The notes beneath the pieces are model-generated. The model made no database searches and was not told the DNA's origin. It saw nothing but the letters and a program-made list of their open reading frames with translations. The position numbers were made by a program, and so were the translations under genes. 64,000 nucleotides of DNA. Origin: Clostridiales bacterium (GTDB lineage Bacteria > Bacillota > Clostridia > Oscillospirales > CAG-272). Positions 1 to 64,000 of the stretch are shown in pieces. The DNA lies in NCBI GenBank assembly GCA_012840355.1, contig DULN01000009.1, positions 62,001 to 126,000 on the forward strand, given 5' to 3'. Position 1 is the first letter of the stretch. Every line of letters begins with the position of its first letter.

Positions 1-791
1 GCGTCGGCGATTGCGTTTACAAACGGGAGCAGCGTGCCCATATGCGAGCCGGCGCGCTCGTCTGCCGCGCGGCAAGCGTCGCATTCGCAGAATCCGAAAC
101 AGTCGTTTTGCGACACCGATATTATGCGGCAGTCGGGGTTCCGGCGCAAAATCTCTTTTATTCGTTCGATTACGATATTAAGCACGTCGGGGTGCGAGAG
201 GCAAAGCTGCGTGGGCTTTCTTTCGCCTTCGGTCAGCGAGTAGTACTCGGGGTGCTCCTTAAAGTATTTGTCCGGCGGCACAAGATTGTTAAAAGTATGT
301 ACAAACATCGCGTATTTGATGCCGCCGCCGTACTTTTCGCCAAGGGCACGGCTTACACAGCTGTTGACGCGGTTTTTCGCCGCCCACTCGGGGTCGAATG
401 CACAGGTCCAGTAAACGTCGCGGTACTCAAACGCGGGCTTGTCAAAAAGCTCAAAGCCGTCTTTCAGCCCAAGCTTGTCGAGCGACGGCACCTTTTCGGT
501 GTCCTTCGCATAAAAGCGGCATCCGCAGACGTCGCGTAAAAGCGCGTATGCGCCATAAAGCGTGCCGCGTGGCGACCCGCCGGAAATAAAAAGATTATTT
601 CCCTGCACGCGGAGCTTGTAACCCTCTTCAGGCAGCGTCCCGTCGACGCCAAGAGTTATGATTACCTCATCCTCGGCGCGGTTTTCGCCGAAGATTTTCG
701 CGAGGTATTTCTCAAGCTCATCTTTTGCATAAACGAGCGCAGGATGCGGATTTTCGGGCAGCATTATGCGATAATTTGCGGACAGCAGCAT
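1..791 (-). CDS. DUF4838 domain-containing protein, C-terminus cut by window edge
   Basis: The reading frame is open from the ATG at 791 to base 1, about 263 codons with no stop, so the C-terminus lies outside the window. The start follows a GGGGG ribosome-binding stretch and a good promoter at 824-852. An N-terminal part (YAKDELEKYLAKIFG, then LYGAYALLRDVCGCRFY) resembles the alpha/beta domain found before glycosidase-like barrels. It is followed by the DUF4838 core with SVSQNDCFGFCECDAC and AGSHMGTLLPFVNAIAD. Proteins of this family are large and usually thought to act on glycans such as glucuronic acid or GlcNAc residues; the substrate is unknown. No signal peptide is visible. It is divergent from the ThuA/Gfo gene set, which supports a role in sugar breakdown. 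Family call from memory of the motif, fairly sure. Confidence 0.72.
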   Translation of the reverse strand, partial: MLLSANYRIMLPENPHPALVYAKDELEKYLAKIFGENRAEDEVIITLGVDGTLPEEGYKLRVQGNNLFISGGSPRGTLYGAYALLRDVCGCRFYAKDTEKVPSLDKLGLKDGFELFDKPAFEYRDVYWTCAFDPEWAAKNRVNSCVSRALGEKYGGGIKYAMFVHTFNNLVPPDKYFKEHPEYYSLTEGERKPTQLCLSHPDVLNIVIERIKEILRRNPDCRIISVSQNDCFGFCECDACRAADERAGSHMGTLLPFVNAIAD

Positions 792-823
792 AATTATTAC
801 CCCCGTGATACCTGGTTTGTATT

Positions 824-852
824 ATTTTAACCCTATAGCTTCCCTATGTCAA
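824..852 (-). promoter_or_regulatory. Sigma-A type promoter for the DUF4838 gene
   Basis: On the minus strand TTGACA (852-847) and TAAAAT (829-824) are separated by exactly 17 bp, about 33 bp upstream of the ATG at 791. It sits back to back with the promoter of the ThuA gene. Confidence 0.6.
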
Positions 853-908
853 GGTTTACCTTTAAAAGGCGTTAAAATTCTTATTTTCCTATATTTGCCC
901 TAAACTGC

Positions 909-937
909 TTGACGCTTTAACAAATATGGTATATAAT
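909..937 (+). promoter_or_regulatory. Sigma-A type promoter for the thuA-gfo-gfo genes
   Basis: TTGACG (909-914), a 17-bp spacer and a perfect TATAAT (932-937) lie 45 bp upstream of the ATG at 982. The strength of the match suggests a real divergent promoter pair with 824-852. Confidence 0.65.
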
Positions 938-981
938 CATTTTGAAAAAGCGGCAAGCTTTATACAAAGTGAGGGATACAT

Positions 982-1707
982 ATGAAAAAGAAAGCGCTGA
1001 TTTTCTGGGGCGGATGGGACGGACATACGCCCGAGCTCGTGTCAAAACGCTTCGCGCGCATCCTTGAAAACGAAGGGTTTGAGGTGCGCGTCGAAAACAA
1101 CATGGATTGCCTCGACGATTTTGACTACCTGCTGTCTCTTGACCTCATTATCCCCTGCTGGACCGGCGGCATGATCAAATGGCATCATACCCGCAATATA
1201 GCGCGCGCGGTCGGCAAGGGCGTCGGCATGGCCGGATGCCACGGCGGCATGTGCGACGCTTTCCGCACCGATACCGAGTGGCAGTTTATGACCGGCGGCC
1301 AGTGGGTCAGCCATCCCGGCGGTGACGGCGTGGAGTATACCGTTCATATTGTCCCTAGCTCGAGCCCGATTACCGAGGGGCTTAGCGATTTTGTCGTCCG
1401 CTCTGAGCAATATTATATGCACGTCGACCCTGCGGTAGAGGTGCTCGCGACGACCCGCTTCCCCACAGTGAACTACTATCATATTTCCAACAAACCCGTC
1501 GATATGCCTGTCGCATGGACCAAATACTGGGGCCTCGGCCGCATCTTCTACCTCTCGCTCGGTCATCAGGACAGCGTTTTCGACCAGGCTCCGACCGCTC
1601 AGGAGCTCATGCGCCGCGGGATGCTCTGGGCTGCCGAAGGCAAGCAGTGGGCTATGGAGCGCGGCCTGACCGACGAACCGTTCCTAAACGACGCGAAGAT
1701 GTATTAA
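982..1707 (+). CDS. ThuA domain-containing protein (glutamine-amidotransferase-like fold)
   Basis: 241 aa, the usual length for a single ThuA domain. The protein begins KKKALIFWGGWDGH and has the family segments CWTGGMIKW, GMAGCHGGMCDAF and SEQYYMHVDP, ending with GLGRIFYLSLGHQ. ThuA-like proteins have a class I glutamine-amidotransferase-like fold and are repeatedly encoded with Gfo/Idh/MocA dehydrogenases in sugar-utilisation loci; their biochemical role is mostly unproven. The start is set by GAGGG 8 bp before the ATG. Two Gfo/Idh/MocA genes follow directly, so this is very likely one operon for the oxidation of a sugar or sugar derivative. No signal peptide; cytoplasmic. Confidence 0.85.
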   Translation: MKKKALIFWGGWDGHTPELVSKRFARILENEGFEVRVENNMDCLDDFDYLLSLDLIIPCWTGGMIKWHHTRNIARAVGKGVGMAGCHGGMCDAFRTDTEWQFMTGGQWVSHPGGDGVEYTVHIVPSSSPITEGLSDFVVRSEQYYMHVDPAVEVLATTRFPTVNYYHISNKPVDMPVAWTKYWGLGRIFYLSLGHQDSVFDQAPTAQELMRRGMLWAAEGKQWAMERGLTDEPFLNDAKMY

Positions 1708-1732
1708 AATCTACATATAATGGGGTATCTTT

Positions 1733-2836
1733 ATGGCGACTAAAATCGGCATTATAGGAATCGGCAACATAAGCGGCATTTATCTTGAAAATATTACAAA
1801 AGTCTTCAACCAAGAGCTTGAAATTGTCGGAGTTTGCGACCTTATTCGCGAACGCGCCGAAAATGCCGCCAAAAAGTATAATATCCGCAAAATTTACGAA
1901 ACAATGTACGACTGCTTCGCCGATCCGGAAGTCGAAGTAGTGCTCAACCTGACCCGCCCGTATGAGCACTACGGCGTCAGCAAGCCGGCGCTTGAAGCAG
2001 GCAAGCATGTTTACAGCGAAAAACCACTGGGCGCATCTTGGGAAGAAGGCGTCGAGCTTGTCAAAATCGCCGAGGAGAAAGGCCTGTGGATCGGTGGCGC
2101 GCCCGACACCTTCATGGGCGCTGGTATCCAGACTTGCCGCAAAGCTATCGATGAAGGCTTAATAGGCGACATCGTCGGCGTCGTCGCCAACATGACCTGC
2201 CACGGGCATGAGTCGTGGCATCCCGACCCCGAGTTTTACTACAAATACGGCGGCGGCCCGATGCTCGACATGGGCCCGTACTACATTACCGCCCTTGTCA
2301 ACCTCGTCGGCGGCATTAAGAAGGTCACCGGCATGACGAGGATCTCCTTCCCGCAGCGCACTATAACCAGCCAGCCGTTCTACGGCAAGGTTATAGACGT
2401 CGAGGTGCCCACCACCTACTTCGGCGTCATGGAATTCGACAATGGCGCGATCGGCTCGATTTTCACGACGTTCGACGTATGGAAAGCGCACCTGCCGATT
2501 ATTGAGGTTTACGGCTCGAAAGGCACGCTTTCGGTCCCCGACCCCAACTACTTCGGCGGGCCGGTGGTGCTGCACCTGCCCGGCGAGCCCCCGAAGGAGC
2601 TGCCGCTTGCGTTCGGTTATTCCGAAAACAGCCGCGGCCTCGGCCTTGCGGAGTTTTGCGCGGCTATTCGCAAGAACCGCCGCCCGCGCGCATCCTACCA
2701 TCAGACGCTGCATGTGCTTGAAGTCATGACCAGCTTCCAGCGCAGCTACGAGTCCGGCAAGACTATCGAGCTTACCACCAAGTTCGAGCGTGAGGCCCCG
2801 ATGCGTGCGGACCTCCCGAAAGGAGTTATGGACTGA
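1733..2836 (+). CDS. Gfo/Idh/MocA family oxidoreductase
   Basis: 367 aa. The N-terminal Rossmann domain starts KIGIIGIGNISG (NAD(P)-binding GxGxxG type), followed by the family EKP motif in HVYSEKPLGASW, where the Lys is the usual catalytic or binding residue. The C-terminal alpha/beta substrate domain contains GGPMLDMGPYY. The family oxidises or reduces sugars, inositols and their derivatives with a bound nicotinamide cofactor; the substrate cannot be read from sequence. It lies 25 bp after the ThuA gene, so it is co-transcribed. The second family member downstream is only distantly similar, suggesting two sequential oxidation or epimerisation steps rather than a duplication. Confidence 0.88.
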   Translation: MATKIGIIGIGNISGIYLENITKVFNQELEIVGVCDLIRERAENAAKKYNIRKIYETMYDCFADPEVEVVLNLTRPYEHYGVSKPALEAGKHVYSEKPLGASWEEGVELVKIAEEKGLWIGGAPDTFMGAGIQTCRKAIDEGLIGDIVGVVANMTCHGHESWHPDPEFYYKYGGGPMLDMGPYYITALVNLVGGIKKVTGMTRISFPQRTITSQPFYGKVIDVEVPTTYFGVMEFDNGAIGSIFTTFDVWKAHLPIIEVYGSKGTLSVPDPNYFGGPVVLHLPGEPPKELPLAFGYSENSRGLGLAEFCAAIRKNRRPRASYHQTLHVLEVMTSFQRSYESGKTIELTTKFEREAPMRADLPKGVMD

Positions 2837-2980
2837 TAACTTCAGGGCGCTTTTGTGGCTAAAGCTTTGCAGCAATAGCGGACAACAGCCGCTGCAGCCA
2901 AAAGCAAGGCGAGGCAAAGGCAATTTGCGCCCGGGAGCTATATTCAAATTCAAGCACACTCGTAAAAAGCACGACTGATC

Positions 2981-3027
2981 GCGGGGGTGTGTGGGACATT
3001 TTCACCCACGCACGCCCGCTTTTGCTT
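2981..3027 (+). terminator. Hairpin with T-rich tail between the two gfo genes
   Basis: An inverted repeat of about 15 bp with one mismatch and one wobble (2981-2995 with 3005-3019) around the loop ACATTTTCA is followed by TTTTGCTT. It may end or reduce transcription before the second oxidoreductase. The rest of the 2837-2980 spacer holds no gene that I can support. Confidence 0.5.
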
Positions 3028-3050
3028 AAAACTAAACGGAGGGAGAAGAA

Positions 3051-4208
3051 ATGCGTCTTAACGTAGGGCTTGTCGGCTACAAGTTCATGGGCAAGGCACA
3101 CAGCAACGCCTATGCCAGGCTTGGCATGTTCTTTGACCCCGGCGCTGAGATTTGCCAGCGCGCGATCTGCGGGCGCGACGAAAAATGGGTAGCCGAGTCT
3201 GCGAAAAAATTCGGCTGGGAAACTTATGAAACGTCGTGGGAGCGCCTTGTCGAGCGCGACGACATCGACATAATCGACATCACGGCACCGTCGAACGTAC
3301 ATAAAGAAATCGCCGTCGCCGCCGCTAAAAACGGCAAGCATATCTTCTGCGAAAAGCCGCTTGCGCTGACTACCGACGATGCGCGTGTAATGCTCGAGGC
3401 TGCCGAAAAAGCGGGCGTCAAGCACCAGATCGGCTTCAATTACCGCTTTGCGCCGGCTGTAGTGCTCGCCAAAAAACTTATCGACGAGGGAAAACTCGGC
3501 ACTATCCGCCATGTGCGCGCCTCGTACCTGCAGGACTTTATTATCGACCCCGACTTCCCGCTTGTATGGAGGCTACAGCGCGATATATGCGGCTCGGGCG
3601 CGCTCGGCGACCTCGGCGCGCACTTTATCGACCTTGCGCGCTACCTCTGCGGCGATTTTAAGACCGTAATGGGCATCCAAAAGACATTTATCACCAGCCG
3701 CCCGCTCGTCCAGAAGATGGAAGGCCTGTCAGCGCAAGCTGACGCTAACGCGCCGCGCGGCACCGTCGACGTTGACGACGGCACCGTGTTTATCGCCGAG
3801 TTTGAAAACGGCGCGCTAGGCGTCTTCGAGGCGACCCGCTTTGCGCAGGGCCATAAGAACGACCTCTCGATCGAAGTCAACGGCGACAAAGGCAGCATTA
3901 AGTTCGTGTTTGAACGCATGAACGAGCTGCAGTACTTCTCGGCCGACGACGAGCCGGGCACGCAGGGCTTCCGCCTTATCCAGGCGACCGAGGGCATTCA
4001 TCCGTATATGACCGCTTGGTGGCCTGCCGGGCATGTAATCGGTTACGAGCATACCTTCGTGCATGAGATTTACGAGTTCGTGCGCGCAATTGTAAACGAC
4101 ACTCCGACAGTTCCGAGCTTCTATGACGGCGTAAAATGCTGCCAAATTATCGAAGCCGTGGAGCTGTCCGCCCAGCGCCGCGCCGCCGTGGATGTAAATG
4201 AGATATAA
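3051..4208 (+). CDS. Gfo/Idh/MocA family oxidoreductase
   Basis: 385 aa. The start codon follows GGAGGGAGAAGAA, a strong ribosome-binding site. The Rossmann domain begins NVGLVGYKFMGKAHSNAY, the EKP motif is in HIFCEKPLALT, and the C-terminal domain has GSGALGDLGAHFIDLARYLCG. This arrangement, with an insertion around residues 225-245 and a long C-terminus, is typical of inositol- or sugar-dehydrogenase-like members. The gene stands 215 bp after the previous one behind a hairpin, so its expression may be separately tuned. The substrate is unknown; the neighbours argue for a sugar acid or inositol derivative. Confidence 0.88.
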   Translation: MRLNVGLVGYKFMGKAHSNAYARLGMFFDPGAEICQRAICGRDEKWVAESAKKFGWETYETSWERLVERDDIDIIDITAPSNVHKEIAVAAAKNGKHIFCEKPLALTTDDARVMLEAAEKAGVKHQIGFNYRFAPAVVLAKKLIDEGKLGTIRHVRASYLQDFIIDPDFPLVWRLQRDICGSGALGDLGAHFIDLARYLCGDFKTVMGIQKTFITSRPLVQKMEGLSAQADANAPRGTVDVDDGTVFIAEFENGALGVFEATRFAQGHKNDLSIEVNGDKGSIKFVFERMNELQYFSADDEPGTQGFRLIQATEGIHPYMTAWWPAGHVIGYEHTFVHEIYEFVRAIVNDTPTVPSFYDGVKCCQIIEAVELSAQRRAAVDVNEI

Positions 4209-4216
4209 CTAAAATT

Positions 4217-4239
4217 GCGGGGGGACAAGTTCCCCCCGC
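4217..4239. other. GC-rich hairpin between convergent genes
   Basis: GCGGGGGGA and TCCCCCCGC form a perfect 9-bp stem with a 5-nt loop just after the gfo stop. There is no T-run on either side, so I do not call it an intrinsic terminator, although it sits where one is expected. The remaining bases to 4325 show nothing else. Confidence 0.35.
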
Positions 4240-4325
4240 TACCTTGTATGCTCGGATAACACCCTATGGTTTGTTTTTCCGAACCAAAAGCCGCAGGGAC
4301 CTAGCCCGCGCGGTTCTTATTGGCT

Positions 4326-5063
4326 TCATCCTTCGAATCTCCACCCGTAGTCGCCGTGGTAGATCATGAGTTTTGTCATACCGCCGTCGACGACTATGTT
4401 CTCTCCGGTTATAAAGCCTGCGGCGTCTGAGCACAAATATAACACAAGGCTTGCTATGTCGTCGGGCGTGCCTATGCGCTTTACCGGATGCTGCGTAAGG
4501 TCCGACCCTTTGTAATCGGCGCCGGAGCAGTTTATCCAGCCGGGCGAGATCGAGTTCACCCTCGCGCGACCGGCAAGCGTCACCGCAAGCGCATGCGTCA
4601 GCGCGCGTATGCCGCCTTTAGCCGCGGCGTAGCTTTCGGTGTTCGGCTGGCTCATGCTGTCGCGGGTCGAGGAGATATTCACAATCGACGCGCCCGGCGC
4701 AAGGTGATCAAAAAGCAGCTTCACAAGCATAAAGGGTGCCGTTACGCCTACGCGCAAGGCGTAGTTAAACTCATTCCAAGTGCAGTTTTCAAGCCCGCGC
4801 ATTACCGGCGGCGCGTTGTTTACAATTATATTAACCTCTTGGCTCTCGCTCGTCACAAAGTTTGCAAACTCGCGCAGAGTCGACTCCTCGCCGATGTCGC
4901 CGACAAAAGTTTTACATCCGGGAAGATGCTCTGCCGGCTCGGCAAGGTCCACCGAGTAAACTTTAGCGCCCGCAAAGGTAAACCTTTCGCATATCCGCCT
5001 GCCGATGCCATGCGAGCCACCGGTTATAACCACAGTTTTCCCAAGAAAGCATTTTTCATCCAT
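4326..5063 (-). CDS. SDR family NAD(P)-dependent oxidoreductase
   Basis: 245 aa, normal for a classical short-chain dehydrogenase. It has the cofactor motif TGGSHGIG, the structural NNAP (a variant of NNAG), Ser in NISSTRDS, the catalytic YAAAK, and the late PGW and GENIVVDGG segments. I set the start at ATG 5063 rather than an upstream TTG or GTG because GGTGAAGG lies just before it and because it then overlaps the MutT-like gene by 8 bp, the usual sign of translational coupling. The substrate is not clear; the nearby sugar oxidoreductases are transcribed towards it and are not in its operon. Confidence 0.86.
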   Translation of the reverse strand: MDEKCFLGKTVVITGGSHGIGRRICERFTFAGAKVYSVDLAEPAEHLPGCKTFVGDIGEESTLREFANFVTSESQEVNIIVNNAPPVMRGLENCTWNEFNYALRVGVTAPFMLVKLLFDHLAPGASIVNISSTRDSMSQPNTESYAAAKGGIRALTHALAVTLAGRARVNSISPGWINCSGADYKGSDLTQHPVKRIGTPDDIASLVLYLCSDAAGFITGENIVVDGGMTKLMIYHGDYGWRFEG

Positions 5064-5451
5064 TACCTTCACCCGCCTTAAGTTTTTCAATTATAGGCAC
5101 GTCCGCCGAGCAAAACTCATACTCGCCAAGGCTGTCCACCGTCACCCAGCGTATTTCGGCATGTTCGAGCGGTTTCGGCTCGCCAGCTAAAATTTCGGCT
5201 TCAAAAACCATAAGCCGCACCGCTATGTCGGGATACTCGTGCACGCACTCGGCGATTTTTTCGCCGACGGCAAGCTCCACCCCAAGCTCTTCCCGGCACT
5301 CCCGCGCGAGTGCCGCAGACGAAGGCTCGCCCGGCAATGGCTTTCCGCCCGGGAACTCCCACAGCAGCGCCCTCTTTTTGCCCTCGGGCCGCTTGCAGAT
5401 TAAAACTCTCCCGCCTTTGCGTATAACCGCAGCAACAACGTCAGTTACCAT
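5056..5451 (-). CDS. MutT-like Nudix hydrolase ((deoxy)nucleoside triphosphate pyrophosphohydrolase)
   Basis: 131 aa from ATG 5451; an in-frame GTG at 5478 would add nine residues and is closer to a GGGGG stretch, so the start is uncertain. The Nudix box is complete: GGKPLPGE followed by AALARECREELGV, giving the G-x5-E-x7-REUxEExGU pattern. FPGGK and WVTVDSL flank it as in MutT/CTP pyrophosphohydrolases that remove oxidised nucleotides such as 8-oxo-dGTP. It overlaps the SDR gene downstream, so the two are co-transcribed, with no obvious metabolic link. Confidence 0.85.
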   Translation of the reverse strand: MVTDVVAAVIRKGGRVLICKRPEGKKRALLWEFPGGKPLPGEPSSAALARECREELGVELAVGEKIAECVHEYPDIAVRLMVFEAEILAGEPKPLEHAEIRWVTVDSLGEYEFCSADVPIIEKLKAGEGNG

Positions 5452-5603
5452 GGATATTTTTTTAATAATCCCCCACACGCTGCAAAGATTTTTGCATATT
5501 TTCTTTTTAGTATATCCACCACATAACGGGTTGTCAATCGAAGCTACATATAAAATTGCCTAAACAAGCCTATATAAATTCCCAAGTTTTATCAATTTGG
5601 CTA

Positions 5604-5632
5604 TTGCAATCGCTGCGCTTTTGTGATATAAT
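5604..5632 (+). promoter_or_regulatory. Promoter of the aro operon (extended -10)
   Basis: TTGCAA (5604-5609), a 17-bp spacer ending in TGA, and a perfect TATAAT (5627-5632). Transcription should start near 5639, giving an untranslated leader of about 220 nt that contains the leader peptide and terminator described next. Confidence 0.7.
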
Positions 5633-5671
5633 ATGTTAAAGTTAATTAGAGTCCTATAGGTGGAACCGCAG

Positions 5672-5779
5672 ATGAAGAACCGTCGCTTTTATGCCGAATA
5701 CCGCTACTTTAGCTATTACTTTTACGGTATAGCTAAAGTTTTTTCGGTTTGGCATGAAAGCGGTGTGTTTTTCGGATAA
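5672..5779 (+). CDS. Aromatic-rich leader peptide of the aro operon
   Basis: A 35-codon reading frame starts at ATG 5672, 8 bp after AGGTGG, and stops at TAA 5777. Thirteen of 35 residues are aromatic (F6, Y7, Y10, Y12, F13, Y15, Y16, F17, Y18, F24, W27, F33, F34), and nine of the 13 residues at positions 6-18 are Phe or Tyr. This is the composition expected of a peptide whose translation senses charged tRNA-Phe and tRNA-Tyr, as in the enterobacterial pheL peptide. It lies between a promoter and an intrinsic terminator upstream of genes that make Phe and Tyr. The regulatory role is inferred; the frame and its composition are read directly. Confidence 0.85.
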   Translation: MKNRRFYAEYRYFSYYFYGIAKVFSVWHESGVFFG

Positions 5780-5826
5780 TGTAATACTAAAAATATCCAA
5801 AAACATACAAGGCGCAGCCGAACCGG
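5706..5826 (+). promoter_or_regulatory. Attenuator hairpins of the aro operon leader
   Basis: Inside the leader-peptide frame, ACTTTAGCTAT (5706-5716) and ATAGCTAAAGT (5729-5739) form a perfect 11-bp stem spanning the densest run of Phe/Tyr codons. Downstream, TCGGTTTGGC (5744-5753) can pair with GCCGAACCGG (5817-5826), 10 bp including two G-U pairs, which would destroy the left arm of the terminator at 5810-5834. The two pairings and the terminator give a plausible attenuation switch in which ribosome position on the leader decides read-through. The exact choice of alternative pairs is an inference. Confidence 0.6.
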
Positions 5827-5843
5827 CTGCGCCTCTTTTTATT
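5810..5843 (+). terminator. Intrinsic terminator of the aro leader (attenuator)
   Basis: AGGCGCAGCCG (5810-5820), loop AAC, CGGCTGCGCCT (5824-5834), then CTTTTTATT. It is a perfect 11-bp stem with a T-run, placed only 1 bp before the ribosome-binding site CCGGAGGG of aroF. A terminator in this position makes sense only as a regulated attenuator. Confidence 0.9.
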
Positions 5844-5860
5844 CCGGAGGGCAAAAAAGC

Positions 5861-6877
5861 ATGATAGTAATTCTAAAAGAAAACCCAGACCGCGACCAAC
5901 TTGAAGGATTTATCGCTTGGCTAAATGAAAAAGGGATCAAAGTCCACACCTCGGTAGGCGAAAACCACACGATTTTGGGGCTTATCGGCGATACGTCGAA
6001 GCTCGACATCGACCTTATCTCAGCGCTCGACATTGTCGCAGACGTCAAGCGCGTGCAGGAGCCCTATAAAAACGCCAACCGCAAATTCCACCCACAGGAC
6101 ACCGTTATCCACGTCGGTAACACGCAAATCGGCGGCGGTACACTCACGGTTATAGCCGGCCCATGCTCGGTTGAGTCCGAGGAGCAAATTGTGTCGATTG
6201 CCAAAGCCGTAAAAGCCAGCGGCGCGACGCTGCTCCGCGGCGGTGCTTTTAAACCGCGTACCTCGCCTTACTCTTTCCAGGGATTACAAGAGGAGGGTAT
6301 TAGACTTCTCAAACTCGCGCGGCAGGAGACCGGGCTCCCGATCGTCACCGAAATTATGGACACCGCGCATCTTGACCTTTTCGAAGATGTTGACGTAATC
6401 CAAGTCGGCGCGCGCAATATGCAGAACTTCAACTTGTTAAAGGAGCTTGGCAAGCTTCGCAAGCCTATCCTTTTAAAGCGTGGGCTTTCGTCGACATACG
6501 AGGAGCTTCTGATGAGCGCCGAGTATATAATGGCTGGCGGCAACGAAAATGTCATCCTTTGCGAGCGCGGTATCCGCACGTTTGAAACTTACACCCGCAA
6601 CACGCTTGACATCTCTGCGGTACCAGTTCTCAAAGCGCTCAGCCATCTGCCGATTATTATCGACCCGAGCCATGCGTCGGGCAAAGCGGCTCTTGTGCCT
6701 ACGCTTGCAGTTGCGGGAGTTGCGGCCGGCGCAGACGGCGTGATTATCGAGGTGCACAACAACCCTGCTCAGGCGCTCTGCGACGGCCCGCAGTCTATAC
6801 GCCCCGAAGTATTCGATACACTCGCCCGCAAGCTTTACGCGCTGCACGATTTCCTCAAGACGCAGCCCACAGTATAA
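5861..6877 (+). CDS. aroF: 3-deoxy-7-phosphoheptulonate synthase (DAHP synthase, AroA-beta type with regulatory domain)
   Basis: 338 aa. Catalyses the first step of the shikimate pathway, condensing PEP and erythrose 4-phosphate. Residues 1 to about 70 form a ferredoxin-like domain as in Thermotoga-type enzymes, where it serves in feedback inhibition by Tyr or Phe. The barrel has [25 protein letters not shown] and DPSHASGK, the usual metal and PEP ligands. The start follows CCGGAGGG. It is the first gene of an eight-gene operon and the first controlled by the attenuator in front of it, so both transcription and enzyme activity of the entry step seem to respond to aromatic amino acids. Confidence 0.95.
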
Positions 6878-6898
6878 CGAAACCACGAGGGATATAAA

Positions 6899-7735
6899 AT
6901 GACAGTCGGCATAGTCGGATTAGGCTTAATCGGCGGCTCAATGGCAAAAAGCATTAAAGCGCGCACCTCCCATACCGTGTACGGTATTGATATAAACAGC
7001 GAAACCATGCTACTCGCAAGGCTTTGTGGGGCGATAGACGGCACGCTCGACGATGAAAAACTCGCCGAGTGCGACATTATCCTCCTTGCGCTGCTGCCGG
7101 GCGTGGCGATAGAATGGACCCGCGCGAATGCCGAAAAAATCCCCAAAAAGGCCACGCTTGTCGACCTTTGCGGCGTAAAGCGCACCGTCTGCGCGGCGCT
7201 CGCGCCAATAGCAATGCAGCATGGCTTTTCATATATCGGCGGCCACCCGATGGCTGGCCGCGAAGTGAGCGGCTTTGTTAACTCCCGCGCCGACCTTTTC
7301 GACGGCGCGTCGATGATCCTCACGCCCGACTCGCGCAGCTCGCCCACAATGCTCGAGACGCTTAAAAACTTCTTCCTCGACATTGGGTTTGGCCATATCA
7401 CTTACACCACCCCAGAGGAACACGACCGCATAATCGCGCTGACCTCGCAGCTTGCGCATATAGTTTCTAACGCTTATGTCAAATCGCCTGAAGCACAGAA
7501 GCGGCGCGGCTTCTCGGCCGGCAGCTTTAAGGACTTGACGCGTGTCGCAAGGCTTGACGAGGACATGTGGACCGAGCTGTTTTTAGCCAACACCGACAAC
7601 CTCATCTACCAGCTCGAGTTTCTAATTAAAAGCCTCGGGGAGTACCTTGACGCACTGCGCGCGGGCGACGCCGAGCGGCTAAGGGGGCTTTTACGCGATG
7701 GGCGGCTTATGAAAGCGTCGGCAGGCGGTGACTGA
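6899..7735 (+). CDS. tyrA: Prephenate dehydrogenase
   Basis: 278 aa, the short form without a chorismate mutase or ACT domain. It has the NAD-binding GIVGLGLIGGSMAKS, the segment GGHPMAGREVSGF and the conserved THSQ-equivalent ALTSQLAH. It converts prephenate to 4-hydroxyphenylpyruvate in Tyr synthesis, so with PheA it splits the pathway after chorismate mutase. It lies 21 bp after aroF with GAGGG-like sequence before the start. The lack of an ACT domain suggests that Tyr control rests on the leader and on AroF rather than on this enzyme. Confidence 0.94.
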   Translation: MTVGIVGLGLIGGSMAKSIKARTSHTVYGIDINSETMLLARLCGAIDGTLDDEKLAECDIILLALLPGVAIEWTRANAEKIPKKATLVDLCGVKRTVCAALAPIAMQHGFSYIGGHPMAGREVSGFVNSRADLFDGASMILTPDSRSSPTMLETLKNFFLDIGFGHITYTTPEEHDRIIALTSQLAHIVSNAYVKSPEAQKRRGFSAGSFKDLTRVARLDEDMWTELFLANTDNLIYQLEFLIKSLGEYLDALRAGDAERLRGLLRDGRLMKASAGGD

Positions 7736-7736
7736 T

Positions 7737-8810
7737 ATGAAAAAAGTCCATGTTAAGGCGGGCGGTAGCCGCGATTATGACGTTACCATAGGGCGCGGCG
7801 TGCTCGATCGATGCGGCGAGCTACTTTCGCCGCTGTTTGGTGGCGGCAAAATCGCAGTCATTACCGACACAAATGTCGCGCCGCTTTACCTTGAGCGATT
7901 AAAATGCTCGCTTATGCGCGCGGGCTATGAGGTTTGCTCATTCGCCTTCCCCGCCGGCGAGCAGTCGAAAAACCTTTCAACACTCTCCGATATACTAGAG
8001 TTTCTTGCCGAAAGCAAACTTTCGCGCACCGATGCTATTGTAGCGCTCGGTGGGGGAGTTGTCGGCGACATTTCAGGCTTTGCGGCGGGCTGCTATTTGC
8101 GCGGCATAAAATACGCACAACTTCCGACGACGCTGCTCGCATTTGTCGACTCGGCGGTCGGCGGCAAGACTGCCGTCGATTTGCGCGCGGGCAAAAACCT
8201 CGCCGGGTTATTTTACCCTCCCGTTGCCGTAATCGCAGACCCCGGATGCCTTTCTACGCTGCCGGGCGAGATCCTGGCGGACGGTGCGGCTGAATCCGTT
8301 AAAACCGGTGTGCTTTCCGGCGAGGAGCTATTCTCGCTAGTCGAGCAAGGTAAAATCATGGAAAACGCCGAGCGCATCATCGAGCTTTGCATAGATTACA
8401 AAGCAAAAATCGTGGCGCTCGACGAGTTTGAGAGCGGCCCGCGCAGGCTTTTAAACCTTGGTCATACGGTGGGCCATGCGATTGAGTTGCTTTCGGGCTA
8501 CAGTATTTCGCACGGCTGCGCGGTCTCGGCAGGGATCGCCATTATAACGCGCGCTGCCGCAAGGCTTGGCATCTGCTGTTATGCCGATTGCAAGAGGATC
8601 ATCGCAGCTCTCAAAGCCTGCAGCCTTCCCACTGAAACGCATTTTAGGGCCCCTGAGCTTGCAGAGGCGGCGCTTTCCGATAAAAAACGCTCGGGTAGCA
8701 AAATAACGATTATTTTACCTCGCACAATAGGTAACTGCGAGCTTGTCGAGATTGCTACATCCGAGCTTTGCGGGATTATCGAAAAAGGGCTTTGCCCATT
8801 GGAGGAGTAG
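7737..8810 (+). CDS. aroB: 3-dehydroquinate synthase
   Basis: 357 aa. NAD- and metal-dependent cyclisation of DAHP to 3-dehydroquinate. Visible motifs: PAGEQSKN, ALGGGVVGDISGFAAG, PTTLLAFVDSAVGGKT, and the metal-binding NLGHTVGHAIE. I place the start at ATG 7737, 1 bp after the tyrA stop codon and behind AGGCGGTG, in preference to a GTG at 7728 inside tyrA. Tight spacing implies translational coupling in the aro operon. Confidence 0.95.
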   Translation: MKKVHVKAGGSRDYDVTIGRGVLDRCGELLSPLFGGGKIAVITDTNVAPLYLERLKCSLMRAGYEVCSFAFPAGEQSKNLSTLSDILEFLAESKLSRTDAIVALGGGVVGDISGFAAGCYLRGIKYAQLPTTLLAFVDSAVGGKTAVDLRAGKNLAGLFYPPVAVIADPGCLSTLPGEILADGAAESVKTGVLSGEELFSLVEQGKIMENAERIIELCIDYKAKIVALDEFESGPRRLLNLGHTVGHAIELLSGYSISHGCAVSAGIAIITRAAARLGICCYADCKRIIAALKACSLPTETHFRAPELAEAALSDKKRSGSKITIILPRTIGNCELVEIATSELCGIIEKGLCPLEE

Positions 8811-8812
8811 CC

Positions 8813-10066
8813 ATGACCGCAAAAATTGTCCCCACGCCCCTGCGCGGCACTATATCGGCAGTCACTTCAAAATCAGACGCTCACAGGCTGCTCATCTGCG
8901 CGGCGCTCGCGGACGGGCAGACAAGAATTGTAATGCGCGGTACGTCTGACGACATTAACGCCACGATTTTTTGCCTGCGCGCGCTTGGCGCAAAAGTCGA
9001 CATTACGCCCGACGGCGTTTATGTCGAACCGATTAAAGAGGTCCCGAGCACGCCGGTTCTCGACTGCGCAGAGAGCGGCTCGACGCTGCGGTTCCTTTTG
9101 CCCGTCGCGGCTGCGCTTGGCGCCAACGCAAAATTTGTCGGGCGCGGTCGGTTGCCGGAGCGCCCGATTGGCGAGCTTACATCCGAGCTTAACCGGCACG
9201 GAGTGCAGGTTTCATCATACATGCTCCCGCTTGAGATTTCCGGCAGACTCACGGGCGGCAGCTTCAATCTCCCCGGAAACGTCAGCTCGCAGTTTGTCAC
9301 AGGCTTGCTATTAGCACTCCCGCTTTGCGGCGGCGGGAGCGTCAGAATCACAACGCCGCTAGAATCGGCACCTTATGTCGATATCACTTGCGCTGACATG
9401 CGTAAGTTTGGCGTGCAGGTAGCAAAAGGTGACGGCATTTTCGCGGTGCCGCCGAACGCAAAATACCGCTCGCCCGGCAAAGTGGCATCCGAAGGCGACT
9501 GGTCCGGTGCGGCGTTCTTTCTCGCAGCCGGCGCGCTTTCGGGAGAGGTGGCTGTCACCGGCCTTGACCTAAACTCGCCCCAAGGCGACAAAGAAGTAGC
9601 AAATCTCCTTCAGAAATTTGGCGCCGAGGTTGAAATATCAAAAGATGTGGTTATTGCTCGCCATGCCGGTAAGCTGCGCGGCTGCGAGATTGACGTGGCG
9701 GAAATTCCCGACCTTTTGCCAGTTCTTGCGGCTGTAGCATCCGCTGCGGAAGGCGCAACCGTTTTCACCGGCGCAAGGCGGCTTCGGCTAAAAGAAAGTG
9801 ACCGCATCGCCTCAACAGCTGCAATGATCCGTGCGCTTGGCGGCACAGTGGAGGAGCGCGAGGATGGGCTTGTGGTATTCGGCGGCGGGCTAGGAGGCGG
9901 GGAGGTTGACAGCTTTGGCGACCACCGCATCGCGATGGCGGCGGCAGTTGCCGCGACTGTATGCTCGGGCGAGGTTAAAATTAAAGGCCCGATGTGCGTG
10001 GCAAAGTCATACCCGGATTTTTGGAGTGACTACAAAAAGCTCGGAGGTGTCGTGCTTGGCATCTGA
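8813..10066 (+). CDS. aroA: 3-phosphoshikimate 1-carboxyvinyltransferase (EPSP synthase)
   Basis: 417 aa from ATG 8813, preceded by GGAGGAG that overlaps the aroB stop. It transfers the enolpyruvyl group of PEP to shikimate 3-phosphate. Seen: SKSDAHRLLICAAL (shikimate-3-phosphate site, with Asp and His where many enzymes have SISHR-like residues), ESGSTLRFLLP, RLKESDRIASTAAM and GDHRIAMAAA. The glyphosate-contact loop reads AESGSTLRFLLP, with Ser before TLRF where class I enzymes have GNAGTxxR, so this is closer to the class II type common in Firmicutes. Confidence 0.95.
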   Translation: MTAKIVPTPLRGTISAVTSKSDAHRLLICAALADGQTRIVMRGTSDDINATIFCLRALGAKVDITPDGVYVEPIKEVPSTPVLDCAESGSTLRFLLPVAAALGANAKFVGRGRLPERPIGELTSELNRHGVQVSSYMLPLEISGRLTGGSFNLPGNVSSQFVTGLLLALPLCGGGSVRITTPLESAPYVDITCADMRKFGVQVAKGDGIFAVPPNAKYRSPGKVASEGDWSGAAFFLAAGALSGEVAVTGLDLNSPQGDKEVANLLQKFGAEVEISKDVVIARHAGKLRGCEIDVAEIPDLLPVLAAVASAAEGATVFTGARRLRLKESDRIASTAAMIRALGGTVEEREDGLVVFGGGLGGGEVDSFGDHRIAMAAAVAATVCSGEVKIKGPMCVAKSYPDFWSDYKKLGGVVLGI

Positions 10067-11171
10067 GTTTGGATATAGCCTCAAAATAACAGTATATGGC
10101 CAATCTCATGGCGAGGCTGTGGGAGCCGTAGCCGACGGGCTGCCGGCGGGCGAACCTTTTAGCCTTGAGCGCCTTGCAAAATTTATGGCGCGCCGCAGGC
10201 CGGGCGCGCCGCTCACTACCGGCAGGCGCGAGCCCGATGCCCCCGAGTTTGTCTCAGGCGTTTTGCCCGGCGAGCGCGAGACCGAGCTTGTCACATGCGG
10301 GTCGCCGCTCTGCGCCATAATACGCAACACCGACGCGCGACCGTCGGATTACTCGGCGTTTGCCGACACTCCGCGGCCCGGTCACGCCGACTATACTGCT
10401 TATGTCAAATGGGGCGGCAAAGCCGACATGCGCGGCGGCGGGCATTTCTCGGGCAGGCTTACCGCGCCGATATGCGCTATTGGCGGGATAGCATTGCAAA
10501 TCCTTGAGCGCCGCGACATTTATGTCGGCGCCCACCTTGAAGCGGTGGGCGGGATAAGCGACGCGCGGTTCCCACTTTTACCCACCAAACAGCTTTTTGA
10601 CGAAATTGCAGGGAAAGCTTTTCCGGTTATCGACGATGCGTGCGGCAAGGCTATGCAAAAAGCTATTGCCGAAGCCGCTGCTGAGCTTGACTCGATAGGC
10701 GGCATTGTCGAGTGCGCCATTGTCGGGCTGCCTGCCGGGCTTGGAAGCCCAATGTTCGACGGCGTCGAAAGCATGCTTTCGCGAGCGCTTTTTGGAATCC
10801 CTGCGGTCAAAGGCGTCGAGTTCGGCAACGGATTTGCCGGCTCGGCATCGCGCGGCTCGCAAAACAACGACCCGTTTGTTATAGCTGGCGGCAAAATTTC
10901 TGCTGAAACCAACAACTCCGGCGGGATACTCGGAGGTATTACAACTGGCATGCCGGTAGTATTCCGCGTCGCTTTCAAACCTACGCCAACTATAGGTAAG
11001 CCCCAACGCACTGTTTACCTATCGCGCAATGAGCCCGCAATACTCGAGGCCCGCGGCAGGCATGACCCGTGCGTCGCGCTTCGCGCCGTACCCGTAGTCG
11101 AAGCAGTTGCGGCGCTTGTTACTTTAGACCTTTTGCTATCAAGCGGCTATTTTTATAATACGAATTGTTAG
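10056..11171 (+). CDS. aroC: Chorismate synthase
   Basis: 371 aa. Forms chorismate from EPSP with reduced FMN. The protein begins ASEFGYSLKITVYGQSHG, the family N-terminal signature, and has GRRPGAPLTTGR, ADMRGGGHFSGR and ASRGSQNNDPF. The only start fitting family length is TTG 10056, 7 bp after GGAGGT (10043-10048) and 11 bp inside aroA, so a rare TTG start with an in-gene ribosome-binding site is used. This overlap suggests coupling to aroA. The reading frame continues open upstream, but that part is not AroC. Confidence 0.94.
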   Translation: MASEFGYSLKITVYGQSHGEAVGAVADGLPAGEPFSLERLAKFMARRRPGAPLTTGRREPDAPEFVSGVLPGERETELVTCGSPLCAIIRNTDARPSDYSAFADTPRPGHADYTAYVKWGGKADMRGGGHFSGRLTAPICAIGGIALQILERRDIYVGAHLEAVGGISDARFPLLPTKQLFDEIAGKAFPVIDDACGKAMQKAIAEAAAELDSIGGIVECAIVGLPAGLGSPMFDGVESMLSRALFGIPAVKGVEFGNGFAGSASRGSQNNDPFVIAGGKISAETNNSGGILGGITTGMPVVFRVAFKPTPTIGKPQRTVYLSRNEPAILEARGRHDPCVALRAVPVVEAVAALVTLDLLLSSGYFYNTNC

Positions 11172-11213
11172 GAACAAGAAAGGAGCAGGCTTTTTTGGCC
11201 GACGGAGAACGCG

Positions 11214-12353
11214 ATGGAGATTGAAAATCTGCGCATGTGTATCAACGATATCGACGGAAAGCTACTAGAGCTTTTCCTTGAGCGCATGAAGCTGTCCGAA
11301 CAGGTTGCGGAATACAAAAAGCAGCACGGCTTGCCGTTTACCGACCGCACGCGCGAGCGCGAGATACTAAAGAGAATTACCGAGCGCTCAGCAGGTTATG
11401 AGCAGTACGCTTACAGCCTCTTTTCCATGATAATCGAGATGTCGAAAGCGCGCCAAGCCGAGCTTAACAAGCCGCAGGCGTCGGTTTACGAGCTTATCAA
11501 AGAGGCGATTATGCCGGCTGAAGTCGTCTTCCCACGCACCGGAAGGATTGCTTGCCAGGGCATCGAAGGATCAAACTCACAGCTTGCCTGCGACAAGCTG
11601 TTCCCGCGCGGCAACATAATGTTTTTCAAATCATTTTCAGGCGTATTCGACGCGGTGCAGTCGGGGCTTTGCGACTTCGGCGTGCTGCCTATCGAAAACA
11701 GCGTCAACGGCTCGGTTCGCGCAGTATTCGACCTGCTCCGGGTTAAAAAATGTTATATTGTCAGGGGAACGACGCTCCATATCAGGCATGAGCTTTTGGC
11801 CCTTCCCGGCGCCGAGCTGTCGGATATTACCGAAATATACTCGCACGAGCAGGCGCTAGGCCAATGCTCGAAGTTTATCGCCTCGCTTGGAGGTAAAGTG
11901 AGGGCTATCCCCTGCGAGAATACCGCCGTCGCCGCCAAAAAAGTGGCCGAGCTTGGCGACCCGCATGTTGCCGCAATCTCGTCCGCCCGCTGCGCCCAGC
12001 TTTACGGACTAAAGTCGCTGAAATCCGACATCGCGGACAGCGACAACAACTACACGCGGTTCGTCTGCATATCGCGCAAGCCGGTTATTTACGCCGGCTC
12101 GGGCAGGATATGCTTCGTCCTTGGGTTCGACAGCCGGCCCGGCGCGCTTTCCGAGGTACTTTTAAGGTTTGCTGCGCGCGGGATTAACATGACAAAACTT
12201 GAAAGCTTCCCGGTGACCGGCGGCGACTTCGACTTCAACTTCATTTTCGAGCTCGAAGCGTCGGTGCACGAACCGGGCGTTGTCGACATGCTCGCGGAGC
12301 TTGAAACCGCATATCCCGCATTCGACTTTTTGGGCTGCTACTCCTATGATTAA
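11214..12353 (+). CDS. pheA: Bifunctional chorismate mutase/prephenate dehydratase (P-protein)
   Basis: 379 aa with three domains: AroQ-type chorismate mutase (about 1-85; LRMCINDIDGKLLELFLERM), prephenate dehydratase (about 105-285; ENSVNGSVRAVFDLL, then the NYTRF equivalent), and a C-terminal ACT domain (about 295-379) with DSRPGALSEVL and LESFP, the Phe-binding ESRP-type region. It makes phenylpyruvate from chorismate and should be feedback-inhibited by Phe. Because tyrA carries no mutase, this mutase serves both the Phe and Tyr branches. 42 bp separate it from aroC, with GGAG close to the ATG. Confidence 0.94.
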   Translation: MEIENLRMCINDIDGKLLELFLERMKLSEQVAEYKKQHGLPFTDRTREREILKRITERSAGYEQYAYSLFSMIIEMSKARQAELNKPQASVYELIKEAIMPAEVVFPRTGRIACQGIEGSNSQLACDKLFPRGNIMFFKSFSGVFDAVQSGLCDFGVLPIENSVNGSVRAVFDLLRVKKCYIVRGTTLHIRHELLALPGAELSDITEIYSHEQALGQCSKFIASLGGKVRAIPCENTAVAAKKVAELGDPHVAAISSARCAQLYGLKSLKSDIADSDNNYTRFVCISRKPVIYAGSGRICFVLGFDSRPGALSEVLLRFAARGINMTKLESFPVTGGDFDFNFIFELEASVHEPGVVDMLAELETAYPAFDFLGCYSYD

Positions 12354-13596
12354 TCAAAACGGCAAAATATACGGGCTGGTCGGACGCAAGCTTGGGCACA
12401 GCTACTCGGCTAAAATCCACGCGATGCTCGGCAACAGCGCGTACAGGCTTTACGAGCTTGAGCCGGAGGAGCTAGGTGGGTTCGTGCGCAGGCCTGATAT
12501 AGGCGCGCTCAACGTGACAATCCCCTACAAAATCGAAGTGATGCGCTATCTTGACGAAATATCGCCCGAGGCAGAGAGCATCGGCAGCGTCAACACCGTC
12601 GTCAGGCGGGATAATAGGCTCTATGGGTTTAACACCGACTTTTTCGGCTTTGATTACATGGCCCGCCGCGCCGGGATAATAATGCATGGCAAGAAAGTGC
12701 TAATTTTCGGCAGCGGCGGCTCTTCGCAAACAGTTCGCGCTTGCGCCAAAGCTGCCGGAGCTTCCGAAATAGTCGTAATATCGCGAAGCGGGCCTGACAA
12801 TTACGAGAATATTGACAGGCACAAAGACGCGCAAATTCTTGTGAACACCACTCCGGTCGGCATGTATCCGGAGCCTGAGGGGATGCTTATTGACCCCGGC
12901 TTTTTCCCGCTCTGCGAAGGGGTTATCGACTTAATCTACAACCCTTTGCGTACGAATTTCGTGCTGCGCGCGTCGCAGCTTGGCATTCCCCATACCGGCG
13001 GGCTGCCGATGCTTGTCGCACAGGCGGTTAGGGCGCATGAGCTGTTTTTCGGCGTATCTGTACCGCTCGGCGAAATTGAGCGTATTTTATCCGAGCTTGG
13101 GAGGTCTGTTGAAAACATCGTGCTTGTCGGTATGCCGGGCTGCGGCAAAACGACGACCGGGTGCACGCTGGGGAAGATTTCCGGCCGCGAGGTGCTCGAT
13201 ACCGACGCGATGGTCGAGAAAGCCGCAGAGATGAGCATTCCTGAAATTTTCGCGCGGTATGGCGAAGCCGAGTTCCGCGCTATGGAGAAAAAAGCCGTGT
13301 CTGAGGCGAGCATGCGGTCGGGCGCTATTATCGTCACTGGCGGCGGCGTTGTCAAAGACGAGGCAAACTATGCTCCGCTCAAGCGCAATGGGCGCGTCTA
13401 TTTTCTCGAGAGACCGGTAGAACAGCTTGCGCGCAAGGGCCGCCCGCTTTCTGAAAATGCAGACCTTTTCGCGCTTTACGCTGAGCGGCTGCCGCTATAC
13501 CTTAAATTTGCCGACGCGCGGGTAAATATTTCCGGAACGCCCGACGAGGTCGCGGCAAAAATACTGGAGGAATTCCGTGAAAATTCTCGTTATTAA
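12346..13596 (+). CDS. aroE-aroK: Shikimate dehydrogenase-shikimate kinase fusion
   Basis: 416 aa from ATG 12346, which overlaps the pheA stop by 8 bp; an upstream GTG is too far inside pheA. Residues 1 to about 255 are AroE: GRKLGHSYSAKIHAML (shikimate site), NVTIPYK with catalytic Lys, and GSGGSSQTVRACA for NADP. Residues from about 260 are AroK: VLVGMPGCGKTTTG (Walker A), DTDAMVE (Mg and shikimate), VTGGGVV and RGRPLS-like KGRPLS. The fusion joins steps 4 and 5 of the pathway, so shikimate could be passed between domains. A Gly-poor linker is short. Both domains look intact. Confidence 0.93.
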   Translation: MINQNGKIYGLVGRKLGHSYSAKIHAMLGNSAYRLYELEPEELGGFVRRPDIGALNVTIPYKIEVMRYLDEISPEAESIGSVNTVVRRDNRLYGFNTDFFGFDYMARRAGIIMHGKKVLIFGSGGSSQTVRACAKAAGASEIVVISRSGPDNYENIDRHKDAQILVNTTPVGMYPEPEGMLIDPGFFPLCEGVIDLIYNPLRTNFVLRASQLGIPHTGGLPMLVAQAVRAHELFFGVSVPLGEIERILSELGRSVENIVLVGMPGCGKTTTGCTLGKISGREVLDTDAMVEKAAEMSIPEIFARYGEAEFRAMEKKAVSEASMRSGAIIVTGGGVVKDEANYAPLKRNGRVYFLERPVEQLARKGRPLSENADLFALYAERLPLYLKFADARVNISGTPDEVAAKILEEFRENSRY

Positions 13597-14014
13597 CGGG
13601 CCGAACATAAACATGCTCGGCATCCGCGAGCCTGAGATTTACGGGTCGCGGACATACTTTGACCTTATCTCGCTTGTTTCGGCGGAAGCCGAGCGGCTTG
13701 GCGTTGAGGCTGATTTTTTCCAAAGCAACCACGAAGGCGCAATAATCGATAAAATCCAAGAAGCCTATGGAATTTACGACGGCATTATAATCAATCCCGC
13801 CGCATACACGCATACAAGCATTGCGATTGCCGACGCGATAAAAGCTGTCGGCATACCGGCTGTTGAGGTGCACATTTCAGACCCTGACGCGCGCGAAGAT
13901 TTTAGGCGCATTTCGTATGTCCGTCTCGTTTGCATCGCCACCGTCAAAGGCATGGGGCTTGAAGGCTATATCGAGGCGCTCCATCTGCTGGTTAACCGCG
14001 ATAATAAAGCTTAG
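13577..14014 (+). CDS. aroQ: Type II 3-dehydroquinate dehydratase
   Basis: 145 aa. Dehydrates 3-dehydroquinate by the enolate route and supplies the step between AroB and AroE. Conserved parts: NGPNINMLGIREPEIYG with catalytic Tyr, SNHEG, NPAAYTHTSIAI and EVHISD. Start is GTG 13577 behind GGAGGAATTCC, 20 bp inside the aroE-aroK gene. With this gene every enzyme from DAHP to chorismate, prephenate, Phe and Tyr precursors is encoded in one operon; only the final aminotransferase is missing. The operon ends at the terminator just after it. Confidence 0.94.
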   Translation: MKILVINGPNINMLGIREPEIYGSRTYFDLISLVSAEAERLGVEADFFQSNHEGAIIDKIQEAYGIYDGIIINPAAYTHTSIAIADAIKAVGIPAVEVHISDPDAREDFRRISYVRLVCIATVKGMGLEGYIEALHLLVNRDNKA

Positions 14015-14039
14015 CTTTTCATAGGTGTTCTCCTTTTAA

Positions 14040-14075
14040 AAAAGCCTCTCCCTTAAATGCGGGGAAGAGGCTTTT
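14040..14075 (+). terminator. Intrinsic terminator of the aro operon
   Basis: AAAAGCCTCT (14040-14049) and AGAGGCTTTT (14066-14075) flank CCC/GGG inner pairs and a short loop, ending in a T-run. As the A-run on the left also gives a T-run on the other strand it may work both ways. Confidence 0.8.
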
Positions 14076-14086
14076 AACTTTGCAAT

Positions 14087-14115
14087 AAAAAACGGGGGCT
14101 AATTTTTATGCCCCC
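14087..14115 (-). terminator. Intrinsic terminator of the cimA-ilv-leu operon
   Basis: On the minus strand GGGGGC (14115-14110), a 10-nt loop, GCCCCC (14099-14094), then TTTTTT. It lies 9 bp after the ilvC stop and faces the aro terminator. Confidence 0.8.
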
Positions 14116-14123
14116 ATTATATA

Positions 14124-15649
<1,526 letters not shown>

Positions 15650-15653
15650 AATC

Positions 15654-16757
15654 TCAACCTTCCCGTGCGCAAAGCGCCGATTTTAGATTCCTTGCGACCG
15701 CGTCGCCCATCTCTGATGTACCAACTACACGCACTCCCTCGGCACCGCCCGCGATATCCGGCGTGCGCAGCCCGTCATCAAGCGTTTTTGCTACCGCACG
15801 CTCGACGGCGTCGGCTTCCTCTCCAAGGCCGAGCGAGTAGCGCAAAAGCATCGCCGCCGAAAGAATTGTCGCAAGCGGGTTTGCAATACCGCGCCCCGCT
15901 ATATCCGGCGCGGAGCCATGAATCGGCTCATACAGCCCCAGCGTGCCGTCGCCAAGCGAAGCAGAGGGCAACATGCCGATTGAGCCTGTTATCATTGAAG
16001 CCTCGTCGGAGAGTATGTCGCCGAACATGTTGCTTGTTACCATAACGTCGAATCTGCCGGGGTTTTTCACTATCTGCATCGCCGCGTTATCGACGAGCAT
16101 ATCCTCAAGCTCGACGTCCGGGAACTCCGACGCGACCCGGTGAACTACCTCGCGCCAAAGGCGCGACGACTCAAGCACATTCGCCTTATCGACGCTTGTC
16201 ACCTTTTTTTTGCGAAGTTGCGACGCTTTGAACGCGACGCGAGCGATGCGCTCGATCTCTTTCACCGAGTAAACCTCGGTGTCATATGCCTCTTCGCCGC
16301 CGTCGCCCATGCGTCTGCCGCGCAGGCCGAAATATATGCCGCCAGTAAGCTCGCGGACTATAAGCATGTCAAACCCCTCGCCGACAACCGAAGGCTTGAG
16401 CGGGCAAGCGTCGGCGAGCGCCGGCTCAAGCTTCGCCGGCCTGAGGTTCGCGTATAGCCCTAGTGCCGAGCGTATGCCAAGCAGCCCCGCTTCGGGGCGC
16501 AGGTGACCGGGCAGGTTGTCCCATTTTGGGCCTCCCACCGCGCCAAGCAGCACGGCGTCGGAGGTTTTGCATATCTCTACCGTCTCCTCGGGCAGCGGCA
16601 CGCCCGTCGCGTCAATAGCGCATCCGCCCATGAGCACATGCTTATACTCGAACTCATGCCCCGAAAGCTCGCCGGCAACGTTAAGTATTTTTATCGCTTC
16701 GGCGACAATCTCTGGCCCAATCCCGTCGCCGGCAATAACAGCGATTTTATACTTCAT
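15654..16757 (-). CDS. leuB: 3-isopropylmalate dehydrogenase
   Basis: 367 aa from ATG 16757, preceded by GGAAAGG and overlapping the end of leuD by 11 bp; an in-frame TTG or ATG further upstream lies inside leuD. It oxidatively decarboxylates 3-isopropylmalate, and in the citramalate pathway also 3-methylmalate. Seen: [32 protein letters not shown] and [20 protein letters not shown] (metal and substrate site). It serves both Leu and Ile synthesis here, as no second copy is present. Confidence 0.95.
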
Positions 16758-17247
16758 TTCCGGCATCCTTTCCAAGGGTCTTCATCAGCCCGCCGGCCTT
16801 TATTATCGACTGGATAAACGGCGGAAAAGGCTCGATATTAAAGCGCTCGCCGGTCGTGTGGTTAACAATTGCTCCCGCGCCAAAATCCACTTCGACCTCG
16901 TCGCCTTCGCGGATTTTTTCAGCGGCGTCTTTGCACTCGACTATTGCAAGCCCTATGTTTATTGCGTTGCGGTAGAAGATCCGCGCGAACGTCTCTGCAA
17001 TAACGCACGAGATGCCCGAAGCTTTTATTGCAATCGGCGCATGCTCGCGCGAGCTGCCGCATCCGAAGTTTTTTCCTGCTACCAATATGTCGCCCGGTTT
17101 TACTTTTTTACGGAAATCCGGATCTAGGTCCTCCATGCAATGCGCCGCAAGCTCCGACGGGTCGGAGGTGTTAAGGTAACGCGCCGGGATTATGACATCC
17201 GTATCAACATTGTCGCCGTATTTTATTGCTCTGCCTTTCGCGTTCAT
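16747..17247 (-). CDS. leuD: 3-isopropylmalate dehydratase small subunit
   Basis: 166 aa. Partner of LeuC in isomerising 2-isopropylmalate to 3-isopropylmalate, and probably citramalate to methylmalate. It has [16 protein letters not shown] and [18 protein letters not shown], the small-subunit signature. It stands 110 bp after leuC, a gap filled by a long hairpin (17274-17337), unlike the close spacing elsewhere in the operon. Confidence 0.95.
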
Positions 17248-17273
17248 AGCTTTCTCCTAAAAGATTTTGGGGT

Positions 17274-17337
17274 TGCATGGGCGGATGCCAAGGCAGTTTT
17301 TTCGATTCCACCCAAAGCCATTGGCATCCGCCGTGCA
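17274..17337 (-). repeat. Intergenic hairpin element A (leuC-leuD gap)
   Basis: In the direction of the operon, GCGGATGCCAA and TTGGCATCCGC form a perfect 11-bp core stem extended outward by imperfect pairs (TGCA ends), with a 29-nt loop that contains TTTGGGTGGA and ATCGA. It resembles element B at 21984-22049: the stem ends GCGG...CAA are shared while the four middle bases differ in both arms in a compensatory way. Related repeat elements or structured RNAs are both possible. Confidence 0.55.
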
Positions 17338-17357
17338 TCAAATTTCGTCAAGTGGGA

Positions 17358-18617
17358 TTAAAGCTCGTCTGGGCTTGCGATCCTACCAGCGACCGCAGAT
17401 GCCGCGGCAATCGCGGGCGAGGCAAGGTAGACCTCGGAGCCGGGATGGCCCATACGCCCCACGAAGTTGCGGTTTGTCGTCGACACCGCGCGCTCGCCGT
17501 CGGCGAGTATGCCCATATGCCCGCCGAGGCAAGGCCCGCAGGTTGGCGCCGATACCGCGCAGCCGGCATCGATGAAAATGCTCACAAGCCCCTCTTCGAT
17601 TGCTTGCCGCATGATTTTTTGCGTCGCGGGGATTATGATGCAGCGGACGTTCGGATGCACCGTGCGGCCGCGTAGAATCTCTGCCGCGACACGCAAATCC
17701 TCAAGCCTGCCGTTCGTGCACGAGCCTATTACTACTTGATCTATCAGGATATCTCCAATTTCGTCTATCGTCTTTGTATTCTCGGGTAGGTGCGGGCATG
17801 CGACCGTCGGCTTTATCGTTGACAGGTCGATTGTATAAACTTCATCATACTCCGCGTCGGGGTCGGCTTCATATTTGGTCCACGGGCGCTTCGAGTGTGC
17901 CATCGCATATTCTTCGGTCACGTTATCGTAGGCGAAAATGCCATTCTTCGCGCCCGCCTCTATTGCCATGTTCGCGATGGCGAACCTGTCGTCAATTGAA
18001 AGGTACTTTAGCCCGTCGCCGACAAACTCCATCGATTTATAAAGCGCGCCGTCGACGCCGATTTTTCCTATTATGTGAAGGATTACGTCCTTGCCCGAAA
18101 CCCATTTCCCCGGCTTTCCGGTCAGCACGAATTTTATTGCCGAGGGTACCTTGAGCCAGCATTTGCCGGTCGCCATCGCGTATGCCATATCAGTGCTGCC
18201 GACACCCGTCGAAAACGCGCCAAGCGCACCGTATGTACAGGTATGCGAGTCGGCGCCAATTACAAGGTCGCCCGGCCCTACAAGCCCCTGCTCCGGCAAA
18301 AGCGCATGCTCTACGCCAACCCTGCCGGTGTCGAAAAAGTTTACGATGCCGTGTTTTTTAGCAAACTCCCGCACAACTTTGCACTGCTGGGCGGCTTTGA
18401 TGTCTTTGTTAGGCGTAAAATGGTCCATTACCAGCGCGATTTTTTCGCGGTCGAAAACTTCGCTCGCGCCCGCGCTTTCAAACTCCCTTATCGCGACAGG
18501 TGCAGTAATGTCGTTGCCCAGCACCATGTCGACATTTACTGTTATAAGCTCGCCGGCTCTGACGCTCTCTTTGCCTGCGTGCGCGGCGAGTATCTTTTGG
18601 GTCATCGTCATTTTCAT
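17358..18617 (-). CDS. leuC: 3-isopropylmalate dehydratase large subunit
   Basis: 419 aa, the short form typical of bacteria and archaea with separate isomerases. It carries the [4Fe-4S] cluster: Cys in [11 protein letters not shown], then [17 protein letters not shown] with the two further ligands. [10 protein letters not shown] and [17 protein letters not shown] are aconitase-family landmarks. The start codon overlaps the leuA stop as ATGA. Because cimA leads the operon, this enzyme is expected to act on both isopropylmalate and citramalate. Confidence 0.95.
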
Positions 18618-20170
18618 TTAGCTTCTTCCTTTTCGGCGCTATCGGACTTTTCTGTTCTTTCAGATTCGTAGATGAGGTTGTTTATCGCGTTTACATATGC
18701 GAGTATGCTCGCCTCGAGGATATCGGTCGAAAGGCCATAGCCTTTCACCGTCTTGCCATTGCTACTAATTTTCACGCTGACTTCGCCTTGCGCGTCACGC
18801 CCGCCGGTGACCGCTTCGATTGAGTAATCCTCAAGCTCTATCGGCAAGCCCACGATCATGTTTATCGCCTTGAACGAGGCGTCGACCGGGCCAAAGCCGA
18901 TCGCGACCTCCTCAACATGCGTTCCGTCGGATTTTACCAGCGTGACGCTCGACGTGGGCGTTATGGTGTTACCGGTATTTATTACATAACGCTCAAGCTT
19001 GTAAGCTTCTGGTATCTCAAGCGAGAGCGACCTGCGCACCAGCGCTTCGATATCGCGGTCGCTGACCGTCTTTTTCTTGTCTGCGAGCGCCTTGAACTCC
19101 TTAAAGAGGCTGTCGGCAACGTCGAGGTTGACGTTAAACCCAAGCTCACGCAGCCGCTGGGTGAACGCATGACGGCCGGAGTGCTTGCCAAGCACCATTT
19201 TGCTGCGTGACAGCCCTATAGACTCGGGCGTCATAATCTCGTATGTCAGGCTGTTTGCCAAAACGCCATGCTGATGGATGCCAGACTCATGCGCAAACGC
19301 GTTGTCGCCGACAATAGCTTTGTTCGGCGGGATGCGCACGCCGGTAATCTGCGAAAGCATCCTGCTCGTCTTGTAGATTTGAGTGTTGTCTATCCTAGTG
19401 TCGGCGCCGTAGAAGTCGCGGCGGGTCTTGAGGTTCATCACGATTTCCTCAAGGGCTGCGTTGCCTGCGCGCTCGCCGATGCCGTTGACCGTGCATTCGA
19501 CCTGCTCTGCGCCCGCCAAAATCGCCGCCAGCGAGTTTGCCACAGCAAGACCGAGGTCGTTATGGCAGTGCACCGAAAGCGTCACTTTATCCATGCCCTC
19601 GACATTCTCGCGCAGCCACTTTATAAGGTCAGCCATTTCGGACGGCGAGACGTAACCGACCGTGTCTGGCACGTTTATCGTCGTCGCGCCGGCTTTGATA
19701 ACGCCTTCGAACACGCGCTTGAGGAACTTGCGGTCGCTGCGCGAGGCGTCCTCCGCCGAGAACTCGACGTCCGAGCAGTATTTTTTAGCATATTTCGTCA
19801 TCTCGACTGCCTGCTCGTAGACTTCGTCGGGAGTCTTGCGCAGCTTATACTCCATATGTATCGGCGAGGTCGCGATGAAAATGTGCAGCCTTGGGTTTTC
19901 GGTGTATTTGACCGCACCCCATGCGCTGTCTATATCTTGCGGCAACGAGCGCGCAAGGCTCGCCACCACGCAATTTTTGATTTCTTTCGCTATTGCTTTT
20001 ACGGAGTTATAGTCTCCTTGCGACGATGCGGCAAATCCTGCTTCGATTACGTCCACGCCCAGCGCTTCAAGCTGGCGCGCCATCTCAATTTTCTCGTTAA
20101 TATTCATGCTGCAGCCTGGCGACTGCTCGCCGTCGCGCAGTGTTGTATCAAAAATCTTTATCATTCGCAT
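18614..20170 (-). CDS. leuA: 2-isopropylmalate synthase
   Basis: 518 aa. Condenses 2-oxoisovalerate with acetyl-CoA, first committed step of Leu. The TIM barrel has [35 protein letters not shown] and [19 protein letters not shown]; the C-terminal LeuA dimer domain (about 385-500) with [13 protein letters not shown] and [13 protein letters not shown] is the Leu-binding allosteric part. It is clearly distinct from CimA at the operon start. Start ATG 20170 follows AAGGGG. The 116-bp gap to ilvD shows no recognisable leader or terminator. Confidence 0.94.
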
Positions 20171-20286
20171 ATGAAATTACCCCTTGCCACGTAATTTTAA
20201 TAAAAGGAGACAATACCCCGCCCGCCCAATAAAGTCCGGTGCGTAGGTTTTTATAATTTTATATATTTATGCGTGTGTATCCCTTT

Positions 20287-21951
20287 TTATCTCAATACCG
20301 CGCCGTCCGAGGCCGACGAAACGAGCCGGGCGTATCTAGCCATCCAGCCCTTTGTTATCTTTGGGGCTGGCTCTTTCCATTCGGCACGGCGGGCTGCTAA
20401 TTCTTCATCTGTTAGCTCGGCGTTTATTTTGCCGGCAGGTATGTCTATCGATATAATGTCCCCTTCCCGGAGAAGCGCTATCGGGCCGCCTGCCGCCGCT
20501 TCGGGCGAAACGTGGCCAATCGATGCGCCCCTTGTCGCTCCGGAGAATCTGCCGTCGGTTATTAGCGCGACTTCTTTATCGAGCCCCATGCCCGCAATCG
20601 CCGAGGTCGGTCCGAGCATCTCCCGCATACCCGGGCCGCCGCGCGGGCCTTCATAGCGAATGACCACCACGTCGCCGGGGTTTATCTTGCCGCCGTAAAT
20701 CGCGGCAATGGCTTCATCCTCAGAGTCGAACACCCTCGCCAGCCCGCGGTGCACGAGCATCTCCTGTGCAACTGCCGAGCGCTTTACTACCGCGCCGTCC
20801 GGCGCGATGTTGCCGTAAAGCACCGCAATACCGCCGGTAGGCGAGTATGGGTCGTCGCAGGGGCGGATTACATTGCGGTCAAACACCCGCACGCCGCGCG
20901 TGTTTTCATCCGCGGTGGCGCCGGTGACCGTCAGCGCGCTGCCATCGTAGTACCCGGCGTCGATAAGCTGGCGTATTACCGCCTGGACGCCACCCGCGCG
21001 GTAAAGGTCTTCGACATGGTACGGACCTGCTGGCGCCAACCGACAGAGGTTCGGAACTCGCTCGCTCATCTCATTCACGAGCGCGAGGTCAAACCTCACT
21101 TTCGCCTCTTTTGCCAGCGCCGTGAGGTGGAGCACCGTATTTGTAGAGCAGCCGAGAGCCATTTCGACCGCAAGCGCATTGCGGAACGCTGTGGGAGTGA
21201 GTATATCCGACGGTTTTATGCCCTTCTTCACAAGTTCCACTATCTTCAAGCCCGCCTTTTTGGCGAGCCTAAGTCGTTCTGCATAAACTGCCGGGATAGT
21301 GCCGTTACCCGGGAGCGCAAGGCCAATCGCCTCGCACAGGCATGCCATCGAGTTTGCGGTGAACATTCCCGAGCACGAACCGCAGCCGGGGCAGGCGTGG
21401 TCTTCGCAAAACGCGAGCTCCTCTTCGGTTATCTTGCCCGCCTTGTATGCACCTACCGCCTCGAACACGCTGTTGAGGTCAAGGCTGCGCCCGTCTGCAG
21501 TGGTATAGGAAAGCATCGGGCCGGCAGTGACTATAATCGAGGGTATGTTTAGCCTTGCGGCTGCCATCAGCATGCCCGGTATGATTTTGTCGCAGCCGGG
21601 CACAAACACCATGCCGTCGAACTGGTGCGCCATAGCCATTGTCTCGCAGCTATCGGCTATAAGCTCGCGCGAGGCGAGCGAGTATTTCATGCCCTCATGT
21701 CCCATGGCGATACCGTCGCATACGCCAATCGTGCCGAACTCGACCGGCGTACCGCCCGCCATTCGAATACCCGCTTTTATTTGCTCGACCAGCGTGTCAA
21801 GGTGCACGTGGCCCGGTATAATCTCGTTTTGCGGGTTGGCTATACCGATAATCGGGCGCTGCAGCTCCTCGTCTATATAGCCCATCGCCTTCAGTAGCGA
21901 CCGGTGAGGTGCGCGCTCGGCGTTTTTTGTGACAGAATCGCTTCTCATATG
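20287..21951 (-). CDS. ilvD: Dihydroxy-acid dehydratase
   Basis: 554 aa from ATG 21951, which follows AGAGGG and gives the family-typical beginning [19 protein letters not shown]; an in-frame GTG 24 bp upstream is less likely. Fe-S enzyme that makes the 2-oxo acids of Val and Ile. Motifs: [43 protein letters not shown] (cluster Cys) and [20 protein letters not shown]. The 147-bp gap in front of it contains hairpin element B. Confidence 0.95.
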
Positions 21952-21983
21952 TTCTATGCCCTCTTGTATTTTCACGACGTCTC

Positions 21984-22049
21984 GTGCGGTTTACAAACCT
22001 GTTTTGGTGTGGATAATTTGCAATCGACAAGGCGGCTTGTAAACCGCAC
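21984..22049 (+). repeat. Intergenic hairpin element B (ilvB-ilvD gap)
   Basis: GTGCGGTTTACAA (21984-21996) and TTGTAAACCGCAC (22037-22049) form a perfect 13-bp stem around a 40-nt loop containing TTTTGGTGTGGA and ATCGACAA. It matches element A (17274-17337) in layout and in loop words, but lies in the opposite orientation, antisense to the operon. That favours a small dispersed DNA repeat over a cis-acting RNA switch, though the hairpin would still form in the operon mRNA. Confidence 0.55.
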
Positions 22050-22098
22050 AGAACGCCGGTTTTCGCTTTAATAATTTAAAATGATAGCAAAATTAATA

Positions 22099-23805
22099 TC
22101 AGTCGTCAATATCCTGCAAAATAAAGTCGGTTATCGGCTTGCCGGGCGCTACCATCGGGGTAACGGTTTCATTAATCCCAATATGGCAATTGAGCACCGC
22201 GGGCTTGCCCAACTCCAGCGCATTGCGCAGTGCTTCGGCAAGCTGGCCGGTGGTGTAAAGGTCATAACCTTTAATACCATACGCCTCGGCTAGCTTGACA
22301 AAATCCGGCCCCCTGTCGAGCGTTGACTGCGAGTAGCGCCCACCGTAAAACAGCGACTGCCACTGGCGCACCATGCCAAGCGTACCGTTATTGAAAATAA
22401 CAGTTATAATAGGGAGGTTATAAAACTCCTCGGTCGCAAGCTCGCCGCAGTTCATCCTGAAGCTGCCGTCGCCGGTCATGTGTATCACACGCATATCAGG
22501 TCTGCCAAGCTTTGCGCCAATCGCAGCGCCCGCGCCGTAGCCCATCGTTCCAAATCCGCCCGATGTAATTAGCGTGCCTGGCGTGACGTATTTGTAGTAG
22601 GTCGCCGCCCATATTTGGTGCTGGCCGACGTCGGTGACAATAATCGTATCCTTCGGGCTGGCGGCGTAAACCGTATCGACAATCCCTTTCGGCGTAAGCT
22701 TCCTATCGCCGGAGACGGGTTTTGACGTGAGCGCTCCGCAGCGCATCGAGCCGATATACTCAGCCCATGCGCGGCGTGCTGCGAGGCTTTCCTCCGGTGG
22801 GTTTACCAGAGGCAAAAGCATGTCGAGCACCTCGTCAATCGGGCCTCTGACATGATGGTGCGCGCGTATGTTCTTGTTGATTTCCGCCTCGTCAATGTCA
22901 ATATGTGCGATAACCGCTTTTTTGCCGAACTTGCTCGAGTCACCTATCACGCGGTCACTGAACCGGCTACCGAACGCCAAAAACAGCTCGCATTCGGAAA
23001 TTGCGGTATTTGACGCTTTCGTGCCATGCATGCCGACAAGCCCGGTATAAAGCGGGTCGGTGCATGGGAAGCCGCCTATACCCATCAGTGTCGCGCCGAC
23101 CGGCACCCCGAGCTTATGCGCAAGCTCGCAAAGCCGCTCCGAGGCGCCTGAACGGATGACACCGCCACCGCAAAGTATGAAAATCTTCTCGGTCGAGTTA
23201 ATAAGTTCGGCAAGCTTTTTCACGCTTTCAGGATCAATCGGCAGATCGTTCGGCCCTTTGTATTTGTACGGCTCTTTCGGTGTGTACTCGGCAACGGCGG
23301 CAGTGACGTTTTTCGGGATATCCACGAGCACCGGCCCGGGCCTGCCGCTGCTTGCTATCGCAAAAGCTTCGCGCAAAACGTCCGCCAGCTTATTTACGTC
23401 TTTTACGAGATAATTGTTTTTCGTAATCGGCAGCGTTATGCCTGTTATATCCGCCTCTTGGAAGCTGTCTTTGCCTATAAGGTCGGTGGAAACGTTGCCG
23501 GTAATAAACACGACCGGCACCGAGTCCATATAAGCCGTCGCAATGCCGGTGACGAGATTTGTCGCGCCCGGGCCAGAGGTTGCAATGCAGACGGCGGTTT
23601 TGCCGGTCACGCGCGCGTAGCCGTCGGCGGCATGCGCCGCATGCTGCTCGTGCGACGTTAAAATGTGCCTAAACCTATGGCTGTTTTTGTAAAGCTCATC
23701 GTATATGTTAAGCACGGCGCCGCCCGGGTAGCCGAACACTGTGTCGACACCCTGTTCGGCCAGGCATTCCATGACGATTTGTGCGCCGGTTAGCATTTTT
23801 CCCAT
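22099..23805 (-). CDS. ilvB: Acetolactate synthase large (catalytic) subunit
   Basis: 568 aa, thiamine-diphosphate-dependent. Seen: VFGYPGGAVLNIYDEL with the catalytic Glu region (SHEQHAAHAADGYAR), the central FAD domain, and the ThDP motif from GDGSFRMN to NNGTLGMVRQW. It makes acetolactate for Val/Leu and acetohydroxybutyrate for Ile. Start ATG 23805 lies 10 bp after GGGAGG and 2 bp after the cimA stop, so it is tightly coupled to cimA. Its small subunit is far downstream in the same operon. Confidence 0.95.
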   Translation of the reverse strand: MGKMLTGAQIVMECLAEQGVDTVFGYPGGAVLNIYDELYKNSHRFRHILTSHEQHAAHAADGYARVTGKTAVCIATSGPGATNLVTGIATAYMDSVPVVFITGNVSTDLIGKDSFQEADITGITLPITKNNYLVKDVNKLADVLREAFAIASSGRPGPVLVDIPKNVTAAVAEYTPKEPYKYKGPNDLPIDPESVKKLAELINSTEKIFILCGGGVIRSGASERLCELAHKLGVPVGATLMGIGGFPCTDPLYTGLVGMHGTKASNTAISECELFLAFGSRFSDRVIGDSSKFGKKAVIAHIDIDEAEINKNIRAHHHVRGPIDEVLDMLLPLVNPPEESLAARRAWAEYIGSMRCGALTSKPVSGDRKLTPKGIVDTVYAASPKDTIIVTDVGQHQIWAATYYKYVTPGTLITSGGFGTMGYGAGAAIGAKLGRPDMRVIHMTGDGSFRMNCGELATEEFYNLPIITVIFNNGTLGMVRQWQSLFYGGRYSQSTLDRGPDFVKLAEAYGIKGYDLYTTGQLAEALRNALELGKPAVLNCHIGINETVTPMVAPGKPITDFILQDIDD

Positions 23806-23807
23806 CT

Positions 23808-25412
23808 TTATATTGCCTCCCTCGTCGGCTCTGCTGCTTTGCGTGCCAAATGCGTTTTAAGAAGCTTATATTCAAGTGAGTCGGTCAGCGCTTTCGTGCT
23901 CGCCGCGATAATGTCGACCGAAACCCCGACGGTAGTCCAGTAGTCATGCCCGTCGGTCGACTCTATTATAACCCTAACCGTTGCGGCGGTTGCGGCGCGC
24001 GAATCGAGAACGCGCACCTTGTAGTCCGTCAGCCGCACCTCTCCAATCTCGGGATAAAATACCTCAAGCGCTTTACGCAGCGCACAGTCGATGGCGTTGA
24101 CGGGGCCGTCGCCTTCCGCCGCGGTGATTTCGCTTTTATCGCCCACTTTTACCTTGACGGTCGCATATGCCGTCTTGCCGCTCGACAAAAGCCCCTGCTC
24201 GTCGGTGACGTTGAGCTTTTCAAGCTCGAAGAACTTGATTTCGCGCCCAAGCTTGCGGCGCACCGCCAGCTCGAACGAAGGTTCGGCGCCCTCGAACTGG
24301 TAGCCCTTTAGCTCCATTTCTTTTACCATCTCTACTATCCGCGCCGCTTCCTCCGAGTCTTTGCGGATTTCGGGGAAAATCTGCTTTACCTTTTCGAGAA
24401 TCGTGCTGCGACCGGCTACCTCGGATAAAAGAAGCTCACGCGTGTTGCCTACAGCGGACGGCGGGACATGCTCGAATGTGCGGGAATTTTTAATTACGCC
24501 GTCGACATGCATGCCGCCTTTATGAGTAAACGCGCTGCTGCCTACATACGGCATCGAGCTTGGCAGCGTGATATTCGCGATCTCCGCCACTTCACGCACG
24601 GTGGTCGTAAGATTTGCAAGCTCGCTTTCGGGTATACAGTCGCAGTTCTTTTTAAGCTGCAGGTTTGCTATAATCGCCGAAAGGTTCGCGTTGCCGCAGC
24701 GCTCGCCGAATCCTACGAGCGTGCCCTGCACGTGCGTCGCGCCCGCAGCGACAGCCATTATGCTGTTGGCCACAGCCATGCCGCCGTCGTCGTGGGCATG
24801 TATGCCTATGCGTACCGGGAAACGGCTATATACAAGCTTGGTTATTTTGTGCACATCATCCGGGAACGAGCCGCCGTTGGTATCGCAAAGGCAAATGCAG
24901 TCCGCTCCGGCATTATATGCCGCGGCGATAGTGGCAAGCGCATATTCGGGGTTTTCCCTATACCCGTCGAAAAAGTGCTCGGCGTCGTATATTACCTCGC
25001 GCCCGTGGGCTTTAAGGTATGCCACCGTGTCGCTTATCATTGCGAGGTTTTCGGCAAGGTCTGCGCAAAGGATTTCTTTTACGTGAATATCCCACGATTT
25101 GCCGAAAACAGTCACGGCAGGGGTATCCGCGGCAAGCAATGCGCGGAGGTTTTGGTCTTCTTCGGGCTTTATATACTTGCGGCGGGTGCTACCAAACGCC
25201 GTAAGCCGCGCATTTTTAAGCGGAGTCTGCTTTATAAGCTCGAAAAACTGCATGTCTTTTGGGTTTGAACCGGGATTGCCCGCCTCTATATAGCTCACTC
25301 CGAGCCTGTCAAGTATAGCGGCTATACGCAGTTTATCCTGTAGTGAAAACGATATGCCTTTTGCCTGCGCACCGTCGCGTAGCGTAGAATCTAGCGTAAA
25401 TATTTTCTTCAT
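23808..25412 (-). CDS. cimA: (R)-citramalate synthase
   Basis: 534 aa from ATG 25412; the open frame runs further upstream but that part is the T-box leader, so it is not coding. Condenses pyruvate with acetyl-CoA to citramalate, giving 2-oxobutyrate for Ile without threonine deaminase. It begins KKIFTLDSTLRDGAQAKGIS, the CimA-type variant of the LeuA signature (DSTLRDGAQ rather than DTTLRDGEQ), with GIHAHDDGGMAVANS and GTLVGFGERCGNANLSA. A C-terminal LeuA-dimer-like domain (from about 395) suggests feedback control by Ile. No ilvA occurs in the window. Confidence 0.92.
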   Translation of the reverse strand: MKKIFTLDSTLRDGAQAKGISFSLQDKLRIAAILDRLGVSYIEAGNPGSNPKDMQFFELIKQTPLKNARLTAFGSTRRKYIKPEEDQNLRALLAADTPAVTVFGKSWDIHVKEILCADLAENLAMISDTVAYLKAHGREVIYDAEHFFDGYRENPEYALATIAAAYNAGADCICLCDTNGGSFPDDVHKITKLVYSRFPVRIGIHAHDDGGMAVANSIMAVAAGATHVQGTLVGFGERCGNANLSAIIANLQLKKNCDCIPESELANLTTTVREVAEIANITLPSSMPYVGSSAFTHKGGMHVDGVIKNSRTFEHVPPSAVGNTRELLLSEVAGRSTILEKVKQIFPEIRKDSEEAARIVEMVKEMELKGYQFEGAEPSFELAVRRKLGREIKFFELEKLNVTDEQGLLSSGKTAYATVKVKVGDKSEITAAEGDGPVNAIDCALRKALEVFYPEIGEVRLTDYKVRVLDSRAATAATVRVIIESTDGHDYWTTVGVSVDIIAASTKALTDSLEYKLLKTHLARKAAEPTREAI

Positions 25413-25467
25413 ACTATCAGCCTGTCTCCCAGTATTGTCGCTTATTCGCTTTGGGGAAAAATGATTA

Positions 25468-25800
25468 AAAGAAAACCCCGTCTCAAGATACATCCGGGTT
25501 TCCGGGAATGTATAATGAGACGGGGATAATATACTATTATCCTCGCGGTACCACTCATTTTGACTTTCCCTCCCCGCGCCTACCAATGGGTATAGTACGG
25601 CTGCGTCAGAAAGGAAAAGCCCACTCATTTTTTAGGGTTCCATCAAACCCCGGGCAGGTAACGGTGCCCCACCGGAATACGCTTACTACCCTTCAGCGTC
25701 TCTGCTCCGGAGCGATCCGCATTCGGCGCCGCGTCCGGTTTACACCAGCCACCGGCTCTCTGCGCGCGGTGATGCCGCATGCCAGTCTCCTTCATCGCAT
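25468..25800 (-). promoter_or_regulatory. T-box riboswitch, isoleucine specifier (ATC)
   Basis: Reading the minus strand: GATGAAGGAGACTGGCATG opens stem I, AGAGAGCCGGTGGCTGG is the conserved distal part, and ATC at 25717-25715 followed by GCTCCGGAGC is in specifier position. The T-box sequence TGGTACCGCG lies at 25553-25544 and the terminator CCCCGTCTCA/TGAGACGGGG with TTTTCTTTT ends at 25468. Uncharged tRNA-Ile should stabilise the antiterminator and turn on cimA and the eight genes behind it. The choice of ATC as specifier fits the first gene; an alternative reading frame in the loop is not fully excluded. Confidence 0.9.
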
Positions 25801-25981
25801 TTGAGGGTATATTTTTGTTATTAAGTTATTATATATATCAATTATGAACAATTGTATATTTTTTTGTTAATTTTTATGGCGTGGTTCTTTGCCGAACCTC
25901 TCCGCAGTACTCGATGAGCTTTCACACACTTTAGTATATGTTCCCTATATGCTTGCGGTACATAAAAATGCCTGCACCGAA

Positions 25982-26800
25982 TTAGGGCATAATCGCGGCG
26001 AGCGATTGTGGCGGCTCGCTGTAAACCCGACGCGCTGGGACAGATACCAGCTCAAGCTCTGGATAGCGGAGCGCCGTCAGCTTTCCTCCGAACACGCACG
26101 CGGTATCAATGCAGTATGTGTTGTTTTTAATCACCGGCTCCGGGCCGGGCGTATGGCCATAAACTACAGTAGCGCGACCCCTATACTCATTTGCCCAGTC
26201 TTTGCGGATTGGGAACCCATACTGGTCCACCTCGCCGGTGACCTCGCCGTAAAGGCAGAATTTCCGCACCCAAACCGTATCGATGCCCTGCAGGTTTTCT
26301 TTTATGCCTGCGTGGGCGACGACGAGTTTCCCATCGTCGAGTATATAATAGCTAACCAAACCCGAAAGAAAACCCCGCACCTTCTCGCGGAAATCGCCGC
26401 TTTCCCGCAAAAGCTCGGCTGCCGTATTCTCAAGGCCGTGCGTAAGCTGAACATTCCTGCCCATAAGCCAACGCATAAGCTTGTCGTCATGGTTCCCCAC
26501 AACGCATAGCGCGGCTTTGGCTTCCACCATTGCCATCACGGCTCGCAGCACATCTACATTGCGTGGGCCTCGGTCGCAAAGGTCGCCAAGAAATACCGCG
26601 CGCCTTCCCTGCGGGTGCGTGTAGCAACCTTTTTCGTTTACGTAGCCGAGCTTTTCAAGTAGCTCGAAAAGCTCGTCCGCACAGCCATGCACGTCCCCGA
26701 TTATATCGCACGGGCCGTGCTCGGAGCGCTTGTCAAGCCTCAGTGATATGCGCGAGGCCCGTTTCTTATAATTTCCATATCTATCTTTTTTCTGCACCAC
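25982..26800 (-). CDS. Pnkp-type metallophosphoesterase (stand-alone phosphatase domain)
   Basis: 272 aa from a GTG at 26800 (a second GTG follows at 26797). The calcineurin-like metal ligands are all visible: GDVHG, FLGDLCDRGP, VVGNHDDKLM, and late VYGHTPGPEP. The ending CVFGGKLTALRYPELELVSV and the block VAHAGIKENLQG closely recall the central 2',3'-phosphatase domain of bacterial Pnkp, the RNA-repair enzyme. The kinase and ligase domains of Pnkp are absent and no Hen1 gene is adjacent, so this is a free-standing relative. It could instead be a PrpE-like diadenosine tetraphosphatase. The first about 30 residues are basic and of unclear use. Confidence 0.75.
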   Translation of the reverse strand: MVQKKDRYGNYKKRASRISLRLDKRSEHGPCDIIGDVHGCADELFELLEKLGYVNEKGCYTHPQGRRAVFLGDLCDRGPRNVDVLRAVMAMVEAKAALCVVGNHDDKLMRWLMGRNVQLTHGLENTAAELLRESGDFREKVRGFLSGLVSYYILDDGKLVVAHAGIKENLQGIDTVWVRKFCLYGEVTGEVDQYGFPIRKDWANEYRGRATVVYGHTPGPEPVIKNNTYCIDTACVFGGKLTALRYPELELVSVPARRVYSEPPQSLAAIMP

Positions 26801-26901
26801 CTGATTTCAGCCTTTCCAGTATTACATTTTCTGCCCGACATTTCGCGTGTATTTTACCTATACCCAAAAATGCCCTCATATATCCGGGGGCGAAAACAAA
26901 A

Positions 26902-26924
26902 TCGTCCGGCGGGTCGCCGGACGA
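26902..26924. other. Perfect GC-rich hairpin in the 26801-27092 gap
   Basis: TCGTCCGGCG and CGCCGGACGA make a perfect 10-bp stem with a 3-nt loop, flanked on both sides by A/T-rich runs (TTTTG on the minus strand), so it may be a second terminator after tRNA-Leu. Nothing else recognisable lies in this gap. Confidence 0.4.
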
Positions 26925-27092
26925 AAATTATCGCCGTCACTTAGCCCTCTTCTAAGCCGAGCAGCGTGTCTATGATTATATTATACCTCACTGTCGCGGC
27001 TTTTTCAAGACTCCAAGAGCGTACCCTGACGTCAATATATTATTGTGTATATTTCACAATAAATTTCTTGCAATCAGAAAACATTGCAAGAC

Positions 27093-27121
27093 AAAAAAAG
27101 CGAAGCGCAATTGCGCTCCGC
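27093..27121 (-). terminator. Intrinsic terminator of tRNA-Leu(CAG)
   Basis: Minus strand GCGGAGCGCAATTGCGCTTCGC (27121-27100) folds on itself and is followed by TTTTTTT, two bases after the encoded CCA of the tRNA. Confidence 0.75.
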
Positions 27122-27123
27122 CG

Positions 27124-27210
27124 TGGTGCGGGTGACAGGACTTGAACCTGCATGACTGTGCAGTCACAAGATCCTGAATCTTGCGCGTCTGCCAATTCCG
27201 CCACACCCGC
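27124..27210 (-). tRNA. tRNA-Leu (anticodon CAG)
   Basis: 84 nt plus an encoded CCA (27126-27124). The acceptor stem GCGGGTG/CACCCGC, a long variable arm, GGTTCAAGTCC in the T arm and anticodon CAG at 27176-27174 give a class II leucine tRNA reading CUG. It has its own promoter and terminator, so it is a single-gene transcript. Confidence 0.95.
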
Positions 27211-27239
27211 AAATATTTGCTTTTGGTTTAAGCTTTCAC

Positions 27240-27268
27240 ATTATAACACAGGATTTTTTATTTGTCAA
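27240..27268 (-). promoter_or_regulatory. Consensus promoter of tRNA-Leu(CAG)
   Basis: On the minus strand a perfect TTGACA (27268-27263), 17-bp spacer and perfect TATAAT (27245-27240) stand about 30 bp before the tRNA. A full consensus match is typical of stable-RNA genes. Confidence 0.8.
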
Positions 27269-27279
27269 GTAAAATTATA

Positions 27280-27316
27280 AAAAAGCCCGCCGCAAGCTTC
27301 TTTACGGCGGCTTTTT
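27280..27316. terminator. Bidirectional intrinsic terminator
   Basis: AAAAAGCCCGCCG and CGGCGGCTTTTT pair with one bulged base around a 12-nt loop, with A- and T-runs on both sides. It isolates the tRNA-Leu promoter from the region to the right. Bases 27317-27547 hold no gene; a TATAAT-like word near 27390 is the only promoter hint for the next gene. Confidence 0.7.
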
Positions 27317-27547
27317 AGCTAACCGGCGCGCCTTTGCGTTTTTTTTTTACGCTTATATATTTCATTCACGTCCGGCGAGGGTCGTTTATATAATGAGTAT
27401 GGGGATGTGTCGCGCCGGATGCTGCGCACAGCCGCCCGGTTTTCTGGCGCACAAATCCAAGCTTGTCGCATGTTGGAGGTTTAGAACATAAGATAAAACT
27501 GAGTGTGCAAAACACATTCAAGATAAAAAATAAAAAGGAGAATCAAG

Positions 27548-29083
27548 ATGCCCCTTTTTTGCAACTGCAAAAAACACAGAAACGTAGATAGTAATGCTGT
27601 AGATAATGCCATAAACGACGTTTTATCAAGCCTCTGCTGCTGCGGCTGCGAGAAAAAATGCACTCGCTGCGTAAACCTCGTTCAGGACCCCAGCTTCGAG
27701 GCGAGAACTTTCGACTGGATTACCTCTGGCGTTTTCTTTACCGACAACAGCGTTTTCGAAGGCGCGATCCAGGCAGCGCTGGGGCCCGGCATCGCATCGA
27801 TTTATCAAGAAGTCTCGCTACGCGGCGTAAACGGTTGCCCGCTGCTCTTTAGTTTCAACGCCTTTGCCGACATCTCCCCCGAATCGGATGAAAACTCGGG
27901 CATACTCATAGCGGAGGTCAGCTGGCTTGACGAGAACTTCAATTTCATAGGGCTCGGACTCCGGATGCTCGTGCCGGCAGACAGGCTCTATAACACCTCA
28001 AGAATTACCTTTGTCGCGCAGACCGACGTCGTCCCCAAGAATGCGGCATATGCAAAAGTGGCTTTCTCCAAGGGTGAAGGGCTGTCTGAAAGCGGCGACA
28101 TCATCTATCTCGACTATATCATCCTTGCTCCAATGGCGGGCAAGAGCCTCGTCAGGAACGGCGGATTTGAAGCGAACCTGACAAACTGGATTGCCGACCC
28201 GGCCACCTCGTTCGTCTCCGCTTTCGATGAATCGCTTGTTGATTCCGGAAACGCTTTCACGAGCAGTGACGGGCAGCTTTTCCAGGATATAAGCATCCGC
28301 CAACTTGTGCACAGGACTCCGTTCCTGCTCAGCTTTGCGGTTGAGGGCGAAGGCCCGGTGTCTCTGTCGGTGCGTGTCGACTGGATCAGCCAAGCCGGCG
28401 CAACCATCGGCAACGGGTTGACCGCATCGATTCCGGAGCAAACGCTTCCGAACCAGCAAAACTATCTGACCTATGTGTTCGTCACTACGCCTCCGGTTCC
28501 CGGAACGGCATTTGCGCGCATAATCTTCGACGCAGATGTCCCGACCACGGAAGACCTCGTTAGGATAGACCAGGTGCTGTTTGTCCCGGTTTTGAGCACC
28601 AACCTTGTTACCAACCCCAGCTTTGAAATCCAGCAAAACGGCCAGATTGTCGGCTGGAACCAGAGCCTTGTAACCCTTTTTGAACGCGATGACGTTTACG
28701 AAGGCAGTTTCGATGTAGGCATAGGCGAAACCGGCGGCGCTCTGTGGCAGGATATCGAGCTTGATTGCCCCGAAGGCCATTGCTTCTTCTTCAGCGCAGG
28801 GCTTGGATTCCGTCAGACCTCTGTTGAAGCGATATACGGCACGGCACAGATTAAGGTTATTTGGCTTGACAGATACGACAATGAGCTCGGCATTGGCTTG
28901 AACCTCATTGTTGACCGCACTTTGGTTTCTAATATTGTAAACTCGATGAGCTGGGTACCTTATATAGGCATTACCGATCCTGCGCCTGAAGGAACTGCCA
29001 AGGCTCGGATTCTTTTCACCAAGACCGATAGCCCGCAAGGCTTTGTTGAAATCGATAACGTCGTTTTCGCCCGCATCGTTTAA
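27548..29083 (+). CDS. Cys-rich N-terminus protein with three jelly-roll-like repeats, function unknown
   Basis: 511 aa. The first 41 residues contain eight Cys (5, 7, 30, 31, 32, 34, 38, 41) and no signal peptide. Three repeats of about 150 residues follow, starting NLVQDPSFEARTFDWI (about 43), SLVRNGGFEANLTNWI (about 198) and NLVTNPSFEIQQNGQIVGW (about 353). Each ends with a strand of the type I-x-x-D-x-(V/I) such as FVEIDNVVFARIV. The pattern of Asn-Gly/Pro-x-Phe-Glu followed by Trp resembles carbohydrate-binding or exosporium NTTRR-F1-like beta sandwiches. With AAAGGAG before the ATG and a strong terminator after it, this is a single-gene unit. A spore-coat or cell-surface role cross-linked by the Cys cluster is speculation. 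Confidence 0.75.
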   Translation: MPLFCNCKKHRNVDSNAVDNAINDVLSSLCCCGCEKKCTRCVNLVQDPSFEARTFDWITSGVFFTDNSVFEGAIQAALGPGIASIYQEVSLRGVNGCPLLFSFNAFADISPESDENSGILIAEVSWLDENFNFIGLGLRMLVPADRLYNTSRITFVAQTDVVPKNAAYAKVAFSKGEGLSESGDIIYLDYIILAPMAGKSLVRNGGFEANLTNWIADPATSFVSAFDESLVDSGNAFTSSDGQLFQDISIRQLVHRTPFLLSFAVEGEGPVSLSVRVDWISQAGATIGNGLTASIPEQTLPNQQNYLTYVFVTTPPVPGTAFARIIFDADVPTTEDLVRIDQVLFVPVLSTNLVTNPSFEIQQNGQIVGWNQSLVTLFERDDVYEGSFDVGIGETGGALWQDIELDCPEGHCFFFSAGLGFRQTSVEAIYGTAQIKVIWLDRYDNELGIGLNLIVDRTLVSNIVNSMSWVPYIGITDPAPEGTAKARILFTKTDSPQGFVEIDNVVFARIV

Positions 29084-29160
29084 TTTTAAGTTTTAAGTTT
29101 TTTCTAAATTTCGATTATATTAAATCCAGCCGTGCCTTTTGAATTCGTGCGTGCCGAGTA

Positions 29161-29198
29161 AAAAAACTGACGCCGCATCATCGCGGCGTCAGTTTTTT
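29161..29198. terminator. Strong bidirectional terminator
   Basis: AAAAAACTGACGCCGC (29161-29176), loop ATCATC and GCGGCGTCAGTTTTTT (29183-29198): a perfect 16-bp stem that serves both the gene to the left (+) and the convergent gene to the right (-). Confidence 0.9.
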
Positions 29199-29223
29199 CT
29201 TATCCGTCTTGCTATTATCGACT

Positions 29224-29625
29224 TTATACCGCGCTGCTTGTGCGTTTTAGATATGCTGCCCAATATGGAAAAACGCACCCGCCAGACATTACGAGGATAC
29301 CGTCCCTGCTGCCGGCACGCTTTACTAATATGCAGTGCCATATATCGTCGTCATCTATATGGCAAAGCGAGCGGTTTTGCTCTATAAACCATCGGTCCAC
29401 GCATAAATCCGTAACGAAGTTTTCATAGTCGATCCTTGGAAGGAAAACTGTCTTTTCTACCATATACGGTTTTTCCGTGACCGGCCGGTGAGGCATAACC
29501 AGATCGTCGATTGTATACGGCAGCTTAACAAAAAAGGCTGTTGGGAAATTCAAAGCGGGCTTTGCACTCCTAAAAAATACGCTGTCAAAAGCTGCGGGTT
29601 TTGTAAAGATTATTTCATTGTACAT
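29224..29625 (-). CDS. Small conserved hypothetical protein
   Basis: 133 aa, no signal peptide and no membrane segment. Segments such as NFPTAFFVKLPYTIDDL, MPHRPVT, DYENFVTDLCVDRWFIEQ and DGILVMSGGCVFPYWAAYL read as a compact folded domain with many aromatic residues; I have a vague memory of similar short proteins in Clostridia but cannot name the family. The codon use is like the neighbours. It is convergent with the three-repeat protein and shares its terminator. No function can be given. Confidence 0.6.
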   Translation of the reverse strand: MYNEIIFTKPAAFDSVFFRSAKPALNFPTAFFVKLPYTIDDLVMPHRPVTEKPYMVEKTVFLPRIDYENFVTDLCVDRWFIEQNRSLCHIDDDDIWHCILVKRAGSRDGILVMSGGCVFPYWAAYLKRTSSAV

Positions 29626-29924
29626 TTCTAATCACATCTCCGCAAAAGCCCACCGATAATATCGATATAAAACCGCGTTATGGCCGCTATATCTAGTCTT
29701 TTATCGTAGGCTTGTATATTATACCAAAATAATCCCAATCAATATACGCGCTGCATATTTCTGGTTTTGAAATTCTTTATGTACTGACTATGTGCATTTT
29801 ATTTCCGGCGGTTATATTTCCAAATGAGAGAATAGTGCCTAAAAAAGAAACAATAATCGATATGATTAGTAATATATACTTTATAATATTAAGCAGGGAA
29901 TTCATTATTTTAGCAAAGGGGTGA

Positions 29925-30063
29925 AAGAATGTCACCCGCGTTCCTGACGGCTCGATTGTTATAGACGCAGTAAAAGACGAGCATTATCATTAAACTGCCG
30001 CGTAGGAAATGGTCAAACAAAGTAATAGCGACCAACGCCGAAAACGGCGTGCGTGTTAGGTAA
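29925..30063 (+). pseudogene. Possible gene remnant with a frameshift
   Basis: Between 29925 and 29993 the frame encodes KNVTRVPDGSIVIDAVKDE before a stop, and one frame over, 29967 to 30063, encodes IKLPRRKWSNKVIATNAENG before a stop. Joined, they read like the tail of one protein, but there is no start and no length. The spacer 29626-29924 is AT-rich and shows nothing else. Weak call. Confidence 0.25.
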
Positions 30064-30092
30064 AGTTTTGCATACCGCCTGCATATTACAGG

Positions 30093-30136
30093 AAAGAAGC
30101 TCAGGCTTGGGGGGATGCCTGAGCTTCTTTTTTATA
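30093..30136. terminator. Intrinsic terminator near the end of the GH127 gene
   Basis: AAAGAAGCTCAGGC (30093-30106) and GCCTGAGCTTCTTT (30117-30130) form a perfect 14-bp stem with a 10-nt loop, followed on the plus strand by TTTTTTATA and on the minus strand by TTTCC. It touches the GH127 stop codon at 30132-30134. Confidence 0.75.
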
Positions 30137-32009
30137 CTGGATACTCACTTAACGGCCGATAAAGCTTGCCTTCCCAACCGGCGATGTCCATCGGGTCGCT
30201 TCTGAGGTTCTCCTGCCTAAACCAAACGCGCATCAATCCTTGACCGCGGTTGTTCCATTTGTAATACGGGATGAGCGTTAATGTTTCGCCGTCCGTCCGC
30301 TTGCCGGTAATCGTGCCGTCGGCGTTAAGAGTCAGCGGTTCGCTTTCGCTTATCACAAAGTCGAAGTCTTCCCACTTTGTAATGCCGCCGTTGTCGATGC
30401 TCTCGGCGCAGTAGAGTAGCGGGCCATGCTTTATCATGACGCGCCCGCGGTCGGCGTGTACATACGGATGAGCCGCATATTTGACAATCGGAACCGAGTA
30501 CTTAACCTCGATAAGGTCGCCCTCGCCGAACTCGTGCGACACTACCGCATATCCGCCCTCGTCGCGGCAAAGCTCGCATTCTTTGCCGTTGAGATAAAGC
30601 TTAAACTCACGCGACCACTCGGGCACCCTGAGCCTGAAGGTAAGCGGCACGCGGCTTTCGGACTTCGGTAGCACTTTTATCTTGCCGCCCGAAAGCTTTA
30701 TTTTGCATTCAGGCCGCTCAAGCTCGCTGTCAATGTAGAGGTTTACCCACACGTTTTCGCCGTTTTGCGCGAACACATATGTAGGCAGCCTGCCTACGCA
30801 TTTGAGCAGCATCGGCGGGCAGCACGGGCAGTAGTGCCAGCTCCAGCGGTTATAATCGCCGCGCGACTCGAGCGGGTTTTCGTAGGTATAATGGTCGAAT
30901 GTTTCAGACAGCGAAGCAGGGAGGAGGTTGTAAATCGTACCCTCAAGCACATCCCATATCCCGGCATCCGGATAGATTCTGAAAAGGTTCGCGCCCCAGA
31001 AGATAAGCCCGACGCCTGCACATGTTTCAAGGTACGCGTTATTCGGCAGGTCGTACTGATGCCCGAAGTTTTCCTCATACCTGTGGGTTCCTACGCAGCC
31101 GTTGGCGTGCAGCTTGGTCTCTACGACATCCTTCCAAATTATACGGCTCGCATTGTAAAGCGCCTCATCGCCAATCTCGAACCCGACCGCAGCCATCGCC
31201 GAGTAAAACAGCGTCGCGCGGACAGCATGTCCGACAGCTTCGCGCTGCTCCCTTGGTGGGCGATGGTCCTGCGCGTACTCACGCAAAAACTTCGGGTAAG
31301 TGTAGCGATTCTCGTTGTCGCCTTTATGGTCTATCATGTACCTTGCGACGCGCAGGTACTCTTCAGGCTGCGCGCCGAGCTCTTCTGCGAGCTCCTTATT
31401 GTCCCGCAGCAGCTGATAGAGGCTTAGCAGTGCTTCTTCCGGCAGCGGATGCTCCGCCACCACGTTTTTCTTGGGCGGGTCGCCTATAACCGAGGCGAGG
31501 TAGTTTGCCATCTTGACGGCGACCTTGAGCAGGTTTGTCTTGCCGGTAGCTTGGTAGTAATGTACCGCCGCCTCAAAGAGCCCGCCGGCGTTGTAAGTTT
31601 CATGCTGCCAAAGGATGTTACCGCCGTTGTGTCCCCAGCGCTGGTTGGGGCACTCAAGTGTGGTGTAAGGGTTTATGTAATTATCGGGGTCGGCAGCCTG
31701 CGCGCGCGCCATCCGCTCGATTATCGAGTCTATCCTTGCGACAACCTCTTCGTTAGGATGATGCACAAGCAGATCGGCTACACCGCGGATAGTCTCGCAC
31801 ACAAGCCCATGGTACCACGGCGGGCCGTTATGCCCGCCTTTTTGGCCTTCCGCCACGCGGTCGTAATTAACATACGCTCCGTGCGATTCGAACTTGTCAA
31901 GCACGTCGCGCACCGTTATTTTAGCAATACCTTCGATCCACGGGGCAAATCGGCTGTCGCATAGCTTTACATCGCGCAACACCGGATATGCAGGCACGGT
32001 CTTGATCAT
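30132..32009 (-). CDS. Glycoside hydrolase family 127 protein (beta-L-arabinofuranosidase-like)
   Basis: 625 aa. GH127 enzymes remove beta-linked L-arabinofuranose with a zinc-bound cysteine nucleophile. The corresponding residues are present: Glu328 and Cys330 in LETCAGVG and the pair Cys396-Cys397 in CCPPMLLK, matching Glu/Cys and the CCPP cysteines of HypBA1. The alpha/alpha barrel segments GGHNGPPWYHG and WQHETYNAGGLFEAAVHYY are also typical. No signal peptide, so it acts inside the cell on imported arabino-oligosaccharides. It lies in a same-strand group with CotH and GH51 genes. Substrate preference within the family is not certain. Confidence 0.9.
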   Translation of the reverse strand: MIKTVPAYPVLRDVKLCDSRFAPWIEGIAKITVRDVLDKFESHGAYVNYDRVAEGQKGGHNGPPWYHGLVCETIRGVADLLVHHPNEEVVARIDSIIERMARAQAADPDNYINPYTTLECPNQRWGHNGGNILWQHETYNAGGLFEAAVHYYQATGKTNLLKVAVKMANYLASVIGDPPKKNVVAEHPLPEEALLSLYQLLRDNKELAEELGAQPEEYLRVARYMIDHKGDNENRYTYPKFLREYAQDHRPPREQREAVGHAVRATLFYSAMAAVGFEIGDEALYNASRIIWKDVVETKLHANGCVGTHRYEENFGHQYDLPNNAYLETCAGVGLIFWGANLFRIYPDAGIWDVLEGTIYNLLPASLSETFDHYTYENPLESRGDYNRWSWHYCPCCPPMLLKCVGRLPTYVFAQNGENVWVNLYIDSELERPECKIKLSGGKIKVLPKSESRVPLTFRLRVPEWSREFKLYLNGKECELCRDEGGYAVVSHEFGEGDLIEVKYSVPIVKYAAHPYVHADRGRVMIKHGPLLYCAESIDNGGITKWEDFDFVISESEPLTLNADGTITGKRTDGETLTLIPYYKWNNRGQGLMRVWFRQENLRSDPMDIAGWEGKLYRPLSEYPV

Positions 32010-32059
32010 AACATGACCTCCATACGTTTATATTTCATGCGGCTTATCTTTCCGCTTTT

Positions 32060-33565
32060 TTACCGGTTAAAATAGGAAAGCAAAAACTCATTCCTGCGCT
32101 TCAGCCAATCCCTGTAGAACTCGACATTTTCCTCATATGTCGGCAGCGGCTTCATTTCATATATGCTATATGGCACCATCATCGTCCATATCTCGTTGTT
32201 CCTGTCTATCGCGTCGCGGTACGTTTCAATTAGATTATCAATTTGATTTTTCCCAAGCTCGTTGTCCTCGTATAGGTTAACGATATAAGGCTGAAGCTCA
32301 AAATATCGCTCACGCACAAGCGAGTAAAACTCCTCGCAGTCCATAAGAATATCGAGCCAGCCGTATCTCATCCAAATGCCGTCGGCACTATCATTTGTAC
32401 CTGTACCATAGCCCGGAAGGTTGCAATAATCTCGGTATTTGTCCTCATCCACAAACTTTGAAACGTTACCCGCGGACAAATCCATGTCCCATACCGGCCC
32501 GGCATACATCTTGCCGCCCTTTATGTAAAAAAACATCGAGCTAAACCAGCCGTCGACATCCTTAAAAAGCTCCATTAGCACATAAAAATCAACAAATGAT
32601 GGCACGTCAATATATTGCGAAATTCTATCCATATCGCGGCTTTCGATGGCATCTTCAATCTTTAAGAGAGTTTCCTCCGCAGACGCAACCTGCAAAGCCG
32701 ACGGCGCCTTAGGCTCGACTATTTTAAAACGCATGCCCCTTTTTGTTGGAATATAAATATACCCAGTCTCTTCACGGGTAGTTTCATGCTCTAGGAGGAA
32801 ATCGCCCGACCCGACGTCTATATCCACCCGGTTTTTGCCTTCGTTTACCGCCTCGCACAAAAGGTACAGCCCGGCATATTTCCCGTTTAGATAAACCTCT
32901 ACAAAAACGCCCTCGGGGGAATACTCGAACCGCAGCCGCTGCGCCAAGTCGTAAGCCATTTTATTGCGCAGCATCGTTTTGTCAAATGCATTCGCGAGCA
33001 GCACCCACTTTTTGCTTTTCTCCATTCCGAGAATCGACAAGCCGGTATCGAGTTTTATCGTATACGGCTTTTTAGGCGCGCCGCGGGTGCTATTGCCGCG
33101 CAGCTTTATCGTCGCGGGCGTGACGCTTGTATAATCTTTCCCGTCGGTGCCGATTATCGATATTTTTGCATTTTTATAATAGTCGGCGACATTGCCATCT
33201 ATGTTTATGTAAACCTGCGGCAGCTCGCCCGTGACCACTTTCATCGAACTTATGGTGCTCTCAAGTCGCTCTATATAATCGTCCGCCTCTTTTACCGAAC
33301 TTAACGTCCTAAGAGCGGCTTTGATTTCATCTGTCACCTTTTTGTATGCCTCAACGGACTCCTCTTCATAGCGCGACAACGGGTATGGCAGCTCCATCAT
33401 CCGAAGCAGCTGCTGCTTTTTCTCAAATAGCTTTTCCTCGTAATAGGAGTCCGTTTTGGCAAAATTAGCGCCCCCAGCCCCGCCGGTTTCGGCGGGGCTG
33501 CAAGACAATATGCATAAAGGAAGCAGGAATAAAACTGCAAAACGCAGTAGCATAGAACGCTGCAT
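32060..33565 (-). CDS. CotH kinase family lipoprotein
   Basis: 501 aa. A lipoprotein signal is clear: hydrophobic residues 8-20 then LSCS with the lipobox Cys near position 22. The CotH domain runs from about 125 to 450: KLRGNSTRGAPKKPYTIKLD, LLANAFDKTMLRNKMAYDLA, VFVEVYLNGKYAGLYLLCE and GPVWDMDLSAGN, the last two resembling the ATP and metal sites of the atypical CotH kinases. Residues about 35-110 are helical and charged. In Bacillus CotH phosphorylates coat proteins; in gut Firmicutes many CotH lipoproteins occur with glycan-degradation genes. What this one phosphorylates is unknown. Confidence 0.88.
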   Translation of the reverse strand: MQRSMLLRFAVLFLLPLCILSCSPAETGGAGGANFAKTDSYYEEKLFEKKQQLLRMMELPYPLSRYEEESVEAYKKVTDEIKAALRTLSSVKEADDYIERLESTISSMKVVTGELPQVYINIDGNVADYYKNAKISIIGTDGKDYTSVTPATIKLRGNSTRGAPKKPYTIKLDTGLSILGMEKSKKWVLLANAFDKTMLRNKMAYDLAQRLRFEYSPEGVFVEVYLNGKYAGLYLLCEAVNEGKNRVDIDVGSGDFLLEHETTREETGYIYIPTKRGMRFKIVEPKAPSALQVASAEETLLKIEDAIESRDMDRISQYIDVPSFVDFYVLMELFKDVDGWFSSMFFYIKGGKMYAGPVWDMDLSAGNVSKFVDEDKYRDYCNLPGYGTGTNDSADGIWMRYGWLDILMDCEEFYSLVRERYFELQPYIVNLYEDNELGKNQIDNLIETYRDAIDRNNEIWTMMVPYSIYEMKPLPTYEENVEFYRDWLKRRNEFLLSYFNR

Positions 33566-33674
33566 CTGAACCTTTCGGGCGGTTTGCCCAACTGTTAATT
33601 TATTTCATCTTTATTATATCAGCGCAGTGTTCGGAAGGCAACATGCTCAAAGCGGTATATAGGCACAATGTGCA

Positions 33675-35174
33675 TTATATTATATCCGCCGTGAGCGCGA
33701 TAATTGAGGCGGCAGGAATGGTCAGCACGCCGTCCGAGATATCGATAGACTTATACTCTGCCTTGACATTTTCGGGGTCTTCGAAGGTATTGTGCGCATG
33801 ATAGTCGCTGTGTGTCAAGATTCCTATCTGAGCGGTACCGGCAAGTTTAATGCCAATAGGCACGAGCTGCAGAACCTCAGATGTGTCGTGCGAAAGGTTC
33901 GCGACCGTAAGCGTCAGCTTGCCGTCTTTTATCGACGCCGAGTACGAAAGCTTATTAATATGGCTCTCCCTGCCGTTTACGGGGCTAGTGAAGGTTATAT
34001 CCTCGTTATTGTCAACTACCGTCTTTACAGCCTCGCCGCCCTGATGCCCTTTGTACATGTCGAAAACATGGTACGTAGGCGTGGTTATAAGGTTCGGCCC
34101 GCTGGCTAAGAACAGCGAGTGCAGGCAGTTTACAAGCTGCGCCACAGCCGCGATAGCTACTTTGTCGCAGTTGTTGTTGAATATATTAAGCGTCAAAGCA
34201 GCGACCATAGCGTCACGCATCGTGCTCTGCTGCTCGAAAAGGTTGTAACCCTTCGAGGGGCCGGAGCCTTCGGGATGCCATGCGCCCCACTCGTCAATGC
34301 AAAGCTTCGCGTATTTTTCCATGCCGAACCCGCAGATATAGTTCCAATGGCGGCGCAGGCAGTTTTCAATGCCTGCCGCCTGCACGAGCTGCTGATACCA
34401 CTCGTTGGTATTAAACGCAACCGGGTTGCCGCTCCCCCAGCAGTAATAATGCAGCGAGAAATAGCTCATTATTTTGTCGGAGGTGGAGAAGACCTCCATA
34501 AAGCGCTTCGTCCAGCTGAAATCGTTGGCATTCGCGCCCGAGCCTATAAGCTTTATAGACGGGTCGGTGTTGCTCATTATCATCGCGTACCTGCGGTACT
34601 CGTGCGCGTAGACTTCGGCAGTCATATTGCCGCCACCGCCCCAAGTTTCGTTTCCTACGCCCCAGTATTTGACGCCAAACGGCTCGGGGTTGCCATTCTG
34701 CTCGCGCAACTTGGCATATGTAGTGGTCCCGCGCGGCGAGTTGCAATAGTCGATCCAGTCGCGGATATCGAGCGGCTTAAGCGTGGTGACATTCGCTGCG
34801 ATATAAGGCTCGGCGCCAATCAGCCGGCAGAAGTAGACGAACTCGTCGGTGCCGACCTCGTTCGGCTCGCGGCGGTCGCCGTGGGTTGTCCACCAGTTGA
34901 GCCTGACAGGGCGCTTATCGCGCGGGCCTATGCCGTCGCGCCAATCGTATGTTTCGGCAAAGCAGCCGCCCGGCCAACGCAAGATCGGCGGGTTTATCGC
35001 TTTCAGCTTTTCGACAAGCTCGGCCCTGAACCCCTTTATATTCGGCACATTTGAGCTCTCGCCTACCCACATGCCGTCGTATATGACGCCGCCAAGATGC
35101 TCGGCAAAATGCCCGTAAATGTTTGGCGAGATCGTCCCAATTTTTTCGGGCGAGAAAATATAGAGGTTATTCAT
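33675..35174 (-). CDS. Alpha-L-arabinofuranosidase (GH51)
   Basis: 499 aa from ATG 35174 (GGAAG and GGTG before it; a GTG six bases upstream is possible). GH51 retaining enzymes release terminal alpha-L-arabinose from arabinan and arabinoxylan. The acid/base Glu is in KYWGVGNETWGG (about residue 176) and the nucleophile Glu in CIDEWGAWH (about 295). RWPGGCFAETYDWRDGIG and NWWTTHGDRREPNEVGTDEF are family hallmarks, and the C-terminal beta-sandwich domain is complete. No signal peptide, so it is cytoplasmic. Together with GH127 it can handle both anomers of arabinofuranose. Confidence 0.94.
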   Translation of the reverse strand: MNNLYIFSPEKIGTISPNIYGHFAEHLGGVIYDGMWVGESSNVPNIKGFRAELVEKLKAINPPILRWPGGCFAETYDWRDGIGPRDKRPVRLNWWTTHGDRREPNEVGTDEFVYFCRLIGAEPYIAANVTTLKPLDIRDWIDYCNSPRGTTTYAKLREQNGNPEPFGVKYWGVGNETWGGGGNMTAEVYAHEYRRYAMIMSNTDPSIKLIGSGANANDFSWTKRFMEVFSTSDKIMSYFSLHYYCWGSGNPVAFNTNEWYQQLVQAAGIENCLRRHWNYICGFGMEKYAKLCIDEWGAWHPEGSGPSKGYNLFEQQSTMRDAMVAALTLNIFNNNCDKVAIAAVAQLVNCLHSLFLASGPNLITTPTYHVFDMYKGHQGGEAVKTVVDNNEDITFTSPVNGRESHINKLSYSASIKDGKLTLTVANLSHDTSEVLQLVPIGIKLAGTAQIGILTHSDYHAHNTFEDPENVKAEYKSIDISDGVLTIPAASIIALTADII

Positions 35175-35315
35175 CTTCACCAGCTTCCTTTCTTAGAGCA
35201 TATGATAGATAATTATACCCTATTCTTGCAATTTTTTGAAGTCCTTTTTTGACAAAAATATATAAATTCCTTAAGCGATGAACAAAAAAGTACAAAAATA
35301 TACATAGGATTCCTA

Positions 35316-35344
35316 TTGACTTTATATGTTATGGATGCTATACT
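35316..35344 (+). promoter_or_regulatory. Promoter of nifS-mnmA
   Basis: TTGACT (35316-35321), 17-bp spacer, TATACT (35339-35344), so transcription starts near 35351, only about 20 bp before the preferred ATG. This places the start codon downstream and argues against the longer frame beginning at GTG 35354. Confidence 0.65.
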
Positions 35345-35371
35345 TTCCCCGTAGTGTTTATGGGTAATAAA

Positions 35372-36526
35372 ATGACAGTTTACGCCGACAATGCGGCAAC
35401 AACCAAAATCAGCCCCGCCGCGCTTAAAGCGATGCTGCCCTATCTTGATGAGGCATACGCCAACCCTTCAAGCATCCATTCAGCCGGCAAAGCGGCGGCT
35501 GACGCGGTTTACCGAGCAAGGGTAGAGCTTGCAGAAAACCTCGGATGCTTGCCGAACGAGCTTTACTTTACATCGGGCGGCAGCGAGGCTAACAACCAAG
35601 CGATTCTAACGGCTGCTGAAATCGGCGCGGCGGAAAATAAAAAACATATAATTACGTCAAAAATTGAGCACCCATCAGTTTTACGAGTGCTGAAGCGGCT
35701 TGGCACGCAAGGTTACGAGATAACCCTGCTCGACGTTGGCGAAAACGGGATTGTCTCGCTCGCCGACGTCGAGCGCGCGATACGACCCGACACATGCCTT
35801 GTTACAATAATGGCGGCAAACAACGAGATCGGCACAATCCAGCCCGCCGCCGAAATAGGCGAAATATGCCGGAAGTTTAGCGTGCTTTTTCACACCGACG
35901 CGGTATCCGCCGCGGGATACATCGACATTAAGCCTGGCGCGCTTTGTGCCGATTTGCTTTCCCTCTCAGCCCACAAGTTTCACGGCCCGAAAGGTATTGG
36001 CCTGCTATATGCGAAAAAAGGCGTCATGCCGTCGCAGCTGATTTTAGGAGGCTCTCAGGAGCGCGGGCGGCGCGCGGGCACGCTTAACGTGCCGGCAATA
36101 GTTGGCATGGCGGCGGCGTTCAGCGAGGCATGCGTGAATATGGCAAAGGATAACCAAAAGATCGCGCGGCTGCGCGACAAAATCATCGAGGGGCTGCTCT
36201 CTATCCCCGGCGCGAAACTGCACGGCGACAGGACGCGGCGGCTAGCCGGCAACATAAACGTCGGCTTTGGCGGTATAAGCGGCGAGTCTCTGCTTTTAGC
36301 GCTTGACAGCTTTGGCATTATGGTCTCGACCGGCTCGGCATGCGAAGCCGGAGCCGCCGAGCCGAGCCATGTGTTACTTGCGCTTGGACTCTCCGAAAAG
36401 GAGGCTAAAAGCGCCATCCGCATCACGCTTGGCAGGTACAATACCGAACTCGAGGCTAACTATATTGTCGAGTGCACTGCCAAAGCTGTCGGGCGGCTAA
36501 GAAGCATTGCGAATCTTGAGTTTTGA
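35372..36526 (+). CDS. Cysteine desulfurase (NifS/IscS family)
   Basis: 384 aa from ATG 35372; ATG 35360 is the alternative, and the ribosome-binding site is weak for both. PLP enzyme that moves sulfur from cysteine to acceptor proteins. Seen: TVYADNAATTKIS, FTSGGSEANNQA, the PLP Lys in SLSAHKFHGPKGIG, and the catalytic Cys in STGSACEAG, the loop typical of group I desulfurases. The next gene is mnmA, 22 bp away, so sulfur donation to tRNA thiolation is its likely job. Cysteine supply genes lie a few kb to the right. Confidence 0.93.
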   Translation: MTVYADNAATTKISPAALKAMLPYLDEAYANPSSIHSAGKAAADAVYRARVELAENLGCLPNELYFTSGGSEANNQAILTAAEIGAAENKKHIITSKIEHPSVLRVLKRLGTQGYEITLLDVGENGIVSLADVERAIRPDTCLVTIMAANNEIGTIQPAAEIGEICRKFSVLFHTDAVSAAGYIDIKPGALCADLLSLSAHKFHGPKGIGLLYAKKGVMPSQLILGGSQERGRRAGTLNVPAIVGMAAAFSEACVNMAKDNQKIARLRDKIIEGLLSIPGAKLHGDRTRRLAGNINVGFGGISGESLLLALDSFGIMVSTGSACEAGAAEPSHVLLALGLSEKEAKSAIRITLGRYNTELEANYIVECTAKAVGRLRSIANLEF

Positions 36527-36548
36527 AAGAAGGAATTATATAGCATAG

Positions 36549-37613
36549 ATGACAAAAGCGCTTATTGCGATGAGCGGCGGCGTCGACTCCAGCGTAGCCG
36601 CATACTTAACGCAGCAGATGGGCTACGACTGCATCGGCGCAACCATGAGGCTTGTGGAGGGCGAGGTCGCCTGCTCAAAAAATGCGAGGACTTGCTGTTC
36701 CCTGCAAGACGTCGAAGACGCGCGTGATGTCGCATACAGCCTGGGCATCCCCTTTTATGTCTTCGAGTTTACCTCCGAGTTTAAAGAATATGTTATAGAA
36801 AACTTTATCTGTTCGTATGAGCGCGGCAAGACGCCAAACCCCTGCATCGAATGCAACCGACATATGAAGTTCAGGGTGCTTTTGCGCCGCGCAATTGAGC
36901 TCGGCTGCGACTATCTTGTCACCGGCCACTACGCGCGCATTGAAAAATCCGGCGAAAGATATTACCTCAAAAAAGCGCGCGACTTGTCTAAAGACCAAAG
37001 CTATGTTTTGTATATGCTGACGCAAAACCAGCTTGCGCGCCTGCTATTCCCGCTCGGGGAGCTTTACAAGGCTGAAACGAGGGCTATTGCCGATCGGCTG
37101 GGGTTTGTCAACGCGAAAAAGCGCGACAGCCAGGACATCTGCTTTGTGCCGGACGGTGATTATGCCGGGTTTATTGAAAGCTACCGGCAAAAAAACTACC
37201 CGCCTGGGAAATTTACTGATACAGAGGGCAATGTGCTTGGCGAGCATAAAGGCATTATCCGCTATACAGTCGGTCAGCGCAAAGGGCTTGGGGTATCGGC
37301 ATCAAAACCGCTCTACGTATATAAAATTGACCCCGAGGCAAACACAGTCGTGCTTGCCGAAAAGGATAAACTAGCCTCGGATGAGATTGAAATTGCAAGC
37401 GTCAACTGGATTGCATTTGACAGCCCTCCGGAGCAGCTTCGCGCAAGCGTTAAAATTAGATACAGCCAAGCCGAGCAGCCGGCGACGGTTTTTGCTACCG
37501 GCGAAAATACCGCGCGCATAAAGCTTTGCGCCCCAGTACGCGCCGTAACGCCTGGGCAGTCGGCAGTAATCTACGACGGCGAATACGTCCTAGGCGGAGG
37601 AATCATCGTTTAG
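36549..37613 (+). CDS. mnmA: tRNA-specific 2-thiouridylase
   Basis: 354 aa. Adds sulfur to U34 of tRNAs for Lys, Glu and Gln. The ATP PP-loop is AMSGGVDSSVAAYL, the two catalytic cysteines lie in NPCIECNRHMKF and SQDICFVPDGDY, and DQSYVLYML completes the signature. GAAGGAATT precedes the start. It is co-transcribed with the desulfurase that should feed it, a common Firmicutes pair. Confidence 0.95.
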   Translation: MTKALIAMSGGVDSSVAAYLTQQMGYDCIGATMRLVEGEVACSKNARTCCSLQDVEDARDVAYSLGIPFYVFEFTSEFKEYVIENFICSYERGKTPNPCIECNRHMKFRVLLRRAIELGCDYLVTGHYARIEKSGERYYLKKARDLSKDQSYVLYMLTQNQLARLLFPLGELYKAETRAIADRLGFVNAKKRDSQDICFVPDGDYAGFIESYRQKNYPPGKFTDTEGNVLGEHKGIIRYTVGQRKGLGVSASKPLYVYKIDPEANTVVLAEKDKLASDEIEIASVNWIAFDSPPEQLRASVKIRYSQAEQPATVFATGENTARIKLCAPVRAVTPGQSAVIYDGEYVLGGGIIV

Positions 37614-37653
37614 TGGCTTAATATAAAATTTTTAAAAGAAAGTGGTATGCATC

Positions 37654-39036
37654 ATGAGCAAACGCAATTTTACAAATCTCGCATACGACTCATCTGACGA
37701 GCTCGTTTACTCGCGCGCCAAATATCCCATAAACCTTTCTAACGGCATGTCAATCGGCGGCGGCACGCTTTATCCTGAAATCAACTTCACCCTCCCCCCG
37801 ATGCCGATAGAAGAGTCCACAATGCCGGAAATTTTAGGCATCTATAAGGACATCATCGAAGGTATCTGCAAAAGGGCAAAAGAGCTGTCCGTCCCTGGTT
37901 TTGTCGCCGAAATTGAGACGCTGCCTCCGATGACCGAAAACCCCAAGTGGGGCTTTGAGGTCTGCAAGACGGTCGTTGACGTCATAAAGGAGCATGAAGC
38001 AAAGCATGGCATCAAGGCTGCCGTCCGGATAACCCCCAATGACATCCGCGAAGGCCCGCAGCTTGTGCATATGTGGCGCGGCTCCGAATGGGAGCGGATG
38101 CTTGAAACTTTCGAGGGCTGCGCTAAAGCGGGTGCCAGTTTCCTTGCCATTGAGTCGGTGGGCGGAAAAGAAATCCACGACGAGGCGGTCATTAGCTGCG
38201 ACCTTGCAAAATCGCTTTTCGCGCTCGCGGTGCTCGGCTGCAAAGATATGAACAAGCTGTGGGATGAAATTGTGGCTATTGCCGACAAAACCGGCGCGAT
38301 CGCTAGCGGCGACACTGCGTGCGGGTTCGGCAACACCGCTATGGTGCTTGCCGAGAAAAACTATATCCCCAAAGTCTTCGCCGCGACAATTAGGGTCATG
38401 ACCGCGGTGCGCAGCCTTGTGGCATTCGAGTGCGGCGCGCGCGGTCCGCATAAGGACTGTGGATACGAGGGCGTTTACATAAAGGCGATTACCGGCACGC
38501 CTATCTCGACAGAAGGGCGGGTTGCGGCTTGCGCTCACCTGTCGCCGGTCGGCAATGTGGCGGTTTGCATGGCGGACCTCTGGAGCAACGAGTCCGTCCA
38601 GCATATAAAGCTCCTCGGCGGCATGGCGCCAACCGTATCGTTCGAGCAGCTTGCTTACGACTGCCGCATGCTCAACGAAGGCAGCGCAAGGGGCAAAGAA
38701 ACAGCCCTGCTTTTGCGCGACCTATGCGCCGACTCTGACTCAAGGCTCGACCCGCAGGCGTATGTGCTGCGCCCCGACGTTGTTTTCGAGATTTCAAAGC
38801 AGCTCGTCGAGACCGATGGCTATTACAACCGCACCAAAGCGGCGGCAAAGCTCGCAATTGAGGCGATGCGCGAAGGCTCGGAGTCCGGGCGGCTAACGCT
38901 TTCCGAGCGCGAGAAAGGCTGGCTTGATATCCTCACAAGCCAGCTTGACGAACTGCCTGACGACGAGGCCGAATTTGTCGAGTCCATGCTGCCCGAGTGC
39001 GATAAAAAAATCCTTGCAAGATACGATCTCGCATAA
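37654..39036 (+). CDS. mtaB: Methanol:corrinoid methyltransferase MtaB-like
   Basis: 460 aa from ATG 37654. It aligns over its full length from memory with Methanosarcina MtaB, which transfers the methyl of methanol to a corrinoid protein. The three zinc ligands are kept: Glu167 in AIESVGGKE, Cys223 in SGDTACGFGNT and Cys269 in GARGPHKDCGYE, as is SLVAFECGARGPHKDCGYE. No mtaC corrinoid protein, mtaA or activator is next to it; the neighbours are mnmA upstream and a terminator downstream. Acetogens use similar enzymes, and divergent members may act on other methyl donors. Gene identity is firm, physiological substrate is not. Confidence 0.88.
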   Translation: MSKRNFTNLAYDSSDELVYSRAKYPINLSNGMSIGGGTLYPEINFTLPPMPIEESTMPEILGIYKDIIEGICKRAKELSVPGFVAEIETLPPMTENPKWGFEVCKTVVDVIKEHEAKHGIKAAVRITPNDIREGPQLVHMWRGSEWERMLETFEGCAKAGASFLAIESVGGKEIHDEAVISCDLAKSLFALAVLGCKDMNKLWDEIVAIADKTGAIASGDTACGFGNTAMVLAEKNYIPKVFAATIRVMTAVRSLVAFECGARGPHKDCGYEGVYIKAITGTPISTEGRVAACAHLSPVGNVAVCMADLWSNESVQHIKLLGGMAPTVSFEQLAYDCRMLNEGSARGKETALLLRDLCADSDSRLDPQAYVLRPDVVFEISKQLVETDGYYNRTKAAAKLAIEAMREGSESGRLTLSEREKGWLDILTSQLDELPDDEAEFVESMLPECDKKILARYDLA

Positions 39037-39045
39037 AAAATAAAT

Positions 39046-39079
39046 CCGGCGGAAAGGTTAACCCTTCCGCCGGTTTTTT
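39046..39079 (+). terminator. Intrinsic terminator after mtaB
   Basis: CCGGCGGAA (39046-39054) and TTCCGCCGG (39065-39073) with a 10-nt loop and TTTTTT. It also lies 14 bp past the stop of the convergent lyase gene, and an A-run on the left may let it work both ways. Confidence 0.85.
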
Positions 39080-39092
39080 AGCAACACTCCGC

Positions 39093-40232
39093 CTAATTGC
39101 TTTCCAGTGCCTGCCGAAGGTCTTCTATGAGGTCACATGGCGATTCAATCCCGACCGAAAGCCGCAAAAGGCAGCCGTTTATCCCCTTTTTCTCCCTCTC
39201 TTCCGCGGGTATGTCCGCGTGGGTCTGCAGCATCGGGTATGTTATAAGGCTCTCGACTCCGCCGAGGCTTTCGGCGTATTTTATTATCTTGACATTTTCA
39301 AGCACCGCACGCGCTCTAGTGGGGCTATCTACCGCGAAAGAAATCATCGCGCCGAATCCTGTCGCCTGCCTTTTTAAAATATCATGGCCCGGATGATCTG
39401 GCAAGCCTGGATAATACACTTTCTTCACGTTTTTATGCCCTTTTAGCCAGCTTGCGATTTTTTTAGCCGAGTCCTCTTGCCGCTCGAGCCTCACCGCTAG
39501 CGTTTTTATCCCCCGCAAAAGCAAGAAGCTGTCAAACGGCGAAAGGCAAGCGCCGATGGTCTTTGCGACAAACCGCAACTTTTCGGCTAAGCCCGCGTCG
39601 GCTGCGACGAGGAAGCCGGCAAGGGTGTCGTTGTGCCCGCCAAGGTACTTTGTGCCGCTATGTAACACGATGTCTGCGCCGAGCACAAGCGGGCGCTGAA
39701 AATATGGCGTCAGAAAAGTGTTGTCGACAACAAGAAGCAGCCCATTAGCTTTGCAAATCCGGGCAATTTCGGCAAGGTCGGTCACCTGCATCATAGGGTT
39801 CGTCGGGGACTCTACAAAAACAGCCCGCGTCTCTGGGGCAATTGCCGCCTCCACTGCGCCAGGATTTGACGTGTCGACAAAATCATACTTCAGTCCGTTT
39901 TTTGACGAAATGCTCCGAAAAAGCCTGTGAGTCCCGCCATAAAGGTCGTCGGATACAATCAGCCGCTCGCCGGGAGAAAAAAGCTCCATCAGCGCCATAA
40001 GCGCTGCCATGCCCGACGAGAATGCAATCGCGTCCACTCCGCCCTCGAGCGCGGCAATCGTGCTCTCTAGGTACTCGCGCGTCGGGTTTTGCACACGAGT
40101 GTAATCAAAACCGGTGCTTTGCCCTACGCCGGGATGCGCGAAAGTGGCGGACTGAAAAATCGGCACGCTTATCGAGCCGGTGGTGTCATACCTTTTGCCG
40201 CTCCCATGAACGCATAAGGTCGAAAAATCCAT
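39093..40232 (-). CDS. Cys/Met-metabolism PLP enzyme (cystathionine gamma-synthase/lyase type)
   Basis: 379 aa. PLP-dependent gamma-family enzyme: ATFAHPG, DYTRVQNPTREYLE, FSSGMAALMAL, the PLP Lys in LHSGTKYLGGHND, and LGGVESLITYPMLQTH at the end. The family includes cystathionine gamma-synthase, gamma-lyase and homocysteine lyases, and sequence alone does not separate them well. The position, 14 bp from the Rrf2 regulator of cysteine genes and on its strand, favours a lyase that frees cysteine or sulfide (MccB-like). Confidence 0.88.
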   Translation of the reverse strand: MDFSTLCVHGSGKRYDTTGSISVPIFQSATFAHPGVGQSTGFDYTRVQNPTREYLESTIAALEGGVDAIAFSSGMAALMALMELFSPGERLIVSDDLYGGTHRLFRSISSKNGLKYDFVDTSNPGAVEAAIAPETRAVFVESPTNPMMQVTDLAEIARICKANGLLLVVDNTFLTPYFQRPLVLGADIVLHSGTKYLGGHNDTLAGFLVAADAGLAEKLRFVAKTIGACLSPFDSFLLLRGIKTLAVRLERQEDSAKKIASWLKGHKNVKKVYYPGLPDHPGHDILKRQATGFGAMISFAVDSPTRARAVLENVKIIKYAESLGGVESLITYPMLQTHADIPAEEREKKGINGCLLRLSVGIESPCDLIEDLRQALESN

Positions 40233-40246
40233 ATAATGCTCTCCGG

Positions 40247-40693
40247 TTAGATGTAATACATTTCAGCGCTGTTTTCGATATGTTTTACCGTTTCTTTTAG
40301 CATATCCGCAAGCGTTACCGCGCCGAGCGCGTCGCGGACGCTTTTGTCGAGCGGCTCGTATACGCATGCCTCAAGCGCTTTCTCAATCTCCGGCGCTGTT
40401 TCCGGCACCGTTTTCTGCGTATGCTCGAACAGCGATCCTTCCACAGCAGAGAGCACTTGCAGCGCCGTGATACTGCCGGGCTCGCTTATCAGCATATACC
40501 CGCCCTGCGCTCCTTTTGAGGATATGACAAGGTTGGCCTTTTTCAGCAGCGTGAACACCTGTTCGAGATATATTTTAGAAAGCCCTAGCTTTTCCGAAAT
40601 GCTCGACGCCGTGACATAACTCCCACTTTCGTAAAGGCGCGCCATCTCTATCGCCGCCGCAAGCGCATATCGTCCTCTGGCAGATACTCTCAT
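40247..40693 (-). CDS. Rrf2 family transcriptional regulator (CymR-like)
   Basis: 148 aa. The N-terminal winged helix has RGRYALAAAIEMAR, SSISEKLGLSKIYLEQVFTLL and the wing SKGAQGGYML. Unlike IscR it has only one Cys (in EACVYE) and no three-Cys cluster motif, as in CymR, the cysteine repressor that works with CysK. It is divergent from cysK and shares with it an intergenic space holding dyad repeats, one of which lies just in front of its own start, suggesting autoregulation. Regulation of cysteine synthesis in response to sulfur is the likely role. Confidence 0.9.
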   Translation of the reverse strand: MRVSARGRYALAAAIEMARLYESGSYVTASSISEKLGLSKIYLEQVFTLLKKANLVISSKGAQGGYMLISEPGSITALQVLSAVEGSLFEHTQKTVPETAPEIEKALEACVYEPLDKSVRDALGAVTLADMLKETVKHIENSAEMYYI

Positions 40694-40707
40694 TCCTAAT
40701 CACTTAT

Positions 40708-40728
40708 ATCATATATAGTTAGTATGCA
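40708..40728. promoter_or_regulatory. Degenerate operator dyad in front of the Rrf2 gene
   Basis: ATCATA-N9-TATGCA, one mismatch per half-site from the TTCATA-N9-TATGAA dyads near cysK, with the same 9-bp spacer. It lies 15 bp upstream of the regulator's start codon. Confidence 0.45.
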
Positions 40729-40776
40729 TTAATGATAACCTATTCGTATATATTTGTCAATAGTCGCACCGAAAAT

Positions 40777-40797
40777 TTCATAGAAATTCTATATGAA
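40777..40797. promoter_or_regulatory. Operator dyad upstream of the cysK promoter
   Basis: TTCATA-N9-TATGAA with perfect half-sites, ending 15 bp before the -35 box of cysK. Likely bound by the divergently encoded Rrf2 regulator; inferred from repetition and position. Confidence 0.55.
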
Positions 40798-40812
40798 TTT
40801 TTATAAAAGGTA

Positions 40813-40841
40813 TTGACAAATCGGCTATGTTGGAATATTAT
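40813..40841 (+). promoter_or_regulatory. Promoter of cysK
   Basis: Perfect TTGACA (40813-40818), 17-bp spacer and TATTAT (40836-40841). The words TTGGAATATT spanning the -10 recall the conserved half of the Bacillus CymR site. Transcription should start near 40848, between the two operator dyads. Confidence 0.7.
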
Positions 40842-40852
40842 ATTATCAGTAA

Positions 40853-40873
40853 TTCATATTAATCATATATGAA
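40853..40873. promoter_or_regulatory. Operator dyad downstream of the cysK start site
   Basis: A second perfect TTCATA-N9-TATGAA, in the 5' untranslated region of cysK. Its position would block transcription when occupied. Confidence 0.55.
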
Positions 40874-40902
40874 ATACTCACATTATTGCGGGAGGATAAA
40901 TC

Positions 40903-41841
40903 ATGGCACGTGTTTATAAGAGCATAACAGAGCTTGTTGGCAAAACCCCTCTTCTTGAACTTGGAAGGTACGCAAAGGCAAACGAGCTAAAGGCGCGGCT
41001 CATTGGAAAGCTTGAGTACTACAACCCGGCTGGTAGCGTCAAAGACCGGATTGCAAAGGCGATGATCGACGACGCGGAGGAAAGAGGAATCCTAAAGCCC
41101 GGCTCGGTAATTATCGAACCGACCAGCGGCAACACCGGAATAGGCCTTGCGGCGATCGCGGCGGCGCGCGGCTACCGCATAATTTTGACGATGCCCGAGA
41201 CGATGAGCATTGAGCGTCGCAACCTGCTTCGCGCATACGGCGCCGAACTTGTGCTCACCGAAGGCTCTAAGGGCATGTCGGGCGCCATTGCAAAAGCTGA
41301 AGAACTTGCGAAAGAAATTCCCAACTCTTTCATCCCCGGACAGTTTGTCAACCCTGCCAACCCTGAAATCCACCGGCAGACTACCGGCCCGGAGATTTGG
41401 GAAGACACGGACGGCGAAATAGACATTTTCGTAGCCGGTATCGGCACCGGCGGCACCATTACCGGTGCGGGCGAGTATTTGCGGTCAAAAAAGCCGGACC
41501 TTAAAATTGTGGCTGTCGAGCCCGACGCTTCACCGGTCCTTTCGGGCGGCAAGCCCGGGCCGCATAAAATCCAGGGCATTGGTGCAGGGTTTGTCCCGAA
41601 AGTGCTCAACACCTCGATTTACGACGAGATTGTGCGCGTCAAAAACGAGGACGCGTTCGCTACCGGGCGCGCGATCGCTAGGCTCGAAGGGCTACTTGTC
41701 GGTATCTCGTCGGGTGCAGCCGTGTGGGCGGCAACTGAAATCGCTAAACGCCCTGAAAGCGAAGGCAAAACCATCGTCGTAATCCTGCCCGACACCGGCG
41801 AGCGCTACCTCTCGACCCCGTTGTTTTCCGATGAAAAATGA
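40903..41841 (+). CDS. cysK: Cysteine synthase (O-acetylserine sulfhydrylase)
   Basis: 312 aa. PLP enzyme forming cysteine from O-acetylserine and sulfide. PLP Lys in [16 protein letters not shown], phosphate and substrate loop in [13 protein letters not shown], and [15 protein letters not shown] for the cofactor phosphate. GGGAGGA precedes the ATG. In Firmicutes CysK also binds CymR and makes it a repressor when cysteine is plentiful; the divergent Rrf2 gene and its dyads make the same circuit likely here. Confidence 0.95.
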
Positions 41842-41908
41842 TGTATAATTAAAGCATCAAAGCGCATGGGCAATGCGCTTCGCACACTTACCGAAAGGCT
41901 GAACCGAC

Positions 41909-42754
41909 ATGAAAAGGCAAAAAAGAGTAGCAGCGATTCACGATATCTCCTGCTTTGGGCGGTGCTCGCTAACCGTCGCTCTGCCTATTATCTCCGCCGC
42001 GGGCATCGAGTGCAGCGTTATCCCCACCGCGCTGCTCTCCACCCATACCGGAGGCATCACCGGGTATACATTCCTCGATCTAACAGATGAGATTTTGCCT
42101 ATCGCCTCGCATTGGCAGTCGCTCGGACTTGAGTTTGACGGGCTTTACTCTGGCTTTCTCGGCTCGTTTGAGCAAATTGACGTCGTCTCGGAGGTTTTCG
42201 ACCGGTTCCGCAGTGCGGATAACCTCATTGTCGTCGACCCGGTGATGGCCGACAATGGCGTACTTTACAAGGTATTTCCGCCCACTTTCCCCTCCGGCAT
42301 GAGAAAGCTCTGCGCAAAGGCTGACGTTATTATACCGAACATAACCGAGGCGACTCTGCTGCTTGACGAGCCATACCTCGAAGGTCCTTATACGCAAAGT
42401 TACATTGAAGGCATCCTCGAACGCCTCTCAAAGCTCGGTCCGAAACAGGTGATACTTACCGGCGTATACTTCAAAGGCGACCACCTCGGCGCCGCCTCAT
42501 ATGACGCTCGCACCGGCGAGGTTAGCTACGCTTTCGACCGGCTTATCGAAGGATACTACCACGGCACCGGCGACGTGTTCGGCAGCGCGCTCGTCGCGTC
42601 GCTGATTAGCGGCAAAAGCCTTGCTGAGTCCACCTCAATAGCAGTGGATTTCACGGTTAAAAGCATTTTGCGCACCAAAGCCGCTGGTACCGACATCCGG
42701 TTCGGTGTCAACTTCGAGGCGGGACTCCGCGAGCTTGCCGAAAAGCTGGCTTGA
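41909..42754 (+). CDS. Pyridoxal/pyridoxamine kinase
   Basis: 281 aa, ribokinase-like fold of the PdxY type. Phosphorylates B6 vitamers to PLP, the cofactor of CysK, NifS, the Cys/Met lyase and the aminotransferases in this window. Seen: AAIHDISCFGRCSLTVALPI, LLSTHTGGITGYTF, VDPVMADNG, NITEATLLL and YHGTGDVFGSALVASL with the catalytic Asp. It follows cysK by 67 bp, with no terminator between, so co-transcription is possible. Confidence 0.92.
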   Translation: MKRQKRVAAIHDISCFGRCSLTVALPIISAAGIECSVIPTALLSTHTGGITGYTFLDLTDEILPIASHWQSLGLEFDGLYSGFLGSFEQIDVVSEVFDRFRSADNLIVVDPVMADNGVLYKVFPPTFPSGMRKLCAKADVIIPNITEATLLLDEPYLEGPYTQSYIEGILERLSKLGPKQVILTGVYFKGDHLGAASYDARTGEVSYAFDRLIEGYYHGTGDVFGSALVASLISGKSLAESTSIAVDFTVKSILRTKAAGTDIRFGVNFEAGLRELAEKLA

Positions 42755-42757
42755 TGA

Positions 42758-42800
42758 TTAAAAAAGCGCAAATCCGGTTTCGGATTGCGCTTTTTTTATT
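42758..42800. terminator. Bidirectional terminator between convergent genes
   Basis: AAAAAAGCGCAAATCCG and CGGATTGCGCTTTTTTT pair with one bulge around GTTT; both strands end in T-runs. It serves the kinase (+) and the GNAT gene (-). Confidence 0.85.
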
Positions 42801-42802
42801 TT

Positions 42803-43375
42803 TTAACTTGACCAGCTTATCTTGGTACCGTGCAGCTTAATAAACTCATCTGCCAGCATCCCATACATAAGCCTGTCATAGCGCCTGCCGGCTATGTATA
42901 CGGCTTTGCGCTCACGCCCCTCGAGCGTAAACCCGCACTTTTCAAGCACGCGCTGAGAGCCGATATTGTGCTCAAGAGTCGTAGCGGAGATGCGCTCAAA
43001 CCCCAGGTGGCAAAAACCGTAGCGCAATATTGTTATCGCCGCATCGGTAGTGTAGCCTTTGTTGCGGTACTCAATTTTCGTAAGGCCATACCCAAGCGTG
43101 CAAGCGCGGTCCTGCCAGTTTATGTCCAGCAGCGCGATGTCGCCTATCAGCGTCGCGCCGTCTTCGCTTGGAAGAAATATACCAAGCCTTATTTGCGTTT
43201 TGCCCTGTTTGCTTTGGATATCGCTGTACAACTCGTCGGCTTTCTCAACCGACGCGCCGACAATAAAGTAATCTGGCGGGTTTTCAAAGTCAAACTCGGT
43301 TTCTTGCCAAATCTTCCTGCAATCATCGCGTTCAAGAGCCGATAAAAACACTTTCTTGCCCTGTAGTTTTATCAT
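42803..43375 (-). CDS. GNAT family N-acetyltransferase (RimJ/RimL type)
   Basis: 190 aa. Acetyl-CoA-dependent acetyltransferase fold: IGDIALLDINWQDRACTLGYGL, EYRNKGYTTDAAITILRYGF (motif A with a KGYTT pyrophosphate loop) and HNIGSQRVLEKCGF (motif B). The family acetylates protein N-termini, polyamines or drugs; the substrate is not readable. It is a single gene flanked by terminators on both sides. Confidence 0.85.
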   Translation of the reverse strand: MIKLQGKKVFLSALERDDCRKIWQETEFDFENPPDYFIVGASVEKADELYSDIQSKQGKTQIRLGIFLPSEDGATLIGDIALLDINWQDRACTLGYGLTKIEYRNKGYTTDAAITILRYGFCHLGFERISATTLEHNIGSQRVLEKCGFTLEGRERKAVYIAGRRYDRLMYGMLADEFIKLHGTKISWSS

Positions 43376-43501
43376 TTTATGTCTCCTTACAGCTCATATT
43401 TTACAACTTCGCAGCAACGCTCCAAACCATAGTTTTCCCCTCCGGTTGGCACAGCAATATTTTACCCAAATGCGGCGCTACCGGCAAGGTAAAAAACATA
43501 T

Positions 43502-43532
43502 AAAAAAACCGCATACCGCTTGCGATATGCGG
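43502..43532 (-). terminator. Intrinsic terminator of the ceramidase/DegT gene pair
   Basis: On the minus strand CCGCATA (43532-43526), a 10-nt loop, TATGCGG (43515-43509), then TTTTTTT, 9 bp after the aminotransferase stop. Confidence 0.75.
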
Positions 43533-43541
43533 TGCCTTCCT

Positions 43542-44705
43542 TTATTTTAACGCGTCTGCTAGCTTGTTAAGCCCTCTTTCGTCCATGTCGGGGTCAACCA
43601 TAATATATACGGCGCGCTTTAGGTATTCAAGCGACTTTGCGCACATATCGGGCGTGTAGCGATGGTTTAAGTCCCGGTTTGCCTCCATTAGGAACGGGTC
43701 AAACGCAGGGTTAAACGCGCCTTTTTTGTTCATTATCGGTGTCCAGTTAGTGTAAACGTGCTTTCCGGTATCTATAGGGCGTGTCGCGGGATAACCGGCT
43801 GTGTCGGCTTTGCGCTTGAACTCTATAGCCTCATACTCGGTGTCAAACCAAAACGCGAGCGTCGTGCCGCAGTCGCCGAGGAGGTCGTTTGAGCGGATGA
43901 AGCTATACCTGCCGTCAAATTTGTCAAGCAGGTAAGCTTTGTTCCGCCGCAGGTCATATAAAATCGAGTCAAGCCTTTTTAGCTGCTCGCGCAATATAGC
44001 ACCAGTAAATTCCGACACGCGGAACTCGCTGCCGCAAAATTGCTCTTCCGTTATAGAGTCGAGCTGGTTGCCGAAATATGCTATAGCCGACGAGTCATGG
44101 TATATAAGCGCGCGCTCGAAAATCTCGCGGCTGTTTGTCATAAGCGCGCCGCCCTCGCCCGCGGTTATAATCTTAAAGTAGTTAAAACTGAACGCTCCCG
44201 CGTCTCCTATAGTGCCGAGCCGCTTCCCTTTGTACGAGCCGCCGACCGATTGGCAGGCATCCTCAAGTATATAAATCCCGTGCTTTTTAGCTATCTCGCT
44301 TATTTTATCCATATTACACGGAAAGCCCTGTATGTGCACCGGTATTACAGCCTTTGTATATTTTGAAATTTTACTTTCAAAGTCGGACGGGTCGAGCGTC
44401 AGTGACTCGTCGATGTCGGCGATAACCGGGATCGCGCCCACCGCTGTGACGGCTATAGCTGTAGCGATATATGTATATGCCGGTACGATTACCTCGTCGC
44501 CGGGGCCGATGCCCATACCCACAAGGCCTGATATCAGCGCAGCTTTGCCCGAGGTCATCAAAATCGAGTGACGCACGCCCATTTTCTCGCATAGCTCAGC
44601 TTCGAAATGCATAACTTCGCGTGCGCCGTCGTTGATTTTAAATAGGTTTTTGCTATTTATCACGCGCGCGCACGCTTCTATTTCCTCTTTGCCGATTCTA
44701 TACAT
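43542..44705 (-). CDS. DegT/DnrJ/EryC1/StrS family aminotransferase
   Basis: 387 aa. PLP-dependent sugar aminotransferase fold. PLP Lys178 lies in FSFNYFKIITAGEGGAL; TSGKAALISGL, VPAYTYIATA and DACQSVGGSYKG are family marks. Such enzymes aminate keto-sugars for surface glycans or cyclitols. There is no nucleotide-sugar gene nearby; instead it overlaps by 8 bp the gene of a ceramidase-like hydrolase, so the pair works on a common, unknown substrate, perhaps an amino-cyclitol. RIGKEEIEACARVI at the start is shared with AHBA-synthase-like members. Confidence 0.88.
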   Translation of the reverse strand: MYRIGKEEIEACARVINSKNLFKINDGAREVMHFEAELCEKMGVRHSILMTSGKAALISGLVGMGIGPGDEVIVPAYTYIATAIAVTAVGAIPVIADIDESLTLDPSDFESKISKYTKAVIPVHIQGFPCNMDKISEIAKKHGIYILEDACQSVGGSYKGKRLGTIGDAGAFSFNYFKIITAGEGGALMTNSREIFERALIYHDSSAIAYFGNQLDSITEEQFCGSEFRVSEFTGAILREQLKRLDSILYDLRRNKAYLLDKFDGRYSFIRSNDLLGDCGTTLAFWFDTEYEAIEFKRKADTAGYPATRPIDTGKHVYTNWTPIMNKKGAFNPAFDPFLMEANRDLNHRYTPDMCAKSLEYLKRAVYIMVDPDMDERGLNKLADALK

Positions 44706-46005
44706 TTGTTTCTCCTCTTTCGATTATTTTTAGAACTTCGTTTATTATATTGTCGTCGGAATTATCGGCAAGGCTATACGTGGAAGAATACCTAAACACT
44801 CCCACTTCATATCCGCCCCGGCAAATCTGGTCCTGCGACGGGAGATAGCCACTGTAGCCGTTAGCGCACGACATGCACAGCGTATGGGCATATTTTGAGT
44901 AATACCGCAGCCGCATCGAGATTTCGGAGAATATCTCAAACGGGAACGGCACGAAAACTATATCTCCGACCGCAAGTATAGTCTCTTCAAACTCAAAGCA
45001 ATTGGGATGCTGCAACTTTCCTGAAAGCAGGATTTCTTCTACTTTACATAGATAGCCGTACCGCAGCGCGTCGATATTGACAAGGCTCTCGGAGTCTTTT
45101 AACTTCGCTTTTTCTTTGCGGATTTCATCAAGCGTTGGCAGCTCTTTATATGGGAGCCGCACCGTGCCGTAAAACGCCGCGACCCTCGCCGGAGCGTATG
45201 ACTTTACCTGCGCGGCAACCCGTATTGCATCCATCGCGGCGCATGAGCCGAGCTCTTCTACATACGAAATGTCGCCGACAGTTTTGCCGTTTGAAAGGCG
45301 CGGGCCTACGTCTCCAATCGCGCCGTTGACAAATACCGAGAGCGTCCCCGTCTCCATTTCGAGCCGGTCTACCATAACGCCCGGCCAGTCGCGAGTGATT
45401 GTTGTCGACATCCCACAAGCCGTGCCGTGGCAGCCGTAGTGGACAATATTTACTATACCCTCTTTCGTGTCCGCGCGCCTTATCCTTATCACCGTAATAG
45501 CCGGGTCAAATAGCCCCCACGGGTTTTGACCAAGCAAAATCTGCCCGTCCCTTGTATGCTCGCGGCGGTTTATACCTACCTTGCTATCCCCGGTTGCGAC
45601 GCCAAGCTCAGCGGGCTCCATATTGGCTATTGCTTTTTTCGCAGCCGAAATCGCGGCGGGTAAAAATACCGTTTCATAATACTCGCGGTCGATTTCGCCC
45701 CAGCCTTCAAAGCCGGAAAGGTTTGGCGCGCAGTGCGTATGCGTTGCGACGACTATAATATCGCGCGCGGCTATGCCACAGGCGTCGGCTAAGGTTTTGC
45801 GCAAGCTGCCGCATAGCTCGGTTTGAATGTCGCCTATGTCGGCCGATATTAGTAGGCATCTGTAGTTTGCATCGCCAATAGCTATAGCTGAAAGCGTAAG
45901 GTCGTCGTTCACCGACTCGCTTTTTATGTCAGGGCGATAGCCGTAAAGGAGCGTACCGATTTTTGGTGTAATCTTCTCACGCGCCGCCCCACAATAAAAT
46001 TTCAT
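44698..46005 (-). CDS. Neutral/alkaline ceramidase N-terminal-like domain protein
   Basis: 435 aa from ATG 46005; a GTG nine bases upstream is the alternative. The zinc hydrolase core of the neutral ceramidase family is recognisable: THTHCAPNLSG, VHYGCHGTACG and GAIGDVGPR. It lacks a signal peptide and the C-terminal ceramidase domain, so it is a cytoplasmic protein of the bacterial subfamily whose natural substrate is not ceramide as far as known. It overlaps the DegT aminotransferase and is transcribed first, suggesting hydrolysis of an amide or ester and amination in one pathway. Confidence 0.82.
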   Translation of the reverse strand: MKFYCGAAREKITPKIGTLLYGYRPDIKSESVNDDLTLSAIAIGDANYRCLLISADIGDIQTELCGSLRKTLADACGIAARDIIVVATHTHCAPNLSGFEGWGEIDREYYETVFLPAAISAAKKAIANMEPAELGVATGDSKVGINRREHTRDGQILLGQNPWGLFDPAITVIRIRRADTKEGIVNIVHYGCHGTACGMSTTITRDWPGVMVDRLEMETGTLSVFVNGAIGDVGPRLSNGKTVGDISYVEELGSCAAMDAIRVAAQVKSYAPARVAAFYGTVRLPYKELPTLDEIRKEKAKLKDSESLVNIDALRYGYLCKVEEILLSGKLQHPNCFEFEETILAVGDIVFVPFPFEIFSEISMRLRYYSKYAHTLCMSCANGYSGYLPSQDQICRGGYEVGVFRYSSTYSLADNSDDNIINEVLKIIERGETNV

Positions 46006-46200
46006 ATACAGCACCGGCTTTCTTTCTGATTATACATAAAGCTTTGCCAGCCGTAAAGAAGCTTTCTATTTATGGTGTGTTTAATTAAGCTTGATTTATG
46101 AAAATTATAATATAAGCTACATTTTATATCAAGCACAATTTGGCTGTGCCGGCAATTTTAGTTATACGCCAACTGTAAACCGAGCATGCGCTCATATAAA

Positions 46201-46227
46201 TAAAAAATCGGCCCGAAGGCCGATTTT
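46201..46227 (-). terminator. Intrinsic terminator after the DUF2318 gene
   Basis: Minus strand AAAATCGGCC, tetraloop TTCG, GGCCGATTTT and further T's. A perfect 10-bp stem 10 bp after the stop. The 46006-46200 spacer shows nothing else. Confidence 0.85.
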
Positions 46228-46236
46228 GCGCCGGCA

Positions 46237-46701
46237 TTATTTTTTCCACTTCGTGAAAAGCTCTTTTGCAAGGCTCAGCGTTTCTTTTGTTATTGTTATT
46301 TTCGTATCCGTTTCGGTTTTATGCTCGCTTGTAATCGGGACCGGGTTGCAGCCGCCGCGAACTACTTCAAGGTCGTCCATCCTGAACTTGTTGCCGCAGT
46401 TTTGGCAAACGAGTTTATCGCCCTCCTGCACATAATAGCCCCTGCCCGAGTCGAAGCATACTTGACAGGTGTTAAAAGCAGTCCTAACCGTGTTGTCTGA
46501 CGCGAGCACTGCGATAACTTCCATCTTCACGCCGTCGATCTCAACCGGATAAAATCTCGCGTCTTTTGTGACTTCGCTTTTATGTATAATCAGATCCGCG
46601 TCGCGCGTTACTAGTGGCTCCGATTTGCCGCATCCTATTGCCAAAACCGCAAACGAAAGAAAAAGCAATATAGCGGCAAGCGTTTTTAGTTTTCTCTGCA
46701 T
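46237..46701 (-). CDS. DUF2318 domain-containing lipoprotein
   Basis: 154 aa. Signal of about 20 residues with lipobox AIGC (Cys24), so it is anchored outside the membrane. Residues 35-150 form the DUF2318 domain: VIAVLASDNTVRTAFNTC, CQVCFDSGRGYY and CQNCGNKFRMDDLEVVRGGCNP, with two CxxC pairs that should bind a metal. DUF2318 occurs with membrane metal-handling proteins and in iron-transport fusions. It lies 3 bp after the HMA-SafE gene, so both are one operon, probably for copper or another soft metal. Confidence 0.86.
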   Translation of the reverse strand: MQRKLKTLAAILLFLSFAVLAIGCGKSEPLVTRDADLIIHKSEVTKDARFYPVEIDGVKMEVIAVLASDNTVRTAFNTCQVCFDSGRGYYVQEGDKLVCQNCGNKFRMDDLEVVRGGCNPVPITSEHKTETDTKITITKETLSLAKELFTKWKK

Positions 46702-46704
46702 ACG

Positions 46705-48042
46705 TTATCCTCCTTGCGCCATCCCTTTATTCAGCTCGTCGACAACGGTTATGCTGCTTCGGATCATCCCCATCCAACATGTATATGGGAAAACTCCGGT
46801 TTCGGTCGGAATAAATTCTATTATGTTGTCTCCGGGCTCGAGTTTTTTTATGATATCATACTTAGGTATATAAATCTCATTGTTGCAGCCGTTGATGTTT
46901 TCCTTGTCGGCTTTTATAATCCATTTTACCGGAATGCCCTTTTGCACCGTTATCGGGACATATCTGCCCGGCAAAAGCTCGGTCGTCACAACCTGCGCGC
47001 TGCCTTCTATCTTTGCTACGCTGCCGCCGCCCGGTTTTGAAAAAGGCATTGCTATGCCCGCTAGGCTCATGCCGTTTTGCAGCATCGCGATACCAAGCGC
47101 AACTACGGCAGCCGCAAAGATTTTAATCGCTTTTAGGGCGTGTTTTTTGCTTATCAACGAGGCAAACGCACCAAGCCCAAGCATCAGCGGCGCGGTCCCA
47201 AGCCCAAACGCGAGCATCGAAAGCGCGCCTTTTACCATGGAGCCGGTAGACAGCGCATAAAGCTGCATTGCCTGAAGCGGGCCGCAGGGCATAAACCCAT
47301 TTAGCAGACCCACAATGAATGGGCTTTTTTTGGCGCCGGCTTTGCCAATCTTTCCTGCCAGCACGCCAGGCAGCCTAGGGGTCAGCTTTCTCAGCCAAGG
47401 GAAAACCCCAAGCATGTTAAGACCCATCAAAATCATAAAAACGCCCGCCACAAGCTGCACGATCCCTTTCACCGTGCCGGAAAGGCTAATTGCCGAGCCT
47501 ATTGCGCCTACAATGCCGCCAATTACAGTGTAGGATAATATCCTGCCAAAATTGTAAAGTAGACTCGGCAATATTGCAGCACCCGCGTCCCTTCTCTCGC
47601 CACCCTGGGGCATACTAACCGAAAGGTTTATCCCGCCGCACATCGCCACGCAATGAAGTGAAGTTAGCAGTCCCACTACAAACAGCATACCATAGCCCAT
47701 GCCTTCGCTTGCCAGCGGAAGCACGCCGGCTAGCCTCGACGTGCCAATCCGGCTGATTAATATATAAAGCGCTAAAATCAAAGCGGCGGCGCCGGCTAAC
47801 TGCGAGGCTGTATTCTTTTTATTTTTTGGCGGGGTTTCAGACACTTTGTAACCAAGCTCTTCGATTTTCGTGATGAGCTCGCCTGCCGAAACTTTGCCCT
47901 CGCCGAACTCTATTTCGGCGACGCCGGCCTTGTAACTAACCGAGACGCCCTTTACGCCATCTATTTTTATAAGTGCGGATTTTATCCTAGCCTCGCAGCC
48001 TGCACATGTCATTCCATCTATGTATAGCTTCAGTTGCTTCAT
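46705..48042 (-). CDS. HMA - SafE/UreH-like membrane protein - cupredoxin-like fusion
   Basis: 445 aa with three parts: an HMA metal-binding domain (1-67; MTCAGC at 11-16), a SafE/UreH-like membrane domain with about six helices (about 80-335; HCVAMCGGINLS, NGFMPCGPLQAMQLYALSTGS), and a C-terminal cupredoxin-like domain (about 350-440; PYTCWMGMIRSSITVV with Cys and Met). All three carry Cys/Met likely to bind copper. The build is known from anaerobes and thought to move or detoxify copper, but transport has not been shown to my knowledge. It is operonic with the DUF2318 lipoprotein. Confidence 0.87.
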   Translation of the reverse strand: MKQLKLYIDGMTCAGCEARIKSALIKIDGVKGVSVSYKAGVAEIEFGEGKVSAGELITKIEELGYKVSETPPKNKKNTASQLAGAAALILALYILISRIGTSRLAGVLPLASEGMGYGMLFVVGLLTSLHCVAMCGGINLSVSMPQGGERRDAGAAILPSLLYNFGRILSYTVIGGIVGAIGSAISLSGTVKGIVQLVAGVFMILMGLNMLGVFPWLRKLTPRLPGVLAGKIGKAGAKKSPFIVGLLNGFMPCGPLQAMQLYALSTGSMVKGALSMLAFGLGTAPLMLGLGAFASLISKKHALKAIKIFAAAVVALGIAMLQNGMSLAGIAMPFSKPGGGSVAKIEGSAQVVTTELLPGRYVPITVQKGIPVKWIIKADKENINGCNNEIYIPKYDIIKKLEPGDNIIEFIPTETGVFPYTCWMGMIRSSITVVDELNKGMAQGG

Positions 48043-48218
48043 AACCGACCTATATTTCGCCGTTTTCTTTCACTATATTCTTTATGCGCTTGCGGTTACA
48101 TATATCACATTTATCATATAGCTTTAGTAAGATATAAGGTAACATACTTGAGTCAGTTTGTCAATAAGGTATTGCTTTCAATGCTGTAAAAATTTACTCT
48201 AGGATTCGATGCAGTAAA

Positions 48219-48260
48219 TGAAAAAACACCCGCCTTTTGCGTATCGCATCAAGGCGGGTG
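48219..48260 (-). terminator. Intrinsic terminator of the tRNA-Leu/tRNA-fMet transcript
   Basis: Minus strand CACCCGCCTT (48260-48251), 14-nt loop, AAGGCGGGTG (48236-48227), then TTTTTTC, 8 bp after the encoded CCA of tRNA-fMet. Confidence 0.8.
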
Positions 48261-48267
48261 CTTAATT

Positions 48268-48344
<77 letters not shown>

Positions 48345-48361
48345 ATATCTGCTCCGGCTTC

Positions 48362-48450
48362 TGGTGCCGGTGACCGGAATCGAACCGGTACGAAACTTTC
48401 GTTTCACGGGATTTTAAGTCCCGGGTGTCTGCCTATTCCACCACACCGGC
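48362..48450 (-). tRNA. tRNA-Leu (anticodon TAA)
   Basis: 86 nt plus encoded CCA (48364-48362). Acceptor GCCGGTG/CACCGGC, long variable arm, anticodon TAA between GGGAC and TCCC, T arm GGTTCGATTCC. It reads UUA/UUG and lies 17 bp ahead of tRNA-fMet. Confidence 0.95.
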
Positions 48451-48612
48451 ATGAAAATATCAAACTTTTTCGCGGGGCATCGATACTGCCGGTACGTGGG
48501 CCATCCAGCCGGCCACTGTATTGCTTTCGGCAAACGCCCCGCAGGCGCATAAGCCGTCGCGCCTTTTTTACTCCCAACCAACCGAAAGCTATGCCGGCCC
48601 TTTTCCTACGGC
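48451..48612 (-). ncRNA. Long structured leader RNA ahead of the tRNA genes, class unknown
   Basis: About 160 nt lie between the consensus promoter and the 5' end of tRNA-Leu, far longer than a normal tRNA leader. GCTTTCGG and CCGAAAGC form an 8-bp stem, supported outside by GCCGGC/GCCGGC. Inside is a hairpin AGGCGC/GCGCCT. GCGGGGC in the loop can pair with GCCCCGC near the 3' end, giving a pseudoknot or an alternative fold. No peptide start, terminator or known RNA class is recognised. It may be an independent small RNA cut free by RNase P. Confidence 0.45.
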
Positions 48613-48618
48613 TTTTAT

Positions 48619-48647
48619 ATTATAACACTATATAGCTTGTTTGTCAA
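48619..48647 (-). promoter_or_regulatory. Consensus promoter of the leader RNA and tRNA genes
   Basis: Perfect TTGACA (48647-48642), 17-bp spacer, perfect TATAAT (48624-48619) on the minus strand. Start expected near 48612. Confidence 0.85.
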
Positions 48648-48707
48648 CCCTTTTTACTTAAATTTTTGCGCCGGCATGCGGCGGGACGGACATTTGTCCG
48701 CCCCGCG

Positions 48708-49790
48708 TTACTCATCATTTAGACTATATACAAGTCTTGAACCCACAATGTTCACATAAGCGTTGCCGTCCTCGTCCGGCGCGCTGTACGATACCGCAAA
48801 TTCTTTGTTTACGGTACGCGCAGCGGTTGAGGATATAGCCGAGGTTTCAAGTGAAACTTCAGCTTTTTCGGTATATTTTATCGTGACCGTCTTCGCCGAC
48901 GCGCTGCCAAGCCCGTATTTTTGCAAAGCCTCGTCATCGCGCACATTATAGGCAACGCAGTTGGCGAGCCTCAGTGCCATGACCTCGTCAAATACGCCTT
49001 TAACTGTAGCCCTTTGTACCGCTTCAGGCTCGCCGCCGTCGCTCTCACGCAGCCACGCCTCTTCAGCCGCAGCCGAACCGATTTCCTCGGCGGTCTCTGC
49101 GTCATTTTCGCCTTCCGGAGCCGATTCTTTATAGTATCTCAGCGTCGACTCGGTACCGTCGGCGAAGCGGGTGGTGACACTTATTTCCGTCACCGAGGCA
49201 AAATCGATTGACGGGATTTTGTCGTGTATCATAAGGTCATTATGTTTATACCTGAAGCTATTCACCAGCGAGCTTGAAACGAGGTAGACCTTACGTGTGC
49301 CCTCGATATTCATATACCGGGAGCCAGTAAACTCGTTGTAGTCGCCGATGAGCATTTTAATTCCAGTACCGTCGGCGTATCTGACGTAAATATAGGAGTT
49401 AGGCTCGTCAAGCCCGTACTTTGAAAAGTCGTCGGCCGACTCCTCGACCAGCCTGTCTGCAGCGACCGAGGCAAGAGTTGCTGCCATCGAGCTCGGCTTG
49501 GTTTGGTCGAGCGGGAAGGCACTGTCGTCGGCGTTATACCAAGAGTTGTTTTTATACTCGAGCTTTATCGTTTCGCCTTCGTATGTGTATTCAATATATT
49601 TTACGTCGGTGCTCTTTTGTTCTGTTAGAACGACTTTTGTGTTCTTCGCGGCTAATTTGGCATCCCTTTCGGCTTCGGCGCGTTTGTTGTACGCCACAAT
49701 TATCGCATATGCAGCAACAAGCACGCAAAGTACGCCGGCCGCTATAGCCGCTGCAGTTATCCTATTTTTCTTTTTTCGTTTTGTGTTCAT
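48708..49790 (-). CDS. DUF4340 domain-containing membrane-anchored protein
   Basis: 360 aa. One N-terminal membrane segment (about 11-32), then a long extracellular part built from beta-rich DUF4340 units: TYEGETIKLEYKNNSWYNADD, LDEPNSYIYVRYADGTGIKMLIGDYN and RKVYLVSSSLVNSF. An acidic low-complexity insert (about 235-262) separates the last unit. DUF4340 proteins are regularly encoded after GldG-like proteins and ABC-2 permeases, as here, and are taken to be the external partner of that transporter. No biochemical role is known. Confidence 0.86.
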   Translation of the reverse strand: MNTKRKKKNRITAAAIAAGVLCVLVAAYAIIVAYNKRAEAERDAKLAAKNTKVVLTEQKSTDVKYIEYTYEGETIKLEYKNNSWYNADDSAFPLDQTKPSSMAATLASVAADRLVEESADDFSKYGLDEPNSYIYVRYADGTGIKMLIGDYNEFTGSRYMNIEGTRKVYLVSSSLVNSFRYKHNDLMIHDKIPSIDFASVTEISVTTRFADGTESTLRYYKESAPEGENDAETAEEIGSAAAEEAWLRESDGGEPEAVQRATVKGVFDEVMALRLANCVAYNVRDDEALQKYGLGSASAKTVTIKYTEKAEVSLETSAISSTAARTVNKEFAVSYSAPDEDGNAYVNIVGSRLVYSLNDE

Positions 49791-49796
49791 ATCCGA

Positions 49797-51260
49797 TCAG
49801 CGTTTACGACGTGTATTCCAGCGGACAAATCCCCAGACGAGCAGAAGCCCGGGTATTATACCTATTATTATAATGCTCCAAATCGTTGCGCCGGTATCCG
49901 AAATCTTGAGCGCTTCGACCTGCATGGATTTTGAAGCTATTGAAATCGAGCTCTGCTTGTTGCACAGCGTGGTCAGCGTCGCGATGAAATACCTGTGGTT
50001 TCCAAGCTGAGCCGTCAGATCCGATATAAGGTCGGGCGACGAGAACCAAACGAGCTTGCCGCTTTCGGCTCCGATATTCTCTACTGTCGCCATCACGCCG
50101 AGCTGGAATGGGCCCGCCTCGTCCCCTTCGGTTTTTGCAATCTCCTCGTTCTCCCTGATCTCGGCTTTCGAGTATGCGCTGTCGGTTGTGGTCATCAGCC
50201 TTGTAACCGTTACATTGTCGGGCAGATTTTCAGCCACGCGTATGCCATGCGAGTGTGGCAGCACGATATAGATGTTCGAGCCCGCTTTGTCGGTTATATC
50301 GTTCGGGCTGATTTTAGGCATCAGATAGAACGGATAATTGTTATAGGTATACGACATCGAGCCTTCGGCGACAAGCCCCTTTACATACTGTAAACCGTAC
50401 TCAGCCATAAAGCCGTAGAGGTTCGTAAGGTCGGGATATGCATAGCTTGAAATTAGCAAAATCTTGCCGCCTGATGACACAAAGCTTCTTAGCATGTCAA
50501 TTTCTTCTTTTGTAAAGTCGAGCTGCGGCGTATTTATCATCAGCACAGTGCAGTCGTCAGGCACTTTTCCTTCGCTCATTAGCGACACTGTTGCTGTGCT
50601 GATATTCTCGGAGGAGATGTTTTTAGAGATTAGCTCCGACACGCTACGCTCGCCGTGGCCGGTCGTGTAATAAACCGTCGGGAGGTTCTCCTCTGTCACA
50701 AAGTCAATTGCCGTCGTAAGCATCTGCTCGCCGGCGAATGAAGTCGTGCCTGTCGGCATTGTACCGTAAAGGTAATAGTAATAAAGCTCCTCGTCGGAAT
50801 AAGTGGTTACATAAATGTCAAAGTAGTCAATCGCGTAAGCCCTTCCGTTGTCGTGGTTGACCACTATGACGCTGTTTTCAGAGAGGTCTTCGTCTGTGTA
50901 TCTTTTTATAAAGTCGGGGTTAAGCGCCGGGTCGACGCTGCTTTGCTTAATTTTGGAGTTTGTAGCCGTATAGCGCTCCATGAACCTTATCAGCTGCTCA
51001 TCCTCGTTGCCCGAAGTGGCGACAAGGTACATTGTGATATTTGCGTCGACAGAGCGGAGTATCTCATTTGTCTGGTCTGATATCGATAACAGCTTGTCCC
51101 GCGAGGTATCAAGCTTTGTAACGGTGGCGGGCAGGGCGTTTATAAGAAGGTTCACAACGACGGCTATGGCTACGGCTATCGCGCACATCAGTGCGCTGTA
51201 GCCGCCAAAGCGCATGTATTTGGTGTCAATCATGCGTCGCAGCGAGTTCAGTTTGGACAT
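49797..51260 (-). CDS. GldG-like ABC transporter auxiliary protein
   Basis: 487 aa. N-terminal membrane helix (about 18-42), a large outer domain and a C-terminal helix (about 460-478) followed by RWNTRRKR. The outer domain resembles the ABC-transporter auxiliary/GldG fold: VYYTTGHGERSVSELI, TVLMINTPQLDFTKEEIDML and GGKILLISSYAYPDLTNL. In gliding Bacteroidetes GldG works with GldA and GldF; in Clostridia the homologous system is of unknown substrate. It starts 15 bp after the permease gene with a GAGGG site. Confidence 0.85.
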   Translation of the reverse strand: MSKLNSLRRMIDTKYMRFGGYSALMCAIAVAIAVVVNLLINALPATVTKLDTSRDKLLSISDQTNEILRSVDANITMYLVATSGNEDEQLIRFMERYTATNSKIKQSSVDPALNPDFIKRYTDEDLSENSVIVVNHDNGRAYAIDYFDIYVTTYSDEELYYYYLYGTMPTGTTSFAGEQMLTTAIDFVTEENLPTVYYTTGHGERSVSELISKNISSENISTATVSLMSEGKVPDDCTVLMINTPQLDFTKEEIDMLRSFVSSGGKILLISSYAYPDLTNLYGFMAEYGLQYVKGLVAEGSMSYTYNNYPFYLMPKISPNDITDKAGSNIYIVLPHSHGIRVAENLPDNVTVTRLMTTTDSAYSKAEIRENEEIAKTEGDEAGPFQLGVMATVENIGAESGKLVWFSSPDLISDLTAQLGNHRYFIATLTTLCNKQSSISIASKSMQVEALKISDTGATIWSIIIIGIIPGLLLVWGFVRWNTRRKR

Positions 51261-51275
51261 TTATTCGCCCTCCCG

Positions 51276-52142
51276 TCAGTTCCATCTCCTGCGGTCGACC
51301 GACTGCGTAGTGAAAAACACGAACAGTGCGGCGACCGAGATGTAGTAAATTACCGAAGTGATGTCAAACATGCGGCTGTATATAAAGGTGTTCATACGAT
51401 CAAAAAGCGAAAGCCATTTCATTACGTTCGAAAACGAGCCTGCCAGCACCGAACGGTTGAAAATATAAATACCAAGCAACACAGCTTCGGCGACGCAGCC
51501 GCAGAAAAACGCAAGCCAATAGTTTTTCGTCATCGAGTATATAAGATAGCCAATCACGAAAATCACGACTGTAAACGCGATAAACGACGCTATAGAGGTG
51601 CGCGGCACCATATTGGCAAGCCCGCTCATCAGGTTGCAAAGCAAAATCGCGCCGAATGTAACGACCGCTGAAATTACAATGCTTTCGGTCAGCGACGAGA
51701 CGAAAAGGCCGATGGCGATAAGTGACGCGCCCAATAGGAAATAGCCGAAAAGCGCGCTGTATGCGGTGATGAGGTTTACCGACCCGTAAAGAAGTAAAAA
51801 CAACGGGTAAAGCGCCATTACGCCTATCGGTATAGCAAACACGGTGAGCATTGCGAAATATTTCGCAAGCACCATTTGGGTTACCGACATAGGCAGCGAA
51901 AACAAAAGCTGGTCGGTTTTAGTCGCTCGTTCCTCGGCAAGCGAACGCATTGTAAGGATTGGCACGACGAACATAAGGACGATGCCCATGCTGCCGAGCG
52001 AAACTTCAAAACCCGGGTATTTGCCGTTGAGGTTTACCGCGTTGACAAATATCCCCGCTACAAAAAGTAAAAAGGCTATGACAACCCAGCCGATCATGCT
52101 GTTGAAATATGCTTTAAATTCCTTTTTATATAGAGCGCCCAT
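51276..52142 (-). CDS. ABC-2 type transporter permease (GldF-like)
   Basis: 288 aa with six predicted membrane helices. It begins LYKKEFKAYFNSMIGWVVIA, the usual start of this permease family, and contains RSLAEERATKTDQLLFSLPM, the cytoplasmic coupling-helix region typical of GldF/NosY-like permeases. Its start overlaps the ATPase stop as TAATG, so the two are translated together and should form the transporter core. Confidence 0.88.
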   Translation of the reverse strand: MGALYKKEFKAYFNSMIGWVVIAFLLFVAGIFVNAVNLNGKYPGFEVSLGSMGIVLMFVVPILTMRSLAEERATKTDQLLFSLPMSVTQMVLAKYFAMLTVFAIPIGVMALYPLFLLLYGSVNLITAYSALFGYFLLGASLIAIGLFVSSLTESIVISAVVTFGAILLCNLMSGLANMVPRTSIASFIAFTVVIFVIGYLIYSMTKNYWLAFFCGCVAEAVLLGIYIFNRSVLAGSFSNVMKWLSLFDRMNTFIYSRMFDITSVIYYISVAALFVFFTTQSVDRRRWN

Positions 52143-53278
52143 TACTCGTCGTCCCCCTCTTCGTCGTCATTTTCATCACTATCGGTTTTACTAAACATGG
52201 GGACATAATAGTCGTCTTCTCCCTCTTCGTCCCCGCCCTCTTCTTCATAATTCGCATAGGCGGGAGCTTCGGCTGTCTTATCGGTTTCGGTATCGGCGTC
52301 CTCCTCAAAAGCCATGTCGCGCTCATGCTCACCAGCGGCTTCGTCCTCGGAGGTAAGCTTCAAAAATACTTCCTCAAGGCTAGGCTCAGCCGAGCTGAGC
52401 TTGCGCAGCGGCAACCCCGCCGACGCAAACTCCGTAAACAATCGCTCGCGGATGTCGATGCCTTCGTCGACATCTATGACGACGTCCCAAACTTCGTCCA
52501 CACCGGGTACTGCGGTCATGTCGAATTTTACGATTCCGTCGATTTTGTCCAATAACTCCTCGACTTTGGCTTGCGGCGCGCGCACGGTTATAGAGACGCT
52601 GTTCTCTTTAACCTGCGAGCGGCGGATATTCTCGAGGGTATCCGCTGCGACCAGCCTGCCTTTTGAAATTATCATGACGTAGTCGCAAATCGCGCTTACC
52701 TCGGCGAGTATATGGCTAGAAAGCAGCACCGTGTGGTTTTCGCCAAGCTTTGAGATTAGGTCGCGAATCTCGATAATTTGTTTCGGGTCAAGGCCGACGG
52801 TCGGCTCGTCAAGAATTATAAGGTCGGGATTGCCGAGCATCGCCTGCGCAATGCCGACACGCTGGCGGTATCCTTTCGACAGGTTCCGTATCAGCCGCCC
52901 GCCCATGTCGATTATATGGGTTTCCTCCATAACCTTGCGGACGGCGTCGTCGATTTCGCCGCGTTCGACGCCCTTAGCCTCGGCGACAAAGCACAAATAT
53001 TCATACGGGGTCATGTCGAGATACAGCGGAGGCTGCTCCGGCAAGTACCCAATCGCGCGCTTAGCTTCTTCGGGCTCCTCGAAAATGTCGTGCCCGTTGA
53101 TGATAATTTCGCCCTCGGTCGGCGCAAGGCACCCGGTGAGCATATTCAACGTCGTGGTCTTGCCGGCGCCGTTAGGCCCAAGAAAACCGTATATCCGCCC
53201 TTTTTCGATTGTAAACGTCAAACCTTTAACCACGGTGTTTTGGCCATACTTTTTGGTAAGGTTTCGAACCTGTATCAA
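52142..53278 (-). CDS. ABC transporter ATP-binding protein with acidic C-terminal tail (GldA-like)
   Basis: 378 aa. I place the start at TTG 53278 because GGAGGT lies 9 bp before it; a longer frame from TTG 53299 would put this site inside the coding region. Walker A GPNGAGKTTT, signature LSKGYRQRVGIAQAML, Walker B LIILDEPTVGLDP. After the about 300-residue GldA-like part there is a tail of about 75 residues rich in Asp and Glu, ending SDENDDEEGDDE, which is not normal for this family. Its role is unknown; it could bind cations or a partner. Confidence 0.9.
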   Translation of the reverse strand: MIQVRNLTKKYGQNTVVKGLTFTIEKGRIYGFLGPNGAGKTTTLNMLTGCLAPTEGEIIINGHDIFEEPEEAKRAIGYLPEQPPLYLDMTPYEYLCFVAEAKGVERGEIDDAVRKVMEETHIIDMGGRLIRNLSKGYRQRVGIAQAMLGNPDLIILDEPTVGLDPKQIIEIRDLISKLGENHTVLLSSHILAEVSAICDYVMIISKGRLVAADTLENIRRSQVKENSVSITVRAPQAKVEELLDKIDGIVKFDMTAVPGVDEVWDVVIDVDEGIDIRERLFTEFASAGLPLRKLSSAEPSLEEVFLKLTSEDEAAGEHERDMAFEEDADTETDKTAEAPAYANYEEEGGDEEGEDDYYVPMFSKTDSDENDDEEGDDE

Positions 53279-53338
53279 CTTTTTTATACCTCCGTGCAAG
53301 TCAGCTTGCAGGACAGGGAAAATTCCCTCTCTTTTATA

Positions 53339-53369
53339 TAGCCCGCATCTCCCGAAGGAGCGCGGGCTA
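53339..53369 (-). terminator. Hairpin between the GH4 gene and the ABC operon
   Basis: TAGCCCGC and GCGGGCTA pair, with CTCC/GGAG inside around a CGAA loop. On the minus strand it is followed by TATATAAAA, so termination is probably partial. Confidence 0.5.
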
Positions 53370-53386
53370 CCGTTTGTTTTTTACCT

Positions 53387-54709
53387 TTAATTGTACTTGG
53401 GCAGCCAGTTGCCGTGAGCTTCGATTAGCTCGTCACAGAGCTTGACAATGTCGTCAAGCGACAGTTCGGACGAGGTGTGTGGGTCGAGCATGGCTGCCTG
53501 ATAAATGGCTTCGCGCTTCTTTGTAACTGCGGCTTCGATCGTCATAAGCTGCACGTTGACATGCATCATGTTCAGCGCGGCAAGCTGGGTTGGCAGACGG
53601 CCGAAATAGCAACCCTGTACGCCCGCATGGTTTACAAGGCACGGGACCTCGACGCAAGCCTCGCGCGGCAGGTTCTCGATAAGGCCGGTGTTGAGCACGT
53701 TACCGCCGATCTTGAAAGGCTTGTCGGTCAATATCGCGTCCATGATGTACGACGCATACTCATGCGTGCGCCTATGCGTGACGTTACCGTTTACATACTG
53801 CTCGCGCGCAGCTTTCCAGCCCGCGATCTGGGCTACGCAGCGCCTCGGATACTCGTCGAGCGGGATGTGGTAACGCTCGATGAGCTCAGGGTATTTCGAC
53901 TTGATGAAATAGCAGTTGTACTCGGCGTTGTGCTCGCTCGACTCGGTGCAGTAGTAGCCGAATCTGCGGATGTATTCATAGCGGACAAGGTCCCAAGATT
54001 TCGAGTTGGGATTTTCAAGCTCCGCAATGGCTCTGCGGCGAACCTCGGGATAAAGGTCGGTGCCGTCGGCGTTGCGCAGCTCAAGCAGCCACGCCATGTG
54101 GTTGATGCCGCCTATGCGCTCGTAAAGCGGTTCCTTCCACGGAATGCCCAGGGCATGCAGCAGCCCACGCGAGCAGACCTGCACGCTGTGGCAAAGGCCG
54201 ACGGTCTTAACGCCCGTGTAGCGAAGCATAAAGCCGGTCAGCATCGCCATCGGGTTTGTGTAGTTCAAGAACCACGCATCGGGGCAGACTTCCTCCATGT
54301 CGCGCGCGAAATCTTCGAGAACCGGGATAGTGCGCAGCGCACGGAAAATACCGCCTATGCTATGAGTGTCGCCGATCGTCTGGCGCAGGCCGTACTTTTT
54401 GGGCACCTCAAAGTCGATGATCGTGCAGGGGTCATAGCCGCCAACCTGGATTGCGTTGACGACAAAGTCCGCGCCCTTCAGCGCCGCCTTCCGGTTTTCG
54501 ACGCCGAGATACTTTTCGATTTTTGCCCTGTTATTGTTGATGTTCTGGTTGAGCGCGCAGACCATTATGTAGGATTCTTCAAGGCGCTCGGGGTCAATGT
54601 CATAGAGCGCAATCGTGCTGTCACGCAGCGATTCGGTAAGCATACAGTCGCCGAGCACGTTTTTGGCAAATACCGTGCTGCCGGCACCCATAAAAGTAAT
54701 CTTCGGCAT
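53387..54709 (-). CDS. Glycoside hydrolase family 4 protein (alpha-galactosidase/alpha-glucosidase type)
   Basis: 440 aa from ATG 54709, 8 bp after GGAGG; a TTG six bases upstream is less likely. GH4 enzymes use NAD and a divalent metal to cleave by oxidation-elimination. NAD site MGAGSTVFAKNVLGD, NYTNPMAMLT, metal-binding CHSVQ, GINHMAWLLEL, and VEVPCLVNHAGV. The GINHxxW form is typical of the MelA/AglA branch. It acts in the cytoplasm on sugars or sugar phosphates. It is divergent from a DeoR-type regulator that probably controls it. Confidence 0.92.
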   Translation of the reverse strand: MPKITFMGAGSTVFAKNVLGDCMLTESLRDSTIALYDIDPERLEESYIMVCALNQNINNNRAKIEKYLGVENRKAALKGADFVVNAIQVGGYDPCTIIDFEVPKKYGLRQTIGDTHSIGGIFRALRTIPVLEDFARDMEEVCPDAWFLNYTNPMAMLTGFMLRYTGVKTVGLCHSVQVCSRGLLHALGIPWKEPLYERIGGINHMAWLLELRNADGTDLYPEVRRRAIAELENPNSKSWDLVRYEYIRRFGYYCTESSEHNAEYNCYFIKSKYPELIERYHIPLDEYPRRCVAQIAGWKAAREQYVNGNVTHRRTHEYASYIMDAILTDKPFKIGGNVLNTGLIENLPREACVEVPCLVNHAGVQGCYFGRLPTQLAALNMMHVNVQLMTIEAAVTKKREAIYQAAMLDPHTSSELSLDDIVKLCDELIEAHGNWLPKYN

Positions 54710-54810
54710 TGACAAAACCTCCGTCTCGGGTCCGCCCCAATTTGTGGGCTGCGAACCGCAGTTTTATTTTTTTCTCCAGTTTTTCCGCTTTTCGGCTTAT
54801 GACATTTTAT

Positions 54811-54838
54811 ATTATATCACCATGTTTACGAAAGTCAA
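54811..54838 (-). promoter_or_regulatory. Promoter of the GH4 gene
   Basis: Minus strand TTGACT (54838-54833), 16-bp spacer ending in TGA (extended -10), perfect TATAAT (54816-54811), 102 bp before the start codon. Confidence 0.6.
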
Positions 54839-54860
54839 GTGAAGATTAGGTGAAGATTAA
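54839..54860. repeat. Tandem 11-bp direct repeat next to the GH4 -35 box
   Basis: GTGAAGATTAG (54839-54849) and GTGAAGATTAA (54850-54860) abut directly upstream of the GH4 promoter. One DNA turn per unit suits an activator or repressor site of the neighbouring DeoR protein. Confidence 0.45.
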
Positions 54861-54919
54861 ACATTCTACTTAACACGGCAAATAGTTATAATTGACCGTC
54901 AAAAAATGCGTAAAAACCG

Positions 54920-54948
54920 TTGATATTCGGTAATGTATGATGTATGAT
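54920..54948 (+). promoter_or_regulatory. Possible promoter of the DeoR-type gene
   Basis: TTGATA (54920-54925), 17-bp spacer, TATGAT (54943-54948), 58 bp before the start codon. Confidence 0.45.
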
Positions 54949-55006
54949 CGTTATAAAACGCCAACAACTACAAAAATAGCTAAGTTTATTATATGGAGGA
55001 TAAGTT

Positions 55007-55780
55007 ATGTTTATTGAAGAAAGGCACAGGGCAATTCTGGAAATCATCGCCGAGAAAGGCAGGATTAGCACAAGCGAAATCAAAAACCTTTTCGGCGTCG
55101 GGTACGAGACCGCAAAGCGCGACTTGCGGCTACTTGAGCAAAAAGGGCTTCTCAAGCGAGTTTACGGCGGCGCGATACCGCTCGTGGGCTACGGTGTCGG
55201 CAAACCCGCGGGCGTAACCTGCCGCGACTATAATGAGGTAAGGCCCGATTATCTTGCGGTTGCAAAACGCGCGGCATTGTTTGTCGAAAACGGCGACATT
55301 ATATTCATCTCAGCCGCGACGGTTGGCTGGTTTATGCTCGGTTTTTTGCCCCGCGAGTATAGTTTGCGCATAGTCGTCAACTCGACGATTTTGGCCGAGG
55401 AGCTGCGCAAAAACAAAAACTTCAAAGTCGTAATGCTCGGCGGGGAGCTTGACGAGAAGGGCAACTCATATGGCATGTATGCGCGCGAGATACTGCGCGG
55501 GATGCGTATTGACAAAGCATTCGTCACATCGGCTTACATTTCGCCGACGTTCGGGCTTTCGGTGCAAAGCGAGAGTCGCGCGGAGTTTTTGCGCCTTGTG
55601 CTCGACTGCTCGCGCAAAGCCTTCGGCCTTTATCCGACCGCAAAAATCGGGGCGGAGAGCGCAATTTCGATTTGCCCTGCCTCGCGCCTGCACACGCTTA
55701 TAACCGACAGCGACATAAGCGAGGAGGACATCGCCGCATTCTGCGAGCTTGGCGTTGAAGTTGTTACCGTCTCTCCTTAA
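55007..55780 (+). CDS. DeoR/GlpR family transcriptional regulator
   Basis: 257 aa. N-terminal winged helix: GRISTSEIKNLFGVGYETAK then RDLRLLEQKGLLKRVYGGA, the DeoR signature. The C-terminal DeoRC sensor (about 75-235) binds a sugar phosphate and has MLGGELDEKGNSY and KAFVTSAYIS. GGAGG lies 8 bp before the ATG. It is divergent from GH4, so it probably senses a phosphosugar made by or feeding into that enzyme. A terminator follows, so it is a single gene. Confidence 0.92.
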   Translation: MFIEERHRAILEIIAEKGRISTSEIKNLFGVGYETAKRDLRLLEQKGLLKRVYGGAIPLVGYGVGKPAGVTCRDYNEVRPDYLAVAKRAALFVENGDIIFISAATVGWFMLGFLPREYSLRIVVNSTILAEELRKNKNFKVVMLGGELDEKGNSYGMYAREILRGMRIDKAFVTSAYISPTFGLSVQSESRAEFLRLVLDCSRKAFGLYPTAKIGAESAISICPASRLHTLITDSDISEEDIAAFCELGVEVVTVSP

Positions 55781-55787
55781 GAAAATA

Positions 55788-55820
55788 CTAAAAAACGCGG
55801 GTTTCGCCCACGTTTTTTAG
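55788..55820. terminator. Intrinsic terminator after the DeoR-type gene
   Basis: CTAAAAAACG, GGG, loop, CCC, CGTTTTTTAG: about 13 bp with one mismatch, A- and T-rich at both ends. Confidence 0.8.
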
Positions 55821-55875
55821 AGTTTAATAAAATTTTTGAACCAAACATTCCGATATGCGTTATTATATATGAAGC

Positions 55876-56262
55876 ATGCTTCAAAACGCCGGCGGGGAGG
55901 TGGCTTCCTTAAAAAAGCCGTACGAAGAAGTAGCGGCGGAAAACCAAGCTTGGCTTTACCGCTACATATGCCACTTGCTCGGGAAAAGCGGACCGGCTGC
56001 CGAGGACCTTTTACAAGAAACGCTTATCAAATGTTTTAAAGCCTATGGCAGCTATGTCGAGCAGGGTTCGCTTGAAGCTTGGCTTTCAAGCGTGGCCCGC
56101 AACACCGTGATGTCGTATCTGCGCAGCCGCAATAGGTTTGACATAATCTCACTAAGCAGCAGCGGCATTCTTGACTGCGGGCCTTACAAAATCGCCTACG
56201 CTGATGCGTATGTTGACGCAGACGAAACGATTAATTTAAAGTGCTGCTTTACGATGAATTAA
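55876..56262 (+). CDS. Truncated sigma-70 family protein, region 2 only
   Basis: 128 aa from ATG 55876, whose ribosome-binding site is poor; GTG 55900 is an alternative. Region 2 of an ECF-type sigma factor is clear: NQAWLYRYICHLLG, AAEDLLQETLIKCFKAYGSY, EQGSLEAWLSSVARNTVMSY and LRSRNRF. Full-length relatives continue about 60 residues more with region 4, which binds the -35 element. Here the protein stops shortly after DADETINLK and the next bases are already the argF terminator. Either region 4 was lost by deletion or it works as a regulator of core polymerase. Probably decayed. Confidence 0.65.
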   Translation: MLQNAGGEVASLKKPYEEVAAENQAWLYRYICHLLGKSGPAAEDLLQETLIKCFKAYGSYVEQGSLEAWLSSVARNTVMSYLRSRNRFDIISLSSSGILDCGPYKIAYADAYVDADETINLKCCFTMN

Positions 56263-56267
56263 AAAGC

Positions 56268-56297
56268 GCGGCGGAGCGTAATGCTCCGCCGCAGTTT
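56268..56297. terminator. Bidirectional terminator of the arginine operon
   Basis: GCGGCGGAGC (56268-56277), loop GTAAT, GCTCCGCCGC (56283-56292), flanked by A5 on the left and AGTTTTTAG on the right. It ends the arg operon on the minus strand and the sigma-fragment gene on the plus strand. Confidence 0.85.
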
Positions 56298-57206
56298 TTA
56301 GCTCATCAGCTTAACCAATATCGCTTTTTGAATATGCAGCCGGTTTTCTGCCTCATCGAAGATTTCGTTCGCGTGCCGCTCGAAGACGTCGGTTGTAATC
56401 TCCTCCTCGCGGTGCGCGGGCAGACAATGCTGCACAATCGCGTCCGGCTTTGCCAGCGCCTCAATCTCGGCGTTTATCTGATAGCCTTGGAATTCCTTTC
56501 TGCGCTGCTCGGCCTCATCCTCCATGCCCATCGACGCCCAAACGTCGGTGTAAAGCACGTCGGAGTCTTTCGCCGCTTCTCGCACGTCCTCCGTTAATAT
56601 AAACTTGCCGGGATAGTTTTTTGCAAACTCCAGCGCGTCGGGATGCGGCAGGTGGTTTTTCGGGCAGGCGACAGCCACCGTCATACCGACCGTAAGCCCG
56701 CCGACGATAAGCGAGTTTGCCACATTGTTGCCGTCGCCTATAAAGCAGAGCTTTAACCCCTCGAGCGTGCCCTTGTACTCGCGGATTGTCATAAGGTCCG
56801 CGAGCACTTGGCAGGGATGCTCATAGTCGGTAAGCCCGTTAATTACCGGCACTCCCGAGTATTTCGCGAGGTCCTCGACCTCTTTTTGCGAAAAGGTTCG
56901 TATCATTATCGCGTCGACATACCTTCCCAGCACGCGCGCCGTATCTTCCACCGGCTCGCCGCGCCCTATCTGAAGGTCGCGCGCCGACAAAAACAGCGCA
57001 TAGCCACCAAGCTGGTACATGCCGACTTCAAACGACACGCGCGTGCGCGTCGAGGACTTCTGAAATATCATGCCGAGCGTCTTGCCCGCAAGATATGGGT
57101 GGGCTATGCCGTTTTTTCGCTCGTATTTTAGCTGCTCGGCAAGATTTAATAAATCGTCTATGTCGGCCTTTGAAAGGTCGGCCATTTTAAGAAGGCTCCG
57201 CTTCAT
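56298..57206 (-). CDS. argF: Ornithine carbamoyltransferase
   Basis: 302 aa. Makes citrulline from ornithine and carbamoyl phosphate. Carbamoyl-phosphate loop SSTRTRVSFE, MIRTF, GLTDYEHPCQVLADL, DVWASMG and HCLPAHREEEI with the substrate Cys. The start overlaps the argD stop as ATGA. It is the last gene of the operon and anabolic by context, since no arcA or arcC is nearby. Confidence 0.95.
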   Translation of the reverse strand: MKRSLLKMADLSKADIDDLLNLAEQLKYERKNGIAHPYLAGKTLGMIFQKSSTRTRVSFEVGMYQLGGYALFLSARDLQIGRGEPVEDTARVLGRYVDAIMIRTFSQKEVEDLAKYSGVPVINGLTDYEHPCQVLADLMTIREYKGTLEGLKLCFIGDGNNVANSLIVGGLTVGMTVAVACPKNHLPHPDALEFAKNYPGKFILTEDVREAAKDSDVLYTDVWASMGMEDEAEQRRKEFQGYQINAEIEALAKPDAIVQHCLPAHREEEITTDVFERHANEIFDEAENRLHIQKAILVKLMS

Positions 57207-58417
57207 TTTTCACACCTCTGGCTGCCGCCAAGCACGGCTTCTAGTATCTTAAGACCTGCGTCAAGCTCATCGTATGTAATCGTCAGCGGCGGGAGGAACC
57301 GCAAAACATTCGACCCTGCCGAAAGGATCAAAAGCCCCATCTCGCAGCATTTTTTCACATACTCGCGCGGGTCGCCGTCAATCTCCACGCCGGTCATAAG
57401 CCCCAGCCCCCGCACTTCTCGCACGATTGGGATGTTCATATCTTTAATCCGGGCGCGTAAATACTCTCCTTTGTCGCGCACCGAACGCAGGAATGCCTGG
57501 TCTTTTACCCTGCGCACCACCTCGAGCGCTCCGGCGCAAGCGGCGGGGTTGCCGCCGAATGTCGAGCCGTGGTCGCCGGGCCCGAGCACTGTAGCAAATT
57601 TATCATTGCACATAAACGCCCCGATTGGAAGCCCGCCGCCGAGGCCCTTTGCGACCGTCACGATGTCAGGCTCGATGCCGTAATTTTGGCATGTGAGGAA
57701 CCTGCCGGTCCGCCCAATGCCGGTCTGCACCTCATCGACGATAAGCGCTATGTCATGCTCGCGGCAAAGCTCCTCGACGTCGCGCAGGTACGCCCCGCGC
57801 AGGAAATTGACACCGCCCTCGCCTTGGATTATCTCAATCATAAGCCCGCAGACATCGGGCGTCATCGCTTCTTTCAGCGCATCAATGTCGTTTGGCTCCA
57901 CATATTTGAAGCCCTCGGTATAAGGCGCAAAATCCACATGGAACTTATCCTGACCGGTCGCGGCGAGCGTCGTAATCGTGCGCCCGTGGAACGAGTTTTT
58001 CAGCGTAATTATCGTCGCGCGGGTGTTGCCCGGCTTTCCAAAGCCGTACTTGTCGCGGCTGTATTTGCGCGCAAGCTTTATCGCGCCCTCGTTCGCCTCG
58101 GCGCCGGAGTTGCAAAAAAACACTTTTGACATGCCGGTGGCAGCCGTAAGCTCGCGAGCCAGCTCTGCCATTTTAGGCGCGACATAGTAATTTGACATAT
58201 GCGCGAACTTGCCGAGCTGCTCGGTCACAGCCGCGGTCCAGCCCTCATCGCAGAGCCCAAGCGAGTTGACGCCAATCCCCGATGTGAAGTCTATATATTT
58301 ACGTCCGTCGCAATCGTAAACAGTAGCGTTTTTGCCGTGGGATATTGCAACGGGCAGCCGCCCGTAGGTACCCATCACATATTCGGCATCAAGCCCCAAA
58401 TAATAAGCGTTGTTCAT
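57203..58417 (-). CDS. argD: Acetylornithine aminotransferase
   Basis: 404 aa. Class III PLP aminotransferase forming N-acetylornithine. CNSGAEANEGAIKLARKY, FHGRTITTLAATGQDKF, LIVDEVQTGIGRTG and the PLP Lys in TVAKGLGGGLPIGAF. Start ATG 58417 follows AAGAGGTAG. 74 bp separate it from argB, a gap with a GC-rich hairpin (58456-58481). Confidence 0.95.
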   Translation of the reverse strand: MNNAYYLGLDAEYVMGTYGRLPVAISHGKNATVYDCDGRKYIDFTSGIGVNSLGLCDEGWTAAVTEQLGKFAHMSNYYVAPKMAELARELTAATGMSKVFFCNSGAEANEGAIKLARKYSRDKYGFGKPGNTRATIITLKNSFHGRTITTLAATGQDKFHVDFAPYTEGFKYVEPNDIDALKEAMTPDVCGLMIEIIQGEGGVNFLRGAYLRDVEELCREHDIALIVDEVQTGIGRTGRFLTCQNYGIEPDIVTVAKGLGGGLPIGAFMCNDKFATVLGPGDHGSTFGGNPAACAGALEVVRRVKDQAFLRSVRDKGEYLRARIKDMNIPIVREVRGLGLMTGVEIDGDPREYVKKCCEMGLLILSAGSNVLRFLPPLTITYDELDAGLKILEAVLGGSQRCEK

Positions 58418-58455
58418 ATCTACCTCTTAATGCTACTTTTCGCTTTTCGGCAGAC

Positions 58456-58481
58456 TCGCGGGCGGGGTATAACCCTCCCGC
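58456..58481 (-). other. Hairpin in the argB-argD gap
   Basis: On the minus strand GCGGG, GGG and CCC, CCCGC pair around TTATA with internal mismatches. No T-run follows, so it is not a terminator; it may affect the balance between argB and argD messages. Confidence 0.3.
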
Positions 58482-58491
58482 ACGTAAACCA

Positions 58492-59358
58492 TTACTTTAC
58501 AAACATTGTGCCGATGCCTTCGTCGGAGAACATCTCGATGAGTATTGAATGGAGTATCCGCCCGTCCAAAATGCAAGTGCGCTGGATGCCTTGGGCTATA
58601 GCCTCGGCACAGCAGTTGACTTTCGGGATCATTCCGCCGGTGATGATCCCTTCGGCTATAAGCTGAGGTATTTCAGAAATTTTTACTACCGGTATCAGCG
58701 AGTCTTCGTCTTTGGGGTCGCGCAACACCCCGCGCACGTCGGTAAGAAGCAGGAAGTTTGATGCGCCCAGCGCGACAGCGAGCTTCGATGCGGCGATGTC
58801 GGCGTTTATGTTGTAAGCCGCGCCGTCGTCTACGCCCGCGGCAATCGGCGCAATTACGGGTATATACCCTTTTTCAATCGTGTCCTTAATAATCGACACA
58901 TCGACCGAGGTAATCTCGCCGACGTATCCGTAGTCGCTCATGCCGTCGTCGAGCTTTTTGGCTTTAAGCATGCCGCCGTCGATTCCGCAAAGGCCGACCG
59001 CTTTGCCGCCGATACGCCCGATGAGATTTACTAGGTCTTTGTTCGTCTTGCCGGCGAGTACCATCTGGACGATTTCCATGTCCTCTTCGTCCGTATAGCG
59101 CAAACCGTTGACAAACCGGCTCTCCTTGCCGAGCTTTTTCATCATATCGGTTATCTCCGGGCCGCCGCCGTGGACGAGCACGACATGGATGCCGACCAGC
59201 GATAAAAGAACGATGTCGGAAATAACCGCCTCATTCAATCCGGGGTTATACATCGCGCTTCCGCCGTATTTGATTACAACGGTTTTTCCCGTATACTTCT
59301 GTATATACGGCAGCGCCTGCGTGAGTATCCGAGCTTTATCCATGTTCGATATAAACAT
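58492..59358 (-). CDS. argB: Acetylglutamate kinase
   Basis: 288 aa from ATG 59358, 7 bp after GAGGGC; the frame is open ten codons further up but without a good site. Phosphorylates N-acetylglutamate. VVIKYGGSAM (catalytic Lys), LVHGGGPEI, VNGLRYTDEEDMEIV and GGMIPKVNCCAEAI. The N-terminal helix needed for Arg-sensitive hexamers is present (MFISNMDKARILTQALPY), so Arg feedback inhibition is likely. Confidence 0.95.
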   Translation of the reverse strand: MFISNMDKARILTQALPYIQKYTGKTVVIKYGGSAMYNPGLNEAVISDIVLLSLVGIHVVLVHGGGPEITDMMKKLGKESRFVNGLRYTDEEDMEIVQMVLAGKTNKDLVNLIGRIGGKAVGLCGIDGGMLKAKKLDDGMSDYGYVGEITSVDVSIIKDTIEKGYIPVIAPIAAGVDDGAAYNINADIAASKLAVALGASNFLLLTDVRGVLRDPKDEDSLIPVVKISEIPQLIAEGIITGGMIPKVNCCAEAIAQGIQRTCILDGRILHSILIEMFSDEGIGTMFVK

Positions 59359-59371
59359 AACTTTGCCCTCT

Positions 59372-60607
59372 TTAGCTTCTATAATCACCGTTTATCCGGA
59401 CGTACTCGTAGCTTAAGTCGCAGCCCCATGCGGTGGCAGAAGCTTTGCCGCATTTGCAGTCAACATCAATATATATGTAGTCGCAGGACAGGATTTCCTT
59501 TGCCTTCTCTTCGTCGACCTCTATCGCGCAACCGTTTTTGCAAACGTCGATTTCCCCGGCTTTGGACTTAAACTTTAGATCCACTTTATAGGGGTCAAAC
59601 TCAACGCCCGCATACCCGAGCGCACAGATTATTCTACCCCAGTTGGCGTCTGCGCCGAACATCGCGGTTTTGACCAGCGGCGACTTTATAACCGATTTCG
59701 CAAGCTTCTTTGCTCCCTCTTTGTCATAGTAGTTTCTGACCGTGCACTCAAGCAGCTTTGTCGCTCCCTCGCCATCGGCGGCAATCGCTTTCGCCATGTT
59801 CGTGCAGATTTGCAACAGCGCCGCGCGGAACGTTTCGTAATCCTCGCCTTCAGGAGCCGTTATTGCCGCATTATTAGCCATGCCAGACGCGAGGATTATA
59901 ACCATGTCGTTAGTCGAGGTGTCGCCGTCGACGCTTACCATGTTGAAAGTGTCGGCAACTACCGACCGCAACGCCTCGCGCAGCGGGGCGGGCTCAATCC
60001 CCGCGTCTGTGGTTATAAACCCTAGCATCGTCGCCATATTTGGCTCAATCATTCCCGAGCCTTTGCAAATGGCGCCAATTTTGACCTTTTTACCGCCGAG
60101 CGTAAACTCGCAGGCGAACTCTTTCGGCCTTGTGTCTGTCGTCATAATCGCATTCGCGGCAGCATATGAAGCCATCTCGCCGTATGCAAGCTGCTCCGCA
60201 AGCTCGGGTATGGCGCTTATTATGATTTCCACGGGCAGCGGCAATCCAATCACACCCGTCGACGCGACTATGATGTCTTCTTCTTTTATTCCAAGGTGCT
60301 CAGAAAGCGCCTTGCAAGTAAGGTTTGCCTTCTCAAACCCATCCACGGTGCAGGCGTTGGCGTTGCCGCTGTTGCAGATTATAGCCTGCGCATATCCGTC
60401 GGCAATATGCTCGCGCGTGACTCCCACGGGCGCGGCATACACTTTGTTTGTAGTAAAAACTCCTGCTGCGGCGCAGCGGCAGTCGGCAACTATCAGCGCA
60501 AGGTCGCGCCGCGATTTGTTTTTGCGCAAGCCCGCATGGATTCCGGATGCCCTAAAACCTGCCGGCGCGGTAACACCGCCCGGTATTTCTTTTATTGCTG
60601 TATCCAT
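59372..60607 (-). CDS. argJ: Glutamate N-acetyltransferase/amino-acid acetyltransferase
   Basis: 411 aa. The Ntn-fold enzyme recycles acetyl groups from acetylornithine to glutamate. It is made as one chain and cleaves itself before Thr in GEGATKLLECTV (about residue 190). VTAPAGFRASGIHAGLRKN, NSGNANACT and DANWGRIICALGY are typical. With ArgJ no separate argA or argE is needed, and none is seen here. Confidence 0.95.
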   Translation of the reverse strand: MDTAIKEIPGGVTAPAGFRASGIHAGLRKNKSRRDLALIVADCRCAAAGVFTTNKVYAAPVGVTREHIADGYAQAIICNSGNANACTVDGFEKANLTCKALSEHLGIKEEDIIVASTGVIGLPLPVEIIISAIPELAEQLAYGEMASYAAANAIMTTDTRPKEFACEFTLGGKKVKIGAICKGSGMIEPNMATMLGFITTDAGIEPAPLREALRSVVADTFNMVSVDGDTSTNDMVIILASGMANNAAITAPEGEDYETFRAALLQICTNMAKAIAADGEGATKLLECTVRNYYDKEGAKKLAKSVIKSPLVKTAMFGADANWGRIICALGYAGVEFDPYKVDLKFKSKAGEIDVCKNGCAIEVDEEKAKEILSCDYIYIDVDCKCGKASATAWGCDLSYEYVRINGDYRS

Positions 60608-60621
60608 AACGCCTCACAAAC

Positions 60622-61656
60622 TCAGATTATTGCGGGTGGCACGAGCAAGCCTGCTGCCTCGTCAAGCCCGAAACGGATGTTCATGTTCTGTATCGCCTGG
60701 CCTGCCGCGCCCTTTACCACATTGTCTATAACCGATGAAATTATAAGCGTATGGGTGCGAGCGTCAACGTGCAGCGAAATATCGCAGAAGTTCGAACAGC
60801 GCACATTCCTTATCTCGGCATAACTACCTTGGGGCATCACCCTTACGAACCGCTCGCCATGGTAAAACTCGACGTAATGCTTATGTACCTCGTCGAGCCC
60901 GATGCCCTCTGTGAGCCGGCAGTAAATCGTCGACTCAATGCCGCGGTTTATCGGCAAAAGGTGCGGCACGAAAGTAACGCTCACCTTTTCGCTCGCCAGC
61001 TCCGAAACCGTCTGCTCGATTTCAGGCGTGTGCCTATGGCAGCCGGCTTTGTATGCCGAAAGGCTTTCGTTTGCCTCCGGGAAATGCGTATTTTGGGTTG
61101 GGCTGCGCCCTGCCCCGGTGACGCCCGATTTTGAGTCTATTACAATACCCTCTAAAGAAATAACCTTGTTTTTTATTGCCGGCGCAAGCCCAAGCGCTAT
61201 AGAGGTCGGATAGCAGCCGGGGTTGCCTATAATATCGGCAGTTTTAATTCTCTCGCGGTAAAGCTCGGGCAACCCGTAGACTGCTTTTTTGTGCAGCTCG
61301 GGCTTTTTGTAGTCAAGCCCGTACCAATTCTTATAGTCCGCCTCATCATAGAGCCTAAAATCGGCCCCGAGGTCAACGAACACTTTCCCGGCGTCTACGC
61401 ATTTTTCGGCTATCTCCTCCGAAAGCCCATGCGGCAGCGAGGCGAACACGACGTCGGACGCGGCAATTACCTCGTCTTCGTTTGCCAGCTTCATATCGCA
61501 AAGCTTCGCAAGCCCGGGGTATACCTCAGAGATTGCTTTACCCTCAAATGACACCGAGGACAGAGCCGCGAGCCTTACCCCCGGGTGGCAAGTGAGCAGC
61601 CTTACAAGCTCCATACCCGCATAACCAGTTGCGCCGATTATTCCGACCGAAACCAT
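60622..61656 (-). CDS. argC: N-acetyl-gamma-glutamyl-phosphate reductase
   Basis: 344 aa. NADPH-dependent reduction of acetylglutamyl phosphate. VGIIGATGYAGMELVRLL for the cofactor, active-site Cys in IIGNPGCYPTSIALGLAP, and SKSGVTGAGRSP. It follows argH by 11 bp and precedes argJ by 14 bp. Confidence 0.95.
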   Translation of the reverse strand: MVSVGIIGATGYAGMELVRLLTCHPGVRLAALSSVSFEGKAISEVYPGLAKLCDMKLANEDEVIAASDVVFASLPHGLSEEIAEKCVDAGKVFVDLGADFRLYDEADYKNWYGLDYKKPELHKKAVYGLPELYRERIKTADIIGNPGCYPTSIALGLAPAIKNKVISLEGIVIDSKSGVTGAGRSPTQNTHFPEANESLSAYKAGCHRHTPEIEQTVSELASEKVSVTFVPHLLPINRGIESTIYCRLTEGIGLDEVHKHYVEFYHGERFVRVMPQGSYAEIRNVRCSNFCDISLHVDARTHTLIISSVIDNVVKGAAGQAIQNMNIRFGLDEAAGLLVPPAII

Positions 61657-61667
61657 CCTTTATAACC

Positions 61668-63068
61668 TCACGGCTGTTTTCTGCTATCTATAAACTTTTT
61701 TAGCGACTCAAGCTGGGCGACTACCGACTCAGGAGCCGGACCGCCGGACGACTTTCGGCGGCTTACGCAATTTTCTAGGTCAACCGCCTCATATATGTCG
61801 CCGCCAAAGCCGGGGTGGAAGGATTTATATTCCTCCAACGTCAGCTCCTCGAACGTTTTGCCCTGCTCGATGCAGTATGCTACAAGCTGACCGACTACTT
61901 TATAGGCGTCTCTGAACGGGACGCCTTTTTTCACAAGGTAATCCGCGCAGTCGGTAGCCGCGATAAACCCGCCAGACGCCGCGCGCCGCATTGCCTCTTT
62001 GTTGAACGTAAGAGTCGCGAACATTTTCGTAAACAACTCAAGGCAAATTTTGACTGTGTCGACGGCGTCGAAAATCGCCTCTTTGTCTTCCTGCATGTCT
62101 TTGTTATAGGCGAGCGGGAGCCCTTTCATCACCATCAGCAGCGTAACAAGCGAGCCGGTGACCCGCCCCGTTTTGCCGCGCACCAGCTCAGCTATGTCGG
62201 GGTTTTTCTTCTGCGGCATGATTGACGAGCCGGTAGAGTAAGCGTCGTCAAGCGTTACAAACCCAAATTCCGAGCTCGACCAAAGGATTATCTCCTCGGC
62301 AAACCTTGAAAGGTGGACCATTATTATCGATAGTGCCGCGGCAAGCTCGATTGCAAAATCGCGGTCCGAAACGCCGTCGATGCTATTTTCAGCCACCCCA
62401 TCCATGCCGAGCTCCATTGCGACCGACTCTCGGTCAATCGGGTAGGTTGTGCCGGCAAGCGCGCATGAGCCGAGCGGCGAAATATTCATGCGCCTGCCCG
62501 CGTCGTCTAGCCTGCCGATGTCGCGCCGAAACATTTGCGCGTAGGTGAGTATATGGTGAGCTAACGTTATCGGTTGCGCGCGCTGCAGGTGGGTGTAGCC
62601 CGGCATTATCGTTGCCGTATGCTCCTTGGCTTTATCGTATATCGCCTCAAGCAGCCCTATTATGAGCTTTTCTATCTCTTCTATTTCGTCCCTTAAATAA
62701 AGTCTTATGTCGAGCGCGACCTGGTCGTTTCGGCTGCGCGCAGTGTGAAGCCTCTTGCCCGGCTCGCCAATGCGCGCGGTGAGCTCGGCTTCCACAAACA
62801 TGTGGATGTCCTCAGCTGAGTGGTCAAACTCTAGCTTTCCCGACTCAAGGTCCTCAAGTATGCCTCCAAGACCCGCGATTATTGCATTCGCGTCTTCGGC
62901 AGTGATTATCCCCTGCCGGGCGAGCATTGCCGCATGCGCCATGCTGCCGCGTATGTCTTGGCGGTACATGCGGCTGTCGAACGAGATTGAGGAGTTGAAG
63001 TCATTAACACGGCTGTCAAGCTCTTTTTTAAACCGCCCCGCCCACATTTTTTCGCTGGATTTTCCCAT
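61668..63068 (-). CDS. argH: Argininosuccinate lyase
   Basis: 466 aa. Splits argininosuccinate to arginine and fumarate. WAGRFKKELD at the start, HTARSRNDQVALDIRLYLR, GYTHLQRAQPITLAHH and the superfamily signature GSSIMPQKKNPD. The C-terminal part is complete. It stands 110 bp after argG, a gap that holds a perfect 11-bp hairpin. Confidence 0.95.
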   Translation of the reverse strand: MGKSSEKMWAGRFKKELDSRVNDFNSSISFDSRMYRQDIRGSMAHAAMLARQGIITAEDANAIIAGLGGILEDLESGKLEFDHSAEDIHMFVEAELTARIGEPGKRLHTARSRNDQVALDIRLYLRDEIEEIEKLIIGLLEAIYDKAKEHTATIMPGYTHLQRAQPITLAHHILTYAQMFRRDIGRLDDAGRRMNISPLGSCALAGTTYPIDRESVAMELGMDGVAENSIDGVSDRDFAIELAAALSIIMVHLSRFAEEIILWSSSEFGFVTLDDAYSTGSSIMPQKKNPDIAELVRGKTGRVTGSLVTLLMVMKGLPLAYNKDMQEDKEAIFDAVDTVKICLELFTKMFATLTFNKEAMRRAASGGFIAATDCADYLVKKGVPFRDAYKVVGQLVAYCIEQGKTFEELTLEEYKSFHPGFGGDIYEAVDLENCVSRRKSSGGPAPESVVAQLESLKKFIDSRKQP

Positions 63069-63081
63069 TTATATATCACCC

Positions 63082-63118
63082 GGGCTGCGGGATATATTCC
63101 AAATCTCTCCCGCAGCCC
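63082..63118 (-). other. Hairpin in the argG-argH gap
   Basis: GGGCTGCGGGA and TCCCGCAGCCC form a perfect 11-bp stem with a 15-nt loop. On the minus strand it is followed by CGGGTGATATATAAATG, no T-run, so it probably does not end transcription. It may stabilise or separate the argG message. Confidence 0.5.
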
Positions 63119-63178
63119 ATCCTTTATCCCCGTTTTTGACCGCAGGCTCAACCATCGCCAGCTCCGCAGCCTTCACTT

Positions 63179-64000
63179 TTATTCTCCTGTTCCCGCTGCG
63201 GGCGTGCTGCGCTTGCGGGCAGCCACCGCAATGGGAAGCCCGAACAGGTTTATAAATCCTTCGGCGTCTTTTTGGTTGTAAACTTCGTCTGCGCCGAAGG
63301 TGGCGATGTCCTCACTGTATAGCGAGTAAGGCGAGGTTATGGAGGAAATTATTATATTGCCTTTGTACAGCTTGAGCTTAACGTCGCCGGTGACATACTC
63401 CTGAGTCTTGTCTACGAATGCCGACAGCGCCTCGCGTAGCGGCGTGAACCACTGGCCGTAGTATACAAGCTCGGCAAACTTGTGCGAGAGCACCTGCTTC
63501 ATATGCATCGTGTCGCGGTCGAGCGTCAGCGTTTCGAGCGCTTCGTGCGCGGCGTAAAGTATCGTGCCGCCGGGCGTTTCGTACACGCCGCGGCTCTTCA
63601 TACCGACAAGCCTATTCTCAACTACGTCCACGATGCCGATGCCGTTTTCGCCGCCGAGTTTGTTGAGCTTTTCAATCAGCTCAATCGGGCCGAGCTTCTC
63701 TCCGTCTATCGCGACGGGAATGCCTTTATCAAATGAGATAGTCACATATGTGGACTTGTCGGGCGCTTTTTCGGGCGTGACGCCCATCTCGAGAATTTTG
63801 TCGTACTGCGGCTCGTTTGCCGGATCTTCAAGGTCAAGCCCTTCGTGCGAGAGGTGCCAAATGTTTTTGTCTTTCGAATAGTTCGTCTCGCGGCTTATCT
63901 TGAGCGGGACATTATGAGCTATCGCGTAGTCTATTTCCTCGTCGCGCGATTTTATGTTCCAAATCCGCCACGGCGCGATGATTTTCATATCGGGCGCAAA
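63179..64000 (-). CDS. argG: Argininosuccinate synthase, N-terminus outside the window
   Basis: The C-terminal 273 codons are present; the frame is open to base 64000 and reads [14 protein letters not shown] at the edge, which is an internal part of ArgG, so the true start lies beyond. Joins citrulline and aspartate using ATP. NLWHLSHEG-equivalent [49 protein letters not shown] and [10 protein letters not shown] are all typical. First visible gene of the arg operon, ahead of argH. Confidence 0.94.

Follow-up and report, generated by a model that had tools for sequence, protein, structure and literature searches.

The described systems closest to the locus analysed here are the CymR–CysK pair of Bacillus subtilis and Staphylococcus aureus and the Fe-S regulator IscR. 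Under high cysteine and low O-acetylserine, the cysteine synthase CysK keeps CymR on DNA (PMC2940859, PMC3828012), and a model places the C-terminus of B. subtilis CymR inside CysK as an anchor (PMC11487621). Little has been described of how anaerobic Clostridia control cysteine synthesis; what is known for C. perfringens is mainly control by T-box and S-box RNAs (PMC2940859).

In the 64-kb window, by which we mean the whole stretch of DNA analysed, a gene for an Rrf2-family regulator (40247-40693, minus strand; 148 aa with one Cys and the C-terminus MYYI) diverges from cysK, which encodes cysteine synthase A (40903-41841, plus strand; TIGR01139, 471 bits against a cut-off of 351). Downstream of the regulator gene, and probably co-transcribed with it, lies a gene for a Cys/Met-metabolism PLP enzyme of the cystathionine lyase type (39093-40232, minus strand), an order that was found again in many relatives. 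A pyridoxamine kinase gene (41909-42754, plus strand; PRK07105 above cut-off) adjoins cysK, as it does in relative L074 too. Further away, a nifS-type cysteine desulfurase gene (35354-36526, plus strand) is a possible member of the same regulon. Between nifS-mnmA and the cystathionine lyase gene, we also observed a methanol:corrinoid methyltransferase MtaB-like gene (37642-39036; 421 bits, short of the cut-off of 720), of which a 70% identical version lies close to the Rrf2 gene of relative L128.

The initial annotation described two perfect dyads around the cysK promoter and a third, with one mismatch in each half, in front of the start of the regulator gene, and both the coordinates and the sequence agree with this. 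The perfect TTCATA-N9-TATGAA dyads, O2 (40777-40797, TTCATAGAAATTCTATATGAA) and O3 (40853-40873, TTCATATTAATCATATATGAA), bracket a sigma-A-like cysK promoter on the plus strand (40813-40841), with its -35 box TTGACA at 40813-40818, a spacer of 17 bp and its -10 box TATTAT at 40836-40841; counterparts of this promoter occur in most relatives. O2 ends 15 bp upstream of the -35 box, while O3 starts 11 bp past the -10 box, over the initially transcribed region of cysK. The imperfect dyad O1 (40708-40728, ATCATATATAGTTAGTATGCA) precedes the divergent Rrf2 gene, whose promoter on the minus strand (40732-40760) consists of TTGACA (40755-40760), N17 and TATCAT (40732-40737). O1, the proposed site of autoregulation, starts 3 bp past this -10 box and ends 14 bp ahead of the Rrf2 ATG. 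TTGGAAT (40830-40836), suggested to echo the Bacillus CymR site, is unconserved in relatives, and the resemblance looks like coincidence.

Because the region is AT-rich, TATA-like sequence at two divergent promoters might have produced pseudo-dyads by chance, and loose matches in the genome indeed equal their control. In a first-order Markov model of the 209-bp intergenic region, however, at least one perfect dyad arises with P = 0.0004, and two perfect dyads did not occur once in 200,000 trials; the exact spacing is, moreover, kept across many genera. With the footprinting below also contradicting it, we regard chance as barely conceivable.

For this footprinting, which the initial annotation had proposed, we compared 52 non-redundant cysK/Rrf2 intergenic regions of relatives, with the window left out. 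The dyad with exactly nine intervening bases and at most one mismatch was retained in 35 of the 52 regions (46 matches against a Markov expectation of 0.28), whereas every other spacing from 3 to 15 gave no more than one match, N13 with seven excepted. An EM motif search with a zero-order background drifted to AT-rich sequence and was replaced by a per-sequence model with a second-order background. Run on each half of the regions, this unsupervised search returned TTTCATA-N9-TATGT beside rrf2 and CATANNAAACATATATG beside cysK, the latter being the strongest conserved motif of the relatives and the counterpart of O3. The position of O1 is occupied in relatives by TTCATATATAAATAGTATGTA. When a symmetric matrix built solely from the relatives' sites was applied to the window, O3, O2 and O1 came out as ranks 1, 2 and 3 of the 64 kb, at 30.0, 25.1 and 19.8 bits. 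O2 is conserved in only a minority of relatives: of the 49 regions (the window among them) in which a promoter was recognised, 15 had a scored middle site, and most of these sites, though not all, lay some 10-24 bp from the -35 box.

The same comparison bears on the idea that O3 is a transcribed inverted repeat, forming a hairpin in the leader of the cysK mRNA. O3 would indeed span roughly +5 to +25 of the transcript predicted for cysK. The dyad, however, also occurs upstream of the cysK -35 box, at the rrf2 start in the opposite direction and over the -35 box of nifS, where a role in RNA is impossible or unlikely, and the spacers vary from site to site while both half-sites are kept. An RNA element is thus extremely unlikely, and the three dyads are very probably operators of the neighbouring Rrf2 regulator.

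Relatives of the regulator were distributed unevenly. Among 79 genomes that share the window's genus, family or order, none had a close version, their Rrf2 genes being about 26-41% identical; versions 46-64% identical were found in genomes of other families of the class, often in the order lyase-rrf2-(divergent)-cysK. The cassette thus occurs only patchily within the window's own group, where it may be an acquisition. A scan of GTDB genomes added 80 further loci, mostly from Clostridia, together with some under Negativicutes-type labels and one from a spirochaete MAG. Among these subfamily loci, a position beside cysK is the most frequent arrangement, with some members lying elsewhere. As the peptide patterns used to collect the relatives include the recognition helix, the uniformity of that helix is partly a product of how they were selected.

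The strongest argument that protein and site belong together is their co-occurrence in a held-out set of 43 subfamily Rrf2 genes without a divergent cysK, none of which had been used in training. At a threshold of 13 bits, an upstream site was present in 36 of the 43, mostly ending 11-20 bp ahead of the start codon, and in 0 of 29 other Rrf2 genes (about 30-40% identical; shuffles gave 0.05), so that the site travels with this particular Rrf2 subfamily. The same test speaks against the dyads serving another regulator of cysteine genes, such as the second, IscR-like Rrf2 protein (C1:9597). The genome does encode three Rrf2 proteins, and the second gene stands directly upstream of a second cysK; yet relatives of the second type are among the 29 genes that lack the site, and nothing upstream of the second Rrf2 gene itself scores above 11 bits, which leaves this alternative very unlikely. 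Footprinting and held-out co-occurrence thus support the initial proposal that the dyad is the operator of the divergent Rrf2 protein, as predicted from sequence. The same evidence, together with further sites at sulfur genes in this genome and in relatives, supports the predicted autoregulation and control of cysK.

Sequence and structure comparisons place the regulator in the Rrf2 superfamily (TIGR00738, 89.2 bits against a cut-off of 73.3), and far below the cut-offs of both the CymR equivalog NF047409 (82.2 bits against 195) and IscR TIGR02010 (82.4 against 207.55). The NF047409 model matches 20 of 20 subfamily members, with a best E-value of 5e-31. An AlphaFold model of the regulator has a mean pLDDT of 84, with low confidence for the last six residues; its best PDB matches are all Rrf2 proteins, the closest being T. 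potens IscR and B. subtilis CymR. The C-terminus reads M[FY][FY]I in each of the 79 complete proteins of the subfamily, corresponding at the sequence level to the aromatic-Ile tail of CymR. The three conserved Fe-S-binding cysteines of IscR are absent from the window protein and from the subfamily, and an identification of the regulator as IscR was rejected for lack of these cluster cysteines.

We consider it likely that the Rrf2 protein encoded at 40247-40693 uses the dyads as its operators and acts as a CymR-like repressor of cysteine synthesis, one that probably senses through CysK; binding, repression and sensing are all inferred. In this model, an Rrf2 dimer would read two half-sites in a fixed register, with the core CATA-N9-TATG and TTCATA-N9-TATGAA as its best form. 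Bound at O1, the regulator would cover the start region of its own promoter; its occupation of O3 (and O2) would obstruct RNA polymerase at the cysK promoter or trap it there. The genes predicted to be repressed are cysK, rrf2 and the cystathionine lyase gene, along with an O-acetylhomoserine sulfhydrylase gene elsewhere in the genome and possibly nifS-mnmA. Repression fits the placing of the sites, which lie past the -10 boxes of the cysK, rrf2 and sulfhydrylase genes and, at nifS, overlap the -35 box. With cysteine plentiful and O-acetylserine low, the Met-aromatic-aromatic-Ile tail would fill the active site of CysK and the complex would stay on DNA; under cysteine starvation, O-acetylserine would displace the tail from CysK and the genes would come on. 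The four-residue tail and the gene order point to CysK as the probable sensor, by analogy with CymR.

A less likely, though still appreciable, alternative accepts the dyads as genuine operators of the Rrf2 protein, but the protein would respond to thiol redox, sulfide or a cofactor rather than to CysK and O-acetylserine, and might also activate. Rrf2 proteins are known to answer to signals as diverse as Fe-S clusters, NO and, in S. aureus CymR, thiol oxidation (PMC9338935); some subfamily members carry one or two cysteines (the window protein has one), and some lie away from cysK. However, cysteine is entirely lacking from 52 of 81 members, so that there is no conserved thiol or Fe-S ligand, and the invariant tail together with the prevalence of cysK adjacency argues for the CysK-linked, CymR-like repressor.

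Our survey of the window's own genome combined pattern searches with use of the matrix on chosen stretches. A mismatch-free pattern search returned only the two cysK dyads and one further site, upstream of an O-acetylhomoserine sulfhydrylase gene (C7:448206-449462; TIGR01326, 597 bits against a cut-off of 495); the pattern had been drawn partly from this last site, whereas the matrix that first found it had not. The site, ATCATATCAAAATAGTATGCA (20.5 bits), lies a few bp past the -10 box of a TTGACA-N17-TAAAAT promoter. A weaker candidate operator, TTCCTATTGACTTTATATGTT (35310-35330; 16.7 bits, rank 4 in the window), is situated 5 kb from the cysK dyads and overlaps the -35 box of the nifS-mnmA promoter (TTGACT 35316-35321, N17, TATACT 35339-35344). 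We treat it as a tentative operator, since genome matches of similar score exist without sulfur context. Loose matches with one mismatch show no excess in this genome (83 against 80 in the control) and are for that reason not taken as evidence; the predicted regulon here is accordingly small. The absence of the dyad from sulfur genes, which the initial annotation would have taken as a refutation, was thus not observed: sites occur at the O-acetylhomoserine sulfhydrylase gene, tentatively at nifS-mnmA, and at sulfur genes of relatives, although loose matches show no genome-wide excess.

Among the candidates set aside in this genome, a 21.7-bit matrix match at the 3' end of a radC-like gene has no sulfur context and is probably chance, and the matches of 14-22 bits at this and the MarR, phospholipase D / DpaA, GNAT and NusG regions, likewise without sulfur context, were taken as chance. 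An AT-rich, intergenic partial match at 25828-25848 (15.4 bits) adjoins no recognised sulfur gene. We also noted that the second Rrf2-cysK pair (G000:C1:9597-10977; L210), in which an Rrf2 protein with three cysteines and the C-terminus DYSI is encoded directly upstream of the second cysK, is without the dyad, which leaves the cell with two cysteine-synthase modules that differ in their wiring.

Across 14 relatives' genomes, with one repeat family excluded, the AT-spaced dyad was found at 52 places against 13 for the reversed control. The sequence ATCATAGATGAATTTTATGAT has 19 copies in G295 (e.g. C1:368789, 1030271 and 1738624) and is evidently a dispersed repeat that matches the pattern by chance. 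Sites outside the cysK/Rrf2 locus precede genes for O-acetylhomoserine sulfhydrylases, a sulfate-binding protein, a second cysK/Rrf2 pair, M20 peptidases and a cystine-type permease; some others are without evident sulfur context (MFS, PadR, a short-chain dehydrogenase, or positions within genes). In G266 (L192 / L246, C1:2152500-2168000), genes for a PatB C-S lyase and an M20 peptidase are followed by one for a MarD-like nitrogenase homologue, and operator-like dyads stand ahead of both the M20 peptidase gene and the MarD-like gene. The best PDB matches of the MarD-like protein are 9d9u and 9fmg (422 bits), with nitrogenases reaching at most 129; 9FMG is the methylthio-alkane reductase of PMC12552129. 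The putative methylthio-alkane reductase of G266 is possibly under cysteine control. Dyads also occur upstream of URO-D superfamily methyltransferase genes in L191 and L209, one of them of the MtaA/CmuA type, in settings that recall the methyl-sulfur clusters of PMC10418091. Taken together, the predicted regulon resembles that of CymR in covering cysteine synthesis and sulfur uptake, with sites at the cysK, cystathionine lyase and O-acetylhomoserine sulfhydrylase genes here and, in relatives, predicted targets in sulfate and cystine-type transporters, M20 peptidases and the PatB-MarD cluster.

With a defined operator and its matrix, sulfur regulons become listable in many uncultured and gut anaerobes, and short DNA probes made from the operator would allow a direct test of binding. 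The sites additionally provide a regulatory handle on methylthio-alkane reductase and corrinoid methyltransferase clusters, whose roles are debated. Our literature search found no published description of a CATA-N9-TATG operator; an entry in RegPrecise is possible.

Compared with known systems, the locus most resembles CymR–CysK of B. subtilis and S. aureus, with which it shares an Rrf2 fold without an Fe-S cluster, the aromatic-Ile tail, a genetic link to cysK and predicted targets in cysteine synthesis (cysK, the cystathionine lyase type and uptake). It departs from CymR in protein sequence (about 30-32% identity to 2y75, and 82 bits against the equivalog cut-off of 195) and in its predicted operator, with the core CATA-N9-TATG in place of CC/GG-type half-sites. 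The one published site that we compared, that of B. subtilis cysK (CATAATACCAATACAAATAGTCGGAAATTGAGGT; PMC11487621), reaches -6.5 bits under the operator matrix, which fits the earlier expectation of a probably new recognition sequence. The predicted CymR of C. acetobutylicum, CAC2236 (PMC3828012), likewise is an Rrf2 protein encoded next to cysK with a predicted cysteine regulon, but its sites were proposed from a scan with a Staphylococcaceae matrix. IscR of E. coli and T. potens (4cic) has the same fold, and the T. potens protein, at 36% identity, is the closest solved relative; the present regulator differs in lacking conserved cluster-ligand cysteines and in being directed at cysteine synthesis rather than Fe-S assembly, nifS being at most one member of its regulon. 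On balance, we lean slightly towards a distinct and widespread Rrf2 subfamily of anaerobic Clostridia and their neighbours, neither CymR nor IscR and with an operator of its own, that would serve as the main cysteine/sulfur repressor and, in some of these organisms, would also govern the scavenging of methylated sulfur, including a nitrogenase-like methylthio-alkane reductase.
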